Shown here: positions 1 through 64,000 of the stretch, in pieces
Layout of the letters: every line of letters begins with the position of its first letter
Numbering within the stretch: position 1 is the stretch's first letter
Source: Edaphobacter sp.
GTDB lineage: Bacteria > Acidobacteriota > Terriglobia > Terriglobales > Acidobacteriaceae
Direction: 5' to 3'
NCBI GenBank assembly: GCA_025462755.1
Contig: JAOAPF010000447.1
Coordinates: 1 to 64,000 of the forward strand
Length of the DNA: 64,000 bases
Notes under the pieces: model-generated
Seen by the model: the letters and a program-made list of their open reading frames with translations, nothing else
What the model was told of the DNA's origin: nothing
Databases searched by the model: none
Position numbers and translations under genes: made by a program

Positions 1-574
1 TCTGGAGGGTGGGGACACCATCGGCCATGCGGGTGTTATCGACGGACAGAACAACAAAGTTTTTGTCGTCTTTGAGAACACTGGTGACTTCACAGTCGAA
101 CGGGGTGAAGCCGCCTTCGTGCTCGCATACCTTTTTCGTGTTGACCCAGACGAAGGTACGGTAGTTGGCGGCGCCGAAGTGGAGGAAGGTGCGGGTGTTG
201 GGTTTGGCCGTGTGCTCGAAATCGCGCTGGTACCAGATTGGCCCTTCGTAGTAGAGAAGCTCGGGGCGCTGGGTGTTCCAGTCACCCGGGACCCTGAGTG
301 TGGAGGCGTTGGCGAAGTTGTAGTCCTGCGGGTGACCGTTGGGGTTGAACGGAGCGTTCATGAAGAAGCCATCTTTCCGGAGATTCTGATGGAAGTCGTA
401 GAGCCCTGTGGCGTACTGGTCGACGATGACATGCCAGTCCCCGTTGAGGGAGGTGGCAGGGCGGTGGTCGACGTTGACCAGGAGCGTGGTGTTGGTCTGT
501 ACGGGCGCCTGGGAGTGGGCGGCTGTTGCGGAGATCAGTGCAGCTAGGAGGAGGCGGGTTGAGGCTTGCGGCAT
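1..574 (-). CDS. Glycoside hydrolase family 2 (beta-glucuronidase/galactosidase-like), N-terminal part, truncated by window edge
   Basis: Manual minus-strand translation from ATG at 574: MPQASTRLLLAALISATAAHSQAPVQTNTTLLVNVDHRPATSLNGDWHVIVDQY...LRVPGDWNTQRPELLYYEGPIWYQRDF...LHFGAANYRTFVWVNTKKVCEHEGGFTPFDCEVT; typical GH2 sugar-binding domain with signal peptide; open to base 1. Confidence 0.85.
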   Translation of the reverse strand, partial: MPQASTRLLLAALISATAAHSQAPVQTNTTLLVNVDHRPATSLNGDWHVIVDQYATGLYDFHQNLRKDGFFMNAPFNPNGHPQDYNFANASTLRVPGDWNTQRPELLYYEGPIWYQRDFEHTAKPNTRTFLHFGAANYRTFVWVNTKKVCEHEGGFTPFDCEVTSVLKDDKNFVVLSVDNTRMADGVPTLQ

Positions 575-837
575 TCAGGTCTCCGGTGATGGTCGGCGCT
601 TTCGGCGCTTATGAGCGGTGAAAAAAGGCTCCGGAGACATAATACTTCGCTCTTTGAACAATTGGCTCGTCGCGCAGATAGGGTCGCAGGCACGCGGAAT
701 AAAGCTGGAGATACAGGCTATCGGCGCCAGCGAGGTAGTGGAACACATCAATTTCGGCCAGTTGCGAGGCCTCGCCAAGTCTGGAGGCGCGGTCCGGCAA
801 TTGCGAGAGATTTTCCGCTATTCTAAGGCGAGCAACA

Positions 838-1163
838 TGGACCATCTATCTTCATCTCGATCGAAGTCCTTGAGCGTTTGGTTGCTGTGCAGCCTTCTAT
901 TTACGGTTGCTGCTTTCGCGCCCAACTGTCCTTACTGCGATGACGCGCCCGTGTCGAATGGCTCCGCGCATGCCCTGGCCGCACCCTCGTTGGCGCATCC
1001 GGATGAATGCATCGGGGCATGCTTGTGCTGCGGTTTTCAATTGCTGCGGGTTGAGCATGCACTGGACCTTGAAATCTCGCTATTGCCGCATGTGGCTGTT
1101 CCAATTACGGCGACGCGTTTGAGCGGATGGTTTGCCTCTCCGCTGCAACCTCCTCGCAGCTAA
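838..1163 (+). CDS. Small secreted Cys-rich hypothetical protein
   Basis: In-frame ATG at 838 (MDHLSSSRSKSLSVWLLCSLLFTVAAFAPNCPYCDD...CIGACLCCGF); signal-like N-terminus; internal to ORF 618..1163. Confidence 0.5.
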
Positions 1164-1247
1164 GTCTTATCTCCACTTCAAGGCCATTGTGACCACCGGT
1201 GATGAGCCGCTGCGTGCGCGTTTTTGTTCCTGCCCTTGGAGATTGAA

Positions 1248-2051
1248 ATGAAACGAGAGCTGAATATTTTGATCGGAACGCTATGCTTGTTGGTGGCACG
1301 GAGTTTTCAGGCCCAGACGATAGCAGAGACGATACCAGAGGCCAATCCGGGCAGACCTACGGTTTCGACGCCGGCGACGCTAACTCCGGTCGGCTATCTG
1401 CAGTTTGAAAACGGTCTCCTGTATGCGGAGCATTCCCCTGAGTTTTCGACGCGCACCGGTCTAAATCAAGTAACCAAACTCGCGGTATTTTCGAGGTTGC
1501 AGGCGCTGTTGTTGATCGAACCACTCGTCCATAGCCGGGCGGGCGGCAGCAATACCGAGAACCATGTTGGTGAGGTGTTTCTCGGGGTTCAGGGTGTACT
1601 GCTGCCTGGGGAGAGAAGGCGGCCCACTGTCTCTGTCAGCTATATGTACCGGCTGCATGCGAGTCCGGCGCCTGAGATCGACATCGGCACGTTTCGCCAA
1701 AGCGCCATCGTTCTGGTGAGCGATGATCTGCTGGGGTTTCACTTCGACTTGAATGGGATTGCAACCGAGCAGGAAGACAGCGGCTTGCGGCGGGCGCAGT
1801 TTGGTCAGACGCTATCGGTCTCTCATCCCCTGGGGCGATTTACCGTGTCGGGCGAGATATGGCATTTCTCGCAGCCGTTGACGGGAGGCAACGCTGTGGG
1901 GAATCTGTGGGCGGCATCGTACCCTGTGCGGAAGAACCTTGTTGTTGATGTCGGATTTGACCATGGACTGACCAGCACATCGACACAATGGGAAACGTTT
2001 GGCGGAGTTACCTACCTGCTGCCGCATCGCCTGTGGCGCGAGAGACGGTGA
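1248..2051 (+). CDS. Outer-membrane beta-barrel / transporter-like protein
   Basis: ORF with signal peptide (MKRELNILIGTLCLLVARSFQAQ) and alternating barrel-like strands. Confidence 0.6.
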   Translation: MKRELNILIGTLCLLVARSFQAQTIAETIPEANPGRPTVSTPATLTPVGYLQFENGLLYAEHSPEFSTRTGLNQVTKLAVFSRLQALLLIEPLVHSRAGGSNTENHVGEVFLGVQGVLLPGERRRPTVSVSYMYRLHASPAPEIDIGTFRQSAIVLVSDDLLGFHFDLNGIATEQEDSGLRRAQFGQTLSVSHPLGRFTVSGEIWHFSQPLTGGNAVGNLWAASYPVRKNLVVDVGFDHGLTSTSTQWETFGGVTYLLPHRLWRERR

Positions 2052-2052
2052 G

Positions 2053-5000
2053 TTACTGTGGCTCGATACCAACTTCTTCTACCGAGGGGAGGAAGAGGGA
2101 AAAGACAGAACCATGGTGGATCGAGTCTTGGTTGCTGCGGAAGGTGAGACGGCCCTTGTGGCGAGAGATGATGCCGGCGGAAATCCAGAGGCCGAGGCCG
2201 GTGCCGTTAAGGTCTTTAGTGGTGTAAAAGGGCTCGAATAGGCGGGCCTGCACGGCAGGGGACATGCCGTGGCCTGTGTCGGCGATGGTGATGCGAATGC
2301 CCAAACGGCCCTCGGGGTATTCGGGGGAGTAGTCGATGGCGTCGTGGGCGCGGACGATGAGGCGGCCTCCCTGGCGCATGGCGTCGATTGCATTGGCGAT
2401 GAGATTGTTGAGGACCTGGCGGATATCGTTTTCAAAGCACAAAACAGTCGTGGGGGAGGCGTAGGTGGCTTCGACCTTGATGCTGGAGTTCGCGAGACGG
2501 CCCTGGTAGAGGTTGAGGACAGCGTCGACGAGTTCTGCAGCACTGACGTGAGTGGCGCGCACTGCCTGGCGATGGAAGCGAAGGGTCTGGGTGGCGATCT
2601 GGCACACACGGGAAAGCTCGTTTTGAGCGGTGTGAACGTACCGGCGGACGCCTTCGGGCAGTTCCGTGGACAGATTAATAAGGTAGAGGAGGTTGGTGAT
2701 GGCCTCGAGTGGATTGTTAATTTCGTGGGAGATGGAACTGGCTAGCCTGCCGACGGCGGCGAGTTTTTCGCTCTGGATGAGAGCGGCCTCGGCCTTCTTC
2801 TGATTCGTCATCTCAAGGATGACAGCGGTGATGGCCTCGACCTTGTTGTTGGTGTTGTAGACAGGGGAGTAGCTGACGTTCCAATAGCGATGTTCGCCTG
2901 GACGAGTGGGGAGTTCGCCTTCAAGCAGGTGGTTGCGAACGGATTGACCGGAGACTGCCATCTGCAAGAGTTCTTTCAGTCCTGGTAGTGGAGCGATATC
3001 GGTAATGACCTGGCCGATGATCTTCTCTTTGGGGAGGCCTATAGTCTGTGCCTGACGATCGTTGATGCGGAGGTAGCGAAGCTCAACCGGATCCAGGAGC
3101 GAGAGGCCAATGGGAGCATTCTCGTAGATGGTTTCGAGCTCTGCGCGCTGACGCTCGGTCTCCTCCTGTCGTTGCTGGAGGGTCTCGGCGAAGGTCTTGC
3201 GATCGTCGATGTCGATTGCGACACCGAGCCAGTGAAGAATCTTGCCGGACTCATCGCGAACTGGCTGGGCGCGAATCCACCACCAACGGGGATGGCCGTC
3301 GCGGGCGCGAACGATGCGGGCTTCCAGATCGTAATCTTCGCCGGTGGCAACAGAGTGGTTCCATGTTTCCTGGACGCGTTGCCGGTCGTCGGGATGAAAG
3401 GCGCCGAGCCAGCCGGAGCTGTTGAGGTCTTCAATGGTGAGGCCAAGGTAGTCGAGGAAGTTCTGGTTGGCATAGGTGATCCGGCTGTCGGGCGCGCCCA
3501 TCCAAATCGCCTGTGGATTAAGATCGGCCAGGACGCGATAACGGGCTTCGCTGGCGACGAGAGCTTCCTCATTCTTCTTGCGTGCGGTGATGTCGATCGT
3601 GAGACCGCGGAGGTGAGTCGGAACGCCATCTGCCATGACGGCATGACCCCGGCTCTCAAGCCAGAGGGTTCGGCCGTCGGCTGCACGCACCTGGAAATCC
3701 TGCACGACCATCTGGCCGGTTTCGACCCCTCCTTGAATGGAGGCCACGATGATGGGGACGTATTCGGGAAGAACAATTTTTTTGAAGGCGCGATAGTCGG
3801 GGATGTCGGCGAGGGGATGACCGAAAACCGGATACGAGCCGGCACCATAAGTGATTTTGCCGGTCGCGTATTCAATGTCCCAGGTGGCGACGAGTGCGGT
3901 CTTCTGTATGGAGGCGAGGAGATCCTGTTGTTCCTGTAGGACGGTTTCGGCCTGACGTCGGTCGGTGACGTCACGGAAGAAGAGGACAATGCCGTCGTCG
4001 AAGGGGCGGCACTGAACGGAAAGCCAGAGGTTCAAGGGGTCAGGGTAGAAGGCCTCGAACTCGCCCGGGATCCCCTCATCCATCGCCCGATGCAGATGAT
4101 GGAGGATCTCGCCGGGTTGAGCGGCGACGGGAAACTCTCGCCAGACGCTCTTGCCGAGGAGCTCGCCTTTCGGACCCAACAGCTCTTTGGCACGACGATT
4201 GAGGAAGGAAAAGTTCCAGTCACGGTCGATGCTCGCGACTGCGTCGTTGGTGGTTTCCAGGACTTGACGCAGCTGGCGGATGGAGGTGTCGCGAAGGAAT
4301 TCGGCACCCTTCCGGTCAGTGATGTCGCTAGAGATGATGATGATGCCTTCTTCATATGGGCGAGCGGACACCTTGAACCAGATGTCAAGAGGTTCGGGGT
4401 AGTAGGCCTCGAATTCTGTGGGGACGCGCCGTTCCATGGCGGCAAGATAATTGGAGCGGAAGGGTTCCTGCCGGTTCGAAGGGAACCGGTCCCAGAGGTT
4501 TTCGCCGACCAGCTTATGGGTCTTGAGGATGGAGAGAGCGGCGCGGTTGGCGAAGGTGCAATTCCAGTTCCGGTCGATGCAGACGATCGAGTCCGCATCG
4601 CTGTCGAAGATTTGTTGCAGCTGATTGACTGCCTGGTCGCGCAGGCCCTCGGCGTTCTTGCGAGCGGTAATGTCTCGATAGTAGAGGGAGATGCCGTCGT
4701 CGGTGGGAAGGACGTGAATGTCCACCCAGATGTCGAGGGATTCGTAAAAGTGCTCGACCTGCTGAGCGACGCGAGTGAGCATTACGTCGTGGCAGATGCG
4801 CTCGAGTTCGGTGCCCAAAGTGTCCGGGAAAAGCTCCCAGTAAGTTTTGCTGTGGATGTCAGCGGGTTGAATGCAGCTGATTTTGATGGCTTCGGCATTG
4901 GCGTACGTGATGACCCAGTTGTGGTCGAAGCAGAGGACCGCCTCGGGAATCTGCGCGATGAGACGCGCGAGGTAATCGTTCTCAGCGTCGGCCTCACGCC

Positions 5001-5058
5001 TGAAATTAGCGCGCCGATTGACACTGACGGAGGTAGAACCAGTCATCCGTTCGAACAT
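2053..5058 (-). CDS. Multi-PAS sensor histidine kinase
   Basis: 1001 aa; repeated PAS/PAC motifs (..DITARK, ..DITDRK, ..DVTDRR), HisKA motif 'SISHEINNPLEAI', HATPase motifs 'DTGHGM', 'GTGLGLWIS'. Confidence 0.93.
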   Translation of the reverse strand: MFERMTGSTSVSVNRRANFRREADAENDYLARLIAQIPEAVLCFDHNWVITYANAEAIKISCIQPADIHSKTYWELFPDTLGTELERICHDVMLTRVAQQVEHFYESLDIWVDIHVLPTDDGISLYYRDITARKNAEGLRDQAVNQLQQIFDSDADSIVCIDRNWNCTFANRAALSILKTHKLVGENLWDRFPSNRQEPFRSNYLAAMERRVPTEFEAYYPEPLDIWFKVSARPYEEGIIIISSDITDRKGAEFLRDTSIRQLRQVLETTNDAVASIDRDWNFSFLNRRAKELLGPKGELLGKSVWREFPVAAQPGEILHHLHRAMDEGIPGEFEAFYPDPLNLWLSVQCRPFDDGIVLFFRDVTDRRQAETVLQEQQDLLASIQKTALVATWDIEYATGKITYGAGSYPVFGHPLADIPDYRAFKKIVLPEYVPIIVASIQGGVETGQMVVQDFQVRAADGRTLWLESRGHAVMADGVPTHLRGLTIDITARKKNEEALVASEARYRVLADLNPQAIWMGAPDSRITYANQNFLDYLGLTIEDLNSSGWLGAFHPDDRQRVQETWNHSVATGEDYDLEARIVRARDGHPRWWWIRAQPVRDESGKILHWLGVAIDIDDRKTFAETLQQRQEETERQRAELETIYENAPIGLSLLDPVELRYLRINDRQAQTIGLPKEKIIGQVITDIAPLPGLKELLQMAVSGQSVRNHLLEGELPTRPGEHRYWNVSYSPVYNTNNKVEAITAVILEMTNQKKAEAALIQSEKLAAVGRLASSISHEINNPLEAITNLLYLINLSTELPEGVRRYVHTAQNELSRVCQIATQTLRFHRQAVRATHVSAAELVDAVLNLYQGRLANSSIKVEATYASPTTVLCFENDIRQVLNNLIANAIDAMRQGGRLIVRAHDAIDYSPEYPEGRLGIRITIADTGHGMSPAVQARLFEPFYTTKDLNGTGLGLWISAGIISRHKGRLTFRSNQDSIHHGSVFSLFLPSVEEVGIEPQ

Positions 5059-5121
5059 AAATATGCCACCGAGGAGGTAATGCTACATCTTACTGGGGAA
5101 TTGGAGAGGAATATGTGAACG

Positions 5122-5790
5122 TCAGGCACCGGATTCGAGGCGGTCAACGCGATCTTTCAGAGTTTGAAGCGCGGCGATAAGGGTGGCGACCTCCGCCTCG
5201 AGCTGAATGATTCGCTGCGTGGTGGAGGAATTGGAGATGGTAGCTTCGGGCCGGTCTTGTTGCGCAAGCGAGGGGTCAGGCGGGCCGCCGAGAAGATGGG
5301 CGTATCGAGCTTCGCGAGAGCCCGGCTGGCGAGGGAGGACGGTGGTAAGGGGACCCGTCGTCTGATTACCGGCTTCGTCGGTGGTGCGGGCGGCCAGTCG
5401 TTCCGCGGTGGACTGGACGGCGGCGAGGTCATCGAAGACATAGAGACGGTCGGCGCGGCTGCGAAGTTCGCCGGGCGTTTGCGGACCGCGGAGCATCAGG
5501 AGGCAGAGGACGGCGGTTTCGTCGCGACGAAGATTGAGCACCGTGCGGATCCGATGCTCATACTTTGCGACGCGGGCGTCGCGGACTGGCGTGACGAGGG
5601 CGAAGTCTTCAAGGGAATGGAGGGCCTGGCGAACCTCTTCTTCGGTGAGGTCGAGGACCGGGTCGCGACTGGAGCGCTGGTTGCACGCGCTAAGCAGAGC
5701 ATTGAGCGATAGCGGGTAGTTCTCTGGCGTGGTGATCTCTTTTTCGATGAGAGAACCCAGGACGCGGAGCTGGTTGGAATCAAGCTGCAT
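5122..5790 (-). CDS. YceH/DUF480 family protein
   Basis: MQLDSNQLRVLGSLIEKEITTPENYPLSLNALLSACNQRSSRDPV...LRGPQTPGELRSRADRLY; characteristic DUF480 sequence; start chosen inside ORF 5122..5877. Confidence 0.88.
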   Translation of the reverse strand: MQLDSNQLRVLGSLIEKEITTPENYPLSLNALLSACNQRSSRDPVLDLTEEEVRQALHSLEDFALVTPVRDARVAKYEHRIRTVLNLRRDETAVLCLLMLRGPQTPGELRSRADRLYVFDDLAAVQSTAERLAARTTDEAGNQTTGPLTTVLPRQPGSREARYAHLLGGPPDPSLAQQDRPEATISNSSTTQRIIQLEAEVATLIAALQTLKDRVDRLESGA

Positions 5791-5977
5791 GGATATTAGG
5801 TTGCCACAGATGAGGGGGCACTTGGCAGTGCCGACTATGAAGAAACACATACCGACGGACAAGTTGTTATTTCTCAAAGAACATCAGGCACGGGCGGTGC
5901 TGTCGTATGAGGAGCTGATTCCCCCGATCCAGAAGACTCTCTAGCCTCCGGCCCTTCTCTTCCATGGAACAGGAATT

Positions 5978-7834
5978 CTAACTGCGCGATGCAATCCGCA
6001 GATGCAGCTCCCGCAGTTGCAGTTCGCTCACCGGAGTAGGAGCATCGACCATCAGATCGATGGCCTTCGCGGTCTTGGGGAACGCAATCACCTCGCGGAG
6101 GCTCGTAGCACCAGCCAGGATCATCACAATTCGGTCGAGGCCGAGCGCGATACCGCCATGTGGTGGCGTCCCGTACTCCAGCGCATCGAGGAAGAACCCA
6201 AACCGCTCCTTCGCCTCCGCGTCTGACATCCCAAGCGACCGGAAGATCTCTGCCTGCACATCCTTCCGGTGAATACGAATGGAACCCGAACCAAGCTCCG
6301 TACCGTTCAACACAATGTCGTAGGCGAGCGCGCGCACAGCACCTTTATCGCTGGTAAGCCGCCCAGCCTTGATGTCTTCCTCATGCGGCGAGGTGAACGG
6401 ATGATGCGCAGCGTTCCACGTCTTCGTTTCCTCGTCCCACTCATACATCGGAAAGTCAGTGACCCAGACAAATTTGAAATCTGCTGCAGTGCCGGTCTGC
6501 TCGAAGAGCTTGTGTTTGTCTGCAAACTTCCTCGCCAGTTCCAGCCGAAGCGCGCCAACGCGTTTATAAATCCACTGCGGATCGTGGTTCCACTTCGCCG
6601 GCGTCCCAATCTTCGGCGTAATGACTATGACGAGGTCGGGTGCCCCATCTTCGCGCCCGCTTTTAGGCGCTAAGGTGGCGTTGTTCACCAGCTTCGCCTC
6701 GATCGCCTGGGCCAACGGAGCAAACGCAGCATTTGTCTTCAACCGGGCTACATCCAAAAAGTCGAGCCCACAGTCACCAAACGAAGCACGAATCTCATCC
6801 ACCAAACCACGGCGCTGCGTCCCACTCAGTGCTCCAGCGCCGGGAATCACAAATCCCAGCACTGGCAGATCTTTCTCGATCTTCAACGAATCCCGCAACT
6901 CCGCAGTCACCTCGTCGGTCAGAGACACCATCGCGGGCAGCCGCATATCCGGCTTGTCGATGCCATAGTTCCGAATCGCCTCATCGTAGGTCATCTGTAC
7001 GAAAGGAGAGGTTAACGTAATGCCCGCAGTCGCGAAGGCCGCCGTCAGAAATCCTTCGGTTACACGGAACACCGTCTCCTGATGAGGAAAGGTCATCTCC
7101 AAATCGACCTGGGTAAACTCCGGCTGCCGGTCCGCGCGCAGGTCCTCATCACGGAAGCACCGCGCAATCTGAAAGTAGCGATCGAAGCCCGAGATCATCA
7201 GGATCTGCTTGAAGATCTGCGGCGACTGCGGCAGCGCATAGAAGCTGCCCGCATGCACCCGGCTCGGGACGAGGTAATCGCGCGCGCCCTCAGGAGTCGA
7301 CCGCGTCATGAAAGGAGTTTCAATCTCGAGGAAGCCCTGCTCCACAAGATAATTGCGAATCGCCATCGCAACCTTGCTACGCAGCTCGAAGTTGTACTGC
7401 ATCGGCGGACGCCGCAGATCGAGGTAGCGATACTTCAGCCGCACTTCCTCGTTAGCAATCGCCTCTTCGGCAGGAGAAAACGGTGGAGTCTTCGCCTCGT
7501 TCAGCAGCAGCAGCTCACCGGCGACAACCTCAATCTCTCCCGTCGCCATATTCGGGTTATCGAGACCCGCGCCGCGACGCCGCACCTTGCCCTTCACCGC
7601 AACCACGTACTCCGAACGCGCAGACTCAGCCTTCGCATGCGCGTCGCTCGACACCTCTCTGTCGAGCACGACCTGCGTAATTCCTGTACGGTCCCGCACG
7701 TCGAGAAAGATCAGGTTGCCGTGATCGCGCCGCCGGTTCACCCAGCCCATCAGGACCACCGACTGCCCATCCTGCTCCGCGCGAAGCTGGCCACACATAT
7801 GCGTCCGCTGCAAACTTCCTAAAAAATCCAGCAT
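5978..7834 (-). CDS. aspS: Aspartyl-tRNA synthetase (Asp/Asn type)
   Basis: MLDFLGSLQRTHMCGQLRAEQDGQSVVLMGWVNRRRDHGNLIFLDVRDRTG...GIALGLDRIVMILAGATSLREVIAFPKT; class II aaRS motifs; alternative start at 7846. Confidence 0.97.
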   Translation of the reverse strand: MLDFLGSLQRTHMCGQLRAEQDGQSVVLMGWVNRRRDHGNLIFLDVRDRTGITQVVLDREVSSDAHAKAESARSEYVVAVKGKVRRRGAGLDNPNMATGEIEVVAGELLLLNEAKTPPFSPAEEAIANEEVRLKYRYLDLRRPPMQYNFELRSKVAMAIRNYLVEQGFLEIETPFMTRSTPEGARDYLVPSRVHAGSFYALPQSPQIFKQILMISGFDRYFQIARCFRDEDLRADRQPEFTQVDLEMTFPHQETVFRVTEGFLTAAFATAGITLTSPFVQMTYDEAIRNYGIDKPDMRLPAMVSLTDEVTAELRDSLKIEKDLPVLGFVIPGAGALSGTQRRGLVDEIRASFGDCGLDFLDVARLKTNAAFAPLAQAIEAKLVNNATLAPKSGREDGAPDLVIVITPKIGTPAKWNHDPQWIYKRVGALRLELARKFADKHKLFEQTGTAADFKFVWVTDFPMYEWDEETKTWNAAHHPFTSPHEEDIKAGRLTSDKGAVRALAYDIVLNGTELGSGSIRIHRKDVQAEIFRSLGMSDAEAKERFGFFLDALEYGTPPHGGIALGLDRIVMILAGATSLREVIAFPKTAKAIDLMVDAPTPVSELQLRELHLRIASRS

Positions 7835-7874
7835 GATCCCATTCACTCTCTAGTCTCTTGTCGCAGAATAAAAA

Positions 7875-9173
7875 TCACCGTCGCAGAAAACCTGCCAGGT
7901 CGGCGCGGGGCACCTTCGTCTGTTCGCCTGCACTAAAGTCTTTAACCGTCAGGATACCCGACGCAATCTCATCCTCGCCCAGAATCACCATGCGCCGCGC
8001 CAGCTTATCCGCTGCTTCAAACGACTTCTTCAGCCGGAAGCTTCCATCTCCAACCTCGATGGCAAGCCCAGCAGCGCGCAGATCCTTCGCCAGCACAAGC
8101 GCCGCGGCATTCTGCGCGATTCCCATGGGAGCGACAAACGCGTCGAGCTTCGGCTCCGTCGCAGCCTCTGCCTGAGCCTGTAGCGTCAAGATCAACCGAT
8201 CCTCACCAATCGCGAACCCGATTCCAGGCGCTTTCGGACCACCGAGCATCTCCGACAGTCCGTCGTATCGGCCGCCGCCAAGCAGAGCGTTCTGCGTTCC
8301 CAAGCCGCTCCCGTCAGGAACCGTAAACTCGAAGGTCGTCCGCGTGTAGTAATCGAGCCCGCGAACGAGCCGCGGATTCACCGTATAAGCAACGCCGCAA
8401 GCATCAAGCGCCGCAAGTACCTGAGCAAAGTGTTCCCTGCTCGCATCATCCAGGAAGTCGGCGATCTTCGGCAGTCCCTCGATGATCTCCTGATCTTCCA
8501 GAGCCTTGCTGTCGAGCACGCGCAAGGGATTCATCTCCGCCCGCCGCTGATTGTCCGCAGTCATCCGAGCCTTCACGGGAGCCAAAGCCTCACGCAGCGC
8601 AGCCACATATCGCGGCCGATCCGTCGACGAACCAACTGAATTCACCTCCAGCTTCCAGCCCTTCACGCCAAGCTCGTTCAGGAAGGTCGAAAGCATCTCC
8701 AGAACCTCAGCATCGCGCAACGGACTGTCCGAGCCCGACCACGCTGGCCCAAGCACCTCGGCCCCAATCTGCCAGAACTGCCTGTATCTGCCTCGCTGCG
8801 GCCGCTCTCGCCGAAACTGCGGCCCAATGTAGAACAGCTTCTGCAACATGCCAGTATCAGCCAGCTTCTGCTCTATATAAGCCCGCACAACGCCCGCAGT
8901 ATTCTCCGGTCGCAGCGTCAGGCTCTGCGCGCTATCGCTATCGGCCCGCGCGCGATCCTCCCACGTGTACATCTCCTTGGAGACGATGTCCGTCTCCTCG
9001 CCCACTCCGCGCGCAAACAACGCCGTGTCTTCGAAGATCGGCGTGCGGATCTCCCCAAACCCATAGCGCGCAAACACCGCTCGCGCCGTCGCTTCCACAC
9101 GATTCCAAAGCACGGTCTCAGGAGGAAGCAGGTCCCTGGTGCCGCGTACTGCCTTCAAAATGCCCATTCCCAT
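7875..9173 (-). CDS. hisS: Histidyl-tRNA synthetase
   Basis: MGMGILKAVRGTRDLLPPETVLW...GEIRTPIFEDTALFARGVGEETDIVSKEMYTW...LVRGLDYYTRTTFE; start at 9173 rather than the 9545 extension. Confidence 0.96.
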   Translation of the reverse strand: MGMGILKAVRGTRDLLPPETVLWNRVEATARAVFARYGFGEIRTPIFEDTALFARGVGEETDIVSKEMYTWEDRARADSDSAQSLTLRPENTAGVVRAYIEQKLADTGMLQKLFYIGPQFRRERPQRGRYRQFWQIGAEVLGPAWSGSDSPLRDAEVLEMLSTFLNELGVKGWKLEVNSVGSSTDRPRYVAALREALAPVKARMTADNQRRAEMNPLRVLDSKALEDQEIIEGLPKIADFLDDASREHFAQVLAALDACGVAYTVNPRLVRGLDYYTRTTFEFTVPDGSGLGTQNALLGGGRYDGLSEMLGGPKAPGIGFAIGEDRLILTLQAQAEAATEPKLDAFVAPMGIAQNAAALVLAKDLRAAGLAIEVGDGSFRLKKSFEAADKLARRMVILGEDEIASGILTVKDFSAGEQTKVPRADLAGFLRR

Positions 9174-9199
9174 CAGTGTAGCGAAAATAGCGCCCGGAA

Positions 9200-9721
9200 T
9201 TACGAGCCGGAGGCTTCCCCCAAGTAAATGGCCGTGTAGTCCAGGTAATTGCTGGCGTACTTGAGGATGAGTGCCCGGTCTTCGTCGCCAAGCGTGCGTC
9301 GGATCTTGCCGGGAACCCCCGCGACCAGTGAGTTCGGTGGAATCACCGTCTGCTCCGGAATGACTGCCCCGGCAGCGATGATGGAACCCTCGCCGATTCG
9401 GGCGTTGTTCAGGATGGTCGCACCGATCCCCACCAGAACAGCGTCCTCCAGCACGCATCCATGAACGGTTGCGTTGTGGCCGATGGTCACCATCTCCCCG
9501 ACAATGACTGGGTAGAGGTAGCGCATTCCATGCAACACGGCACAATCTTGCACATTGCTCTTCGCGCCGATGCGGATGGCGTTAACATCGCCCCTGACGA
9601 CTGCGTTCATCCAGATACTCGCCTGTTCGCCGAGAATCACGTCGCCGATGACCTGTGCGGATGGATCGATGTAGCAGCTTATTGGAATGACTGGAGTTAT
9701 TCCTTGGTAAGAACGAATCAT
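9200..9721 (-). CDS. Gamma-carbonic anhydrase-like hexapeptide-repeat protein
   Basis: SCYIDPSAQVIGDVILGEQASIWMNAVVRGDVNAIRIGAKSNVQDCAVLHG...IGHNATVHGCVLEDAVLVGIGATILNNARIG; left-handed beta-helix repeats. Confidence 0.92.
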   Translation of the reverse strand: MIRSYQGITPVIPISCYIDPSAQVIGDVILGEQASIWMNAVVRGDVNAIRIGAKSNVQDCAVLHGMRYLYPVIVGEMVTIGHNATVHGCVLEDAVLVGIGATILNNARIGEGSIIAAGAVIPEQTVIPPNSLVAGVPGKIRRTLGDEDRALILKYASNYLDYTAIYLGEASGS

Positions 9722-9877
9722 GATGGAAGAGATTTTACGCGAAAGGTGCGTTCGTCCGACGCATGTTGACTTTCATCGTTTCGGAGTGTCATATTTGCCA
9801 CGAATTTATGCAATTCGCTCTCGATCTGGCGTATTCTGAAGACATCCCGATTGGGACTGTTTGGAGGTGTATTTTTC

Positions 9878-10075
9878 TTGGCAGAGGTTCGAGTACAAGA
9901 AGGCGAACCCCTTGAGAATGCCCTGCGGCGCTTCAAGCGCAAGGTGCAGACTGAAGACATTATCAAGGAAGTCAAGCGTCACTCTTTTTACCTGAAGCCC
10001 GGTGAAAAGAAGCGCGTGAAAGAAGCGCTTGCACGTAAGCGCAATCGCAAGAAGGTCCGTAAGGAGCAGGACTAG
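9878..10075 (+). CDS. rpsU: 30S ribosomal protein S21
   Basis: TTG start at 9878 with GGAGGTG about 10 nt upstream; LAEVRVQEGEPLENALRRFKRKVQTEDIIKEVKRHSFYLKPGEKKRVKEALARKRNRKK. Confidence 0.93.
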   Translation: MAEVRVQEGEPLENALRRFKRKVQTEDIIKEVKRHSFYLKPGEKKRVKEALARKRNRKKVRKEQD

Positions 10076-10097
10076 TTCCAGCTTCGCAACCATGGCA

Positions 10098-10133
10098 GGC
10101 CGTCTCCTCCTCTTTGAGTCCGAGGAGACGGCC
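10098..10133 (+). terminator. Strong hairpin downstream of rpsU
   Basis: GGCCGTCTCCTC (10098-10109) / GAGGAGACGGCC (10122-10133), 12-bp perfect stem; no clear U-tract. Confidence 0.55.
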
Positions 10134-10362
10134 ACCTGAACCAGCCAGAGAGATGGACTCCCGCCGTCGACTGGCACCAGCAGAGAGAGCCTGTGCATCG
10201 GTTCACATTGACTGGGAAATCGAAGTGTTCAAAGCATTCGCATTCTGGGCCCCCCTTCGAGAAGTGAAGTAAAGATCATCAGCGAAAGGTTGACCGCTCA
10301 GCGGCGCCCCACGATCAGGCCCCTTGGGTATTCTTCCTTTTCCGTACCACGGGAGAAGCGGC

Positions 10363-10785
10363 ATGGAATTTCTGGATCGACTCTTAACCTGCGCAGATTG
10401 TGGCGGTGAATTTATCTTCACCGCCGGGGAACAACTTTTTTTCTTTGACAAGCAATTCAAGAACGACCCGAAGCGCTGTAAGCCCTGTAAGTGCAAGCGG
10501 TCCGGCATCGGCCTGAAGGCTGGTACGGGACCTGCTGCGGCTGGTCTTTCGCGCACGGAGACGCGCACCGAATGCTCGGCGTGCGGCATCGAGACAACGG
10601 TGCCGTTCAAGCCGACACAAGGGCGGCCCGTGCTTTGCCGGCAGTGCTTCCAGAGCAAGCGCGCGCCTACGACAGGTGCTCTGGTTACCGCAGCAGCCAC
10701 AGCAGATATGGTTGCGGGCACGGGTGCGGAACACAGTGCGGTCGGTGCGGAACTGATGGTCGCAGCACAGGCTCCGCAGGCTTAG
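10363..10785 (+). CDS. Zinc-ribbon (CxxC) protein
   Basis: MEFLDRLLTCADCGGEFIFTAGEQLFFFDKQFKNDPKRCKPCKCKR...ECSACGIETTVPFKPTQGRPVLCRQCF; several CxxC pairs; SD upstream. Confidence 0.8.
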   Translation: MEFLDRLLTCADCGGEFIFTAGEQLFFFDKQFKNDPKRCKPCKCKRSGIGLKAGTGPAAAGLSRTETRTECSACGIETTVPFKPTQGRPVLCRQCFQSKRAPTTGALVTAAATADMVAGTGAEHSAVGAELMVAAQAPQA

Positions 10786-10836
10786 GAGATTCTGGCTGGA
10801 CGCTTCCCTCACAGTAGGATGTGAGGGAGGAAAACT

Positions 10837-11760
10837 ATGAATCTTTGCAGCGGCGCGGGTCAGCCCATCGAGTTGGACCCGGCTTGGGGATTGGTTCGCG
10901 CGCGAACGCAGCTTGGTGACTTTGAACTTACAGTTTGTACGGATGGAACGTACAAGTTGGACGGTGGTGCCATGTTTGGCGTCGTGCCGAAGCCCCTGTG
11001 GGAGAAGCGGGCGGCAGCGGACGATCAGAACCGAATCTTGCTGGGTCTGAATACTGTCGTGGTGCGGACCGGCAAGCAGACGGTGCTGATCGAGACCGGG
11101 ATCGGCAATAAGCAGCCAGCGAAGATGCGCGAGATCCATTGCAACCAGGAGCTTCTTCCCCAGTCCTTGGCGGCGGCCGGAATTCGACCGGAGGAGGTGG
11201 ATGTTGTGATCAACACCCACCTGCACTTCGACCACTGCGGCTGGAACACGACGCTGCATGCGGATGGTTCGGTGACGCCAACGTTCCCGAATGCGCGGTA
11301 CTTCGCCCATCGAGGCGAGGTAGAGCATGGTCGGCTGCAATTGGACCGCGACCGCGTGAGCTATCTGGCACCGAACTACGAGCCGCTGATCGAGTCGGGG
11401 CAAATGACCCTGCTCGATACGGATGGAATCAAGGCTGATCCGGCGATATGTCCTGGGATCAGCGTCGAACTTTTTCCGGGGCATACGGCCCAGTTGATGG
11501 CAGTCCACATTGAGTCGAACTCAGCCAGCGGCGCGGTGGAGCATGCGTGTTATGTCTCCGATCTGATTCCTACCGGTGCTCACCTCGATCCGACCTGGGT
11601 CATGGGGTATGACCTCGATCCAGTGGAGTGCATTGCCCAACGAAAGCGGTTTTACCAGCGGGCAATTCCGGAGAACTGGCTGGTTCTGTTTACGCACGAC
11701 CATGAGCGGCCTATGGCTCGTATCGGGGTCAACGAAAAAGGCCGGCCGGTGGTGCTTTGA
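10837..11760 (+). CDS. MBL-fold metallo-hydrolase
   Basis: VVINTHLHFDHCGWNT (HxHxDH motif), ELFPGHTAQL, LFTHDHE; GGAGG upstream of ATG. Confidence 0.93.
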   Translation: MNLCSGAGQPIELDPAWGLVRARTQLGDFELTVCTDGTYKLDGGAMFGVVPKPLWEKRAAADDQNRILLGLNTVVVRTGKQTVLIETGIGNKQPAKMREIHCNQELLPQSLAAAGIRPEEVDVVINTHLHFDHCGWNTTLHADGSVTPTFPNARYFAHRGEVEHGRLQLDRDRVSYLAPNYEPLIESGQMTLLDTDGIKADPAICPGISVELFPGHTAQLMAVHIESNSASGAVEHACYVSDLIPTGAHLDPTWVMGYDLDPVECIAQRKRFYQRAIPENWLVLFTHDHERPMARIGVNEKGRPVVL

Positions 11761-12241
11761 ATTCCTCTCTTCTCCGGGGTACCCCCATTGCCCGCGATAA
11801 AGCCAATGGATGCTGGGGATTAGCGCGAAGGATGGGCACCCGCTCTGTTGTGGCCGGGCAGAAGAAGGCAAGGGCAAGGAACACTGTCGCCCACGTCCCA
11901 GGCAGTAACAGACGCATGCCCGGCAGTAACACACACGCGCAATTACCAAATACTCTCCGTATGTGACGTGAATGCCATTGACATTGTAAGCGCGTTAAGC
12001 GTCTTATCGGGACGCTCTCGTGGATACGAGACGGCGCGAAGATTAGAGCCACTCACTCCCGACTCAAAGCTACAACTTCCGCTTCCCCATTGAAAAGCCC
12101 CCGGCCCCAGGCCATGGATGCACACCGATTGATGACGTTCGCCACGACGTCTCCCGAAAGGAGAGTCGCGCGAACTCTCGACGGCTTTCCTTTGCAGAGC
12201 ACTAGACCCAAAAAATCCAATTTAAGAAACGGAGAAGAACC

Positions 12242-12796
12242 ATGTTTAAGCTTACAACCGAGAAACGGAATCCGGGAAGCAAGCTGTTTGCGTTGCTCCC
12301 GTCAATGCGAACGATTTGCCTGCTCGCCGTAGCCAGCTTTATGGCTACAACCACGTGGGCGCAAAGCAGTGGTGCCCACTTTCAGAAAAACTCAGTCAGG
12401 GGTGACATCCAGTCCAACGGCGACCTCCTCGTATCTTGGGTAGAGGCCGGGCTCGGCAACCTTACCGTCAGCTACATTGTCACAGGTCATGTCGACGCCA
12501 TCTATTTCTGTCGCACAAACTCGGGCAACATCCCTAACGCGAGCAACAAACACACGGTGAGTACAACGGATTCGAACAATCCAACCTTCGAGGTAAAAAA
12601 TGGTAAGGTGGTCGGAAACTCGACGCTATCGGCACCCGAGGCGCCGGTCTCGGAGCCACCGACCTGTGGTGGCGGCCAATCGTTGGACCTTCAGAGCGTC
12701 ACCTGGTCAAACGTTTCGATATCAGACACGACAAACGGCATCGCGACACCTGTGACCGTGGGTAAGTTCTCAATCACTCTGTTCCCAGCTCCGTAA
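12242..12796 (+). CDS. Secreted hypothetical protein
   Basis: SD ggagaag before ATG; signal region MRTICLLAVASFMATTTWAQ; followed by terminator. Confidence 0.65.
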   Translation: MFKLTTEKRNPGSKLFALLPSMRTICLLAVASFMATTTWAQSSGAHFQKNSVRGDIQSNGDLLVSWVEAGLGNLTVSYIVTGHVDAIYFCRTNSGNIPNASNKHTVSTTDSNNPTFEVKNGKVVGNSTLSAPEAPVSEPPTCGGGQSLDLQSVTWSNVSISDTTNGIATPVTVGKFSITLFPAP

Positions 12797-12813
12797 CAAA
12801 CGTCTTCAGCTGA

Positions 12814-12841
12814 CGGGGGCATCGCTGCCCTCGTTTTTTTT
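12814..12841 (+). terminator. Rho-independent terminator
   Basis: CGGGGGCA-tcgc-TGCCCTCG followed by TTTTTTT. Confidence 0.85.
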
Positions 12842-13195
12842 AGCCAGCCGGCGAAGAACTTCAAAAGTACCAGTTTGCGGACCGCCGATGCTGGGAAGCT
12901 CGCGCTACGGGTACGACTAATGGAGTCACCTAGGACATTTCGGGAATCTACTCCCGTGTGTTCTTCAAACTTTGAGATCTTCGCCGAACCGGCTGTGACA
13001 TCTTTGCCGTTGCAGATTTTGTGCCGCATTACAGCCTCTGTGTCCATGCCGCAATGAAGTGAACGGACTCCTGATTGATTCTCATAGGGGCTTGCCTCGA
13101 GCCCAAGGCAGATCGAATGAGGTTCTCCGGAGAAAGAGCGACAGCAGATAGAGAGGCAGCGTGGGTTTTGGCAGGGCTATTGATACTATTGTGCC

Positions 13196-13807
13196 GTGAA
13201 AAATGAAGAGTTCTATGGGCAGGCTTACCAGGACCCGGAATTCGTCAGGGTGTATCAGGAGACCCGCGATGCGCTTTATCAGCGTATTGGGCGGGTCATA
13301 CGTGCTCTTGGTGACACCTACGCCTTGGACATAGGCTGCTCTCTGGGTCTGCTGGTGGAATACCTGCATCAGCAGGGCGTTTCCAGTTGGGGCGTGGATT
13401 TCGATCTGCCGCAACTGCGCGAGGCTCACGCCGGCCTTAGCTGCAGTCAGAACTTCTTCTATGGGGATGTGGCCGAACTGAACATCTCCATTCCCACGCA
13501 AGGCAGCGCGATCATCCTGCTGGATACGCTGCGTTACGTGGAGGACCCACAGAAGCTCGGACGCCTGGGCGCACAGCACCTCATCATCAAAGAGGTTTCG
13601 CCGAACCCGGTCATACGGCATTTGCGGAGGAATGAGAATGATGGGACGCTTTACACTCCTGCGAGGTTAGCCCGACTGTTTCCTGGCTACAGCCTGGAGC
13701 GCCTCTATGGTTCGCGGTTCCTCTTCTCGGTTTCTCGACCGAGTTCGGCAACGCTTGCGGTTCTAAGCTGGATGCCAACCTATACGGCATTGCTGACGCG
13801 TCACTAA
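13196..13807 (+). CDS. Class I SAM-dependent methyltransferase-like protein
   Basis: GTG start; ALDIGCSLGLLVEYLHQQGVSSWGVDFDLPQL (motif I-like) ... AIILLDTLRYVEDP. Confidence 0.75.
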   Translation: MKNEEFYGQAYQDPEFVRVYQETRDALYQRIGRVIRALGDTYALDIGCSLGLLVEYLHQQGVSSWGVDFDLPQLREAHAGLSCSQNFFYGDVAELNISIPTQGSAIILLDTLRYVEDPQKLGRLGAQHLIIKEVSPNPVIRHLRRNENDGTLYTPARLARLFPGYSLERLYGSRFLFSVSRPSSATLAVLSWMPTYTALLTRH

Positions 13808-13842
13808 GACCTGCGGCGTGGGCTTTCTGATTTTGCGTGGAA

Positions 13843-14030
13843 GAAAACGACGGCAACCGCAGGTCCTTCGACTGCGTCATTCGCAAGTGCGCGAACGACT
13901 TCGCTCAGGATGACAAGGTTGTGGTTGGTGGAGGAGAACAGGCAACGACAAGAGCAAAGCAGATTTCTCCACTGCGCTGCTCACGACGGGACTCTGAGCA
14001 GCTTCGGTCGAAATGACGGTGTTTGTGGGT
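13843..14030. repeat. Probable dispersed intergenic repeat (gcaaccgcaggtccttcgactgcgtc...cgctcaggatgacaa...)
   Basis: Non-coding; recalled as a sequence type recurring between genes in Acidobacteriaceae; only one copy is visible in this window. Confidence 0.4.
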
Positions 14031-14060
14031 CCAGGAGCTGGGGCCGCTCTGATGCCGGAG

Positions 14061-15425
14061 TTAGTAGCTGCGCTGATACATGCGGGAGATGCGGTCGTGC
14101 CAGCCTAAGCCGTCCTCGTCGAGCCAGGCCCAGACGAAGCCGATGCCGAGCGGGCAGGCGGCGAGAACCGTGGCTAAGATCCGGCGGCGCATTGCGGCAC
14201 GCGTCGGATTGTCGTCGGCAAAGGTGCACAGTCCGATGCGCGCGTAGCGCATGCCGGGAGTCGCCTCGGACAGCGTGAAGAACAGAAGCTGATAGAAAAG
14301 CGTGAACACCGTGAAGGTAACGGCAGCGGTGATGGCAGCGGTCTGAAGAGTGATGCGGCTGCCGGTCGCCGCGTTTACGGGTCCGCTGAGTTTGCCGACG
14401 GTAAAGGCGAAGACTGCGGCGAACGCTAGAAGAGCCGCAGCAACGATGCAGCCGTCAACGATTGCAGCCATGAGCCGCAGGCTGAATCGTGCGGTCTGGG
14501 GCGAGAGTACGGCTTGGAATGGGGCTTCGGGAACTTCTACAACGGGCGAGACAGGATGAGCTGCGAGCAGGATGGAAGACCACTCGGGCGCTGCCGACTC
14601 GGCGGCCGGATCCGACGAGATTTGCGTAGCTTCGACCTCGAAGATTCGCAGTTGTGCGGCCTCGGCGGACTGATCGGCATCTTCGCGGAGCGGGCCTTCG
14701 GCCAGGCGGGGACGGGCCTTGCGAGGGGCTACGAGCTGACGGGGAAACTCGATGAGGTTGGCGGGGATTTCGATCGCAGGGTACGTCTCTTCGAAGACAG
14801 GCGACTGGCGAAAGGCGATCTCATCCTCGAGGGCGAGGGCTTCGTCTTCATCGAGCGTGTCTTGAGGCTGAGTCTGGTTCCGGCGGCTGATGGCTGCGGG
14901 GTCAAAATAGCTGCGGGTCACGTTGTCGGCGTCGTAGAGCCGGATGGTGAGTCCTGAGGTGGCATCAGCCGTAACGGCCGGCGCTGGTGAAAGAGATTCG
15001 GCGGACGGTGGTGCAATGGGAGCGGCTGCAGTGGCTGGTGAAGACGCAGGCGCCGTCAGGCTCCACTGATCCAGATCGGCGAGAAGCTGGTACTGGGCGT
15101 CGGCGACGGCCTGTGCGTTGAGGGCGGCGATCTCGGCCGCAGCTTCAGCCGCGCGGATCGCGTTTTCGGCCTGCTCGGCGAGAAAGGCGCGGTAGCTTTG
15201 CGAATTTGCGTAGCGCTCAGCGACTGCTGCGGCGATGCGAGAAGCGCGGCCGCTTGCAGACGCGAGTGGAGCAATCGGGGTTGGGCTGTCGGGACGCTGG
15301 TTGCGCCGGGCACGATGAGCGGCGAGGCGTTGCGCCACCTGTTCCTTCAGCGCAAAGGGCGCTGCGGCTTCCGTTTCGTCCGGTGCTTCGTCCAGTGGTA
15401 ACAGGTCTCGCTGTGCAGAGTTCAT
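14061..15425 (-). CDS. RDD-family membrane protein
   Basis: Start MNSAQRDLLPLDEAP; C-terminal RFSLRLMAAIVDGCIVAAALLAFAAVF...EATPGMRYARIGL...GLGWHDRISRMYQRSY. Confidence 0.82.
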   Translation of the reverse strand: MNSAQRDLLPLDEAPDETEAAAPFALKEQVAQRLAAHRARRNQRPDSPTPIAPLASASGRASRIAAAVAERYANSQSYRAFLAEQAENAIRAAEAAAEIAALNAQAVADAQYQLLADLDQWSLTAPASSPATAAAPIAPPSAESLSPAPAVTADATSGLTIRLYDADNVTRSYFDPAAISRRNQTQPQDTLDEDEALALEDEIAFRQSPVFEETYPAIEIPANLIEFPRQLVAPRKARPRLAEGPLREDADQSAEAAQLRIFEVEATQISSDPAAESAAPEWSSILLAAHPVSPVVEVPEAPFQAVLSPQTARFSLRLMAAIVDGCIVAAALLAFAAVFAFTVGKLSGPVNAATGSRITLQTAAITAAVTFTVFTLFYQLLFFTLSEATPGMRYARIGLCTFADDNPTRAAMRRRILATVLAACPLGIGFVWAWLDEDGLGWHDRISRMYQRSY

Positions 15426-15473
15426 TGTGCTCAAATCCAAACTTGCTTCCGTAAAATCGTTTAGCCTCAAGGG

Positions 15474-18188
15474 GTGGTGCGTCTGACAAGCTTCAAGCCG
15501 AACGAACTGGGTGGCAGAATACCCCGGCAGCATCGTCTGCCCTTGCTGGTGCCGTCCTTCGGCCGTAGCAAATACAGCGACTTACCGGCGGCTCAGGGTA
15601 GATTCTGGAGACGCTTCGTCCGCCGCTCCCTGAACACTGTTTACCTCTTGATAACTACCACGGTGGTTGCCGCAAGTCATCCACATTTGGCGGCCCAGCA
15701 GGTGACGACTCAGGCTACTCCTTCTGATATCTCCCGTTCAACTGCGAGCCTGCCGGATGAGCCGGGCGCGACGCGCTATCCGCAGGCTGAGATAGTGCCT
15801 GCGGCAGATGACTCGACCACGGTGGAGATGGAATCGGACACCCAGTCGAAGCTGGGCAGCCGTTATGTGCTGGATGGCGATGTGGTGATTACCTATCGCG
15901 ACCGGATCATAAAAGCTGATCACATTGAATACGACACCGACACTGGCGAGTTAACCGCAAACGGGCATCTGCGTGTGTCTGGAGGTCCGAACCACGAAGA
16001 CATCCAGGCCAGCCACGGAACGATGAACCTCATTCAACAGACGGGGCGATTCTTCGACGTGACCGGCTCGGTTGGAGTGAAGAACTCCGGCCACAGCATG
16101 ACGTACGCCAACAGCAATCCTTTTCTGTTTACCGGACGCATGGTGGTCAGGACGGGACCGCAGCAGTATGAGATCTATGACGGGAGCTTGACCTCGTGCC
16201 AGCTTCCGAACCCGGACTGGATGTTGTACTCGGGCAAGTTCCTGGTGGACATGGACAGCAAGAAGGCCAGGGCGCAGAACAGCACCTTTAAGTTGATGAA
16301 CATGCCGCTGCTTTATCTGCCGTATGTGACCCACCCGGTGGGTACCGGAGGCCGGCAGAGCGGGTTTCTGATTCCTACGCCGGGCTACTCTTCGACCAAG
16401 GGAATCATCTTTGGCGAGGAGTACTACTGGGCGATCAATCGAAGCACCGACCTGACCCTGGGGGCGGAGTACTTTTCGTTGCGGGGATGGTCACAATCGG
16501 GAACGTTCCGTTATCGAGGCCTGGGCAATGACTTTGCGCGGGCGCACTACACGGGACTGCAGGACCGCGGCATCGTGACGGGCGGAGTTTATCTGAACCA
16601 GGGCGGCGAGGATTTGACGATCTCCGGCCGGCACGACTTTTCGGCGCGCACGCGGGTGGTGGCGAATGCGGAGTATCTAAGCTCGTTCGCGTATCGCCAG
16701 GCGTTCGCGGAGAGCTTCAGCCAGGCGGTGTCGAGCGACATTCTGTCGATCGTGTATGGCGTGCATGAGTGGGATGGTTACGATGCCGACGTGCGCTTCG
16801 ATCGCTATCAGGGGCTGAAGAGAACGGCGGTTGCCGCAACGCCTACGACACCAGCCGTGCCAGAGCAGCAGATACACATCTTCCATTCGCCGTCGCTGGA
16901 CTTCAGCAGCACGGAGCATGAGATCGGCCGGAGCGGATTGCAGTGGAGCTTAATGGTTTCCCATGCTGGGTTGTCGCGGGTGCAGCCGAATTTTTCGACC
17001 GGGGGCCTGACGCAGCGGTTTGATATTCGCCCGGAGATCGCGTATCCCATGAGCTTTGACGGGTGGCGGCTGCGTGCGTCGGTGGGTGCGCGCGAGACGG
17101 CGTATAGCCGAAGCCGGCAGACGCCCTACACGGGAGTGGTGCCGGTCGAGCTTCCGATAAAGCTGAACCGCACCGATGTGGAGGCTGGGGTAGACCTGCG
17201 GGTCCCGGTGGTCGAACGGACGTTCGGCTCTCCAAGCTTAGAGAAGAAGTTCGGGTACGACTTTAAACATACGATCGAGCCGGAGATTACGTATCGCTAT
17301 GTGGCGGGAATTGATAACTTTTTGAATGTGCTGCGGTTCGACGATGTCGACATTGCGAGCGATACGAACGAGCTGGAGTATGGGGTCACGCAGAGACTTT
17401 TTGTGCGGCCGGTGAAGGCTCGGCCGTGCGTGGAAAAAGCCTTGCGTGGGGATCAGGCCGAGGATCTGGATTTGGACCCGGACGCTGACCAGGGCAGGGT
17501 CTACATGAAGGAACGGAGGGGCGAGTCGAAGGCAAAGGGACCCGTGTGCGGGAGCCGTGAGCTGATCAGCTGGCGGTTGACGCAGAAATATTTCTTCGAC
17601 GAGACTTTTGGCGGGGCGGTCATCAAGGGCCGGCGCAACATCTTTGACACAACTCTGAGCCTTTCGGGGATTGCGTTTTTGACGGAGCCGCGGGCGATCT
17701 CGCCGGTGATCTCGCGGCTGCGTGTGCGCACGTCGGAACATCTGGATGTGGAGTGGGACTTCGACCTGGATACTGGAGCGAAGAAGTTTACCTCGAACAA
17801 TGTGATGCTGGATGTGCACGAAGGCAATATCTTTGGAGGAATGAGCTATGCGCGGTTGAATGCGCCGGGGCGCTTCTTCACGGATGGCGTTGCCTCGACG
17901 GTGTCGAACTTCAATCAGCTGCGGCTTCTGCTGGGGTATGGATCGCCGACCAAGGCCGGTTTGGGGGTAGCGGCGAATGTGGGGCTGAATTTGAATGCGG
18001 CGAACTCGGCGCTGGTGCAGTATGGGGCGGTGCAGGGGTCGTATAACTGGGACTGCTGCGGGTTCAGCGTGGAGGTTCGCAAGTATGCGCTGGGGTCGGT
18101 GCGGAATGAGACCGTGGAACGGTTCAATTTCACACTGTCGAATATCGGGACTGCGGGGAATCTGCGACGAGCGGCGAGCCTGTTTTGA
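15474..18188 (+). CDS. lptD: LPS-assembly protein LptD (OstA domain + barrel)
   Basis: RYVLDGDVVITYRDRIIKADHIEYDTDTGELTANGHLRVSGG; PLLYLPYVTHPVGTGGRQSGFLIPTPGYSSTKGIIFGEEYYWAINRSTDLTLGAEYFS. Confidence 0.9.
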   Translation: MVRLTSFKPNELGGRIPRQHRLPLLVPSFGRSKYSDLPAAQGRFWRRFVRRSLNTVYLLITTTVVAASHPHLAAQQVTTQATPSDISRSTASLPDEPGATRYPQAEIVPAADDSTTVEMESDTQSKLGSRYVLDGDVVITYRDRIIKADHIEYDTDTGELTANGHLRVSGGPNHEDIQASHGTMNLIQQTGRFFDVTGSVGVKNSGHSMTYANSNPFLFTGRMVVRTGPQQYEIYDGSLTSCQLPNPDWMLYSGKFLVDMDSKKARAQNSTFKLMNMPLLYLPYVTHPVGTGGRQSGFLIPTPGYSSTKGIIFGEEYYWAINRSTDLTLGAEYFSLRGWSQSGTFRYRGLGNDFARAHYTGLQDRGIVTGGVYLNQGGEDLTISGRHDFSARTRVVANAEYLSSFAYRQAFAESFSQAVSSDILSIVYGVHEWDGYDADVRFDRYQGLKRTAVAATPTTPAVPEQQIHIFHSPSLDFSSTEHEIGRSGLQWSLMVSHAGLSRVQPNFSTGGLTQRFDIRPEIAYPMSFDGWRLRASVGARETAYSRSRQTPYTGVVPVELPIKLNRTDVEAGVDLRVPVVERTFGSPSLEKKFGYDFKHTIEPEITYRYVAGIDNFLNVLRFDDVDIASDTNELEYGVTQRLFVRPVKARPCVEKALRGDQAEDLDLDPDADQGRVYMKERRGESKAKGPVCGSRELISWRLTQKYFFDETFGGAVIKGRRNIFDTTLSLSGIAFLTEPRAISPVISRLRVRTSEHLDVEWDFDLDTGAKKFTSNNVMLDVHEGNIFGGMSYARLNAPGRFFTDGVASTVSNFNQLRLLLGYGSPTKAGLGVAANVGLNLNAANSALVQYGAVQGSYNWDCCGFSVEVRKYALGSVRNETVERFNFTLSNIGTAGNLRRAASLF

Positions 18189-18293
18189 GATTTGGGCGTG
18201 GTTTCGCCGGGGTTGGTGGTTGCTAATGGTTGGCGCTACGGTTGGCCGATGGAACCCGTGGAAATGGCCGCTGCGTGCGATAATCGAGGTATT

Positions 18294-19286
18294 GTGCCTA
18301 CCGTTGTGAAGCCGTTACGAACCCTCATTTTTGCCCTCACCCTCATTGCTCCTGGATTCGTTCTGGGGTGCCACGCACAGACCCCGACGGAGTCCGGGAG
18401 CAAGCTGTCCCCGGACTTGGCGCGACGGGTCGAGGTGTTGATTCGTTCGAAGTCGTCGATTCCGCCCGATTACGACATACAGATTGGCCCACGGACCAAA
18501 AGCGAGGTTCCGGGATTTGATGCCATCAACGTGACCTTCGCGGCGAAGGAAAAAACGAGTAAGCCGGTGACATTTCTGCTTTCGACGGACGGGAAAACGC
18601 TGGCTCAGTTCAACAAGTACGACATCAGCAAAGACCCGAAGCTTCTGGTAAGCGGAGAGGGGCGTCCGGCGAGGGGTGGACCGGCCAACGCTCCGGTTTT
18701 GATTGTCGGCTTCGACGACCTGGAGTGCCCGTATTGCGCGAAGATGCATCAGCAACTCTTTCCGGCATTAACGGAGCGGTATAAGGACAAGGTCCATATC
18801 GTCTACCGCGACTTTCCGCTGGATCAGCATCCCTGGGCTATGCGCGCGGCGATCGATACGAACTGCGTTGCCGCACAAAGTCCGGCGGGCTACTGGAACC
18901 TGGTGGACCATATCCATGCTCACGCCAGTGAGATGGGTGGCGAGGAGAAGAGCCTGGCCAAGGCGAACGATACGCTCGATTCGCTGACACGGGACGAGGG
19001 CAAACGGCAGAAGATGAACATCGACGCACTCAATGCGTGCATCGCCAAACAGGACGATACCGCCGTCAAGGCTTCGATGAAGCTGGGCGAGTCCCTGGGG
19101 GTAGACTCGACCCCGGCGTTCTTTATCAACGGAGAAAAGATAGAAGGCGCTCTGCCTCTGGAGTATCTCTATCGTATGATCGATAACGCGCTGATTGCCT
19201 CGGGCCAGACGCCGCCATCGCCGCTCCCAGCCGCACCCGTAAAGACACCGCCTCAGACATCGCCTGCGACCAAGCCGGGCAATTAG
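18294..19286 (+). CDS. DsbA-family thioredoxin-like protein
   Basis: GTG start at 18294; signal peptide; DDLECPYCAKMHQQLFPALTERYKDKVHIVYRDFPLDQHPWAMRAA; DSTPAFFINGEKIEG. Confidence 0.9.
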   Translation: MPTVVKPLRTLIFALTLIAPGFVLGCHAQTPTESGSKLSPDLARRVEVLIRSKSSIPPDYDIQIGPRTKSEVPGFDAINVTFAAKEKTSKPVTFLLSTDGKTLAQFNKYDISKDPKLLVSGEGRPARGGPANAPVLIVGFDDLECPYCAKMHQQLFPALTERYKDKVHIVYRDFPLDQHPWAMRAAIDTNCVAAQSPAGYWNLVDHIHAHASEMGGEEKSLAKANDTLDSLTRDEGKRQKMNIDALNACIAKQDDTAVKASMKLGESLGVDSTPAFFINGEKIEGALPLEYLYRMIDNALIASGQTPPSPLPAAPVKTPPQTSPATKPGN

Positions 19287-19293
19287 TAAACGA

Positions 19294-20418
19294 ATGCAGG
19301 AGATACAGGAAGTGCCGACCTTGTCGATCGAAACCAATCGTTCTTTCCCTATGCGCCGCTCTCGTCAGGTTTCGTTTCCTGTCGCTTTGATTCTGGCTGC
19401 GGGCCTGCTGCCGGCTGCCGGCTGCAATCGCGGGGGCCATAGCGCCGACGTGGTCGCTACCGTAAATGGTCATGCGATCATGCGGAAGGATCTGGATAGG
19501 GGTTATCAGACTCAGCTCGGCGACTCCCCTCAGCAGCAACAGCTTTCGCAGGAGCAGGCCGATTCTCTACGCTTGAATGTGCTTCGCGCGCTGATCGACC
19601 AGGAAATCGTGGAGCAGCGAGCCGCCAAGATGAATCTGACGGCGACCAATGAAGAGGTGGATGCGAAGTTCGCCGAGATGAAGGCTCCTTACACCGAGGA
19701 GCAGTTCCAGGAGCGGCTGAAGGCGAGCAACCAGACAGTCGATGATCTGAAGCACGCTCTGCGCCAAAACCTCACGATCGGCAAACTGCTGAATAAAGAG
19801 ATCAACTCGAAGATCACGGTGACCGACGGGGATGTTGCGAACTACTACAACCAGAACAAGGCCGGGTTCAACCTGAGGGAGACGCAATTTCATCTGGCGC
19901 AGATCCAGGTGACCGATGCGCCGTCGCCGCAGCCGGGCAACCTTCAAAACAGCAAGGCCACCAATGACGTGGACGCAAAGCGGAAGATCCAGGCGCTGAA
20001 GAACAGGCTGGACAGCGGCGAGGACTTCGGCACGCTCGCAATGAACTTTTCCGAACAGCCTGAGACCGCACCGAATGGCGGCGACATGGGCTTTGTCGGC
20101 GAGTCGCAGATGCAGCATGCCGATCCTGCAGTTTTCGCCGCAATCACGAAGCTGAAGACCGGTGAGGTGACCGAGATCCTTCCGCTGCTCGATGGGCAAA
20201 GTAAGAGGCCGGTGGGCTACGCGATCTACAAGCTGCTCTCGCGCGATCCTCCGGGACAGCGCGATCTCAACGATCCACGAGTACAGCAGGCAATCCGCCA
20301 GCAGTTGCGCGAGGGCCGGTCCCAGTTGTTGAAGGCCGCATATCTGGAGATGGTCCACGATCAAGCCAAGGTAGAGAACTTCTTCGCCGAACAGATCTTC
20401 AAAAACGACGCTCACTAA
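19294..20418 (+). CDS. SurA/PPIC-type peptidyl-prolyl isomerase lipoprotein
   Basis: Lipobox LLPAAGCN; VVATVNGHAIMRKDLDRGYQ; rotamase segment DSGEDFGTLAMNFSEQPETAPNGGDMGFVGESQM. Confidence 0.88.
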   Translation: MQEIQEVPTLSIETNRSFPMRRSRQVSFPVALILAAGLLPAAGCNRGGHSADVVATVNGHAIMRKDLDRGYQTQLGDSPQQQQLSQEQADSLRLNVLRALIDQEIVEQRAAKMNLTATNEEVDAKFAEMKAPYTEEQFQERLKASNQTVDDLKHALRQNLTIGKLLNKEINSKITVTDGDVANYYNQNKAGFNLRETQFHLAQIQVTDAPSPQPGNLQNSKATNDVDAKRKIQALKNRLDSGEDFGTLAMNFSEQPETAPNGGDMGFVGESQMQHADPAVFAAITKLKTGEVTEILPLLDGQSKRPVGYAIYKLLSRDPPGQRDLNDPRVQQAIRQQLREGRSQLLKAAYLEMVHDQAKVENFFAEQIFKNDAH

Positions 20419-20448
20419 CAAGTAGAGCTCAGGCAGTCTGGAGAGACT

Positions 20449-21453
20449 ATGACGCAGTCACGCGTGCGTTTCGCGATTCTTGGTTTTGGACACCACGCGG
20501 TTCGCCGCCTGCTGCCTGCTTTTTCAAAGTGCAACGAAGCGACGCTCACCGGGATGTGGAGGCGGGACCAGGCTGCTGCGGCCCAAAACTGCGCGGAGTA
20601 CAACATCCCGCATTGCTTCCCCACGCGGGAGGCGCTGTGTTCTTCGTCTGAGGTTGATGTCGTTCTCATTACGTCGCCCGACGCGATGCATTGGGATGAC
20701 ACGCTTCTGGCACTGCGGTATGGCAAGGCCGTGCTGTGCGAGAAGCCGGTGGCAATGAACGCCGCCGAAGCGGAGGAGATGCAGGCTGCAGCGCGGGCGG
20801 CCGGACTGCTCTACGGTGTGGCGCAAAACTTTCGTTTCAACCGGAGCCTGGAGTGGATGCGAGAGCAGATCGCCGCCGGACGCATCGGTGAGCCGCAGCT
20901 TGCCCATGCGCAGTACAGCTACCCGGCCACGCAGGCCCCGAGGAAGTGGATTATGGATCCTAAACTCGCATGTGGCGGGCCCATCGCCGACGTTGGCGTG
21001 CACTGCATCGATGCGCTGCGCTATGTTCTGGGCGCTGATGTTGTGAGTGTCAGTACGCTCGCGCAGAAGGATCAGTTGTCACGAAAGGTAGAGGCGATTG
21101 CTTCGCTGCAGATGGAGATGACGGGCGGGATTTATGCGAATGTCACAGCGAGCGCACGTGCGCTCTACCGGACTCTGATAGAGGTTACGGGGAGTGAAGG
21201 TGCGTTGATTGCCGAGAATGGCTTGACCGTAGATCGTCCCGTGCAACTGGAGGTGCGGTGCGCCGGCGAATTGACGGAGACGGTCACGGTTGAAAATGAA
21301 GATGGATATACGCGCATGCTGGATAGCTTTGCGCGGGCATTTCGTGGTGAGGGAAGCTTTCCAGCCAGCGGCGTGGATGCTATCCGCAATATGCGGGCGC
21401 TGGATGCGGCCTATGCAAGCTGGCGGAGTGGACGGCGCGAATCGGTGACCTAG
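20449..21453 (+). CDS. Gfo/Idh/MocA-family oxidoreductase
   Basis: RFAILGFGHHAVRRLLPAFSKC ... VVLITSPDAMHWDDTLLALRYGKAVLCEKPVAMNAAEAEEM. Confidence 0.93.
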   Translation: MTQSRVRFAILGFGHHAVRRLLPAFSKCNEATLTGMWRRDQAAAAQNCAEYNIPHCFPTREALCSSSEVDVVLITSPDAMHWDDTLLALRYGKAVLCEKPVAMNAAEAEEMQAAARAAGLLYGVAQNFRFNRSLEWMREQIAAGRIGEPQLAHAQYSYPATQAPRKWIMDPKLACGGPIADVGVHCIDALRYVLGADVVSVSTLAQKDQLSRKVEAIASLQMEMTGGIYANVTASARALYRTLIEVTGSEGALIAENGLTVDRPVQLEVRCAGELTETVTVENEDGYTRMLDSFARAFRGEGSFPASGVDAIRNMRALDAAYASWRSGRRESVT

Positions 21454-22628
21454 CGCATCGCTGCTGCTAATGCAGTGGTTTCGCTGTGACGCGAGGGTGC
21501 GGGATTCTGGCCGGGAGTGGTGGCAGGAGGCAGGTACTTCCTGTAAACGCTGATATGAAAGCAGGACTGCTGGAACTCCTCCTCCACGTCAACCTTGCCT
21601 TCCTGTACTAGAGGCAGCAGGTAGCCGCGCAGCCAAGCGATCTCAGTGACGGAGAGGCCGTGCTTCGCGATGTCGATCGCCTGGCCGGTGAGGTGGGGCG
21701 AGGCGGTGTCGCCTTCGGCGGGAGCGGCGTTGCCGTTGATGTGCATCAGGTGCTGCTGGAATTCGACCGTCCGAACGGCGGAGTTGACCTGTAATCCGGA
21801 GTGAAAATGCGCGTAGTGGGCACGGGCCAGCGTGGCGAGAAACTGCGCAACCCAAGGACGACAGTAGCGCCGGTTTACGGGAAGGCGCTCGTCGATCTGC
21901 AGAGCGTTACTGGCGGGAAGAGAGACAAGCAGACGTTTGTTGCGCATCTCCAGAAGATCGTCGTCGTTCTGGATGCGGTCCAGCCCATCGCGGTCAGCTA
22001 CCTGATTTTGACGGATGAGAATCTCATGAGAGCCCTTCAGCGGCGGAGGAACGATGAGGCGGCCACGTTTGTTGTAGAGGCTCGGCAGAATGACAGGGTT
22101 TGCAGCAGCTTCCTCCACGCTGGGCACCTGCGGCCTCGGGGAATTGCGCCGGATGACGCCGATCACGGGAACTGGTTTCGATACCGAGGCGGAGTGGCGT
22201 GATCGGGAAGGGGCTGGCGTTTCGTCGAGTTGTTCGGGATCCGATATTCCGTGAATGGCGACAGGCGCGGGCAGCGGTGCGGGATTCTCCGCGGCTTTCA
22301 AGAAGTCGTCCGAGGTGGCCTTTTCGGACTTTGGTGCAGAGGAGGTCAGCTCGGCTCGCGTGACTCGTGTGGGAGCGGTGGAGTTGATAGAACGGCGCGT
22401 TCGGTGATGCGTTGATTGGTGTCGCGTGTGGACCTGGCTTGGAGCAGCGGTATGTCTGTGGGCGCCATGCGCCGGCTCGGCGCTGTGTTTCCTGTGAGTT
22501 GGAGTCGTTGGGCCGGTCCTGGTCTTGTGGACGGTGTGGTGCGTTGACTTCGCCACGCTGTTGGCGGGGAAAAAGTACACGGCTGCGAGCGCCAGAAAGG
22601 CTGAGATGGGGGCGTTCGAACGCATCAT
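21450..22628 (-). CDS. DUF5715-like (M15-peptidase-like fold) secreted protein
   Basis: C-terminal HFHSGLQVNSAVRTVEFQQHLMHINGNAAPAEGDTASPHLTGQAIDIAKHGLS; Pro/Thr/His-rich N-terminal spacer. Confidence 0.7.
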   Translation of the reverse strand: MMRSNAPISAFLALAAVYFFPANSVAKSTHHTVHKTRTGPTTPTHRKHSAEPAHGAHRHTAAPSQVHTRHQSTHHRTRRSINSTAPTRVTRAELTSSAPKSEKATSDDFLKAAENPAPLPAPVAIHGISDPEQLDETPAPSRSRHSASVSKPVPVIGVIRRNSPRPQVPSVEEAAANPVILPSLYNKRGRLIVPPPLKGSHEILIRQNQVADRDGLDRIQNDDDLLEMRNKRLLVSLPASNALQIDERLPVNRRYCRPWVAQFLATLARAHYAHFHSGLQVNSAVRTVEFQQHLMHINGNAAPAEGDTASPHLTGQAIDIAKHGLSVTEIAWLRGYLLPLVQEGKVDVEEEFQQSCFHISVYRKYLPPATTPGQNPAPSRHSETTALAAAMR

Positions 22629-22754
22629 GATTTCGGAGGCGCGGAACGCCAGAGCATTTTCTACACTAACCGTTGGCTCGCTGCAGGGTAAGTGATCAGG
22701 TCGGTTCCGTGTACTGGTCGATTAACACTGCGACGTTAACCTGAGCAGCAGAGA

Positions 22755-24377
22755 TTATTTTTGCTGGCTTGCCCAGGTCTGGAGGTCGGCGGAGGTTTGG
22801 AGACGGTCTTGTAAAAGTGCGTCCAGCAGGGCGCGAGTGGAGACGGCGGCGAAGGGTTGGTCAAAGTACGCGGGGGTCTTCTGGTTCGGAAGCTTCACGA
22901 TGTAGGCAGGGCGCGGATCGAACTCGCCGCCGTGGCTGGCTGCCTCGTCTTCGTCTGTCCAGGTCATGGAATCTTTCCAGATGAAGCTTGTCCGCCAGGA
23001 GTGGTCGCCCATCACGATGATGGTTGCGGTATCCCAATCGTTATTCCTTTCGAGGAGCTGACGCATGTGAGCGAGGTAGCGGTCGGCCAGAGCGAGATTG
23101 TCGATGTAGGAGGTGTGCTTGGTGCTAAAGACTTTCTTGCTCCGATCGTAAAAGCCGTACGGGTGAGGGATGGGCATGTGCAGGAAGAGAAAGTTAATGG
23201 AGGGATCGGTCAGGTAGGCGTCGCCCGCTGCGAGGAGTTTACGGTAGTCGGTGGAGTGCTGGCGAATGTCGCGGGACTCGTCGCTGGGTGCGCCCGGGCC
23301 GCGGCCGAAGAGATGTTTGGTGTCGAGCCAGAGTCGGCGGAAGGGTCGGAAAAGGCCGACAGCAAGAGAACGATTCGGCGACAGGTTGGCTGGCGTGGAT
23401 TCGCGGTAAGTCCAGAAGCAGTGATCGAGGACCTCCGGCATGATGCGGCAGTAGGGGTTGTACCAGCCGGCGATTCCGGTGACATAGCCGGCGTCAATCG
23501 CATCCTGAAAGACGGTCTCGTGTTGCTGGAATGGCATCCACTTGCCGGTTGAGGGATCTTTGAGAGAGAGAAGAAAGCCGCGGGCAGAGATGTTGACGGC
23601 GTTGGAGGGGAGGCCCGTGAAGAGTGTAGGAACGATGTAGCGGGTGTATTCGCCGCCCGGGACGACGTGAGTGAAGACGGTCGATTGCGCGGCCAGTTGA
23701 TCGAAGGCTGGAAGTTTGAGGCCGGAGAAGCGGCGTTCGTACAGCTGCTGGTACGAGAGTTCGTCGAGCAGGAGCCAGACGATGCGCTGACGCGGTTGCG
23801 TGGAAGCGAGTTGGGGCTTGTGCAGCGTGGGAGCAGGGTTGAGATTGCGCGCCTGCAAGCCACTCCAGACCAGCTGCGCGAAGATGAGCACACCGGTGAA
23901 TGCGAAGATGCCCAGGATGGCGGCGGCCGTGCGCTGGATCTTGTCAAAGCGCGGAAAAAACGTTTTCCAGCGAACCGCGATCGCAATCAGGGCGGTGAGG
24001 CAGACGCTCGCGACGAGATAAGTGAGCCAGTCGGGAACCTCGGTCCCGGAGAAATTGGCGACCGTGTGGAGAAGAATCGATGGCAGCGCGAGAAGAAAGG
24101 CGGACCAGATGATGACACGAAGAGGGCCGGGCCGTTCTGCAAGATAAAGCAACGCAGTAAGCAGCAGCGAGAGGGTGATGACGTAGACGATAATCGGAAT
24201 GATGACCGAAGAGGCCGAACCGATAAGGTGATAGACAAGATCGTGATCCGTGGCGATTAGAGGACCGGTGAGGTCAAGCAGATACAGATTGGCGAGGCCA
24301 AATGCGACCATGGCCGGATGGGTGAGCGGCCGCACAGCCTGTTTTCTTTCAGGACGGGGTAAACAGGATGCGAACAT
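22755..24377 (-). CDS. Membrane-anchored sulfatase-like / alkaline phosphatase-superfamily protein
   Basis: Multiple TM helices then RIVWLLLDELSYQQLYERR...; ATIIVMGDHSWRT; LFLHMPIPHPYGFYDR. Confidence 0.85.
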   Translation of the reverse strand: MFASCLPRPERKQAVRPLTHPAMVAFGLANLYLLDLTGPLIATDHDLVYHLIGSASSVIIPIIVYVITLSLLLTALLYLAERPGPLRVIIWSAFLLALPSILLHTVANFSGTEVPDWLTYLVASVCLTALIAIAVRWKTFFPRFDKIQRTAAAILGIFAFTGVLIFAQLVWSGLQARNLNPAPTLHKPQLASTQPRQRIVWLLLDELSYQQLYERRFSGLKLPAFDQLAAQSTVFTHVVPGGEYTRYIVPTLFTGLPSNAVNISARGFLLSLKDPSTGKWMPFQQHETVFQDAIDAGYVTGIAGWYNPYCRIMPEVLDHCFWTYRESTPANLSPNRSLAVGLFRPFRRLWLDTKHLFGRGPGAPSDESRDIRQHSTDYRKLLAAGDAYLTDPSINFLFLHMPIPHPYGFYDRSKKVFSTKHTSYIDNLALADRYLAHMRQLLERNNDWDTATIIVMGDHSWRTSFIWKDSMTWTDEDEAASHGGEFDPRPAYIVKLPNQKTPAYFDQPFAAVSTRALLDALLQDRLQTSADLQTWASQQK

Positions 24378-24482
24378 GCAACGGACCGTTTCAGATCAGG
24401 ATAGAGATGCGGCTCCGCCCAGGCACACGAACAGCCGGGTGTTGCAAGCAGAGTATTGGGCGTTCTCTCCGATGTCAACGGG

Positions 24483-24707
24483 CTAAAACGGGCGGGACTG
24501 CGGAATGCCCTTGGGAGTTTTGACGAAGAGGTTTTTGAGACGGCGACGAAAATAAAATAGCGCTCCGGAGAAGACCGCACTGATCCCCTGAAAGATCAGG
24601 AGTCCCGAACCGGGATCGACATAAGCGTGGGCCTGGCGCTCAAAGGTGAAGCTGAGTGCAATAAAAAGCGTCAGCGTAATCGCGAAGTATTTCACATTGT
24701 GCGTCAT
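24483..24707 (-). CDS. Small secreted/membrane protein
   Basis: MTHNVKYFAITLTLFIALSFTFERQAHAYVDPGSGLLIFQGISAVFSGALFYFRRRLKNLF; adjacent to sulfatase-like gene. Confidence 0.7.
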   Translation of the reverse strand: MTHNVKYFAITLTLFIALSFTFERQAHAYVDPGSGLLIFQGISAVFSGALFYFRRRLKNLFVKTPKGIPQSRPF

Positions 24708-24946
24708 TGGTGCTCCCCCAGTGGAGTTCGTCTGCATTGGACGACCCTACTTGGATTGAAGACGCGGTTTCCGGAGAAAAGTTTCGGCCGATTATATTTT
24801 TGATGTCGCTGTTTTGTCTTTTTCGTGTCATTGAATTCCCAAATCCGGACGAATTAAATCAAACAATTCCGCATGTCCCCACATGGCCCCGGAAGACCCG
24901 CGGATTCCATCGTCTTCCCCGCTTCCAGCTGTTTGATTTTCGACCC

Positions 24947-27900
24947 ATGGCCCGGCATGTACGATGGCTGCACCTATTAATCTTTGCAGTGCGGAGAACT
25001 AATTTGCGCGTCGCTTCGTCTACCGGCCACTTTTGCACCCGATTTCTTCCTCTGATCATCGCAGGCCTGGCTACCGTGTGTGTGGCCGCTCCCTCCAGCG
25101 AGAAACCTCATCTGCTACAGCGTCCGGCATTGAGCCAGACACAGATTGTGTTCAACTATGCGGGCGACCTCTGGAGCGTGGATCGCAAGGGAGGTCATGC
25201 CACACGGCTGACAGTTGGCGTGGGAATTGAGACCTCGCCAATATTCTCGCCGGACGGAAGCACCATAGCGTTTACGGGCGAGTACGACGGCAACACCGAT
25301 GTGTTTACCATTCCGGCTACAGGTGGCGTGCCGCATCGTGTGACCTACCATCCCTCACTCGACACAGCGGTAGGCTGGTCGCCGGATGGAAAGCAGATCG
25401 TCTTTCGTTCAGACCGCCAGGCGAGCAGCCGGTACACACAGTTGTATGCAGTCCCCGCAGCAGGCGGATTTGCGAAGGCGTTGCCGCTGCCGATGGCGTT
25501 CGAAGGACAGATCTCCAGCGACGGCGCAAGCATAGCGTACTCGCCACTCGGACCTTCGTTCAGTTTCGACTACAACCGGTATGTTGCCTGGGGAAACTAC
25601 CGCGGCGGCCGCGCCAGTACGATCCGGATCACCGGCCTGAAGGATCTTGCGAGCACGGAGATTCCGCATGAACCGGCGTCGGACCTCAATCCTGTGTGGG
25701 TCGGAAAGATGATTTACTTTCTCTCCGATCGTAATGGCCCGATGACGCTGTACAAATATGACCCAGCGACGAAGGCAGTGACCGAGTGCCTGAAGAACGC
25801 GGGCAAGCCGGACATTCACTCATTGTCCGGCGGCCCCAGTGGTCTGGTGTACGACCAGCTAGGCGAAATCTATCTCTACGACACCGCCAGCGGTCAATCG
25901 CACATGGTGCCGATCGATGTGACGGGCGATCTGCCCGAGGTGAGGGCGCGCATCGAGAACGTGAGTACGCAGATAGATCATGCCGGCATCTCACCCACTG
26001 GCTTGCGCGCCGTCTTTGAAGCGCATGGCGAGATCCTGACGGTCCCCGCGAAGAAGGGGCCGACGCGCGATATTACGAATACCCCCGGCGTGATGGAACG
26101 GAGTCCTGCATGGTCGCCCGATGGGCAGTCGCTTGCTTATTTCTCCGATGAGTCCGGGTTATACGCGGTCCATGTCTCGAGCCAGACGGGGAGCGGAGAG
26201 GTGAAGAAGTTTCCGCTCGCGAAGGAGCCTGCGTATTATTTCGATCCGGCGTGGGCCCCCGACTCGAAGCTCCTGGCGTTCCGCGATAACCGGCTGAAGC
26301 TGTGGATGCTCGACACCGGCACTGGCAAGCTCACCCATGTGGGCGAAGATGACTACTTCCAGACAGACAAGCGCGACATCGCCTGGTCGCCGGACTCAAA
26401 GTGGATTGCTTACTCTCAGATTGTCGCGAACCATCTGCATGCGCTGTTTCTGTATTCGGTGGAGACTGGCAAGTCGACCCGGTTTGCTGCGGACTCAGCC
26501 GATTCGCGTTTCCCCACCTTCGATCGTAACGGGAAGTACCTGTACTTCACCGCGAGTACGAACACTGGAGGAGCCACCGCAGGTCTCGATATGACAAGCG
26601 ATCTGCTTTCGCTGTCGCGCAATATCTACGCAGTTGTATTAGCTGCAGACCAGGCTTCGCCGATTGCGCCAGAGAGCGACGACGAAAAAACTCCCGCCGA
26701 GGCGCACGAGAAGGCGAAGGAGAACACCGACGCAACACCAGCCGCCGACGCAAAGGAGGGAGAGAAGCCGCACCCCGCAGCTGCCAAGACTCCAACTCCC
26801 CCCAAGCCTGTGAAGATCGATCTTGGAGGAATCGAGAACCGCATCGTCGCACTGCCGCTACCGGCTGGCGATTATCTGGAACTGGTCGCGGGCAAGCCGG
26901 GCACACTGTACTTCCGTCAGGCTGCAGGCGGAAATCGATTCGCAGAGCGCGCAGCTACGCTGAGCCGGTTTGTCTTCGACACACGCAAAACAGAAAAATT
27001 GGCCGACCGAGTAGCAAGCTTCGATCTTTCTACCGATGGCGAAAAAATGCTGCTGGCACTGATGCCTGAAGGTATGGGCTCAGTTCGCGGTGCGGCCGCT
27101 GGCCCTGCTCCTCCAACTTACGTCATCGTTCCCGCGAATGCCCCAATCAAACCCGGCGAAGGCACAGTGTCGCTCGCCGATCTCCAGGTGCGCATCGATC
27201 CCACAGCCGAGTGGAATCAGATGTACCACGAGGTGTGGAGAGTCGAGCGCTCGTACTTCTACGATCCCAACTTTCATGGCGTGAATACCGTGGAGGAGGA
27301 GAAGCGGCTTGAACCATATGTGCAGTCGATCGCCTCACGCAGCGACCTCAACTACATCTTCCAGGAGATGCTTAGCGGCTTCTCCGTCGGACATCTGCGC
27401 GGCACCGGTGGAGCAATTCCAGAGGCGAAGCGGGTTCCAGGCGGACTACTGGGCGCCGACTACACCATCGAAAATGGCCACTACTGCCTCGCTAAAATTC
27501 TTGTCGGAGGCATCTGGAATCCGGAGGAGAAGGCTCCATTAGCTGAACCTGGATTAAACGTGCACACGGGCGACTGCATCCTGGCTATCGGCGGCGCAGA
27601 GGTGAAGGCCGACGACGATATCCAGCGGCTGCTCGAAGGGACAGCAGGCCATGCGATCACGCTGCACGTTGCCTCAGCTAACGGCAGCAACGGGCGGGAC
27701 ATCACTCTAATTCCGATTCGCAGCGAGGCCGCTCTGCGCAACAGCGAGTGGATCGCAGACAACCAGCGCAAGGTAGATAAGCTCTCTGGCGGAAAGCTGG
27801 CGTATGTCTATCTACCGGATACCGGGGCCGGCGGATTCACCAACTTCAACCGCTTCTACTTCTCTCAACTGGACAAGCAGGGTGCAGTGATCGACGAGCG

Positions 27901-28399
27901 CTTCAACGGCGGCGGCCAGATGGCCGACTACATCATTGAAGCGATGCAACGGAAGACGGTCGGATATTGGGCGTATCGCTATGGCGCGACGCAGAAGACG
28001 GTGAACGCGTCGATCCCTGGACCCAAGGTGATGATCGTCAATGAGGTCGCCGGCTCGGGCGGCGATGCGATGCCATGGCTCTTTCATCAGGAGAAGGTCG
28101 GCACCTTGATTGGCAAGCGTACATGGGGTGGCCTGGTCGGTATCGGAGCGATTCCGGTGCTGATGGACGGAGGCAACGTAACGTCGCCGAGCTTTGGCTA
28201 CTTCTCGCCGGAAGGCAAGTGGCAGATTGAGAACCATGGCACGGACCCCGATGTAGTGGTCGAGCAGGATCCGAAGGCGGTGAGCGAAGGGCACGATCCG
28301 CAGTTGGAAAAGGCGGTAAGTGTAGCGATGCAGGAGCTCGCGCAGCATCCGGTGCAGGAAACGGCGAAGCCTCCGTATCCCAACTATCACAAAAAATAA
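24947..28399 (+). CDS. Tricorn protease homolog (WD40-like/PD40 + PDZ + S41 peptidase)
   Basis: LSQTQIVFNYAGDLWSVDRKGGHATRLTVGVGIETSPIFSPDGSTIAFTGEYDGNTDVFTIPATGG; ...PKVMIVNEVAGSGGDAMPWLFHQ...GKRTWGGLVG. Confidence 0.95.
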   Translation: MARHVRWLHLLIFAVRRTNLRVASSTGHFCTRFLPLIIAGLATVCVAAPSSEKPHLLQRPALSQTQIVFNYAGDLWSVDRKGGHATRLTVGVGIETSPIFSPDGSTIAFTGEYDGNTDVFTIPATGGVPHRVTYHPSLDTAVGWSPDGKQIVFRSDRQASSRYTQLYAVPAAGGFAKALPLPMAFEGQISSDGASIAYSPLGPSFSFDYNRYVAWGNYRGGRASTIRITGLKDLASTEIPHEPASDLNPVWVGKMIYFLSDRNGPMTLYKYDPATKAVTECLKNAGKPDIHSLSGGPSGLVYDQLGEIYLYDTASGQSHMVPIDVTGDLPEVRARIENVSTQIDHAGISPTGLRAVFEAHGEILTVPAKKGPTRDITNTPGVMERSPAWSPDGQSLAYFSDESGLYAVHVSSQTGSGEVKKFPLAKEPAYYFDPAWAPDSKLLAFRDNRLKLWMLDTGTGKLTHVGEDDYFQTDKRDIAWSPDSKWIAYSQIVANHLHALFLYSVETGKSTRFAADSADSRFPTFDRNGKYLYFTASTNTGGATAGLDMTSDLLSLSRNIYAVVLAADQASPIAPESDDEKTPAEAHEKAKENTDATPAADAKEGEKPHPAAAKTPTPPKPVKIDLGGIENRIVALPLPAGDYLELVAGKPGTLYFRQAAGGNRFAERAATLSRFVFDTRKTEKLADRVASFDLSTDGEKMLLALMPEGMGSVRGAAAGPAPPTYVIVPANAPIKPGEGTVSLADLQVRIDPTAEWNQMYHEVWRVERSYFYDPNFHGVNTVEEEKRLEPYVQSIASRSDLNYIFQEMLSGFSVGHLRGTGGAIPEAKRVPGGLLGADYTIENGHYCLAKILVGGIWNPEEKAPLAEPGLNVHTGDCILAIGGAEVKADDDIQRLLEGTAGHAITLHVASANGSNGRDITLIPIRSEAALRNSEWIADNQRKVDKLSGGKLAYVYLPDTGAGGFTNFNRFYFSQLDKQGAVIDERFNGGGQMADYIIEAMQRKTVGYWAYRYGATQKTVNASIPGPKVMIVNEVAGSGGDAMPWLFHQEKVGTLIGKRTWGGLVGIGAIPVLMDGGNVTSPSFGYFSPEGKWQIENHGTDPDVVVEQDPKAVSEGHDPQLEKAVSVAMQELAQHPVQETAKPPYPNYHKK

Positions 28400-28434
28400 A
28401 AAGTGAGGATGCGGCCGAGTCACCCCGCATCCTC
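28391..28434 (-). terminator. Terminator between convergent genes
   Basis: GAGGATGCGG/CCGCATCCTC 10-bp stem; T-tract (complement of aaaaaataaaaagt) on minus side. Confidence 0.7.
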
Positions 28435-28444
28435 CTTATCCGCC

Positions 28445-28945
28445 CTATACATCCAACCCCGCGGCTATCGCGACGGAATGCGCCGCACTCTCGATCTGGC
28501 CTGGGTCTTTGGTGGAGATCGCCATCGCCAGAACAATGACAGACGAGGCGATGCTCACAGCCTTGTCGATCCTCTGGAGTCTGTCGAGCGCGTGATCTGC
28601 AGCTTTCGTCGCGAGAGCGATTTGAGCTACGGACTGATCTGCATTGGCCAACGTGATGTTTGCGTCTTGAATCGCGAAGCTCGTGGCAACGTTCATCAGG
28701 GAGTAGACGTAGCCCTGCAGCTGAACGATCGCCGGGTCGGTGAGCTTGCTCCCCGCGGCAATGCCGTTCAGGCGAACCTGTCCGATCTCCACGGCGATGT
28801 CGTGAAACGATTGGGCCAGCTTTTGCATCTGGTCGTCAGAGAGAGCTGTGGTAACCGGCGGGACGGGAGGTGGCGTCTTCGTGGCAGAAGCTGGCGTCTT
28901 CATGGCAGGAGCTGGCGTCTTGATGGCAGGGGTTGGCGTCTTCAT
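28445..28945 (-). CDS. Helical hypothetical protein with KTPxPA repeat N-terminus
   Basis: MKTPTPAIKTPAPAMKTPASATKTPPPVPPVTTALSDDQMQKLAQSFHDIAVEIGQVRLNG. Confidence 0.65.
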   Translation of the reverse strand: MKTPTPAIKTPAPAMKTPASATKTPPPVPPVTTALSDDQMQKLAQSFHDIAVEIGQVRLNGIAAGSKLTDPAIVQLQGYVYSLMNVATSFAIQDANITLANADQSVAQIALATKAADHALDRLQRIDKAVSIASSVIVLAMAISTKDPGQIESAAHSVAIAAGLDV

Positions 28946-28947
28946 GG
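28871..28947 (-). repeat. 21-bp in-frame tandem repeat (about 3.7 copies)
   Basis: tggcgtcttcgtggcagaagc / tggcgtcttcatggcaggagc / tggcgtcttgatggcaggggt / tggcgtcttcatgg. Confidence 0.9.
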
Positions 28948-29826
28948 TTAGTTCGACCTCGATTGAATCTCGGAGAGTGCCGCCTTCAGCGATAGGGCAA
29001 GGGGCCTGACCTGTTTGCATATCTCAACGACGCCTGCCTTCCCTGCTGCTTGCTGCTTCAGCTTGGCATGTAGCGCGGAGATGTCATCCATGACTTTGCC
29101 GTAGGCGGCGATGTTATCTTTGCGGGATTGCATCGCTAATTTGTCGTGCGCGTATTGGCGCTGCACCAGGATGAGGGTAAGCCGTTCGGTGGGTTGCGCG
29201 CTCGCCATTGGCCCTTTATAGAAGTTGTCCAGGCTAAGCTCTTCATTGGAGAGCAGCAGCGCGTAGTCCACGGTGATCACTTTCTTGAGCGCCTGCGTGA
29301 GGGCCTGGATGGCCGGATCGTTCTGCTGGATGAGCTGCCCGAGCTGTTTTTCCCGATAGCCTCTACTGGCTGCATCAGCGAGAGATTTGAGGATACTCTG
29401 CGCGGCATTGCCAGCGGAGGCCGTATTTGCCGATAAACTGGAATTCGCTCCTGTAGCAGTTACATTTTTTTCGATCCTGGCGTCGTAGCCCATGGGCTCG
29501 TTGGAGGCTAGCTTGCCGAGGGCATCGAAGTAGTCCGCCAGAATGCTCTCGTCATTTGCGAGGTGGTCCGCTATCTCCTGATACGGCTTGCAGTCCTGGG
29601 CTTGTTGGGCCGGGGGACGCTCTGCCTGCGGCGTGTTCTCGAAGAGTGTGTTTTGGCGTGCGCAGGTTTCGGCAACGTCGTTGGAGACTCTGGGGAGAGA
29701 GACTCTGGCTTCGTCGGAGAGCTGCGAGAGGCCGGCTGCGTCGTCCAGGTTTACGCATCCGTTGGCGGCCAGAAGGAGCGCTGCACCTGCAACGATTCGC
29801 GCAGAGAGCCTTTGAGGGAGGAACAT
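28948..29826 (-). CDS. Predicted lipoprotein, hypothetical
   Basis: MFLPQRLSARIVAGAALLLAANGCVNLDDAAG (lipobox AANGC); helical, Gln/Ala-rich. Confidence 0.7.
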   Translation of the reverse strand: MFLPQRLSARIVAGAALLLAANGCVNLDDAAGLSQLSDEARVSLPRVSNDVAETCARQNTLFENTPQAERPPAQQAQDCKPYQEIADHLANDESILADYFDALGKLASNEPMGYDARIEKNVTATGANSSLSANTASAGNAAQSILKSLADAASRGYREKQLGQLIQQNDPAIQALTQALKKVITVDYALLLSNEELSLDNFYKGPMASAQPTERLTLILVQRQYAHDKLAMQSRKDNIAAYGKVMDDISALHAKLKQQAAGKAGVVEICKQVRPLALSLKAALSEIQSRSN

Positions 29827-29900
29827 CGAGACCTCTTTTCCGGAGAAGCCTTGACTGTATTTGAAGCTGGGGGATTTTTCCACTCAAGGGAGGGATTGCT

Positions 29901-30344
29901 TCAGCTCTTTGCAGGAGTTTCGGTGTGCGCCTGAACCAGCCACTTCGTGGTGCCGGGTTGGCGGGCCCACACCGTGGTTGAGTTGTTGTCGTAGTTCTTT
30001 CGCTGGGGTTTGTCCTCCGTGCCGCAGTTGAAGGTATTGACGACGTGATACGCGGTGAGGGCGGAGTCGGGTGAGAGGATGCGAACCTGGAGATCGCGGA
30101 GTTCGTACGACTCGATTTTGCAATGTTTCAGGTTAACCAGCAGAGCATCGACCGCCTGGATGCGTTCATCCACTTCGATGAAATCTTTCGCGAAGAGACG
30201 GCGCACGGTGGCGAAGTCGCCTTCGGCCATGGTGGTCCAGAGGTGCTGCTCGAGATTGACGATTTCGATCGGCGCAGGGGTGGGTGCCGCGGTTTGAGCA
30301 GAGGAATATGTAGCAAGCGCAAAAAGAAGGAGGAGGGGACGCAT
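29901..30344 (-). CDS. NTF2-like / DUF4440-type secreted protein
   Basis: MRPLLLLFALATYSSAQTAA... EQHLWTTMAEGDFATVRRLFAKDFIEVDE...WLVQAHTETPAKS. Confidence 0.75.
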   Translation of the reverse strand: MRPLLLLFALATYSSAQTAAPTPAPIEIVNLEQHLWTTMAEGDFATVRRLFAKDFIEVDERIQAVDALLVNLKHCKIESYELRDLQVRILSPDSALTAYHVVNTFNCGTEDKPQRKNYDNNSTTVWARQPGTTKWLVQAHTETPAKS

Positions 30345-30386
30345 GACGCTATGGTAGCGTCATGCCCTCCTCCGTGTGCACTGGAA

Positions 30387-30794
30387 TTACTTGGTTCCGG
30401 CTGCGGTGTTTGGGGTACCTACTTTACGGATCGAAGCGTCAACGATGGCATAGAGCAGCTGGCCGTGATCGCTGCGGGCTTTGGCCTTGATGTATTCACC
30501 AGCGCGTTGGCCAGTCGCGGCGTCGTCGGGGAGACTGAGGCCGCGAGTGTGGGCCGAGATTTCGGCGAGTTCCTGGACGATATCGAAGAAGTTTTCTTCG
30601 TTTTTGCCGGAGAGTTGCCAGCAGGCGGAGACGGTGCAGGTGAGGATCTGTTCGGTCGTCCAATTGTGGGGCTCGTTGGAGTCCGCTGGTGGAGTGATGA
30701 CGGTGACGGGAGACTTCGGCTGCTGCTGTGCGGTCGCGGTTAGAGTAGCGGCAGCGAGAGTGAGGCAAAGGGCGATTTTATTGACTGAGCGCAT
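30387..30794 (-). CDS. Secreted hypothetical protein
   Basis: Signal peptide MRSVNKIALCLTLAAATLTATAQQ. Confidence 0.6.
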   Translation of the reverse strand: MRSVNKIALCLTLAAATLTATAQQQPKSPVTVITPPADSNEPHNWTTEQILTCTVSACWQLSGKNEENFFDIVQELAEISAHTRGLSLPDDAATGQRAGEYIKAKARSDHGQLLYAIVDASIRKVGTPNTAAGTK

Positions 30795-30812
30795 GTGGTC
30801 GTTCCTTTAGGG

Positions 30813-31229
30813 TTAGTAGGGGTTCCGACGGTAGTAGTTGTCTTTGTTGCGTTTGTTTTGGGCAGATTGGCCTATCACTGCGCCGATGCCGGCTCCGGCA
30901 GCTCCGCCGATGACCGTGCCTTTGAGGCCGCCCCCAAACAGCGCGCCGAGTGCCGCGCCGCCGGCTCCGCCGATAAGGGCTCCCTTACCGGGGCCGATGC
31001 CGCCTTGGCGATTATCATTGTGGTAACCGGGATTGTTGTCGCGGCGTGGGTTGTAGTTGTTGTTGTAACGGGGGTCGCGATTGCTGTAGTAGTCGCCACC
31101 GCGGGCGCCGTTGCGCATGCCGTTGTAGTAAGCGTTGTCGTTGTTATGGTGGTTCTGCGCGGCCACAGGAACAAAGCTGGTCGCGACCAGGAGGGGAATT
31201 ATGAAAACCGCTTTTCTAAACCTGCTCAT
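30813..31229 (-). CDS. Glycine-zipper protein
   Basis: GPGKGALIGGAGGAALGALFGGGLKGTVIGGAAGAGIGAVIGQSAQNKRNKD; Asn/Tyr-rich spacer. Confidence 0.8.
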   Translation of the reverse strand: MSRFRKAVFIIPLLVATSFVPVAAQNHHNNDNAYYNGMRNGARGGDYYSNRDPRYNNNYNPRRDNNPGYHNDNRQGGIGPGKGALIGGAGGAALGALFGGGLKGTVIGGAAGAGIGAVIGQSAQNKRNKDNYYRRNPY

Positions 31230-31425
31230 CTCAGATTAGATGCGGTTTTTTGGGGTAAGAAAATTCGAGAGTACGCCTTCCATTCCTGAGGAAATATGCT
31301 GCAAAGAAACCCTTTTATTTCCACCGTTTTGCAGTTGAGCTTTTTGGCGTGTCGAAATCGGGAGCTTTGTGGAGGCTCCGGCGCGGTTTCTGCGTCTTAG
31401 TACTATCAGTTGTGCAGGAGGTGTT

Positions 31426-32097
31426 GTGAGACGAATCGCGTTGTTATGGCAAGTTTCCGGTGTCGTGGTGGCTGGAGTAGTGATGTCCGGACAAGTAGGG
31501 CTCGCGCAGCAAGCGACAACGCAGCCGACGGCAACCAAGCCGAAGTCGAAGACTGCGGTGAAACCGGGAATGGCGGTGTGGTCCCCGGACGTGCAAAAGA
31601 CGCTCGGGGTAACGGCGGAGAACTTCAATGCGGAGGGACTGAACAAGCTGACCCCGGCGCAGCTCACCGCGCTCCTCATTTCTGCGCGGCCCGATCCGAG
31701 AAAGGGTTTGCTCACCTGTCCGGCGAGCGGGGCGATACCGGCGGGAAGGGTCAAGGTGCTCGTGACCGTGGCGGGGGACGATCCTACGGGAGCGATTGCC
31801 GCGGCGATTCGTCAGGCAGTGGCATCCCTCAACGCGGTGGACGTGGTGGACTCGGCGTCAACTGCGGACCGCGCGCTACATGTCGTGGTCCAGGAACAGA
31901 CCGTCAACAAGCGTACGATCGGATTTACAGCTTCTTATCTGACGGCGACTCCGTGCAGCGAGGAGATCGGTGGCAGGAAGACGGATGTGGAGTTGAAGGG
32001 AACCCTGGGGACGTATTCCAACGCGAAGGGGCCCGGCCTCGCTAAGGATCTGGCGGCGATGTTGGATCAGGAGCTCCAAGAGCTGCGGACGAAATGA
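31426..32097 (+). CDS. Secreted hypothetical protein
   Basis: GTG start; VRRIALLWQVSGVVVAGVVMSGQVGLAQQ; ORF to 32097. Confidence 0.65.
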   Translation: MRRIALLWQVSGVVVAGVVMSGQVGLAQQATTQPTATKPKSKTAVKPGMAVWSPDVQKTLGVTAENFNAEGLNKLTPAQLTALLISARPDPRKGLLTCPASGAIPAGRVKVLVTVAGDDPTGAIAAAIRQAVASLNAVDVVDSASTADRALHVVVQEQTVNKRTIGFTASYLTATPCSEEIGGRKTDVELKGTLGTYSNAKGPGLAKDLAAMLDQELQELRTK

Positions 32098-32098
32098 C

Positions 32099-32662
32099 TC
32101 AGCTCACGCCTTTTTTCGGATCCCATGAACCCTGAAGCTTGCGGATCATGATGATCTGACCTGTGTGGTACGCGTTGTGCGCGCCAATATTAGCGATCGT
32201 GTGGGCGATCGCCGCAATCTTTGCGTCATCGGCGCCTTCCACGAGCTGCTCTATTGCCGTGAGATTCTCGTCGAGTTTCTTGATCGTCTCGGGCCAGTTG
32301 GTGGCGTCGAATTTATTGAAGGTTTCGGTATTGTCGGAGGTCGTGGGAACCTTTTCGCCTTTGAGCTTCGCCAGCGTTGCGCTGTTCCAGTAGAGGAGGT
32401 GGTAGGCAATCATGCCGACCGAGTGATCTTCGGGGGCGGGATTATTGGGGCCTTCGGATTTAGGGATCCAGCGGGCCTGCTCGGGCGTCATGCCGGCAAC
32501 GGCGGTGTTCACCGGAACGAACCACTCGGCTTTGTTGTGGGTCGAGCGGAGTTGGGCGAGCAGCACAGACTTCAACGTTGGAGGCGGCCCGGCCGGCTTG
32601 GGTGCCTGTGCAACGGCGACCGGGGAAAGAAGAAGGGTCAGGAGGAGGGGTTTGATTCGCAT
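32099..32662 (-). CDS. DinB-like secreted protein
   Basis: MRIKPLLLTLLLSPVAVAQ...; LDENLTAIEQLVEGADDAKIAAIAHTIANIGAHNAYHTGQIIMIRKLQGSWDP. Confidence 0.82.
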   Translation of the reverse strand: MRIKPLLLTLLLSPVAVAQAPKPAGPPPTLKSVLLAQLRSTHNKAEWFVPVNTAVAGMTPEQARWIPKSEGPNNPAPEDHSVGMIAYHLLYWNSATLAKLKGEKVPTTSDNTETFNKFDATNWPETIKKLDENLTAIEQLVEGADDAKIAAIAHTIANIGAHNAYHTGQIIMIRKLQGSWDPKKGVS

Positions 32663-32857
32663 GGCGTCATCGTTCTCCTTAGCTGGCAGTTGTTGCGCAA
32701 CCGGTTTATCGCGCAACGTAAGCATACAGACTACGAGGCTCTACAGAACCGAAAACAAACAGAAGGTCTGAAAATGGAGTCTTGCCCTACGTGCGAATGC
32801 CCCATCGTGGATCCGCTGTTCACGGGCGGCGATGGGGCATTCCGGTTTCATCGTGAT

Positions 32858-33583
32858 TTACGAACGTCGAGAGAGCGATCTCCGAAGCAACGGCAGCGCA
32901 GCAATGCCCAGGCCGAACAGCGAGAGCGTCGCGGGTTCGGGCACCGGGCCGGGAGTTGGCCCGCCACCCGTGAGAGTCGCGTCGTAGCCGACAGTGAACG
33001 CGTAGTAGAACTCGAAGTTGGGCGTGGTAAACGTGATGGTGTCGAAGGAGCCATTGAACTGGACGAGACCATTGCCCTCAGTGCCGCGAACGACTGAGCC
33101 GAGGGAGGTCAGAGCGCTGCCATTGAACTCGGCCGACGGACCACCGCCGAGAAGGTTGAACGGTTGGCCGCTCTTCGAGGAAAAGTCAAAAGAGGCAGGG
33201 ATTGTGGGCGTACCGAGGCTCCAGATCGCGAAGATGGGATCGACGACGATCGAGGAGAAGGAAATGGTTTCGGTGAGGGACGATCCTCCCTCGATTTGAA
33301 TGGTGGGCGTATGCGGGGGCGCGTTACCGACAAGGCCGCCAGTAAAGGTCGATGCCGGCGTCCAGCTGGGGACGTTGGTGAGGCCACTCGTCTGGCCCGA
33401 GTAGGTAACGTTGATGCTGCCGACAGTGCCGGAAGCGGAGCCTGGGTTACCGGGGGTGGCGGTGGACCAATTGGCCCATGCGATCGTGTCGGCGTGCGCC
33501 AGCGCAGAGGTGGTGACCGCGCAGGCAGCGAGAAGAAGTGCGGACACTGGACTTACAAGCAGGCGGGGTAGCTGCATAGTCAT
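32858..33583 (-). CDS. PEP-CTERM sorting-domain protein
   Basis: C-terminus PGPVPEPATLSLFGLGIAALPLLRRSLSRRS; signal peptide. Confidence 0.9.
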   Translation of the reverse strand: MTMQLPRLLVSPVSALLLAACAVTTSALAHADTIAWANWSTATPGNPGSASGTVGSINVTYSGQTSGLTNVPSWTPASTFTGGLVGNAPPHTPTIQIEGGSSLTETISFSSIVVDPIFAIWSLGTPTIPASFDFSSKSGQPFNLLGGGPSAEFNGSALTSLGSVVRGTEGNGLVQFNGSFDTITFTTPNFEFYYAFTVGYDATLTGGGPTPGPVPEPATLSLFGLGIAALPLLRRSLSRRS

Positions 33584-33920
33584 TCTCCTTTAATGTCCCA
33601 AACGAAGTGCCTGGGAGGTTGTTTATAACCTGACAGGAGAGATGTCAATTGAATTTTGGATGACTAAGTCCGGACAGGCGAAGAGTTGCGACTGTTGTAA
33701 CGGGACTTGCATGCAACCATTTGCATAGAGCATCACAGGCGGTACAAAGACAGGAGTTAGAGCGATGGTGTTGGAGGACTTGCTATTGTATGGGTCGCTG
33801 ATAGCGAGGCCCATTCACCTTTTTTGCTGGATGAATGGGCCTTCCAGGAGTCTCATTCACATTTTTTCGTAAAAGAGAACACCAGGTTACTGAGTGAATC
33901 CTATTCGCAGCTTTTACGAA

Positions 33921-35624
33921 TCATTGCACCGTGAGGTTGACCACTGTGGTCTGCGTGATCGTGCCGGAGGTGGCTTTGACGGTGATTGCCGACGTTCCCG
34001 CCGGCGTGGATGGCACGAACACATCGCTCGTGCTGGAACAGCCCGTAATAAAGCCGGCCGACAGGATGAGGACGCCGAACAGACCGAGCAGACGGATCGA
34101 GCGTTGCTGGATGAGTGATCGGCGCCGAGGGAAAAGTAGGAGAGCCCCGAAGGGGAGGAATAGGGCGACGGCGATTTTGTCTATCGAGCTTCCGTGAATC
34201 GTAAAGGGCCGCACGCACGCGATCTTTTTTACAGTGCCGATGGTAAGAGTGGTCGTGGCCGGTGCGCCGGCGGTCACAGCCAATGATGTGGGCGAGAAGC
34301 TGCAGGTCGCCGCCTGTGGCAGACCCGTACAGGCCAGGGATACAGCGCCGCTGAAATTGTTGGTCGGCACGGCGCTGATAATGAAAGTGGCCGATGATCC
34401 AGCGGGAACGGTGGCGGTAGAGCCTGATGCGCTGAAGCCGAAGGTCGCTGCACCGGTGGCCGAGGGGTTGGTGTTGATCGAGGCGAGCAGCCCGTGTTTT
34501 TCTCCGGTCAATCCTGCTGCGAAGTAGAGCGTGTTGAGATTGCCACCATTGGTTGGAGAGGGTGCGGTGAGCCCGAAGAAGAGCTCCCACAGACTCGCGT
34601 AGACGAGCGTCTTGCCGGTGCCATCGGCTAACTGACCGACGTAGGCGAAGGTTTTAGGATCGTAGGCATTGATGATGCCGTCGCCGAAGTTGCCGACGAG
34701 CAGATCTCCGCCAAAGATGCCGAAGGTTGTGGGAGCAATAGCCAATCCCCACGGCGCGTTGAGGTTGCCGCCCGGCGTGATAGCGTGAGCAACGAAGTTG
34801 CCATTCGTGTCGAAGACATTCACCATGCCGTCGCCGGGAGCGATCGTGGGTCCGCCTGTCGTCGCACGGAGCGCGTAGGTGACAAAGACCTGCGTTCCGA
34901 TGACATGGACCGAGTACGGGACGTATCCCGCAGGCAGCGTGGTATCCGTGAACGAGCCGGCGAGTTTCGCGGCAGCGAAGTTGCTGTCGTAGACCTCGAT
35001 CGTGGCGCCTTTGCCGAAGTTCGCCGCAAGGATGTAGGTGCCGTTGGTGTTGGTCGCGAGAGCCAGATCGGTATAGACCGCACCGGCGGCGCTGTTGTTG
35101 ATCGCGACTTGTGCGACCGCGCCCGCAGTGCCGAGCTTGTTGTTCCAGCCCGTGATGACGCCATCGAGCGAGGCAAAAAGGAAGGTCGCCTTGGTGCCGT
35201 TGGGAAGCAGGAAACCGGTAGCGGCGCCGGTCGAGGCGGCGCCCGTAGGTGAGCCCGTAGCAGTAGTGCCGCCGCTGGCCGCGGGGATGCTGATCTTGAA
35301 TGCAATCGCCGGGGTAGCTGGCGGGGTGAACGGCGGGAAGTTGGTGGGCGAGACAACGTAGTCAAAGCCGGTCCCTTGGGTGTTGATCCAGAAGGTGGCG
35401 TTCGTGACACCCCATGGATTGATGAAATTCGCGTCGGTGATGGTGGCGGGGACCGAACCGTCGGAGATCAGGTTAGTGACCGTGTAGGTGCCCGCTGTCT
35501 GGGCTGCCGCAGGGATCGCGATTGCCAGCAGAGATCCGACTACGAGATGGCGGCGACGGGATTGTCTCTGCGTCGAAATGTTGGTGGGAGTTGAAAACTC
35601 GGAATAGCCTGACGCGTCTGGCAT
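33921..35624 (-). CDS. TIGR03118-type beta-propeller-like protein with Ig-like tail
   Basis: GTYTVTNLISDGSVPATITDANFINPWGVTNATFWINTQGTGFDYVVSPTNFPPF; NAPWGLAIAPTTFGIFGGDLLVGNFGDGIINAYDP. Confidence 0.85.
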   Translation of the reverse strand: MPDASGYSEFSTPTNISTQRQSRRRHLVVGSLLAIAIPAAAQTAGTYTVTNLISDGSVPATITDANFINPWGVTNATFWINTQGTGFDYVVSPTNFPPFTPPATPAIAFKISIPAASGGTTATGSPTGAASTGAATGFLLPNGTKATFLFASLDGVITGWNNKLGTAGAVAQVAINNSAAGAVYTDLALATNTNGTYILAANFGKGATIEVYDSNFAAAKLAGSFTDTTLPAGYVPYSVHVIGTQVFVTYALRATTGGPTIAPGDGMVNVFDTNGNFVAHAITPGGNLNAPWGLAIAPTTFGIFGGDLLVGNFGDGIINAYDPKTFAYVGQLADGTGKTLVYASLWELFFGLTAPSPTNGGNLNTLYFAAGLTGEKHGLLASINTNPSATGAATFGFSASGSTATVPAGSSATFIISAVPTNNFSGAVSLACTGLPQAATCSFSPTSLAVTAGAPATTTLTIGTVKKIACVRPFTIHGSSIDKIAVALFLPFGALLLFPRRRSLIQQRSIRLLGLFGVLILSAGFITGCSSTSDVFVPSTPAGTSAITVKATSGTITQTTVVNLTVQ

Positions 35625-35807
35625 AGTGGACTCACTCTTCTCTTCCTGCCTCTGGCGCGCAGAAAGTTGGCCTCAAATGTTCTTGAGGTTGAAGAGTAAC
35701 GAGTTCGCCTGTGTGGTGTTGTCAGAGAATTGTCATTGCCGCGTCATTTAATCGCATCAGTTTTGTCTCCCCGCGCGAGACATCCTCGACACACAGTTGG
35801 CGCAGCA

Positions 35808-35845
35808 AGAAAATGGCCCATCTTAGCAACGTCGCTAAGATGGGC
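35808..35845 (-). terminator. Rho-independent terminator
   Basis: GCCCATCTTAGC-aacgtc-GCTAAGATGGGC, 12-bp perfect stem; minus-side tail CCATTTTCTT. Confidence 0.8.
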
Positions 35846-35872
35846 AAGGCAGTCAGAGAGAAAGGGGGAAAC

Positions 35873-36376
35873 TCAAAAAGCAAGCAGGCGATCGAAGAAC
35901 GAACGATAGCGCCGCAAAGCTTGTCGCAAATCTTCGGTGGAGACGTTGTCTCCCCGGTCCCACTGATGTTCCAGCTCAGCCCGCTCCGCGGCAAACTGCT
36001 CCGCGATGCGTTTCACGATGGTAGCGACCAGGCCATCGGCCTGCTCCACCGCCGCGCGCGGCTCATCGACAAAGCCGATCTGCACCTTGTCCCACCGTCC
36101 ACGAAATTCATTGAGTTCGTTGTCAGGAAAGAGCTGTCCGGGCCGATCGTTCTGAAGCTTTTGATCCGGCACGATGTCACGTGTTCCTTCGACCGTGCGC
36201 GTGCCGGTCGCATCACTTGCTGTTTCGCGATCGCGATTCGCCTCGAGATCACGTCGCTCCTCGATTGCTTCCGTACCGGTAGAGGATCCCGTATTTTGAA
36301 ACTGCGACCTGGGTGTTGCAGGATTCGCGATCTCTGCGGTGGTCAGTTTTGGTTCATCTCGAATTTCGCCGATCAT
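35873..36376 (-). CDS. Hypothetical protein, paralog of next gene
   Basis: ...ELNEFRGRWDKVQIGFVDEPRAAVEQADGLVATIVKRIAEQF...NVSTEDLRQALRRYRSFFDRLLAF; ATGA overlap with 36373 gene. Confidence 0.8.
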   Translation of the reverse strand: MIGEIRDEPKLTTAEIANPATPRSQFQNTGSSTGTEAIEERRDLEANRDRETASDATGTRTVEGTRDIVPDQKLQNDRPGQLFPDNELNEFRGRWDKVQIGFVDEPRAAVEQADGLVATIVKRIAEQFAAERAELEHQWDRGDNVSTEDLRQALRRYRSFFDRLLAF

Positions 36377-36930
36377 GCTACCTCCTTGTGGGTTACGCCT
36401 GGCTCACCAAGCAGTTCATCGAACAGGGAACGGAAGTGCACCATCGCCTTCCGAAGGTCCTCAGTACTTGCTTGGCCCCTGCCATGACGCACAACAATGT
36501 CGTGAGCGGCACGATAGTTACCGACCGCACTGGGATAATGGACCGAAATATCATCAGCGCGTTGATTGAACTCGCTCATGGGATAGCCGCGTGCGTTCAT
36601 GACTTCCGTGACGAGCCTGTCCGCTTCGTTCACTGCACCTTTTGGATCGTCCACAAACTTCTTCTGCACGAACGTCCATTGCTGCACATATCGTTCTCGC
36701 TCCGTCGGAGGCAGGCTGCGAAGTTCGAAGTGGGACACACGCTTCTCCCTTGCGGCAAGCACCGTTTCGGCGCGCTGCGGGTCTCCATGCTGATGCACGA
36801 GGCGATCATATTCGGAACCGAACTGTTGCTTCAGGTGTTCGGTCTTGCGGCGCTTGCTGACGAGAAAGAAAGCAACAACGGCCAGAACTGCGACGACGAC
36901 GATAATTGCGGTCACGATTTTTGGGTCCAT
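36373..36930 (-). CDS. Hypothetical membrane-anchored protein, paralog of 35873 gene
   Basis: TM MDPKIVTAIIVVVAVLAVVAFFLVSKRRK; RERYVQQWTFVQKKFVDDPKGAVNEADRLVTEVM...ASTEDLRKAMVHFRSLFDELLG. Confidence 0.8.
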   Translation of the reverse strand: MDPKIVTAIIVVVAVLAVVAFFLVSKRRKTEHLKQQFGSEYDRLVHQHGDPQRAETVLAAREKRVSHFELRSLPPTERERYVQQWTFVQKKFVDDPKGAVNEADRLVTEVMNARGYPMSEFNQRADDISVHYPSAVGNYRAAHDIVVRHGRGQASTEDLRKAMVHFRSLFDELLGEPGVTHKEVA

Positions 36931-37152
36931 AGTTTCCCCCTCGTTGCGTAGATGCGGGAACCTTGGCGCACGTTGTGCTCAGGCCACAGCGCTGGCATTG
37001 ACAATTTGCTGCCGTGAAGGTGCCTCCTCTGAAGAAAGACAAGGCACTGAGAGACATAGACAAATCAACCGGGAAATCATAATCGGCTAGGCACCCGGCC
37101 CGGCTAAGGTTGGCTGCAGTGACGCGTGTTGCCGCCGCAAATATCCTGCGAA

Positions 37153-37599
37153 CTAGGGTTTGATGGGAATTTCCGTATGGAGTTGGACCAGCCATTTGCC
37201 GCCGCGCCGCACCCAGGTAGTCGTTGCGTTGTAGTTGCTTGCGATGTGCGACTCGCCGCAAGTGATCTCGCTCGAGCCGCTATAGGCGATCACGGCGGCG
37301 TCTGCTGACAGCATCCGGGTCTGATGGTTGCGTAACTTGAAGCTCACGATGGTACACGTGTTGAGATTTGCCATAAGCTGTTCGCGAGTCTGGATAGTTT
37401 TCTCAACCTCGATATAGTCCGGCAACAGAAGTGACGCGAAGGCGCCCAGATCGTGAGATTGCAGCGCCTTCCACATCCCGATCTCCTGGATGAAGATGAA
37501 GTCCGGCTCGGAGTCGATGTCTTTCGCAGCTGTCGTCTGTTGGGCAGGGACCGGTGTCACGCTCGCGGCGAGCAGAGTAAGGATCAGGATTGGCCTCAT
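37153..37599 (-). CDS. NTF2-like / DUF4440-type secreted protein
   Basis: MRPILILTLLAASVTPVPAQ...ELGMWKALQSHDLGAFASLLLPDYIEVEKTIQTREQLMANLNTC...WLVQLHTEIPIKP. Confidence 0.75.
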   Translation of the reverse strand: MRPILILTLLAASVTPVPAQQTTAAKDIDSEPDFIFIQEIGMWKALQSHDLGAFASLLLPDYIEVEKTIQTREQLMANLNTCTIVSFKLRNHQTRMLSADAAVIAYSGSSEITCGESHIASNYNATTTWVRRGGKWLVQLHTEIPIKP

Positions 37600-37657
37600 G
37601 GGTGGGAGTTTAACCCGAATGCCCTGGATTGCATCCTACATTTCTGGAGGTTTGAAA

Positions 37658-37987
37658 ATGAAAGCTCTTCCGTGGATTATTGCTGGGGTGGGAATCGGTG
37701 TTGGTGTGACGATTCTGCTGTTCAACGATTCAGAACCGGACTATGCGACCGGTTACAACGGGGTGGAACGCGCAGCCCGCAAGACCTTCAACTGGGGCAC
37801 CAGGAGACAAGCCGAGGGCAAAGTGGGATCGGTAGCAGGCGCGATCAAAGAGGGTATAGGCCAATTTACCGGCAACGACCAGCTGGCCGACGAAGGCGCG
37901 GCGGATCGAGTCATCGGGAACGTGAAAGATGCCGCGGGAAAGGTCGGGCACGCGGCAGGCGAGACGATTCACGATTTGAATCGCTAG
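37658..37987 (+). CDS. CsbD-like stress protein with N-terminal TM
   Basis: MKALPWIIAGVGIGVGVTILLFND...RRQAEGKVGSVAGAIKEGIGQFTGNDQLADEGAADRVIGNVKDAAGKVGHA; start inside ORF 37490..37987. Confidence 0.85.
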   Translation: MKALPWIIAGVGIGVGVTILLFNDSEPDYATGYNGVERAARKTFNWGTRRQAEGKVGSVAGAIKEGIGQFTGNDQLADEGAADRVIGNVKDAAGKVGHAAGETIHDLNR

Positions 37988-38057
37988 CCAAAAGACAGCT
38001 ACCTGTGGTGGAAAGTATCCGATCAGCCAGCCAACTGACGGGCGTTCCAGCCTTCGT

Positions 38058-38606
38058 TCATACCTGAGCTGCACGACCAGGAACGCTCCGACTCTCCACC
38101 GCCCCGGATTTCAAAAACAGCGAACGAAGTTTATGGTCACCCATCACTCGCCCAAGCTCCCTGAACGCAAAGAGAGGAACGAACGCGCAGAAGACCACGA
38201 GCGACCGGCCCAGCAAATCGTTTATCTCGATGTCGTGCACGACAGTTCCAGAAGGCAGGCCGTGAATCAGGCGTTTGACGAACTCCTCAACGAAGTGGAA
38301 GGCGAAGACGAGCAGGCCAAACACAATTGACTTGTAGAACACCGCCAGGTACAGCGGTTTGCCTTCGCCTTTCCTTCCGAGGTGCGCCCACTCTCCAATG
38401 AGAATAATCTTCGCGATGATCAGTGCATTGATAATCGAGAACGTGTAATTCAGATAGTTGATCTCGTACTTTTTCAAGAGCAGCATGGAATAAGTCGAAA
38501 GCGCACAGAAAAAAAATCCCAGATACAGGGATATCCAGGCGAAGTCCTCAAGTTCGTGCGCGGCCTTCTGCTTGAAACCAGGTGCTGTCGGATCCTTGTT
38601 GGTCAT
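38058..38606 (-). CDS. Membrane protein, hypothetical
   Basis: 182 aa, about four hydrophobic segments (WISLYLGFFFCALSTYSMLLL, YTFSIINALIIAKIILIG, SIVFGLLVFAFHFV, SLVVFCAFVPLFAF). Confidence 0.75.
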   Translation of the reverse strand: MTNKDPTAPGFKQKAAHELEDFAWISLYLGFFFCALSTYSMLLLKKYEINYLNYTFSIINALIIAKIILIGEWAHLGRKGEGKPLYLAVFYKSIVFGLLVFAFHFVEEFVKRLIHGLPSGTVVHDIEINDLLGRSLVVFCAFVPLFAFRELGRVMGDHKLRSLFLKSGAVESRSVPGRAAQV

Positions 38607-38689
38607 TCGCGTTCTCCTGTTCTCCGGAGCGTCTAGAAGGGGTATGGGGGAATTGTAGACCTTTGCTCCCCAACGCGAACGCCACCCGC

Positions 38690-39604
38690 CTAAGTGATGG
38701 TGTACAAGGGTGCAAACTCCGGAATCCCGGCCGTTCTCCCAGCAATCCAGCGCAGCACGTACACCTCAGTCGGATCGGTCAGCGTGTGGGTCAGCCCGTT
38801 GGGGAAAACTTCAAGAATCGTGTGAGCCGCCAGGTCGCGGTAGTAGTCGATGTCCGGTTCGACCATCACGCAATCCACGCCGCCGACCGTGAGCTTATCG
38901 CCTTCGTGAAACGTCAGCTGCACATTAGCCTCGCCGAACTGAATCTGCTTCCAGCTCGCCGTAGCCCCAGGATGAAACAGTCCCGGAGCGTGTTCCACCG
39001 CGAACTTCCCCGCAGCCGCTGCCGCCTTCACCTGATCGATAAGCCCCACATCGCACCACGCAAAAAACCGATCCTGCGCCGGAGCATACGGAGCGTCCCA
39101 GCGGATCTGCTTGATATAGTCCAGAGGCGTTCCCTGAGGCAGCGCAATATCGCTCATCGCCTCGCACAAGTTCAAAAGACACGCGAGAGGCTCTTCCGCT
39201 TCCAGCAGAGTATCGTAGCGCTGCTCCCCGGCAGCGTTGTCCGTGCCCGCAGCCAAAAAGGGATACTCCACCTTCGCCGTGTCCCATCGCGCCGCGACAA
39301 AGCTGAACCCCGGGTCGTTCGCTATCAGCATGATATCCAGCGTCCTCGTATACGAGTTCGACAGCTTCACCGGCTGGTAGCCTGCCTGCTTGTACCCCTC
39401 GCAGAAGACCACGACGGTGTAGTTATCGAACAGGTTGTCATAGAACGGCAGCCCGTTGAAGATAATCTCGTTTTGCGTGTAGTAAGCCCAGACGTGCTGC
39501 GTCTGCTTGCCATCGACAATCTTCACCAGAAATTTAGCAGGCTTGAAAAAAAGTTGCCGCGTGCCATCGAAGATGCGGAGACGCAGTGTGCTGGTGTCGG
39601 CCAT
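38690..39604 (-). CDS. Hypothetical protein (304 aa)
   Basis: Long ORF MADTSTLRLRIFDGTRQLFFKPAKFLVKIVDGKQTQHVW...; no family recognised. Confidence 0.75.
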   Translation of the reverse strand: MADTSTLRLRIFDGTRQLFFKPAKFLVKIVDGKQTQHVWAYYTQNEIIFNGLPFYDNLFDNYTVVVFCEGYKQAGYQPVKLSNSYTRTLDIMLIANDPGFSFVAARWDTAKVEYPFLAAGTDNAAGEQRYDTLLEAEEPLACLLNLCEAMSDIALPQGTPLDYIKQIRWDAPYAPAQDRFFAWCDVGLIDQVKAAAAAGKFAVEHAPGLFHPGATASWKQIQFGEANVQLTFHEGDKLTVGGVDCVMVEPDIDYYRDLAAHTILEVFPNGLTHTLTDPTEVYVLRWIAGRTAGIPEFAPLYTIT

Positions 39605-39698
39605 GCTTCACCTCATTGAGCCGAAACCACAATAGCATCCCCGCCAGCAATAGCGGGAGCCCGTTCCTCCGCAGACAACTGGCGGGCCCCTGTGAGTA

Positions 39699-40295
39699 TC
39701 ACCGAATTTCGTCTCTATTTGCGCCTGATTGGCCTTGAATTGCGCCTGATTGCCCTTGAGTTGCGTTTGATTGGCCCTCGGGCGCCATGGCAATTCCCAG
39801 CTGCTCCATCATCGTCATCAGGTTCCAGGTCGACCATACCTCTGCGATCTTTGAACCCTCGAGGCGGTTGATAGAAATGCCGTCGACGGTGGCTTTTTTG
39901 TTAGTCGGTGGCATGCCGAGGAACTGGCCCTTGTGGGTGCCCGTCCCTGTCCAGTGCACCACGACCTCGTTCCGTTCGGCGATAGTGTCGTCAATCGTGA
40001 ACGTCAGGTCGGGGAAGCCGTTCCGGCAGTTCTGTATGTGGTTTTTGATGTTCTCCGCTCCCGAAGTAAGAGAAGGAAACACAGGGTCGTGGTAGCGGCA
40101 ATCGTTTGCGACGAGCTCCGAGACAGCGTTCAGGTTTCCCCGGCTCCAACACTCGTCCATGAATCTCTGCACGATCTGCTTGTTGTCTGTGGGTTGCATG
40201 TCACGTGAAGACTCAGCGCGTTGCGTGTTACGCGAAGACTCAGTTGATTGCATGTTGCGTGAAGACTCATTGGGTTGCATGTTCGGTGAGGACAT
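39699..40295 (-). CDS. SnoaL-like ester-cyclase-family protein with repetitive termini
   Basis: QRFMDECWSRGNLNAVSELVANDCRYHDPVFPSLTSGAENIKNHIQNCRNGFPDLTFTIDDTIAERNEVVVHWTGTGTHKGQFLGMPPTNKKATVDGISINRLEGSKIAEVWSTWN. Confidence 0.88.
   Translation of the reverse strand: MSSPNMQPNESSRNMQSTESSRNTQRAESSRDMQPTDNKQIVQRFMDECWSRGNLNAVSELVANDCRYHDPVFPSLTSGAENIKNHIQNCRNGFPDLTFTIDDTIAERNEVVVHWTGTGTHKGQFLGMPPTNKKATVDGISINRLEGSKIAEVWSTWNLMTMMEQLGIAMAPEGQSNATQGQSGAIQGQSGANRDEIR
39720..39782 (-). repeat. 21-bp x 3 tandem repeat in 3' end of ester-cyclase-like gene
   Basis: tgcgcctgattggccttgaat / tgcgcctgattgcccttgagt / tgcgtttgattggccctcggg. Confidence 0.9.
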
Positions 40296-40296
40296 A
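40193..40296 (-). repeat. 27-bp tandem repeat (3 full + 1 partial) in 5' end of same gene
   Basis: gttgcatgtcacgtgaagactcagcgc / gttgcgtgttacgcgaagactcagttg / attgcatgttgcgtgaagactcattgg / gttgcatgttcggtgaggac. Confidence 0.9.
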
Positions 40297-40486
40297 GTGA
40301 GTCCCCCTTTCTATGGCCCGGAATTATAGGCCGATTCGATCACCGCTAGCGGAGGAAAACTCGCGCCCGAGCACGAACCCTGCCCCGGCCAAAAAACGGG
40401 GCCGAGATCGCGCACCCGAGTTTACGCTCTGGAGAGACTCCGGATGACTCTGAATAGCCATGCGAGCTAACGGCAGATGCGCGATA

Positions 40487-40627
40487 TCAATTGTTCTTGT
40501 CTGTTGACGTCAAGGTATCGTGTGGTTTCCGATGTTTGAAGAACCATCCGTTCGAGGCGGTCGAGAGGAAGCCAAAACCAACGAGAAGAATCACTGTAAT
40601 CAGAACTCCCACAGCGAACATAATCAT
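40487..40627 (-). CDS. Candidate small membrane protein (46 aa), below ORF-track cutoff
   Basis: Manual minus translation MIMFAVGVLITVILLVGFGFLSTASNGWFFKHRKPHDTLTSTDKNN*; AAGGGGGC upstream of ATG. Confidence 0.55.
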   Translation of the reverse strand: MIMFAVGVLITVILLVGFGFLSTASNGWFFKHRKPHDTLTSTDKNN

Positions 40628-40892
40628 GCTGCCCCCTTGGTCTTAGCTGTTCTGCGTCAGCACGCAGGAATGGCCAATCAAACCTGAACTCTCAGGAAAC
40701 ACACTACGCTTATCGCTTCAGAGCGAAATACCCCATAGGGGGCAGGTGAATGGGCGTAGGTGCAAGGATGGTGCAAACATCCGCCAAGATGGGACACCCG
40801 TCCGCCGTGGTTCGGTCAGATGCGGTCCACCCGCCGGCGGAAAGTGGTGCCTAAGGTATGCTCTCCAAGGAAAGGGAATATTGCTGACAGAC

Positions 40893-41345
40893 ATGACGAC
40901 GAACACACGCGAAGAGATAAGGATTGGGCAGTTGGCGATTCGCTACCTGGTCGAAGGCAAGGACTCCGGAGGCTCCGTCGCCATCTTCGAGCTCGACGTC
41001 CCCGCCGGAGCGAAGGTGCCCATCGCGCACAGTCACGACGCCTACGAGGAGACCATCTACGGCATCGAAGGCGTCCTCACCTTCACGCTCGAAGGCCGCA
41101 AAATCGAAGTCGGCCCCGGCGACGCGCTCTGCATCCCTCGCGGAGCGGTCCACCGCTTCGACAATCTTCACTCTGCCAACTCCAGAACGCTCGCAATCGT
41201 CAGTCCCGGCATCCTCAGCCCGGATTACTTCCGCGAAATCGCCGCCGTCGCCAAAGCCGCAGCCACGTCTACACCGCCAGCCCCGCCCGATCCCAAAGCT
41301 CTCGCCGAAGTCATGCGCCGCCACGGCCTCACCCCGGCTCTCTGA
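40893..41345 (+). CDS. Cupin-domain protein
   Basis: MTTNTREEIRIGQLAIRYLVEGKDSGGSVAIFELDVPAGAKVPIAHSHDAYEETIYGIEGVLTFTLEGRKIEVGPGDALCIPRGAVHRFDN. Confidence 0.9.
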   Translation: MTTNTREEIRIGQLAIRYLVEGKDSGGSVAIFELDVPAGAKVPIAHSHDAYEETIYGIEGVLTFTLEGRKIEVGPGDALCIPRGAVHRFDNLHSANSRTLAIVSPGILSPDYFREIAAVAKAAATSTPPAPPDPKALAEVMRRHGLTPAL

Positions 41346-41571
41346 TGCTTCGGGTTGGCGCGTGGGCGCAACTGACCACTCGTCGATCAAGACAATGACA
41401 CTATGAATGGGTCGACCATCGATATCTCGGCGACACCAGCGGTGAAGCTAAGATGATGAGGATGCAACCGTGTGCATTGTTTTGGGCCAGATATGGTCAT
41501 TATCCGACCCGCGGGCAAACTAATGCGGTTTGCTGTTACCCTTCTCCATAACCATTCATGGAGGAGTTGGC

Positions 41572-42048
41572 ATGGAACTAGAGACTGCGTTGAGGCTGGC
41601 GCGTGCAGGTAGATCGTTGCTGTTTTTAGGAGCCGGCTTTTCTTGCGATACACCCAACGCGGGGACTGGAAAAATGCGAAGCGGTCAGGGCTTCTCGAAT
41701 CTCCTTGCCAGCAAGGTTGACCTGCCAGAGGGAACTGGCCTCATGGATACGTCTGAAGCTTACCTTGAACAATATGGGGCAACCGCACTGGTGGGAGAAC
41801 TAATGTTAGAGTTTTCCGCTATAGATTTGCTCCCACATGAAAGATTCATGGCTTCTGTACCGTGGAGACAGATTTATACGACTAACTATGATGATGTGGT
41901 CGAGAAGGCGTATAAGAACCGTGGATTTACCGTCAGATGGATAAATTCGAATATGCCGGTATCTTCGGTATTGCATGGGGAACCAGTCTGTATCCATTTA
42001 AATGGGTCGGTTTTGGGTTTGAACGCGACGCTTCGCAAATCAGACTAA
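41572..42048 (+). CDS. SIR2-like domain protein, N-terminal part (frame 1 of a split gene)
   Basis: SD ggaggag before ATG; ARAGRSLLFLGAGFSCDTPNAGT...WRQIYTTNYDDVVEKAYKNRG...EPVCIHLNGSV; SIR2_2-type motifs (GAGFS, TTNYDD, HLNGS); ends at TAA 42046-42048 in mid-domain. Confidence 0.85.
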   Translation: MELETALRLARAGRSLLFLGAGFSCDTPNAGTGKMRSGQGFSNLLASKVDLPEGTGLMDTSEAYLEQYGATALVGELMLEFSAIDLLPHERFMASVPWRQIYTTNYDDVVEKAYKNRGFTVRWINSNMPVSSVLHGEPVCIHLNGSVLGLNATLRKSD

Positions 42049-43961
42049 CCGATTCTAGCTACCTCACTTCGGCACTAACCGATTCAGACTGGGCCGTTCG
42101 GCTTCGTCAGGATATAGATGCAGCGCAGGCAGTGTTTTTTGTTGGTTATTCCACATACGATATCGATATTGCGAGGTTGCTGAATTCTAAGCCTGCGATT
42201 CGCGAGAAAAGCTTTTTTGTTGTGGGATCTTCACCGACGGCCATCCTAAAACGCCGTATCGAGAAATTTGGTTTCAATACTGAGATGACTGCAGAGGCAT
42301 TTTTCTCGGAAATCACAAAAGATGAATACGCTCCAAAAATCAAAACGTCGCTTCCTGAGATTTGCATTCGAACCTATCAACCAATCCCTGCGAGGATTCC
42401 GTTCGCCGACAGGGATGTCTTTGATCTATTCATGATCGGTCGGCTCTCGGAAGGCTTCGTCTTCGATTCAGTAAGTGGAAAGATAAAGTATGTCTTACAG
42501 CGAAAGGCCCTGGCACGGGTTCTCAATCTTCTAGAAGCTTCTCCCGCGGCGGTAGCAATTCATTCCTCACTAGGCAATGGCAAAACTGTTTTTCTTGACA
42601 TGGTGAAAGCCATTGCAGCTACTTCCGGATTCACAGTCGTCGAATTGGTAAAGCAGCGAGACGGCCTGTTTGAGGAGCTAAATGAAGTCTTGAAAAGAGA
42701 CGGAAAGCTGCTTCTAGTGATCGACAACTATGGTGATTGGCAAGAAGCGATCCGCTTCATCGGCATGCACCATAAAAAGAATATTTCTATTCTTCTCGCG
42801 GCCCGAGCAAGCACCAACGATGTACTGGCTACACGCATTCAAGGATTTTTGAACCTCGGTGAATTGAATGAGGTCTCGCTAGATAAGCTGATCGATAGTG
42901 ATCTGCTTGAAATCGTGCGATTCATGGACACATATGGATTTTGGGGAGACAAGGCTAGTTGGTCAGAAGATCGAAAGCTCAGACATCTTTCGAATAATTG
43001 CGGGAGGGAATGGCACGCTATCCTCATCGAGCTGTTCAAAGCGCCTCAAATCAGAGATCGTCTAGATAGCTTGATCCACGCTATTCAGGCAGAAACTAAT
43101 TTCAATACGATATTGATCGCCATCCTCGTGTTGGCTATCATTGACCACCCTGCAACGAGCGACATCCTAACGGACCTATGCGGTGAAAGCACACTAACAA
43201 TCGGATTTCGCCAGAATGCGGTCATTCGAGAGTTGATCGATTTTGAATCCGATGAAGTAAAGTTGAGGTCCGCTGTGACTGGAGCCTTCATCCTGAAGAG
43301 AGTAGCCGATCCAGAGCTTGTATTGGAAAGCCTGAAACGGATTACTAAAGCGGCGGATCAGGCATCCTTAGTATCTCGTGAATACTTTGCCATCCTCGCT
43401 GCGTTCACTCGTTTTGGTAACGTTCAGAATTTCTTCCCGGAAGAAGACGGTATCTCGTATGTGATTCGGTACTACGAAGCTATGAAAGAACTGAGGCAAT
43501 GTCGTCGCTATCCGCTCTTCTGGCTTCAGTATGCGATTGCCTGCTTATTTCATCATGATTTTGCGAGGGCTGGTACTTACTTCGCATCCGCATACTCCTT
43601 TGCGAAACGGAACAATTTTCGCACTTTCCAGATTGATAATCATTACGCACGGTATCTGTTACTCAAGAGTATTCATGACGGGAATGCTCTGACTGCCATG
43701 GATGCATTTAGGAATGCGCAGAAATTGATAGTCGAACAAATGAAAAATGAACGACTGCACTATCCCTACCGGACTGCACTGTTAGTTGGCGACTGGTTTG
43801 ACGCTTTCGGCGACCAATTAACTGCGGAACAGCTTCAGGAGGTAAAACGCGCTGCGAGCTTCATTGCTGCGCGCATTTCTGAGCTGCCGGAACTGAATCA
43901 GCAACACAGAGACGTTGTTGAATGTTACAGGCGGATGCGGCTGATCATCGATAAGATGTGA
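41937..43961 (+). CDS. Remainder of SIR2 domain + P-loop NTPase (STAND-like) + helical C-terminal region (frame -1 relative to upstream ORF)
   Basis: QIRLTDSSYLTSALTDSDWAVRLRQDIDAAQAVFFVGYSTYDIDIARLL (SIR2 C-terminal half), AAVAIHSSLGNGKTVFLDMVKAI (Walker A-like), KLLLVIDNYGDW (Walker B-like), ISILLAARAS; real reading likely begins near 42010-42036 after the frame change. Confidence 0.85.
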   Translation: MDKFEYAGIFGIAWGTSLYPFKWVGFGFERDASQIRLTDSSYLTSALTDSDWAVRLRQDIDAAQAVFFVGYSTYDIDIARLLNSKPAIREKSFFVVGSSPTAILKRRIEKFGFNTEMTAEAFFSEITKDEYAPKIKTSLPEICIRTYQPIPARIPFADRDVFDLFMIGRLSEGFVFDSVSGKIKYVLQRKALARVLNLLEASPAAVAIHSSLGNGKTVFLDMVKAIAATSGFTVVELVKQRDGLFEELNEVLKRDGKLLLVIDNYGDWQEAIRFIGMHHKKNISILLAARASTNDVLATRIQGFLNLGELNEVSLDKLIDSDLLEIVRFMDTYGFWGDKASWSEDRKLRHLSNNCGREWHAILIELFKAPQIRDRLDSLIHAIQAETNFNTILIAILVLAIIDHPATSDILTDLCGESTLTIGFRQNAVIRELIDFESDEVKLRSAVTGAFILKRVADPELVLESLKRITKAADQASLVSREYFAILAAFTRFGNVQNFFPEEDGISYVIRYYEAMKELRQCRRYPLFWLQYAIACLFHHDFARAGTYFASAYSFAKRNNFRTFQIDNHYARYLLLKSIHDGNALTAMDAFRNAQKLIVEQMKNERLHYPYRTALLVGDWFDAFGDQLTAEQLQEVKRAASFIAARISELPELNQQHRDVVECYRRMRLIIDKM

Positions 43962-44058
43962 TAGTCACCCTTCGTGACAAGAACGAGCGCAGGCTAAACC
44001 CATTCCTCTTTTCTCGTAAGCCGGTTACCGCACGGCTGAAGCCTTTACTTAAGCAACA

Positions 44059-44140
44059 CTATTCCAGAAGCGTTCCCTCTTCGGGGATGACTACAGGCAG
44101 CGCGACAACATTCCCAAAACGGGAATCCCTAAAAATAAAT
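44059..44140 (-). repeat. gyrA-3'-end-like sequence outside gyrA
   Basis: Minus translation ...FRDSRFGNVVALPVVIPEEGTLLE* resembles GyrA tail [23 protein letters not shown]; shares 15-bp aagcgttccctcttc with 44309-44323. Confidence 0.5.
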
Positions 44141-44246
44141 CCGGAAAAAGTGGCGTGTTTTCGAGCCCGAAAAATGACCGTCAACTTACCAGCGTTTCAC
44201 CAGCAACCCACCACAAATTCACCATCGAAAAACCACGTTCTGCACA

Positions 44247-44279
44247 CCCGTTTTTGCCAAAACCCCCAGCAAAAACGGG
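44247..44279 (-). terminator. Hairpin downstream of gyrA
   Basis: CCCGTTTTTGC (44247-44257) / GCAAAAACGGG (44269-44279), 11-bp perfect stem. Confidence 0.5.
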
Positions 44280-44299
44280 GTAAACCGCCCCAGAAAAAA

Positions 44300-47176
44300 T
44301 TACTGCAAAAGCGTTCCCTCTTCCGGTTGGATCTTCGCTTCTTCGGGCGGGATGACGACGGCAGCAGCCACTTTGTCCTGCGGTTCGAGGTCGAGCAGCT
44401 TGACCCCCTGGGTGCTGCGCCCCGCAGCCCGGATGGATTTCGTGTCGATCCGGATGATCTTGCCGAACTGGCTGATGACCATCAGCTCGCTGGTCTCGTC
44501 CACCAGATTGATACTAGACACCTTACCCACCTTCGGCGTCGCCTTCATGTTGATGACGCCCTTGCCGCCGCGCGACTGCAGACGGTACTGATCCACATCC
44601 GTCCGCTTGCCATAACCGCTCTCCGAGACCGAAAGAATGAGGCAAGGCGTAAGCCCAAGCTGCTTGTCCAGCTTCTCCAGCTTCGCCGCCGTCTCTTCCG
44701 AGATCGCCGGCGCGCTCAGCTCCGAAGGATCGCCCGACAACTCAAGCGGAGTAACCGACGCAGAATCTGCAACTTCGTCGATCGCAGCTTCCACCTGATT
44801 CGTCAGTCCTTTCTGCGCCGCCCGCTCCAGCCGCTGCTTATTCCGCGCCTCATTCGAAGGAGTTACCGCCGCCCCAATCAAATAATCGCCCTTGCGCAGC
44901 GAGATCCCGCGGTTCCCCGTAGCCGGACGCCCCATCGGCCGTAAGTCCTGTTCATTGAACCGTATAGCCATGCCATCATGAGTCGCAAGAAAGATGACCT
45001 GCTGCCCATCCGTGACCCGCGCCGTGATCAACTCATCATCCTTCTCGATGTTGATCGCGATGATTCCACGGGACATAACGTTCGAGAAGTCCTTCAGCGC
45101 AGTCTTCTTCACCGTGCCATTCCGCGTAGCAAAAAGGATGTACTTGTTCTCTTCCTCTAAGTCCCTGACAGGAAGGATAGTTACGACCTTCTCCCCAGGC
45201 TGCAGCGCAACCAGCGAGGCCATAGCCTTGCCCTTCCCCGCCGCCCCAATGTCCGGAACCTCATACACCTTAAGCCAGTACACCCGCCCAGTGTTAGTAA
45301 AACAAAGGAGATAAGCGTGAGTCGAGTCAATAATGAGCTGCGCAACAAAGTCCTCTTCACGCGTCTTCATCCCAAGCCGCCCAGTCCCCCCGCGCCTCTG
45401 CTGCCGGTAAGTGGAGATAGGTGTGCGCTTGAGGTAGCCCGTATTCGACACGGTGACCGCAACCTGCTCATCCGTAATAAGATCTTCCAATTGCAGCTCA
45501 GTAGTCTCGTCAATAATTTGCGTGCGGCGAGCATCACCGTACTTATCCCGAATCTCCGTAAGCTCCTTGATAATCACCTTGCGCAGCTTCGCGGGTGAAG
45601 CAAGGATCGACTCGAACTCCGTGATATTGTCGCGAACCTCGGCCAGTTCTTTGAGCAACTCGTCAATGGAAAGCTGTGTAAGCCGATAGAGCTGCAGTTC
45701 CAGGATTGCGTCGATCTGCTTGTACGAGAGAATCAACGTGCCGGTGGCCGAGAAAGTCATGTCCACGCCGTACTTCTTTGGATCCAGCGTGATACCGCGC
45801 AGTTCCGTGCCACGAAGATTGATGCGTTTGCTGGAGAAGTAGCCAAAGAGATTTTCGCGAGCATCCGGTCTTGACGCGGATTGCCGAATGATCTTGATGA
45901 CGTTGTCGAGGTGATCGAGCGAAATCTGGTAACCGAGAAGGATGTGCTCGCGATCACGAGCCTTGCCAAGGAGGAACGCCGTCCGGCGGCGCACGACCTC
46001 GACCCGGTGGTCGAGGAAGGCGCGGATAGCCTGGTCTAACGGGAGTTCCTTCGGCTGGCCATTGTGGACAGCGAGGAAGATCATCGAGAACGACTCCTGC
46101 ATCTGGGTGTGTTTGTGGAGCTGATTGAGGACGATCTGGTGCTCGGCTCCGCGCTTGAGGCCGATGACGATGCGCATGCCGTCGCGGTCGGACTCGTCGC
46201 GGAACTCGTCGCGAGCAATGTCGGTGATGACGCCCTCGTTGACCAGTTCGGCGATCCGCTCGATGAGCTTGGCCTTGTTGACCTGGTAGGGGATCTCCGT
46301 GACGATGATGGCCTGGCGTCCACCCGAGATGTTTTCGATGGAGGCCTTGGCGCGCATCATGAAACGGCCGCGGCCAGTGCGGTAGGTCTGGGCAATGTTC
46401 GTCTTGCCCACAATGTAGCCGCCGGTGGGAAAGTCGGGACCCTTGACATGCTCGAGGCAGAGCTCAAGGTCGGAGCGGGTTTCCGCTTTGTCCTTGGAGA
46501 GAAGCGCGATGCAGGCGTTGGCGACTTCGGTGAGATTGTGAGGCGGAATGTTGGTCGCCATCCCGACGGCGATGCCGCTGCTGCCGTTGATGATGAGGTT
46601 GGGAATGCGCGCCGGGAGGACTGTGGGCTCAAGGGAGGACTCGTCGTAGTTAGGCGCGAAGTCGACGGTGTCGGAGTCGATGTCAGCGAGCATCTCGCCG
46701 GCGAGACGGGTGAGACGGGATTCGGTGTAACGCATCGCCGCGGCGGAGTCGCCATCGACGGAGCCGAAGTTGCCCTGGCCATCGACTAAGAGATAACGAA
46801 GGCTGAAGGGTTGGGCGAGGCGAACCATCGTGTCGTAGATGGCGGAATCGCCGTGGGGATGATAGTTGCCCATGACATGGCCGACGACCTTGGCGGACTT
46901 GGTGTACTTCTTGTTGAACTGGAGGCCCATCTCCTGCATGCCGTAGAGGATGCGGCGGTGAACGGGCTTTAGGCCGTCGCGGACATCGGGCAGAGCGCGG
47001 CCTATGATAACTGACATGGAGTAGTCGAGATAGGACCGGCGCATCTCCTCTTCAATGTTGATGGAGAGCATGAAGGCGGCGCCACGGCCCTGGACGTTGT
47101 TGCCGGGAGGTCCGTCAGGATTTTCGGGAGTATTCGGGGGAGTGAGGGGTAGTTCGGGGTTCTGATCGTCTGCCAT
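44300..47176 (-). CDS. gyrA: DNA gyrase subunit A
   Basis: [63 protein letters not shown]-terminal beta-pinwheel. Confidence 0.98.
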
Positions 47177-47246
47177 GGTTTATAGCTCTATTATAGAGGG
47201 TTTTTGGTTGTGCAGAGGGCTGGAACAGAAGGGTGAGAGACGACAC

Positions 47247-47274
47247 AAAGGGCGCTCCGAAGAGCGCCCCTTTT
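47247..47274. terminator. Intrinsic terminator-like hairpin between TonB receptor and gyrA
   Basis: GGGCGCTC-cgaa-GAGCGCCC flanked by AAA/TTTT. Confidence 0.7.
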
Positions 47275-47293
47275 GCGGTTGGTTGATGTTGGG

Positions 47294-50200
47294 TTAGAAG
47301 GTGATCTTGCCCGAAAGCTGCATTGTACGAGCGTTGTTGAGGAACTCCTTCTCAGGGTGATTGAAGGCGGAGCTGGTGACGGTCTGATAGTTGTAGCTCG
47401 CGGTGTAGCTGGTCGCGTTGACGTTGTCAACGGTTCCGGGGATGTACTGTGGATGGTTGAGGACGTTAAAGGCTTGCGCGCCGAACTGGAACGAATAGTG
47501 TTCTTTCACCGTAATCCGCTTGAAGGCCGAAAGATCGAAGTTGTTGATCGGACGGATGGGAAGCGTGTTACGTGCGCTGTTCGGCAGAGTGCCAAGGCCT
47601 GCCTGGACATAGTATGCGTTGGAAGGAGTAAAGGTCGTCCCGGAGATGGCGCCCGCCGTGTATCCAACGGTGTTGCCCGTGCAGCTTGTCACTACTGTTG
47701 AAGTGCCATTTGCCACGCCTTTGCCGGTAATAAAAGTGGGGCCAGAAGTCGCAGTGGCGTCGCAAGCAAACGCCGTATTGATCTGGCGAACAGAACCGGT
47801 GCCGGTTCCCTTCACTCCGTTCGGGTTGATGATGGCACGGGAGATCGCGGAGCCGCTATCGCCGTTCAGATTGGAGTTGACGCCAGACAGGACGGTTGCG
47901 TACTCAGGCGACTCATAAGTGTAGATGGGCGCGACCTGCCAGTTGCCGACGACGTTGCGCATGAGGAAGCTGTTGGAGTGTTTGTAGTAGGGCAGATCCC
48001 AGAGCGCCTCGAGAGTGATGCGGTTCGTGCGGTCGAGTGCGGAACGGCCATAGTCGCACGAGATGCACTGCGAGTTCTGCTGACGGCGAGGAGTGAGCAC
48101 GGTGGCGAAGACCTCGGCGGTTGCATCGTCCATCGTCTTCGACCAGGTGTAGGAGAGGTTCATCTGCAGCCCGCCCTGGAAGCGCCGGGTGAGATTGGCA
48201 ACCAGACCGTTGTAGTTCGACTGAGAGTAGGGCTGATAGGAGGTGATTGTTGTGCTAAAGCCGGCGGTCGCCCACGCGGGCACGATGCGCGAATTAGCCT
48301 GGATCGCAGCGAGGGTTGTCGCGCCGCTACCGGCTCCGACGAGCGTGGTGGAACCGTTGACCACGGTCCCGAGTTGGTTCGTGGTTGTGGCTTTGGGCTG
48401 GACGTTAATTTGATCCTGGGTCGCAAGGTGAATGCCGCGGGTCCCGACGTAGCCGATCTCAGCGGTATAGGCGGACCCGATCGTTCGCTGGATCGTCAGA
48501 GTGTAGGTCTCGGCGTAGGGCAGAACCTGATCCGGCAGGAGAGCCGAGGTAGATTTACGCTGTAACGCAAGACCCGCAGGAGTGTTGGGGAAGGTTACCG
48601 TACCGGATCCTGTTCCGGCGGGCAGGCCGCCATTCTTCAGGAAGTTCGGGGAGCTGTAAGCCGCTTGGCCGGGATCATTAACATTGTTGGTGGACGAATA
48701 TTGCGGCGGGAAGGAGAGGGTTCCCAGGTTGTCGAAGAGAACATCGTATGCTATGCCGAATCCAGCGCGGATAGAGGTCTTCGAGTCTGGCGCCCAGTTG
48801 ATGCCGAAGCGCGGCGCGAAGCTGGTGTAGGTTGGCTGGGGAGCGTGGAAGTTGACGAGACCCGGAAACGAGGCTGCACTGTTGAGCTGCTGGGCACGCT
48901 CGCCGACCGGGACCGAGGTGAACTCCCAACGGAGGCCAGCGTTGATGGTGATGGTCGGCGTCATGCGCCACGTGTCGTTGCCGTAGAAATAGAGCGCGGT
49001 CTGGTCGCCATAGTAGGTATGATTGCCAGTCGAACGCTGCCCGAAACCGTTGACATCCGGTGCGAGATCGTGAAAGAAATCGTCGGAGTTTGACCACTGA
49101 TAGTCGCCGCGAGCGCGCTGGGTGAAACCCTGTGGCGAGATGTACTTGCGGCCGTCGAAACCGAACTTCAGGCTGTGCTTGCCCTTCACCCAGCCGATAT
49201 TGTCCGTCACCTGGTAGAGGTTCTGGATGGTGAACTGAGGGGCGTTGCCATCCGGTCCGACGCTGAGAAAGCCCTGATCATAGAACTGGAGGTTGGGGAA
49301 GGAATCGAGGCCAGGATAGGAGAAGTTGCCTGAGGTAAGCGTGTTGCTATAACGGTTGTATCCGAGACGGAACTCATTGGTGAGGTTGGGAGTGAAGGTG
49401 TGGTACTCCGAGAGAGCTATGAGATGGAACCTAAAGGGCTGGGTCGTGAAGAAGGTCGGAAGGTTAGCAGCGGTGTCCTCTGATCCCTGCGTGTTGTAGA
49501 TGTAGCGGCCGCGGATGTTGTCCTTCGGGCCCAGGGTATAGTCCATGCTGGTCGTCAAGGCGTCGAAGTTGGAGAAGGTAGGCGTGTTAACCAGATAGTT
49601 GCCGAGGGGGATGTTGGTAGACCCAGGCGCCCCAGTGACGGTGAAGGATTGGGGTCCCTTAGAGTTGAAGCAGGCATTGTCGTTGGCGCTAGTGACCTGC
49701 GCGCCACCAAAGGCATTGGCCGCAGGCACGTATTTGGCGTATTGCTGAAGGTTGTTGGCGCTGAATCCATAGCTGGCTGCCAAGCTGTTGAGTTGGGAGA
49801 GGCCGGCGGCGGTGGGAGTGCAAAGATAGTAGCTCGCGGCCGTGCCGATGGTATTGCGCTCAAAGTTCCCGAAGAAGAAGAGCTTATCTTTGAAGATCGG
49901 CCCGCCAACCTGACCGCCGTAGCGGTTGTTATCGTAGCGCGGGTTGGGGACCTTGCCGCCGGCGATTCCGCTGGCTGCGTTCAGGTTGCGATTCTGGAAG
50001 TACTCATAAAGAGTGCCGTGGAACCGGTTGGTGCCGGAGATGACGTCGGTGTTGAATTGACCGCCCGACGAGTGGCCGAACTCTGGAGAGAACTGGTTGG
50101 TGATGAGGGTGAAGTTGCCGACGGAGTCGTTGGGCACGTAGACGAGCGGACCGGTGACTGCCTTGTTGTTGTTGTCAATTCCCTCAATCGTGAAGTTGTT

Positions 50201-50755
50201 GTTGCGCGGACGCTGGCCGCCGATCGAAGGTCCGACACCGATGCCGATACCGCCGGTTGAGGCGACGCCGGGGCTGAGCAGCGACGTATTGATGACGCCG
50301 AGACCGACCGTGGCGGTAGGCAGGCTCGCCAGTTCCTCGGTGGAGAATGTCGTGGTGAGGTTCGTGCTCGTGGTGTCGAGAACCACACCCGCCTCAGCGG
50401 AGACTTCGACGGTGGTGTTGGCACCAACCGAAAGGGTCACCGGGATGGTAGCGGTCTTGTTGATGTCCACCGTCACGCCATGAAGCGTGTAGGACTGAAA
50501 GCCCGAGGAGCTGACCGCGACATCATACTTGCCGGGAAGCAGGTTGCCGGCGCGGAATTCTCCATCGGCCCCGGACTTGACCGAAACCGCAACATGAGTG
50601 TCCTCATTGGTGATCGTTACGTTCGCATTCGAGACGAATGCTCCCGAGGGATCTTTGACCGTGCCGACCAGGTCGCCACTCGTAATCTGACCGAAAGAGA
50701 CGCTTGCAAACAAAGCCATCGTGATGACGGCAACAAACAGGGATATACGACGCAT
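47294..50755 (-). CDS. TonB-dependent receptor, carboxypeptidase-regulatory-like (Oar-like)
   Basis: MRRISLFVAVITMALFASVSFGQITSGDLVGTVKDPSGAFVSNANVTITNEDT...; about 1150 aa; plug + barrel. Confidence 0.92.
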   Translation of the reverse strand: MRRISLFVAVITMALFASVSFGQITSGDLVGTVKDPSGAFVSNANVTITNEDTHVAVSVKSGADGEFRAGNLLPGKYDVAVSSSGFQSYTLHGVTVDINKTATIPVTLSVGANTTVEVSAEAGVVLDTTSTNLTTTFSTEELASLPTATVGLGVINTSLLSPGVASTGGIGIGVGPSIGGQRPRNNNFTIEGIDNNNKAVTGPLVYVPNDSVGNFTLITNQFSPEFGHSSGGQFNTDVISGTNRFHGTLYEYFQNRNLNAASGIAGGKVPNPRYDNNRYGGQVGGPIFKDKLFFFGNFERNTIGTAASYYLCTPTAAGLSQLNSLAASYGFSANNLQQYAKYVPAANAFGGAQVTSANDNACFNSKGPQSFTVTGAPGSTNIPLGNYLVNTPTFSNFDALTTSMDYTLGPKDNIRGRYIYNTQGSEDTAANLPTFFTTQPFRFHLIALSEYHTFTPNLTNEFRLGYNRYSNTLTSGNFSYPGLDSFPNLQFYDQGFLSVGPDGNAPQFTIQNLYQVTDNIGWVKGKHSLKFGFDGRKYISPQGFTQRARGDYQWSNSDDFFHDLAPDVNGFGQRSTGNHTYYGDQTALYFYGNDTWRMTPTITINAGLRWEFTSVPVGERAQQLNSAASFPGLVNFHAPQPTYTSFAPRFGINWAPDSKTSIRAGFGIAYDVLFDNLGTLSFPPQYSSTNNVNDPGQAAYSSPNFLKNGGLPAGTGSGTVTFPNTPAGLALQRKSTSALLPDQVLPYAETYTLTIQRTIGSAYTAEIGYVGTRGIHLATQDQINVQPKATTTNQLGTVVNGSTTLVGAGSGATTLAAIQANSRIVPAWATAGFSTTITSYQPYSQSNYNGLVANLTRRFQGGLQMNLSYTWSKTMDDATAEVFATVLTPRRQQNSQCISCDYGRSALDRTNRITLEALWDLPYYKHSNSFLMRNVVGNWQVAPIYTYESPEYATVLSGVNSNLNGDSGSAISRAIINPNGVKGTGTGSVRQINTAFACDATATSGPTFITGKGVANGTSTVVTSCTGNTVGYTAGAISGTTFTPSNAYYVQAGLGTLPNSARNTLPIRPINNFDLSAFKRITVKEHYSFQFGAQAFNVLNHPQYIPGTVDNVNATSYTASYNYQTVTSSAFNHPEKEFLNNARTMQLSGKITF

Positions 50756-51171
50756 CGAGCCTCCAAAAAAAATCTCCACTGATCGTGGGAGGCCAATGGG
50801 GAAATGACTTGCCCGGGAATTTCCTTATTTTCAAATCAGTTAGTTGGATTACGGGTTGGCAATCGTAGGGCCAAAACCCGAAAAATGCCAAAAATCATAG
50901 GATACCTATAATATTCAACAAGGTAAGCCACTTAGATAGCAGGTTTAGAGAGTTAGGCGATATCGAACTTATATGAATTCCTGTAGATAATCCCGCGAAA
51001 GTTGCATGAAAATGGACATCTCCCGCGCGATTGCACGTTCCCGCTGAGCCAAGGACCTCCTGACTCACGCCAGACTTGGAGCCAAATAGGCGGAGTTGAT
51101 CTCTGAGCAGCGACCCGCGAAGCTCTATCCCGGCCCTCCACACCAGTAGGCGAATTTGAAGGCCCTGCACA

Positions 51172-51200
51172 AAAAAATGGTGGAGACCGAAGTCTCCACC
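51172..51200 (-). terminator. Rho-independent terminator of 51225 gene
   Basis: Minus: GGTGGAGAC-TTCG-GTCTCCACC followed by ATTTTTTT. Confidence 0.88.
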
Positions 51201-51224
51201 ACAGTGTTATAGCTTGCCAATTGT

Positions 51225-54200
51225 TTAGAAGTTGATCTTCAGGGCAAACTGCCCGAAGCGACGCTCGTCATTCGCGCCACCGAAGAGGCCGATACCGCCC
51301 TTGGACGCCGTGATCGGCACCGGCACGCCGGGGCCAACGTTGGCAACGTCATCCAGCGATTCCTGAATGAAGAGATTGTGATGGTTCAGCAGATCGAATC
51401 CCTCTGCGCGAAACTCCACATTGATCTGTTCATGGATTGGAAAGATCTTGCTGACAGAAGCATCGAACGTCCACGCTCCCGGTCCGCGGAAGCTGTTACG
51501 AGCGACCATGGTTGGAGGGAAAGGGCCCCAGTCGGAGATTCCATCCGGAAAGACCTTAGGATTTGGGTTAAGCGCTGGATTTCCAAAGCTCACCGCTGCC
51601 GGAAGGTTGCCGATGTGATAGCTGTTCGCGCCCCCGCCAGTGACACCAGCGGGTATCTTCGTAAAGGTGTGCTGTGAAATAACTCCGGCCGCCGGCGTAT
51701 ACCGCGCCACCTGATAGCCACTGTTATTATTCGTGCTGTCGAAGTAGGAGAATGGCACACCGGTACGGACCGTATAGATGCCCGTCACCTGCCAGCCGCC
51801 CACCGTCTCATTGATTAATTTGTTGCTTAGCTTCGGCGTCCGGTACAGCGGCGCGATCACCAGGCGCTGACGAATATCAAGGTCCCCACTGCCACGGTCG
51901 AATCCCGGATTGAATGGCTGCAAATATCCAAGGCCGAACGCATTGTTCGTCTCTGAGAACGTTGTGCTCAGATCATCCAGTTGATGCGCAACCGTGTAAT
52001 TGGCGACCAGGCTCAACCCGGTATTGCGGTAATTCGTAGTCTGGAATTGGACGTTGATCGACTGATAGTACGAGTCGCCATTGGAGCCCCGGTTATTGAT
52101 ATTGGAGTATTGGTTGTTGAGTCTTGTCAGTGTTGGAGCGCTTCCACCGACGGTCAATGGGTCGCCGAGCAGCACATTCCCGCCGCCCTGCGTATTGATA
52201 TTCTTGATGTCATACAGATGGAGCCCGCGCGCGCCCGCATACTGGAGTGATACCAGTGTGTTGCGCGCCAGTTGCCGATCGATTGCCGCGTCCCAGAACT
52301 GCGTCTGCGCCGTCCGAATATGCTCATCCACATTCCTCAGACTGGTGGGCGGCAGCGCAACGTTACCGGAAGCACCCGCCAGCGGACCCTGGTTCGAAGT
52401 CGTGATCTTCGTATTGTTGATCACGACCACGGCGTAGGCCGGGGGATTCTGAATCACGTTGAAGGTTACATTGCCGAAATTACGCTCATAACTGATGCCG
52501 TAACCGCCGCGAAACGACGTCTTGCCGTCCCCGAACAGGTCGAGGGCAAAGCCGATACGCGGCGAGACAGTACCGTACGACGGGCTCCACAGCGAGCCGA
52601 TAGGACTGGTCGGAGCGGTAAATACCTGGCCGGTCCGAACGCTCTGGACGTAGCTCCCCGAGCCGTAGTAGAAGTTGGAGTCCAGATTCTGATGGTTGTT
52701 ATGCTGGACACCAAAGTACTCATAGCGCAAACCATAATTGAACGTAAGCCTCGGCGTGAGCTTGAAGGAATCCTGTGCATATACCGCCCAGTCGTGGAAG
52801 CGATTGCTCCGCGCAAAGACCGGCGGTATCGCCGGCAGGTTAATCGAACACGCGGGCGTCTGAGCCAACGTGCCAGTGTATGGGTTCAGCACGCAAGGCA
52901 ACGCGCCCTGAGCATTTACTGCAGCTGAAAACTGGAACAGATTTCCGGTTACCAGTCCATTCAATCCGTTCGTCCGGTTGGTGCCGATCTGCTCTGCCGC
53001 CTGCGCGTACGCTCCATAAGCGTTATTGGCCTGCATGTACACGATCTGCGCGCCAAACTGCATGGAATGTTTTCCTTTTTGCACATTCAGGTCCTGATTG
53101 ACCTGGATGGTGTTTTGCGGTCCGCCAAAGGGAAGGCCACCATTCGCGGGGTTGAAGTCGTAAAAGCCAGGCAGCTGAATGAAGAAAGATGTTCCCGGCA
53201 GCTGCGCATTGGTTGAAACAGTCAGCGTCGGCACATTCTGCAGACTCGTGTTGTACGTCAATGGAGAGTTGAATCTGCTGAAGCTGAGCTTGGTCGTTTC
53301 GGTCAGGTAAGGATTGAAAACGTGGTTCGCGCTCAGAAGATAGGCCGTGGCGAAGTCCGCCGAGGCCACGTTGTATTGATTGTATGGCGATGCAAACGCC
53401 GATCCGCTCTGATCGGCTTCGTTGTAGTTGGCATAGCGGAAGAAAATCTGGGTGCGGTCGCTCAGGTTGTAGTCAAACCGCCCAACGACGTTGTAGGTAT
53501 TTTGCGGAAGACTGCCGCCGGTGTTGGTTGCGGCGGGATACGCCACGGTACCGAAAGCCGGCGTGGTGGCGGGAACTCCTGCAATTCCAAGCTGGCCGGC
53601 AGTGTATGTATTTGTGAAGTTGAAGCTCTTTCCGCCACCGTATTGCGCAAAGAAAGCCTGCGTGTTGGGTGCGGTAAGGGCGAGGAACTGGGGCGTGGGA
53701 ACCGCTGCAATGCTTATCGCGGTACTGCGGACGCGAATCCACTCCGTGCTGCCGAAGAAGAACAGCTTGTCCTTGAGAATTGGGCCGCCAACCGCGAAGC
53801 CAAACTGGTTGCGTGTGTACTTGCCCTTGGGAAGACCCTGCTGAGCATTGAGGACAGTGTTCGACGTGTAGGCGGAGAGACGATTGAACTCCCAGACAAC
53901 GCCGTGAAATGCGTTGGTTCCGCTCTTCGTGGTCACATTGACGATTCCGCCGGAGGCCCGGCCGTACTGGGGTTCGTAGTTACTGGTCTGGACGCGAAAC
54001 TCCTGGGTGGCGTCCTGCGGAATGTACACGCCGACGTTATCGGCGAAGGCGCTGATGTTTTCAACGCCATCCAACAGAATTTCAGTGCCGCTGGATCGCT
54101 GTCCGTTGATATTGAAGCCGACACCTCGCGTAGTCGCGTTCTGTGAGTTTCCGTTCGAAGCGTTTCTCGAATCGCCGCTGTTGGTGCTATCGCCGGCGGA

Positions 54201-54725
54201 TACGTTGCCCGCAAGCGCCACCAGATCATATGGATTGCGGGTGAGGCTCGGCATCTGTGCAACCTGGGTTGCGTTCACGATCTGCGATAGTTCCTGTGTC
54301 TGCGTGTTTGCCTGCGCGCCACCCTCAGCGGTCACCTCGACGGAGGTGTTCTCTTGCGTCACGGACAGCTTGGCGTCCAATGTCACCTTGGCCGCGACCG
54401 TGACCTCAACCCGAGTGGTGGAGGGATGAAATCCAGCGCCCGTTACGGTCACTTCATACTGGGCTGGTTGCAGGCCCGTGACAACGTAGGCGCCCGTTCC
54501 GCTGGTGGTTACGGTACGAACTGCATTTGTGCCGAGGTTCTTAACCGTGACGGTTGCATTAGGCACAACCGCGCCGGTAGGGTCGGTAACGGTTCCCGAA
54601 ATCTGCCCTGCCTCCTGTCCCCGCGCCGCCGAACCAAATGCAAATATCGCTAGAAGCACCATTCCAACGAACAGCGCAGTCTTATGCCGTAGGCAATCGC
54701 CTAGCATTCTGTATTCAGTTGACAT
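51225..54725 (-). CDS. TonB-dependent receptor, carboxypeptidase-regulatory-like (Oar-like)
   Basis: GQEAGQISGTVTDPTGAVVPNATVTVKNLGTNAVRTVTTSGTGAYVVTGLQPAQYEVTVTGAGF; 1166 aa, C-terminal QFALKINF. Confidence 0.92.
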   Translation of the reverse strand: MSTEYRMLGDCLRHKTALFVGMVLLAIFAFGSAARGQEAGQISGTVTDPTGAVVPNATVTVKNLGTNAVRTVTTSGTGAYVVTGLQPAQYEVTVTGAGFHPSTTRVEVTVAAKVTLDAKLSVTQENTSVEVTAEGGAQANTQTQELSQIVNATQVAQMPSLTRNPYDLVALAGNVSAGDSTNSGDSRNASNGNSQNATTRGVGFNINGQRSSGTEILLDGVENISAFADNVGVYIPQDATQEFRVQTSNYEPQYGRASGGIVNVTTKSGTNAFHGVVWEFNRLSAYTSNTVLNAQQGLPKGKYTRNQFGFAVGGPILKDKLFFFGSTEWIRVRSTAISIAAVPTPQFLALTAPNTQAFFAQYGGGKSFNFTNTYTAGQLGIAGVPATTPAFGTVAYPAATNTGGSLPQNTYNVVGRFDYNLSDRTQIFFRYANYNEADQSGSAFASPYNQYNVASADFATAYLLSANHVFNPYLTETTKLSFSRFNSPLTYNTSLQNVPTLTVSTNAQLPGTSFFIQLPGFYDFNPANGGLPFGGPQNTIQVNQDLNVQKGKHSMQFGAQIVYMQANNAYGAYAQAAEQIGTNRTNGLNGLVTGNLFQFSAAVNAQGALPCVLNPYTGTLAQTPACSINLPAIPPVFARSNRFHDWAVYAQDSFKLTPRLTFNYGLRYEYFGVQHNNHQNLDSNFYYGSGSYVQSVRTGQVFTAPTSPIGSLWSPSYGTVSPRIGFALDLFGDGKTSFRGGYGISYERNFGNVTFNVIQNPPAYAVVVINNTKITTSNQGPLAGASGNVALPPTSLRNVDEHIRTAQTQFWDAAIDRQLARNTLVSLQYAGARGLHLYDIKNINTQGGGNVLLGDPLTVGGSAPTLTRLNNQYSNINNRGSNGDSYYQSINVQFQTTNYRNTGLSLVANYTVAHQLDDLSTTFSETNNAFGLGYLQPFNPGFDRGSGDLDIRQRLVIAPLYRTPKLSNKLINETVGGWQVTGIYTVRTGVPFSYFDSTNNNSGYQVARYTPAAGVISQHTFTKIPAGVTGGGANSYHIGNLPAAVSFGNPALNPNPKVFPDGISDWGPFPPTMVARNSFRGPGAWTFDASVSKIFPIHEQINVEFRAEGFDLLNHHNLFIQESLDDVANVGPGVPVPITASKGGIGLFGGANDERRFGQFALKINF

Positions 54726-55621
54726 AATCCTTCTCCAAATTTTCTGTCGCTCTGCGAGCTCGAGCGGCTGGTCCCCAAAGATGCGGACGCTACGAAAGCC
54801 TCCGCGACGGCATTACGCCAATACGCAATTCACGCGCCAAACTTGCGCTCATGCAAATAAAGCACCAAGCACACAAAAGGTGTAGAACCAACCACAAAAC
54901 CACCAAAAAAGCTATGAAAAAGTGGAGAGAAGACGGTGATTTTACAACTCACCATCATATTGTGTGCCTGTCTCCATCTCGGATCAAACTAGTCTGATAT
55001 TTCGCTTGATATCGGACTAACTCTGTCGTATATTCAGGCCACCGAGTTTATGGAACACATAAACTGCCTGTGCTATTCGACTTGCCCGACAAACGGGTCC
55101 AGAGGAATTGGCTAACTGCGATCGCAAGCGCAAAGCTGCTAAAGAAACATGGGACAAACGGTATGAATCCGCATCGGAAAGGAGCCAGGCTGAGACGCAT
55201 GACAGAGACCGTGGTCGATCTCCGTTAAGTTATAGATTTGAACGATATCCCTTCGAATATCAAGAACTTGGGACGGACATTAATTTTCCAGGGACGAATC
55301 CGGCGCGATCAGGGACCAATGGACAACCGTGCCGCAGCGACACCGGGTAAGCAGCGAATCGCATATTGAAATTGGAATTGTTGCCCAGATTCAGCAGAGC
55401 GAAGGGGTTGTTTAAAGCGAAGGTTGGCACCGTTGGAAGGTGCGTAGTTCGAGCCCTTCAACTCGGCTCAAAACCTTATTGCATATCAGGTAGGAACTTC
55501 AAGTTTTCGCATGGCCTCGGCCATCAAGCGGAACTTCGAAGGCTAGCGGTCAAGGACGAAGCATGCTTTCTCGACGATTTCCTTGATTTGGTGGTAGCTG
55601 AATTCTTTGGAGGAGCAAAGT

Positions 55622-58246
55622 ATGACGCAAGTGATGCAAAGAACAATGGCGGGCAAGAAAATGAATGGGGCGATCCTTGGCCGAACTCGCGGGTGGATCG
55701 CGGCGGGAACCCTGGCAGCATATTCGGTCATCGGCGGAACCAAGTCCGCCCTGGCTGAGAAGGAGAGGACCGACCCGGCGGCCGCGACGGCAGCGGAGGC
55801 GACGCTGCCGCTGAAGAAGTTCGACATTTCCCCCGGGCCACTGGACGGCGCAATTGAGGCCTATAAGAAGGCTACCGGACGAACCGTGAAGGTTGTACTC
55901 CCAGCGGGGACCCTGGCCGGATTCAACTCGCAGGGACTGGTCGGGCTCTATCGCGAAGACGAGGCGCTGCGCCTGCTTCTGGATGGGACGGGGTTGAACT
56001 ATCGCGTGGAGGATGCCACGACGATGGTCGTGGGGGTGCAAGCGAAAGACACCGTGTCTGTAACCGATCCCGTCACTAATTCTGTCTCGCTGACGAAGTT
56101 TACCGAGCCTCTCCTGACCACCGCGCAGAGCATCACGGTAATTCCGCAGTTTGTGGTGAAGGACGAAGGAGTGACGACGCTGCGCGACACACTGCGGAAT
56201 GTACCAGGTATCAGCCTCGCCGCCGGTGAAGCGGGAGCGCAGGGCGACAATCTGACTATTCGCGGCTTTACCGCGCGGAACGACATCTTTCTCGACGGGA
56301 TCAGAGACTTCGGCAGCTACTATCGCGACACGTTCAACTATGAACAGGTGGAGGCACTAGAGGGGCCAGCGGGAATTGAGTTCGGACGCGGATCGACCGG
56401 CGGTGTGGTCAACCAGGAGAGCAAGGTCCCGACGGTGCAGCAGTTCGCCCATGTGGAGGCGATGTTCGGCACCGACAAGACACGAAGAGTTACAGCAGAC
56501 CTGAACAGCAGTGAGTGGAACGCAATGGGTGGCACAGCGTTTCGATTGAACCTGATGGAACAGGAGAGCGGCGTCGCAGGAAGAGACTTCGCTGATATTC
56601 GCCGCTGGGGCGTTGCACCCTCTGTATCGATTGGCCTGAACACAAAGACACCGGCGACGTTGAACTACGTTCATCTCCAGGAAAACGACACACCCGACTA
56701 TGGATTGCCATGGTTCAACAACGCAGTGGCGCCAGGTCCGATCCGGCACAACTACTATGGGTTTCCGGACGAGAACTATCTACAAACCAACGACGACATT
56801 CTTACGCTGAAGGTAGAGCATGAGTTTTCGCCGGGCGTGAATCTCCACACGATCGCGCGGGCAGCGAACTACCCGCGACAAGCGCAGATTACAGAGCCGC
56901 AGATCTGCTCAAACGCTCCGGCGAGCGTTCCCCTCGGTGGAGTAGTAGCCTCGCTCCCGACCTCCGCGGTGAATACAGCGCTTCCCTGCCCTTACACGGC
57001 TTCGAGCGATCCAACCACCATCGTCATAAATCGAAATCAGATCCAAACCAAAAGCGTTGAGAGCGATCTGTGGGACCAGACAGAGGTAACCGCACGCTTC
57101 AAGTTGCTCGGGGTTAAGAATTCACTGATGGCTGGTGTCGAGGGCGGGCAGGAAATCTCAAATCCCATCCGTTCCAGCTACACGATCAACAAAATCAACA
57201 CCGTGCCTTCAACGCCATTAGTGGATCCGAATCCGCACCAGCCGTTTTCCGGGACCGGATATATCACGTCCATCGTGCATACGAAGTCGGAGAGCGTCGG
57301 CGTCTACTTTGTCGACACCGTGAAACTTGGAGACCTCTTCGAGATAAGTGGCGGTGTGCGGTGGGACCGCTTCGACACCGGATACAACCTGTGGCAGCCG
57401 ACACCGCCGAAGGGTGGCGTAGTCACTGCGCCTGTCGCACCCATCAGGCGCGTGGATCAGCAGCCGAGTTACCGTGCCGCCTTCGTCTATAAACCGTCGA
57501 GCCACGGCAGCCTGTACTTCGACTATGGCACGAGCTTCAATCCCGGCGCAGAGTCGCTGAGCCTGAGCGTCGGGCTGGCGAACAGCTCGGCGGCACCGGA
57601 AGAGAACGAAACGTACGAGGCAGGAGTGAAGTGGAACTTCCTGAACGAGCGGCTAATGGCCGAGGGCGCAGTCTTCCGAACCGAAAAGGACAACGCGAGA
57701 GAGACCGATCCCACGAACGCGAACAATATCGTCGCGGCAGGAAATCAGCTGGTAAGAGGCCTGCAGTTCAGCCTGGTGGGAAGACTGCCGCAGGGGATGG
57801 ACGTCGTTGCCGGCTATGCATACCTCGACAGCGCGGTGGTCTACTCGAAGTTCTTCCCAACTTCGGTGGGATATCCGCTGGCGAATGTTCCGAAGCAAAC
57901 GTTCAATCTATTCATCACGCATCGGCTACCGTGGCGAGTGAACGCAGGGGTGGGTGGGAACTATGTAGCCAGCAGAACCGCGAGTTCTACCGTGCCGTTT
58001 GTTCCGACCGGCTATGCGCCGAATCCAAACGGTCCCGGCTTCATTGTGACCAGCGTGGCCATGAAGCAGGTCCCAGGTTACTGGATCTTCGATGCGATGT
58101 TAAGGCGGCCAATATCGGAGCGTCTGGAGTTGCAGGCAAACGTGAACAATTTGCTGAACCGGTCCTACATTGACCTGCCGCATCCGAGCCACCTGATTCC
58201 AGGTGCGGGAGCGAATGCGCTGATCGGGATCAACTTTAAATTCTGA
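55622..58246 (+). CDS. TonB-dependent siderophore receptor with N-terminal STN (secretin/TonB) domain
   Basis: STN: FDISPGPLDGAIEAYKKATGRTVKVV...LLLDGTGLNYRVEDATTMVV; plug: TTLRDTLRNVPGISLAAGEAGAQGDNLTIRGFTARNDIFLDGIRDFGSYYRDTFNYEQVEALEGPAGIEFGRGSTGGVVNQESK. Confidence 0.94.
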   Translation: MTQVMQRTMAGKKMNGAILGRTRGWIAAGTLAAYSVIGGTKSALAEKERTDPAAATAAEATLPLKKFDISPGPLDGAIEAYKKATGRTVKVVLPAGTLAGFNSQGLVGLYREDEALRLLLDGTGLNYRVEDATTMVVGVQAKDTVSVTDPVTNSVSLTKFTEPLLTTAQSITVIPQFVVKDEGVTTLRDTLRNVPGISLAAGEAGAQGDNLTIRGFTARNDIFLDGIRDFGSYYRDTFNYEQVEALEGPAGIEFGRGSTGGVVNQESKVPTVQQFAHVEAMFGTDKTRRVTADLNSSEWNAMGGTAFRLNLMEQESGVAGRDFADIRRWGVAPSVSIGLNTKTPATLNYVHLQENDTPDYGLPWFNNAVAPGPIRHNYYGFPDENYLQTNDDILTLKVEHEFSPGVNLHTIARAANYPRQAQITEPQICSNAPASVPLGGVVASLPTSAVNTALPCPYTASSDPTTIVINRNQIQTKSVESDLWDQTEVTARFKLLGVKNSLMAGVEGGQEISNPIRSSYTINKINTVPSTPLVDPNPHQPFSGTGYITSIVHTKSESVGVYFVDTVKLGDLFEISGGVRWDRFDTGYNLWQPTPPKGGVVTAPVAPIRRVDQQPSYRAAFVYKPSSHGSLYFDYGTSFNPGAESLSLSVGLANSSAAPEENETYEAGVKWNFLNERLMAEGAVFRTEKDNARETDPTNANNIVAAGNQLVRGLQFSLVGRLPQGMDVVAGYAYLDSAVVYSKFFPTSVGYPLANVPKQTFNLFITHRLPWRVNAGVGGNYVASRTASSTVPFVPTGYAPNPNGPGFIVTSVAMKQVPGYWIFDAMLRRPISERLELQANVNNLLNRSYIDLPHPSHLIPGAGANALIGINFKF

Positions 58247-58271
58247 GCTTTTGACGAATGTAGGAGAGTAA

Positions 58272-58952
58272 ATGCTGATTACGATTCCCGATGTGTTGAC
58301 GGTCGGTGAGGTGGCTCAGGCAAGAGCCGCGCTCGACGCTGCCGAGTGGGTCGATGGCAAAGTGACAGCCGGATATCAGGCGCAGACCGTCAAGGAGAAC
58401 CTGCAACTCCCCGAGGGACATCCCGTGACAGTGAAGCTGGGCGAAATGGTGCTGGCGGCGCTGGCACGCTCCCCGCTGTTCATGTCGGCGGCGCTGCCGC
58501 TGCGCGTGTTTCCCCCGATGTTCAACCGGTATACCGGCGGCGGACACTTCGGCACCCATGTAGATACGGCGATTCGCGCGACGGCAACAACCGGACAGCG
58601 AATCCGAACAGATATTTCGGCCACGCTTTTCTTGTCGGCCCCGGAGGAGTATCAGGGCGGCGAACTCTTTATAGAGGACACCTATGGCATGCATTCGGTG
58701 AAACTGCCGGCCGGGCATATGGTCTTGTATCCGGCGACGAGTCTCCATCGCGTTGCTCCAGTGACACGAGGTGCGCGGGTGGCTTCGTTCTTCTGGTTGC
58801 AGAGCATGATTCGAAGCGATGGAGACAGGACGCTCCTCTATGACCTGGACACTGCGATTCAGCGACTGGCGGCAGAGGCTCCGGGCAATGCAACGGAAGT
58901 CCAGTTGACCGGGGTTTACCACAACCTGCTGCGACGCTGGGCAGAGATGTAA
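58272..58952 (+). CDS. Fe(II)/2OG (PKHD-type) dioxygenase, PiuC/YbiX family
   Basis: [119 protein letters not shown]. Confidence 0.93.
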
Positions 58953-59041
58953 ACCGTTGGTCAATGAACTCCCAATTGCCGTCAGCCGTTCGGAACCAAC
59001 TCGATAGAAGACCACTAGTCACACCCGGCGATGCTCCGCAG

Positions 59042-60601
59042 TCAGTCACAGTCTGCCGCGACCTCCTCCAAGCGCGGGCAAACGGTTGCAACATAACGGC
59101 TGAATGCCTCATCGCCACGAGCCTTCGCAAGTCCCTGCAGTTGCCCGATCTGCATCGGCGCAAGTTGGTTCGAGGGTACACACCCGAAGATTCTTACATC
59201 GGCGGCAAAGCGCTGTGGCGCATCCGGAAGGCTGTCGCGGCCGCTCATGCGAAACGACATCGGCGTCAATGGACCGAATATCAGCGGCCGTGCCAGCTCT
59301 GGCCAGCGTTCGAGCTCTGGTTCCACGCCTGCAGCGCGAGCAAACAGTATGGCCATCGTGTCGGTGAGCACCGTCTGTGGAGTGCCGCGGCGTGCACGAT
59401 ATGCCGCAACACCCGCTTCGAGCTCCTCTTTCGAAGGCGCGGCGATGGCTCCGCTCATGGTGTACGCAATCCAGCGCGCCTGCAGCTCAAGCACCGGATA
59501 GTACGGGCCAATCTGCTCGTACAATCCGACAAATGCCAGCCCCCGAAGGTCCGGGTGGAAGGTGAAGCTATAGAGATCGATATGCTGCGCATCGACATCC
59601 AGGGTTCGTCGCAGGTCATCACCTAAAAACGGCAGATCGAGATGGTAGCCGGTACCGAAGATAATGCCGTCAAAGTCCTCGGCACTCCCATCCATGAATC
59701 GCACCGTCCTGCCGTCCACAGACTCGATCCACGGTTTGATGGAGATACGCCCTTCAGCGACAAGCGGCAGAAAAAACTGGCTCATCGTGATGCCAGCCTT
59801 AAAGACATCGTCCGCTGGTTTGGGCGCTCCAAACTGCTCCGGACTCCCCGCCACTGTAAGCACGAACTGTTTGAAGCCGGCGCCAACTGTGGAGATAGGA
59901 AACCACTCTTTGCTCAGCGCCGAGAAGCGGGTGAAGGCCATGTGGTCCAACGGCACTCCGTTCACAAGCTTCGGCAGAACATAGCGCTGTCTGCGATTCG
60001 TCACAACAACGCGCGCAGCCCCCAGACCGGCCAGGTCGCTCGCGATCTCAACCGAACTGATTGCGCATCCGCCGACCAGCACCCGCAGACCGCGATAGTC
60101 CTCGGGACGCTTGTACGAAAAAGTGTGATTGACGCCAGCCGTCCCTGAAAACGTCCCCAGCCCCGGCACATCGGGAATCGTGGGCTTATGGTAGCGGCCC
60201 GTCGCAACCACGACCTGGCCAAATCGCTCCTCGCCGGCGTCCGTCCGGATAATCCAATCATCCGCATCTCGGCGAAGTTCGCGCACCGGTGTCTTCAACC
60301 GGGTACACCGAGTGAGATCGAACATCTTCGCATAACGTTCGAGATACTCGCCCATCGCCTCATTCGTCGGGTAGGTGGGCGTGCCGGCCTCATGCGGCAA
60401 ATCGCTGAAACACGTCATGACCCGGCTGGTATTCGTGCGCATAGCCGGCCACACACCACTGTGCTCAGGATCGGCGCTCCACTGCCCGCCAATTCGACTA
60501 CCCTGCTCAAACAGAACCGGCTCGAATCCTTCCGAATTCAGGTACCGCGCCGTAACCATTCCGGCAGGGCCTGCCCCAATAACCGCTACCTTTTCCATCG
60601 A
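59042..60601 (-). CDS. Flavin-containing monooxygenase-like NAD(P)/FAD oxidoreductase
   Basis: MEKVAVIGAGPAGMVTARYLNSEGFEPVLFEQGSRIGGQW...; GRYHKPTIPDVPG; start may be 60715. Confidence 0.9.
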   Translation of the reverse strand, partial: SMEKVAVIGAGPAGMVTARYLNSEGFEPVLFEQGSRIGGQWSADPEHSGVWPAMRTNTSRVMTCFSDLPHEAGTPTYPTNEAMGEYLERYAKMFDLTRCTRLKTPVRELRRDADDWIIRTDAGEERFGQVVVATGRYHKPTIPDVPGLGTFSGTAGVNHTFSYKRPEDYRGLRVLVGGCAISSVEIASDLAGLGAARVVVTNRRQRYVLPKLVNGVPLDHMAFTRFSALSKEWFPISTVGAGFKQFVLTVAGSPEQFGAPKPADDVFKAGITMSQFFLPLVAEGRISIKPWIESVDGRTVRFMDGSAEDFDGIIFGTGYHLDLPFLGDDLRRTLDVDAQHIDLYSFTFHPDLRGLAFVGLYEQIGPYYPVLELQARWIAYTMSGAIAAPSKEELEAGVAAYRARRGTPQTVLTDTMAILFARAAGVEPELERWPELARPLIFGPLTPMSFRMSGRDSLPDAPQRFAADVRIFGCVPSNQLAPMQIGQLQGLAKARGDEAFSRYVATVCPRLEEVAADCD

Positions 60602-60738
60602 AACACTCCGCTGCTCGGCCCGGAGACCGACTACGCGTTCATTCGCGCCTGATGGTTCAATTGGGCCCGGTTGTGTATTGTCGGCCATTCTAATGCATCG
60701 ATACGAAGTTCTCACCCCGCAGCCGCACTCGAACGGGA

Positions 60739-62229
60739 CTACTGCATCGGCACGAACTTTCCCTCACACGTGAACGCAGCCCCTTTGGCCGCCGGGTCCG
60801 AAGCCGACTTCCACGGGACCACCTTAATATCCGTCGCGCTGAAGTCGAGATTGGTTCCCAGCGGCCCCACTGTCACCGTGGCAAAGTGCCCATGCACTTG
60901 CTGCGGCGTGATTCCGTTGACCCGCACGCCATCAAGCGTCACCTCCGTGCGATGCTCGTCATTCAACCCGGCAATCAGCACATCCCCCGGCGTCGTATCG
61001 AGCACATTGCGAATCGTAATCGCCTTATAATCCGGAATCCGGTCGCCCGTATACTTCGGATCCTCATAACCTTCGGTCGTCTGGTTCGTGTAGTAGGGAC
61101 TGATGGCAATGGGATTCTTTACGCCCCGCATGCAGATGTTCTGATAAGTCAGATCGTGTACCGGCCCTCCGCGCGTCACGTTGCTCTTGATACGGATACC
61201 GCTCGTTGTATTGTCCTCGGTCAAACCGTCCACCAGCAGATAGCTGTCGCCGCTATAGGTCTCGCTTCCGATCGACATACCATGGCCCGAGTAGAAGTGG
61301 TTGTCGAGCACGCTCATGTGCGTTGTGCCCGTCTTTACGGCAATGTTGTCATCGCCGTTATCGATCCAGCTATGCGCCACCGTCACGTTGGTCGAAGACC
61401 CGGGATCGATCCCGTCGGTATTCCGCGCGTCCATTCCTTTAGTCGTCGGGGTCAGCAGATGAACGCCCCACGCCGTAAAGCCATTGGTCTGGTTAACGCT
61501 AACGTGGAAGTTCGTCGAGTTGTGCAGCGTAATCCGGTACAGCACCAGGCCATCAGCATGGCTGGCGACGATCATCCGCGTCGTAAAGTATCGCTCATTC
61601 TTGGGCTCTGCCTTGCGCGCCATCTCCCACCAGCTATAGTCCTTGCCCAGAAGCTTCGCGTAGCCACGCCCGTCGATGACTCCGTCGCCCATAATGCCAA
61701 CGTCTTTGGCATCATTAATACTGATGAACGGCCTGCATCCTCCGCGGGCCGGCGCTGGACGCTGTGGCGCAGGGAATACTGCCGGCGGCGCGCCCATCGC
61801 AATCGTGCCGCACAGCCCGGGGGTCGCACCCTCCGTTTTTACTTCATACGCAGCAGGATCGCGCGACCCGAACAACGTCACGCCTTCATCGATCAGCAGC
61901 GTCACGCCCGTTCGCATCTCGAGCGGCCCCGACAGAAACGCGTTGTTGCCATCTGCCGGCTTCAACTCCACCGCCATCCCAGGCTTACACTTGTCCAGCG
62001 CACTCTGGATGCGGGCAGTATCGAGCTTGCTCTCATCCGCCTCAGCGAGCTTATCGCCCACCGCACGAAGCTGCGCCGGAAGTTGAGTACACGATGCGGG
62101 AATCTTCGGTTCGGTCACTTGCCGGGTGTCCTGCGCTCTCACCATTCGCGCTATTGGGAACAACAGCAGCGTGATGACGATCAGCCATCTCCCATCCTCG
62201 ACACACACGCCAAACCGATTCCATATCAT
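60739..62229 (-). CDS. Glycoside hydrolase family 28 (polygalacturonase-like)
   Basis: GVTLLIDEGVTLFGSRDP...GVIDGRGYAKLLG...NTDGIDPGSSTNVTVAHSWIDNGDDNIAVKTG...SGHGMSIGSET. Confidence 0.93.
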   Translation of the reverse strand: MIWNRFGVCVEDGRWLIVITLLLFPIARMVRAQDTRQVTEPKIPASCTQLPAQLRAVGDKLAEADESKLDTARIQSALDKCKPGMAVELKPADGNNAFLSGPLEMRTGVTLLIDEGVTLFGSRDPAAYEVKTEGATPGLCGTIAMGAPPAVFPAPQRPAPARGGCRPFISINDAKDVGIMGDGVIDGRGYAKLLGKDYSWWEMARKAEPKNERYFTTRMIVASHADGLVLYRITLHNSTNFHVSVNQTNGFTAWGVHLLTPTTKGMDARNTDGIDPGSSTNVTVAHSWIDNGDDNIAVKTGTTHMSVLDNHFYSGHGMSIGSETYSGDSYLLVDGLTEDNTTSGIRIKSNVTRGGPVHDLTYQNICMRGVKNPIAISPYYTNQTTEGYEDPKYTGDRIPDYKAITIRNVLDTTPGDVLIAGLNDEHRTEVTLDGVRVNGITPQQVHGHFATVTVGPLGTNLDFSATDIKVVPWKSASDPAAKGAAFTCEGKFVPMQ

Positions 62230-62291
62230 TTGGTCCTACCTCCAGTTCTGCTGAGACAACCTAGCACAATCAACAGGCGAAGGTCACGACA

Positions 62292-62426
62292 TCACGGAAT
62301 GTGACTGCGATCGAAATCATTTGCGTCGAGATCGTCTTCATCAACCAGCAGCGTAGGCCATATCAATAGGGCGAGAGATGACAGTGCAATCAATATCTGC
62401 AACGCAGGATGCAGAGCATGAGACAT
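62292..62426 (-). CDS. Candidate small membrane protein (44 aa)
   Basis: MSHALHPALQILIALSSLALLIWPTLLVDEDDLDANDFDRSHIP*; one TM helix and acidic tail; purine-rich upstream region (AAGAAAGAGG). Confidence 0.45.
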   Translation of the reverse strand: MSHALHPALQILIALSSLALLIWPTLLVDEDDLDANDFDRSHIP

Positions 62427-62584
62427 AGAGTGCCTCTTTCTTCGGAGCGCTGCGTACCTCTCCTGACACTCCCTGCATCGGCGCCGTTGCGCCTTGTCTT
62501 CAAGATCGAAGTATTTTTTTTTCAGTGGCTTCCGCTTTAGGAAATATCGTCCCTCAATCCCACAAAAGTTGTACCGAAAAAGCG

Positions 62585-62615
62585 AAAAGGCCACCCGGCA
62601 ACAGGGTGGCCTTTT
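62585..62615. terminator. Strong bidirectional terminator-like hairpin
   Basis: AAAAGGCCACCC-ggcaaca-GGGTGGCCTTTT, 12-bp perfect stem with A/T flanks. Confidence 0.85.
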
Positions 62616-62877
62616 CTTTAGGGAGAATAGTTCCAACGGAGGCAAAGCCATCAGAACTTTCTGGCGAAATACTAAGTTTGGCAAAATCACGTGTCAAGGC
62701 CAAAACTCGTCCGCTGTAAGTCTTTGGTGAAGAGATAGTTACGGGGGTTACTGAAGGGTAAACATGGGGCTAAATATTCGCTTTCTATTCGCTTTAAGCG
62801 GTCCGACCATATATCAAAAGGCTATCGTTTCAGCCGGTTAGACCCCCGGCTGCACCGTCACCAGTGCATAAATCCCA

Positions 62878-63999
62878 CTATCCCCGCGGGTTGGCGCCCG
62901 ATCCATCCGACTGGATCCTCGCCGGACGCCCGCTCAGATCGATTCGCAGAAACTCCGGTTCGGTCGCCGCCGGCTTGCCCTGCATCACGCGAATCGTGGC
63001 GCGCGCTCCCCCGAAAAACAGCGCAAGCACCACCGCCGCCACCGCCCCAAGGCCGCAGAAAATAAGAATGCTGGTCAGCAGGCTCACCGTCTTGCGGACC
63101 TCGGAGTGAAACTCCGGAGGCATCGGCTTATTCCACGTCACCTCATTGCGCAGGTGAATGTTCTCCACTATCTCCTGCGCCTCTGCCGGCTTCCACGCAC
63201 CCGTCGTGAGCAACACCAGCGGACCTTCGCGCCGCAGCTTCACCGTTCCAGCCGATGCACCCTGCCGATTGATCTCGCTCTCAATCTGCCGCCCATGCTC
63301 TCCTGCGATCTGCGGCGTCGGATAGAGCAGCATCGTCAACGTGCCCTTGCCTTCATACTTCGCCGTCACTGCCTCGGCGGCTTTGTCGAACCCGATGACC
63401 TCCGGCGGCAGCGCTCCACCAATCGCCTGATACTCCACCGGCCCCAGCGCATATTTCACCGTCTCTCGCTTCAAACTTTGCGCGGGCAGATACGTCGGCA
63501 GCAGCGGAGGCATTCCCTTCGTTCCACCAACCTTCGGCAGCCCAACCTGCACCGTCTTCAACAACGCAGCAGCCGCCTCCGGATAAAGTTTCAGATTCGA
63601 CACCACCACCGATACGCCACTCAGCATCACGTGGTCCGCGCTGTTCTTCTTCAGATAGCTGTACGCCGCATACGCCCCGGTCGCATCGTCAAACTGGTAC
63701 ACCGTTACCGTGCCACTCGGGACACTGCCATGCGCAACCGGACTTTGCGCATCTCCTCGCTCATACCGCCTGATCCCATCTTCCACCAGGATGGGCGCAT
63801 CCGCCCCACTCCACGACGGAGCACCATTGCCCGCATCATGGTTCGGCCCCGTTCGCAACGACTCCGGCAGCAACGGCGCAGGCGGCATCGCCAACATAGT
63901 CTTCGCTTCCTGCGCCTGCAGCGACACAGCCGATGCACCCACCAGCACCATACCCAACAACACCCGCGACATCATCCGAATCCGAGAAGAAACTCCCAT
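62878..63999 (-). CDS. DUF6599-like secreted/membrane protein
   Basis: MGVSSRIRMMSRVLLGMVLVGASAVSLQAQEAKTMLAMPPAPLLPESL...VYQFDDATGAYAAYSYLKK; C-terminal TM ILIFCGLGAVAAVVLALFFGG; ATG at the extreme window end. Confidence 0.75.
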   Translation of the reverse strand: MGVSSRIRMMSRVLLGMVLVGASAVSLQAQEAKTMLAMPPAPLLPESLRTGPNHDAGNGAPSWSGADAPILVEDGIRRYERGDAQSPVAHGSVPSGTVTVYQFDDATGAYAAYSYLKKNSADHVMLSGVSVVVSNLKLYPEAAAALLKTVQVGLPKVGGTKGMPPLLPTYLPAQSLKRETVKYALGPVEYQAIGGALPPEVIGFDKAAEAVTAKYEGKGTLTMLLYPTPQIAGEHGRQIESEINRQGASAGTVKLRREGPLVLLTTGAWKPAEAQEIVENIHLRNEVTWNKPMPPEFHSEVRKTVSLLTSILIFCGLGAVAAVVLALFFGGARATIRVMQGKPAATEPEFLRIDLSGRPARIQSDGSGANPRG

Positions 64000-64000
64000 A

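Follow-up and report, generated by a model that had tools for sequence, protein, structure and literature searches.

In a window of 64,000 nt, the whole stretch of DNA that was analysed, two overlapping open reading frames beside gyrA appear to represent a stand-alone anti-phage gene of the Avs5 type (SIR2-STAND, EfAvs5-like) in decayed form, a reading to which we assign a probability of about 0.78. Its history is best read as the horizontal acquisition of an Avs5-type gene followed, not long ago, by a 7-nt deletion that inactivated it. As a disrupted representative of a known kind the gene is ordinary; the flank of gyrA in which it lies is the more interesting object.

One SIR2-STAND gene in two reading frames

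The first frame, ORF1 (41572-42048, plus strand), starts at an ATG preceded by a good Shine-Dalgarno sequence (GGAGGAG, 41560-41566, plus strand) and encodes the N-terminal part of a SIR2-like NADase domain, recognized by its GAGFS, TTNYDD and HLNG motifs and by matches to Pfam SIR2_2, to PDB chain 9jap and to an intact relative, L008. Its homology reaches 42006 or slightly beyond, after which about 10 out-of-frame residues lead to a TAA stop at 42046-42048. The second frame, ORF2 (41937-43961, plus strand, stop at 43959-43961), lies in the -1 frame relative to ORF1 and is listed from an ATG at 41937; in alignments nothing in relatives corresponds to its first ~27 codons, which overlap ORF1 in another frame, and the homologous frame resumes from about 42018 to 42033 on. 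From there ORF2 encodes the C-terminal part of SIR2 (42018-42330, plus strand, with SQIRLTDSSY and FFVGYSTYD), a STAND NTPase core (42513-42812, plus strand) and a helical C-terminal region that is presumably the sensor (42813-43958, plus strand), marked by a PxFWLQYA motif with invariant W, Q, Y and A. The NTPase core, which matches Pfam nSTAND_NTPase5 at E 2.7e-6, below the gathering score, contains a P-loop (SLGNGKT, 42567-42587, plus strand) and a Walker B-like segment (VIDNYGDW, 42717-42740, plus strand); LGNGK is kept in all six aligned sequences, and in the relatives L005 and L002 the gathering score is exceeded by nSTAND_NTPase5 and nSTAND3, respectively. A single SIR2_2 domain is thus cut in two, with model positions 2-50 found in ORF1 (E 1e-7) and 51-107 in ORF2 (E 0.007), and the C-terminal region is all-helical in an AlphaFold model of L008. 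These results bear out a sequence-only reading of this DNA, which had described the two frames, the -1 shift between them, the continuation of the SIR2 fold into ORF2 and, behind it, a P-loop NTPase with a helical C-terminus.

The same reading had named the Avs5-type SIR2-STAND family, and here too the evidence agrees. Chain 9jap, according to Foldseek naming the helical structure of EfAvs5 (SIR2-STAND), is the only solved full-length relative, and it is matched in order by the two frames, residues 137-203 by ORF1 (E 1.2e-7) and 213-833 by ORF2; such a two-piece, end-to-end match to one chain is far beyond chance. A profile of 34 family members matches 9jap over its full length (E 1.8e-230), and 9jap also comes first in a Foldseek search (E 3e-42) with the L008 model, a family-alignment-based fold with pLDDT 88 that replaced a single-sequence fold with pLDDT 40. 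EfAvs5 shares with the gene the order of SIR2, STAND NTPase and helical C-terminus over the full length, the stand-alone setting and an Asn-Gly in the HLNG motif in place of the usual sirtuin His-Gly, although the window copy is only ~25% identical to it and is out of frame. The NG variant is present in about half of Avs5 homologues and is needed for defence in PaAvs5-1, and EfAvs5 has been placed in clade 3 of Avs5 (PMC12931631). The PaAvs5/AVAST5 filament (PDB 9nah, 9nc9) has the same SIR2-STAND architecture but is a far weaker sequence match, the same 34-member profile reaching only E 1e-14 with 9nah and only to position 466. DSR2 and ThsA have the SIR2 NADase domain in common with the gene, yet the profile matches them within that domain only, so that the matched part lacks the STAND NTPase and neither DSR2 nor ThsA (Thoeris) is matched beyond SIR2. 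A search of phage records returned no match to the gene. By its N-terminal SIR2 motifs, its middle STAND NTPase with a P-loop and its helical C-terminal sensor region the gene is an Avs5; because the net loss of 7 nt and the stop at 42046-42048 break it up as a continuous translatable gene, we file the window copy as a disrupted, non-active Avs5.

PADLOC's Avs5 profile PDLC02170 matches the window copy at E 0.0037 over part of SIR2 only, and none of the intact relatives L002, L003, L005, L008 and L011 passes E 0.01 with it. The failure extends to L002, whose match to EfAvs5 9jap spans all 849 residues; to judge from these scores, PDLC02170 is blind to the EfAvs5 (9jap) clade, and PADLOC would pass over genes of this kind. 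A PADLOC Avs5 search of eight relative-bearing genomes gave zero matches but, its controls being equally silent, carries no weight.

The lesion in the SIR2 loop

The two frames meet in a loop of 53 nt (42007-42059, plus strand), counted from the Gly codon of HLNG to the Tyr codon of LTDSSY. In relatives this HLNG-LTxSSY loop takes 60 nt, or 20 codons, and its length hardly varies, being 20 residues in 60 of 61 homologues and 19 in the remaining one. The intact relatives occur on both plasmids and chromosomes; across the junction each is a single gene, coding for ~790-850 aa, and the comparison of homologues there, which the sequence-only reading had proposed, brought to light no close homologues that exist as two separate complete proteins. 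This fits its further proposal of one protein of about 795 aa, the ancestral product being ~795-800 aa. The nearest intact relative, L008, from a Syntrophobacteraceae MAG in which it sits on a small 3-kb contig with uncertain host assignment, is an intact single ORF of 798 codons that aligns with the window copy without gaps on both sides of the junction (53-61% identity; residues 1-151 with ORF1, at 53%, and 148-795 with ORF2) and has the GAGFS, TNYD and HLNG motifs at the same positions (20, 104 and 142). It differs from the window copy in being without the 7-nt loss: counted from the ATG to the last codon, its length is 2394 nt, exactly 7 nt above the 2387 nt of the window copy. The affected loop contains a short helix (152-158) in the L008 model.

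The simplest reading of the aligned sequences is therefore a net loss of 7 nt somewhere within the SIR2 loop, as counted in the one assembled sequence. The stop falls 13 codons after the HLNG motif, and the product is at most a 158-aa SIR2 fragment. The sequence-only reading had taken the junction for a one-base change, specifically a single-base deletion, and on this point it has to be revised, given that 7 nt are missing from a loop of otherwise near-constant length. A one-base loss in a loop that was naturally 6 nt shorter would give the same count; we disfavour it, as it needs a loop already two residues short, which is shown by no relative. Just 3' of the lesion, an exact 12-nt repeat, ACTAACCGATTC, occurs at 42044-42055 and 42074-42085, 30 nt apart, and is absent from L008.

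The most serious alternative is that the organism has an intact gene and that the gap of 7 nt is an artefact of sequencing, assembly or strain mixing in the draft genome. The draft consists of 553 contigs with 6% estimated contamination, the remainder of the gene is open and conserved, and the exact repeat (42044, 42074) stands beside the lesion. However, a loss of 7 nt is unlike the usual homopolymer error, and decay is common in the family: a shifted frame, each time at another place, was seen in six or more further relatives, all from different genomes (L009, L014, L033, L049, L053 and L075). We therefore consider an artefact unlikely, though clearly less so than the explanations that follow.

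The sequence-only reading had also offered expression by frameshifting. Here a programmed -1 shift at T TTG GGT (42012-42018) or G GGT TTG (42015-42021) would yield a low level of full protein, and indeed three XXXYYYZ heptamers, a pair of them overlapping each other, stand in phase where ORF1 and ORF2 overlap; neither the remainder of ORF2 nor gyrA has any. The heptamers nevertheless come without the other marks of a programmed site, namely a stimulator and conservation in relatives. In intact relatives the frame continues unshifted through a loop of 20 residues (19 in one); the -1 product would have 18 residues there, a length that no relative shows. A slip at the third heptamer, T TTA AAT, which lies within the HLN codons, would abolish the invariant Gly. 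The downstream RNA is no more stably folded than shuffled sequences (z -0.31), and no stimulatory Shine-Dalgarno sequence is seen. The repeated decay of this Avs5-like gene at different sites likewise argues against a programmed switch at one place. Programmed frameshifting is thus highly improbable. Least probable of all is that the gene has turned into two functional proteins, one with the SIR2 part and one with the STAND and helical parts, since, despite possible start codons in both ORFs, the break runs through the SIR2 fold, the ATG at 41937 has no visible Shine-Dalgarno sequence and a split at this point is seen in no intact relative. Scans for promoters and terminators gave results at chance level. 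Two further members, L064:6004-7452 and L063:5644-7599, match the family from the STAND part on only; ahead of them no SIR2 part was found, and the N-terminus may be degraded or of another kind.

Probable origin and inactivation

With the alternatives weighed, the favoured reading is an acquired Avs5-type gene inactivated by the 7-nt deletion. The GC content of the gene is 47.1%, compared with 57.5% in the contig, and its GC3 is 0.49, compared with 0.75 in gyrA. Among the 60 nearest genomes and 396 of the phylum, no relative was found except one weak partial match (E 6e-4), and the homologues are scattered over many phyla. From the low GC, the lack of relatives nearby and the spread of homologues we infer that the gene arrived by horizontal transfer. 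The lesion is probably young and the gene was presumably functional until recently, because ORF2 runs for 642 codons without a stop and its divergence is concentrated at third positions.

The ancestral state was one reading frame of 798 codons. By analogy with Avs5 work on other proteins, from which both phage sensing and NADase activity are drawn, the helical C-terminal region of the intact relatives would act as the sensor of a phage protein and the STAND NTPase as the driver of assembly (into filaments in EfAvs5), upon which the N-terminal SIR2, with NG for HG, would destroy NAD+ and abort infection. In the window copy, the net loss of 7 nt in the loop after HLNG is followed by the stop, and the remainder behind it is still open and well conserved. 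A 158-aa fragment would lack the end of the SIR2 fold as well as motor and sensor, so this allele should be inactive. The case adds a lineage to those with EfAvs5-type defence genes and shows that such genes often decay by frameshift after acquisition.

The gyrA 3' flank

The gene occupies a variable segment between two neighbouring genes. On the left stands a cupin-domain gene (40893-41345, plus strand; Cupin_2, E 4.6e-15), and in DNA alignment the last base in common with the closest relative, G462, is at ~41338. On the right stands the convergent gyrA (44300-47176, minus strand), named from its protein sequence, whose locus gives DNA matches of ~73-86% identity in 57 of 59 same-genus genomes. 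DNA alignments show that its 3' flank (44110-44299) is kept in relatives, and the right border is sharp at ~44110, ~190 nt from the gyrA stop, with the alignments of seven of eight relatives beginning at 44109-44114. Between this border and the broken gene, at 44055-44085, lies a degenerate 31-nt copy of the gyrA 3' end (44296-44326) that is 81% identical, and 90% identical over a 21-nt core.

Other members of the genus carry other genes in this place. A defence-type gene was found within ~4 kb in 14 of 27 same-genus gyrA 3' flanks, with nine flanks unscanned. The genes comprise a NACHT gene, a kinase, two TIR-like or deoxyribosyltransferase-like genes, PDC-M70, AAA-TIR, two OLD genes, Thoeris, a type II methyltransferase with a partner ORF, a PDC-S08 nucleotidase, two GmrSD genes and a macro-domain gene, the last and the PDC-S08 nucleotidase being weak as defence calls. 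The lowest GC3 per flank is below that of 20 control regions (Mann-Whitney p 4e-7). Among 37 control proteins, PADLOC at 1e-5 matched about five, one of them clearly defence-type (AbiEii). With rough counts, 13 of 27 flanks against 3 of 20 controls, Fisher's test is only suggestive (p 0.03), and with strict PADLOC counts, 10 of 27 against 5 of 20, it is non-significant (p 0.5); selecting ORFs of low GC3 also introduces a bias into this test. In G011 (L105) and G003 (L102), the terminal 120-174 nt of gyrA, up to the stop codon, recur as direct copies 0.6-1.1 kb downstream of gyrA, and these copies resemble what integrative elements targeting the 3' end of a gene would leave as remnants.

We therefore think it somewhat probable that the gyrA 3' end serves in this genus as a site where anti-phage genes are integrated or exchanged, with gyrA 3' ends duplicated in some cases, and that the broken SIR2-STAND gene is a decaying occupant. 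In a narrow search of papers no description of a defence site at gyrA turned up. Since many relatives have a different defence gene there, the site would be a simple place to seek new anti-phage systems. The interval between cupin gene and gyrA is taken up in G462 (L093) by the gene of a NACHT-NCH3 STAND protein. Next to this NACHT gene lies another cupin copy, which is broken in its frame, and 130 nt of the gyrA 3' flank recur ~620 nt away.
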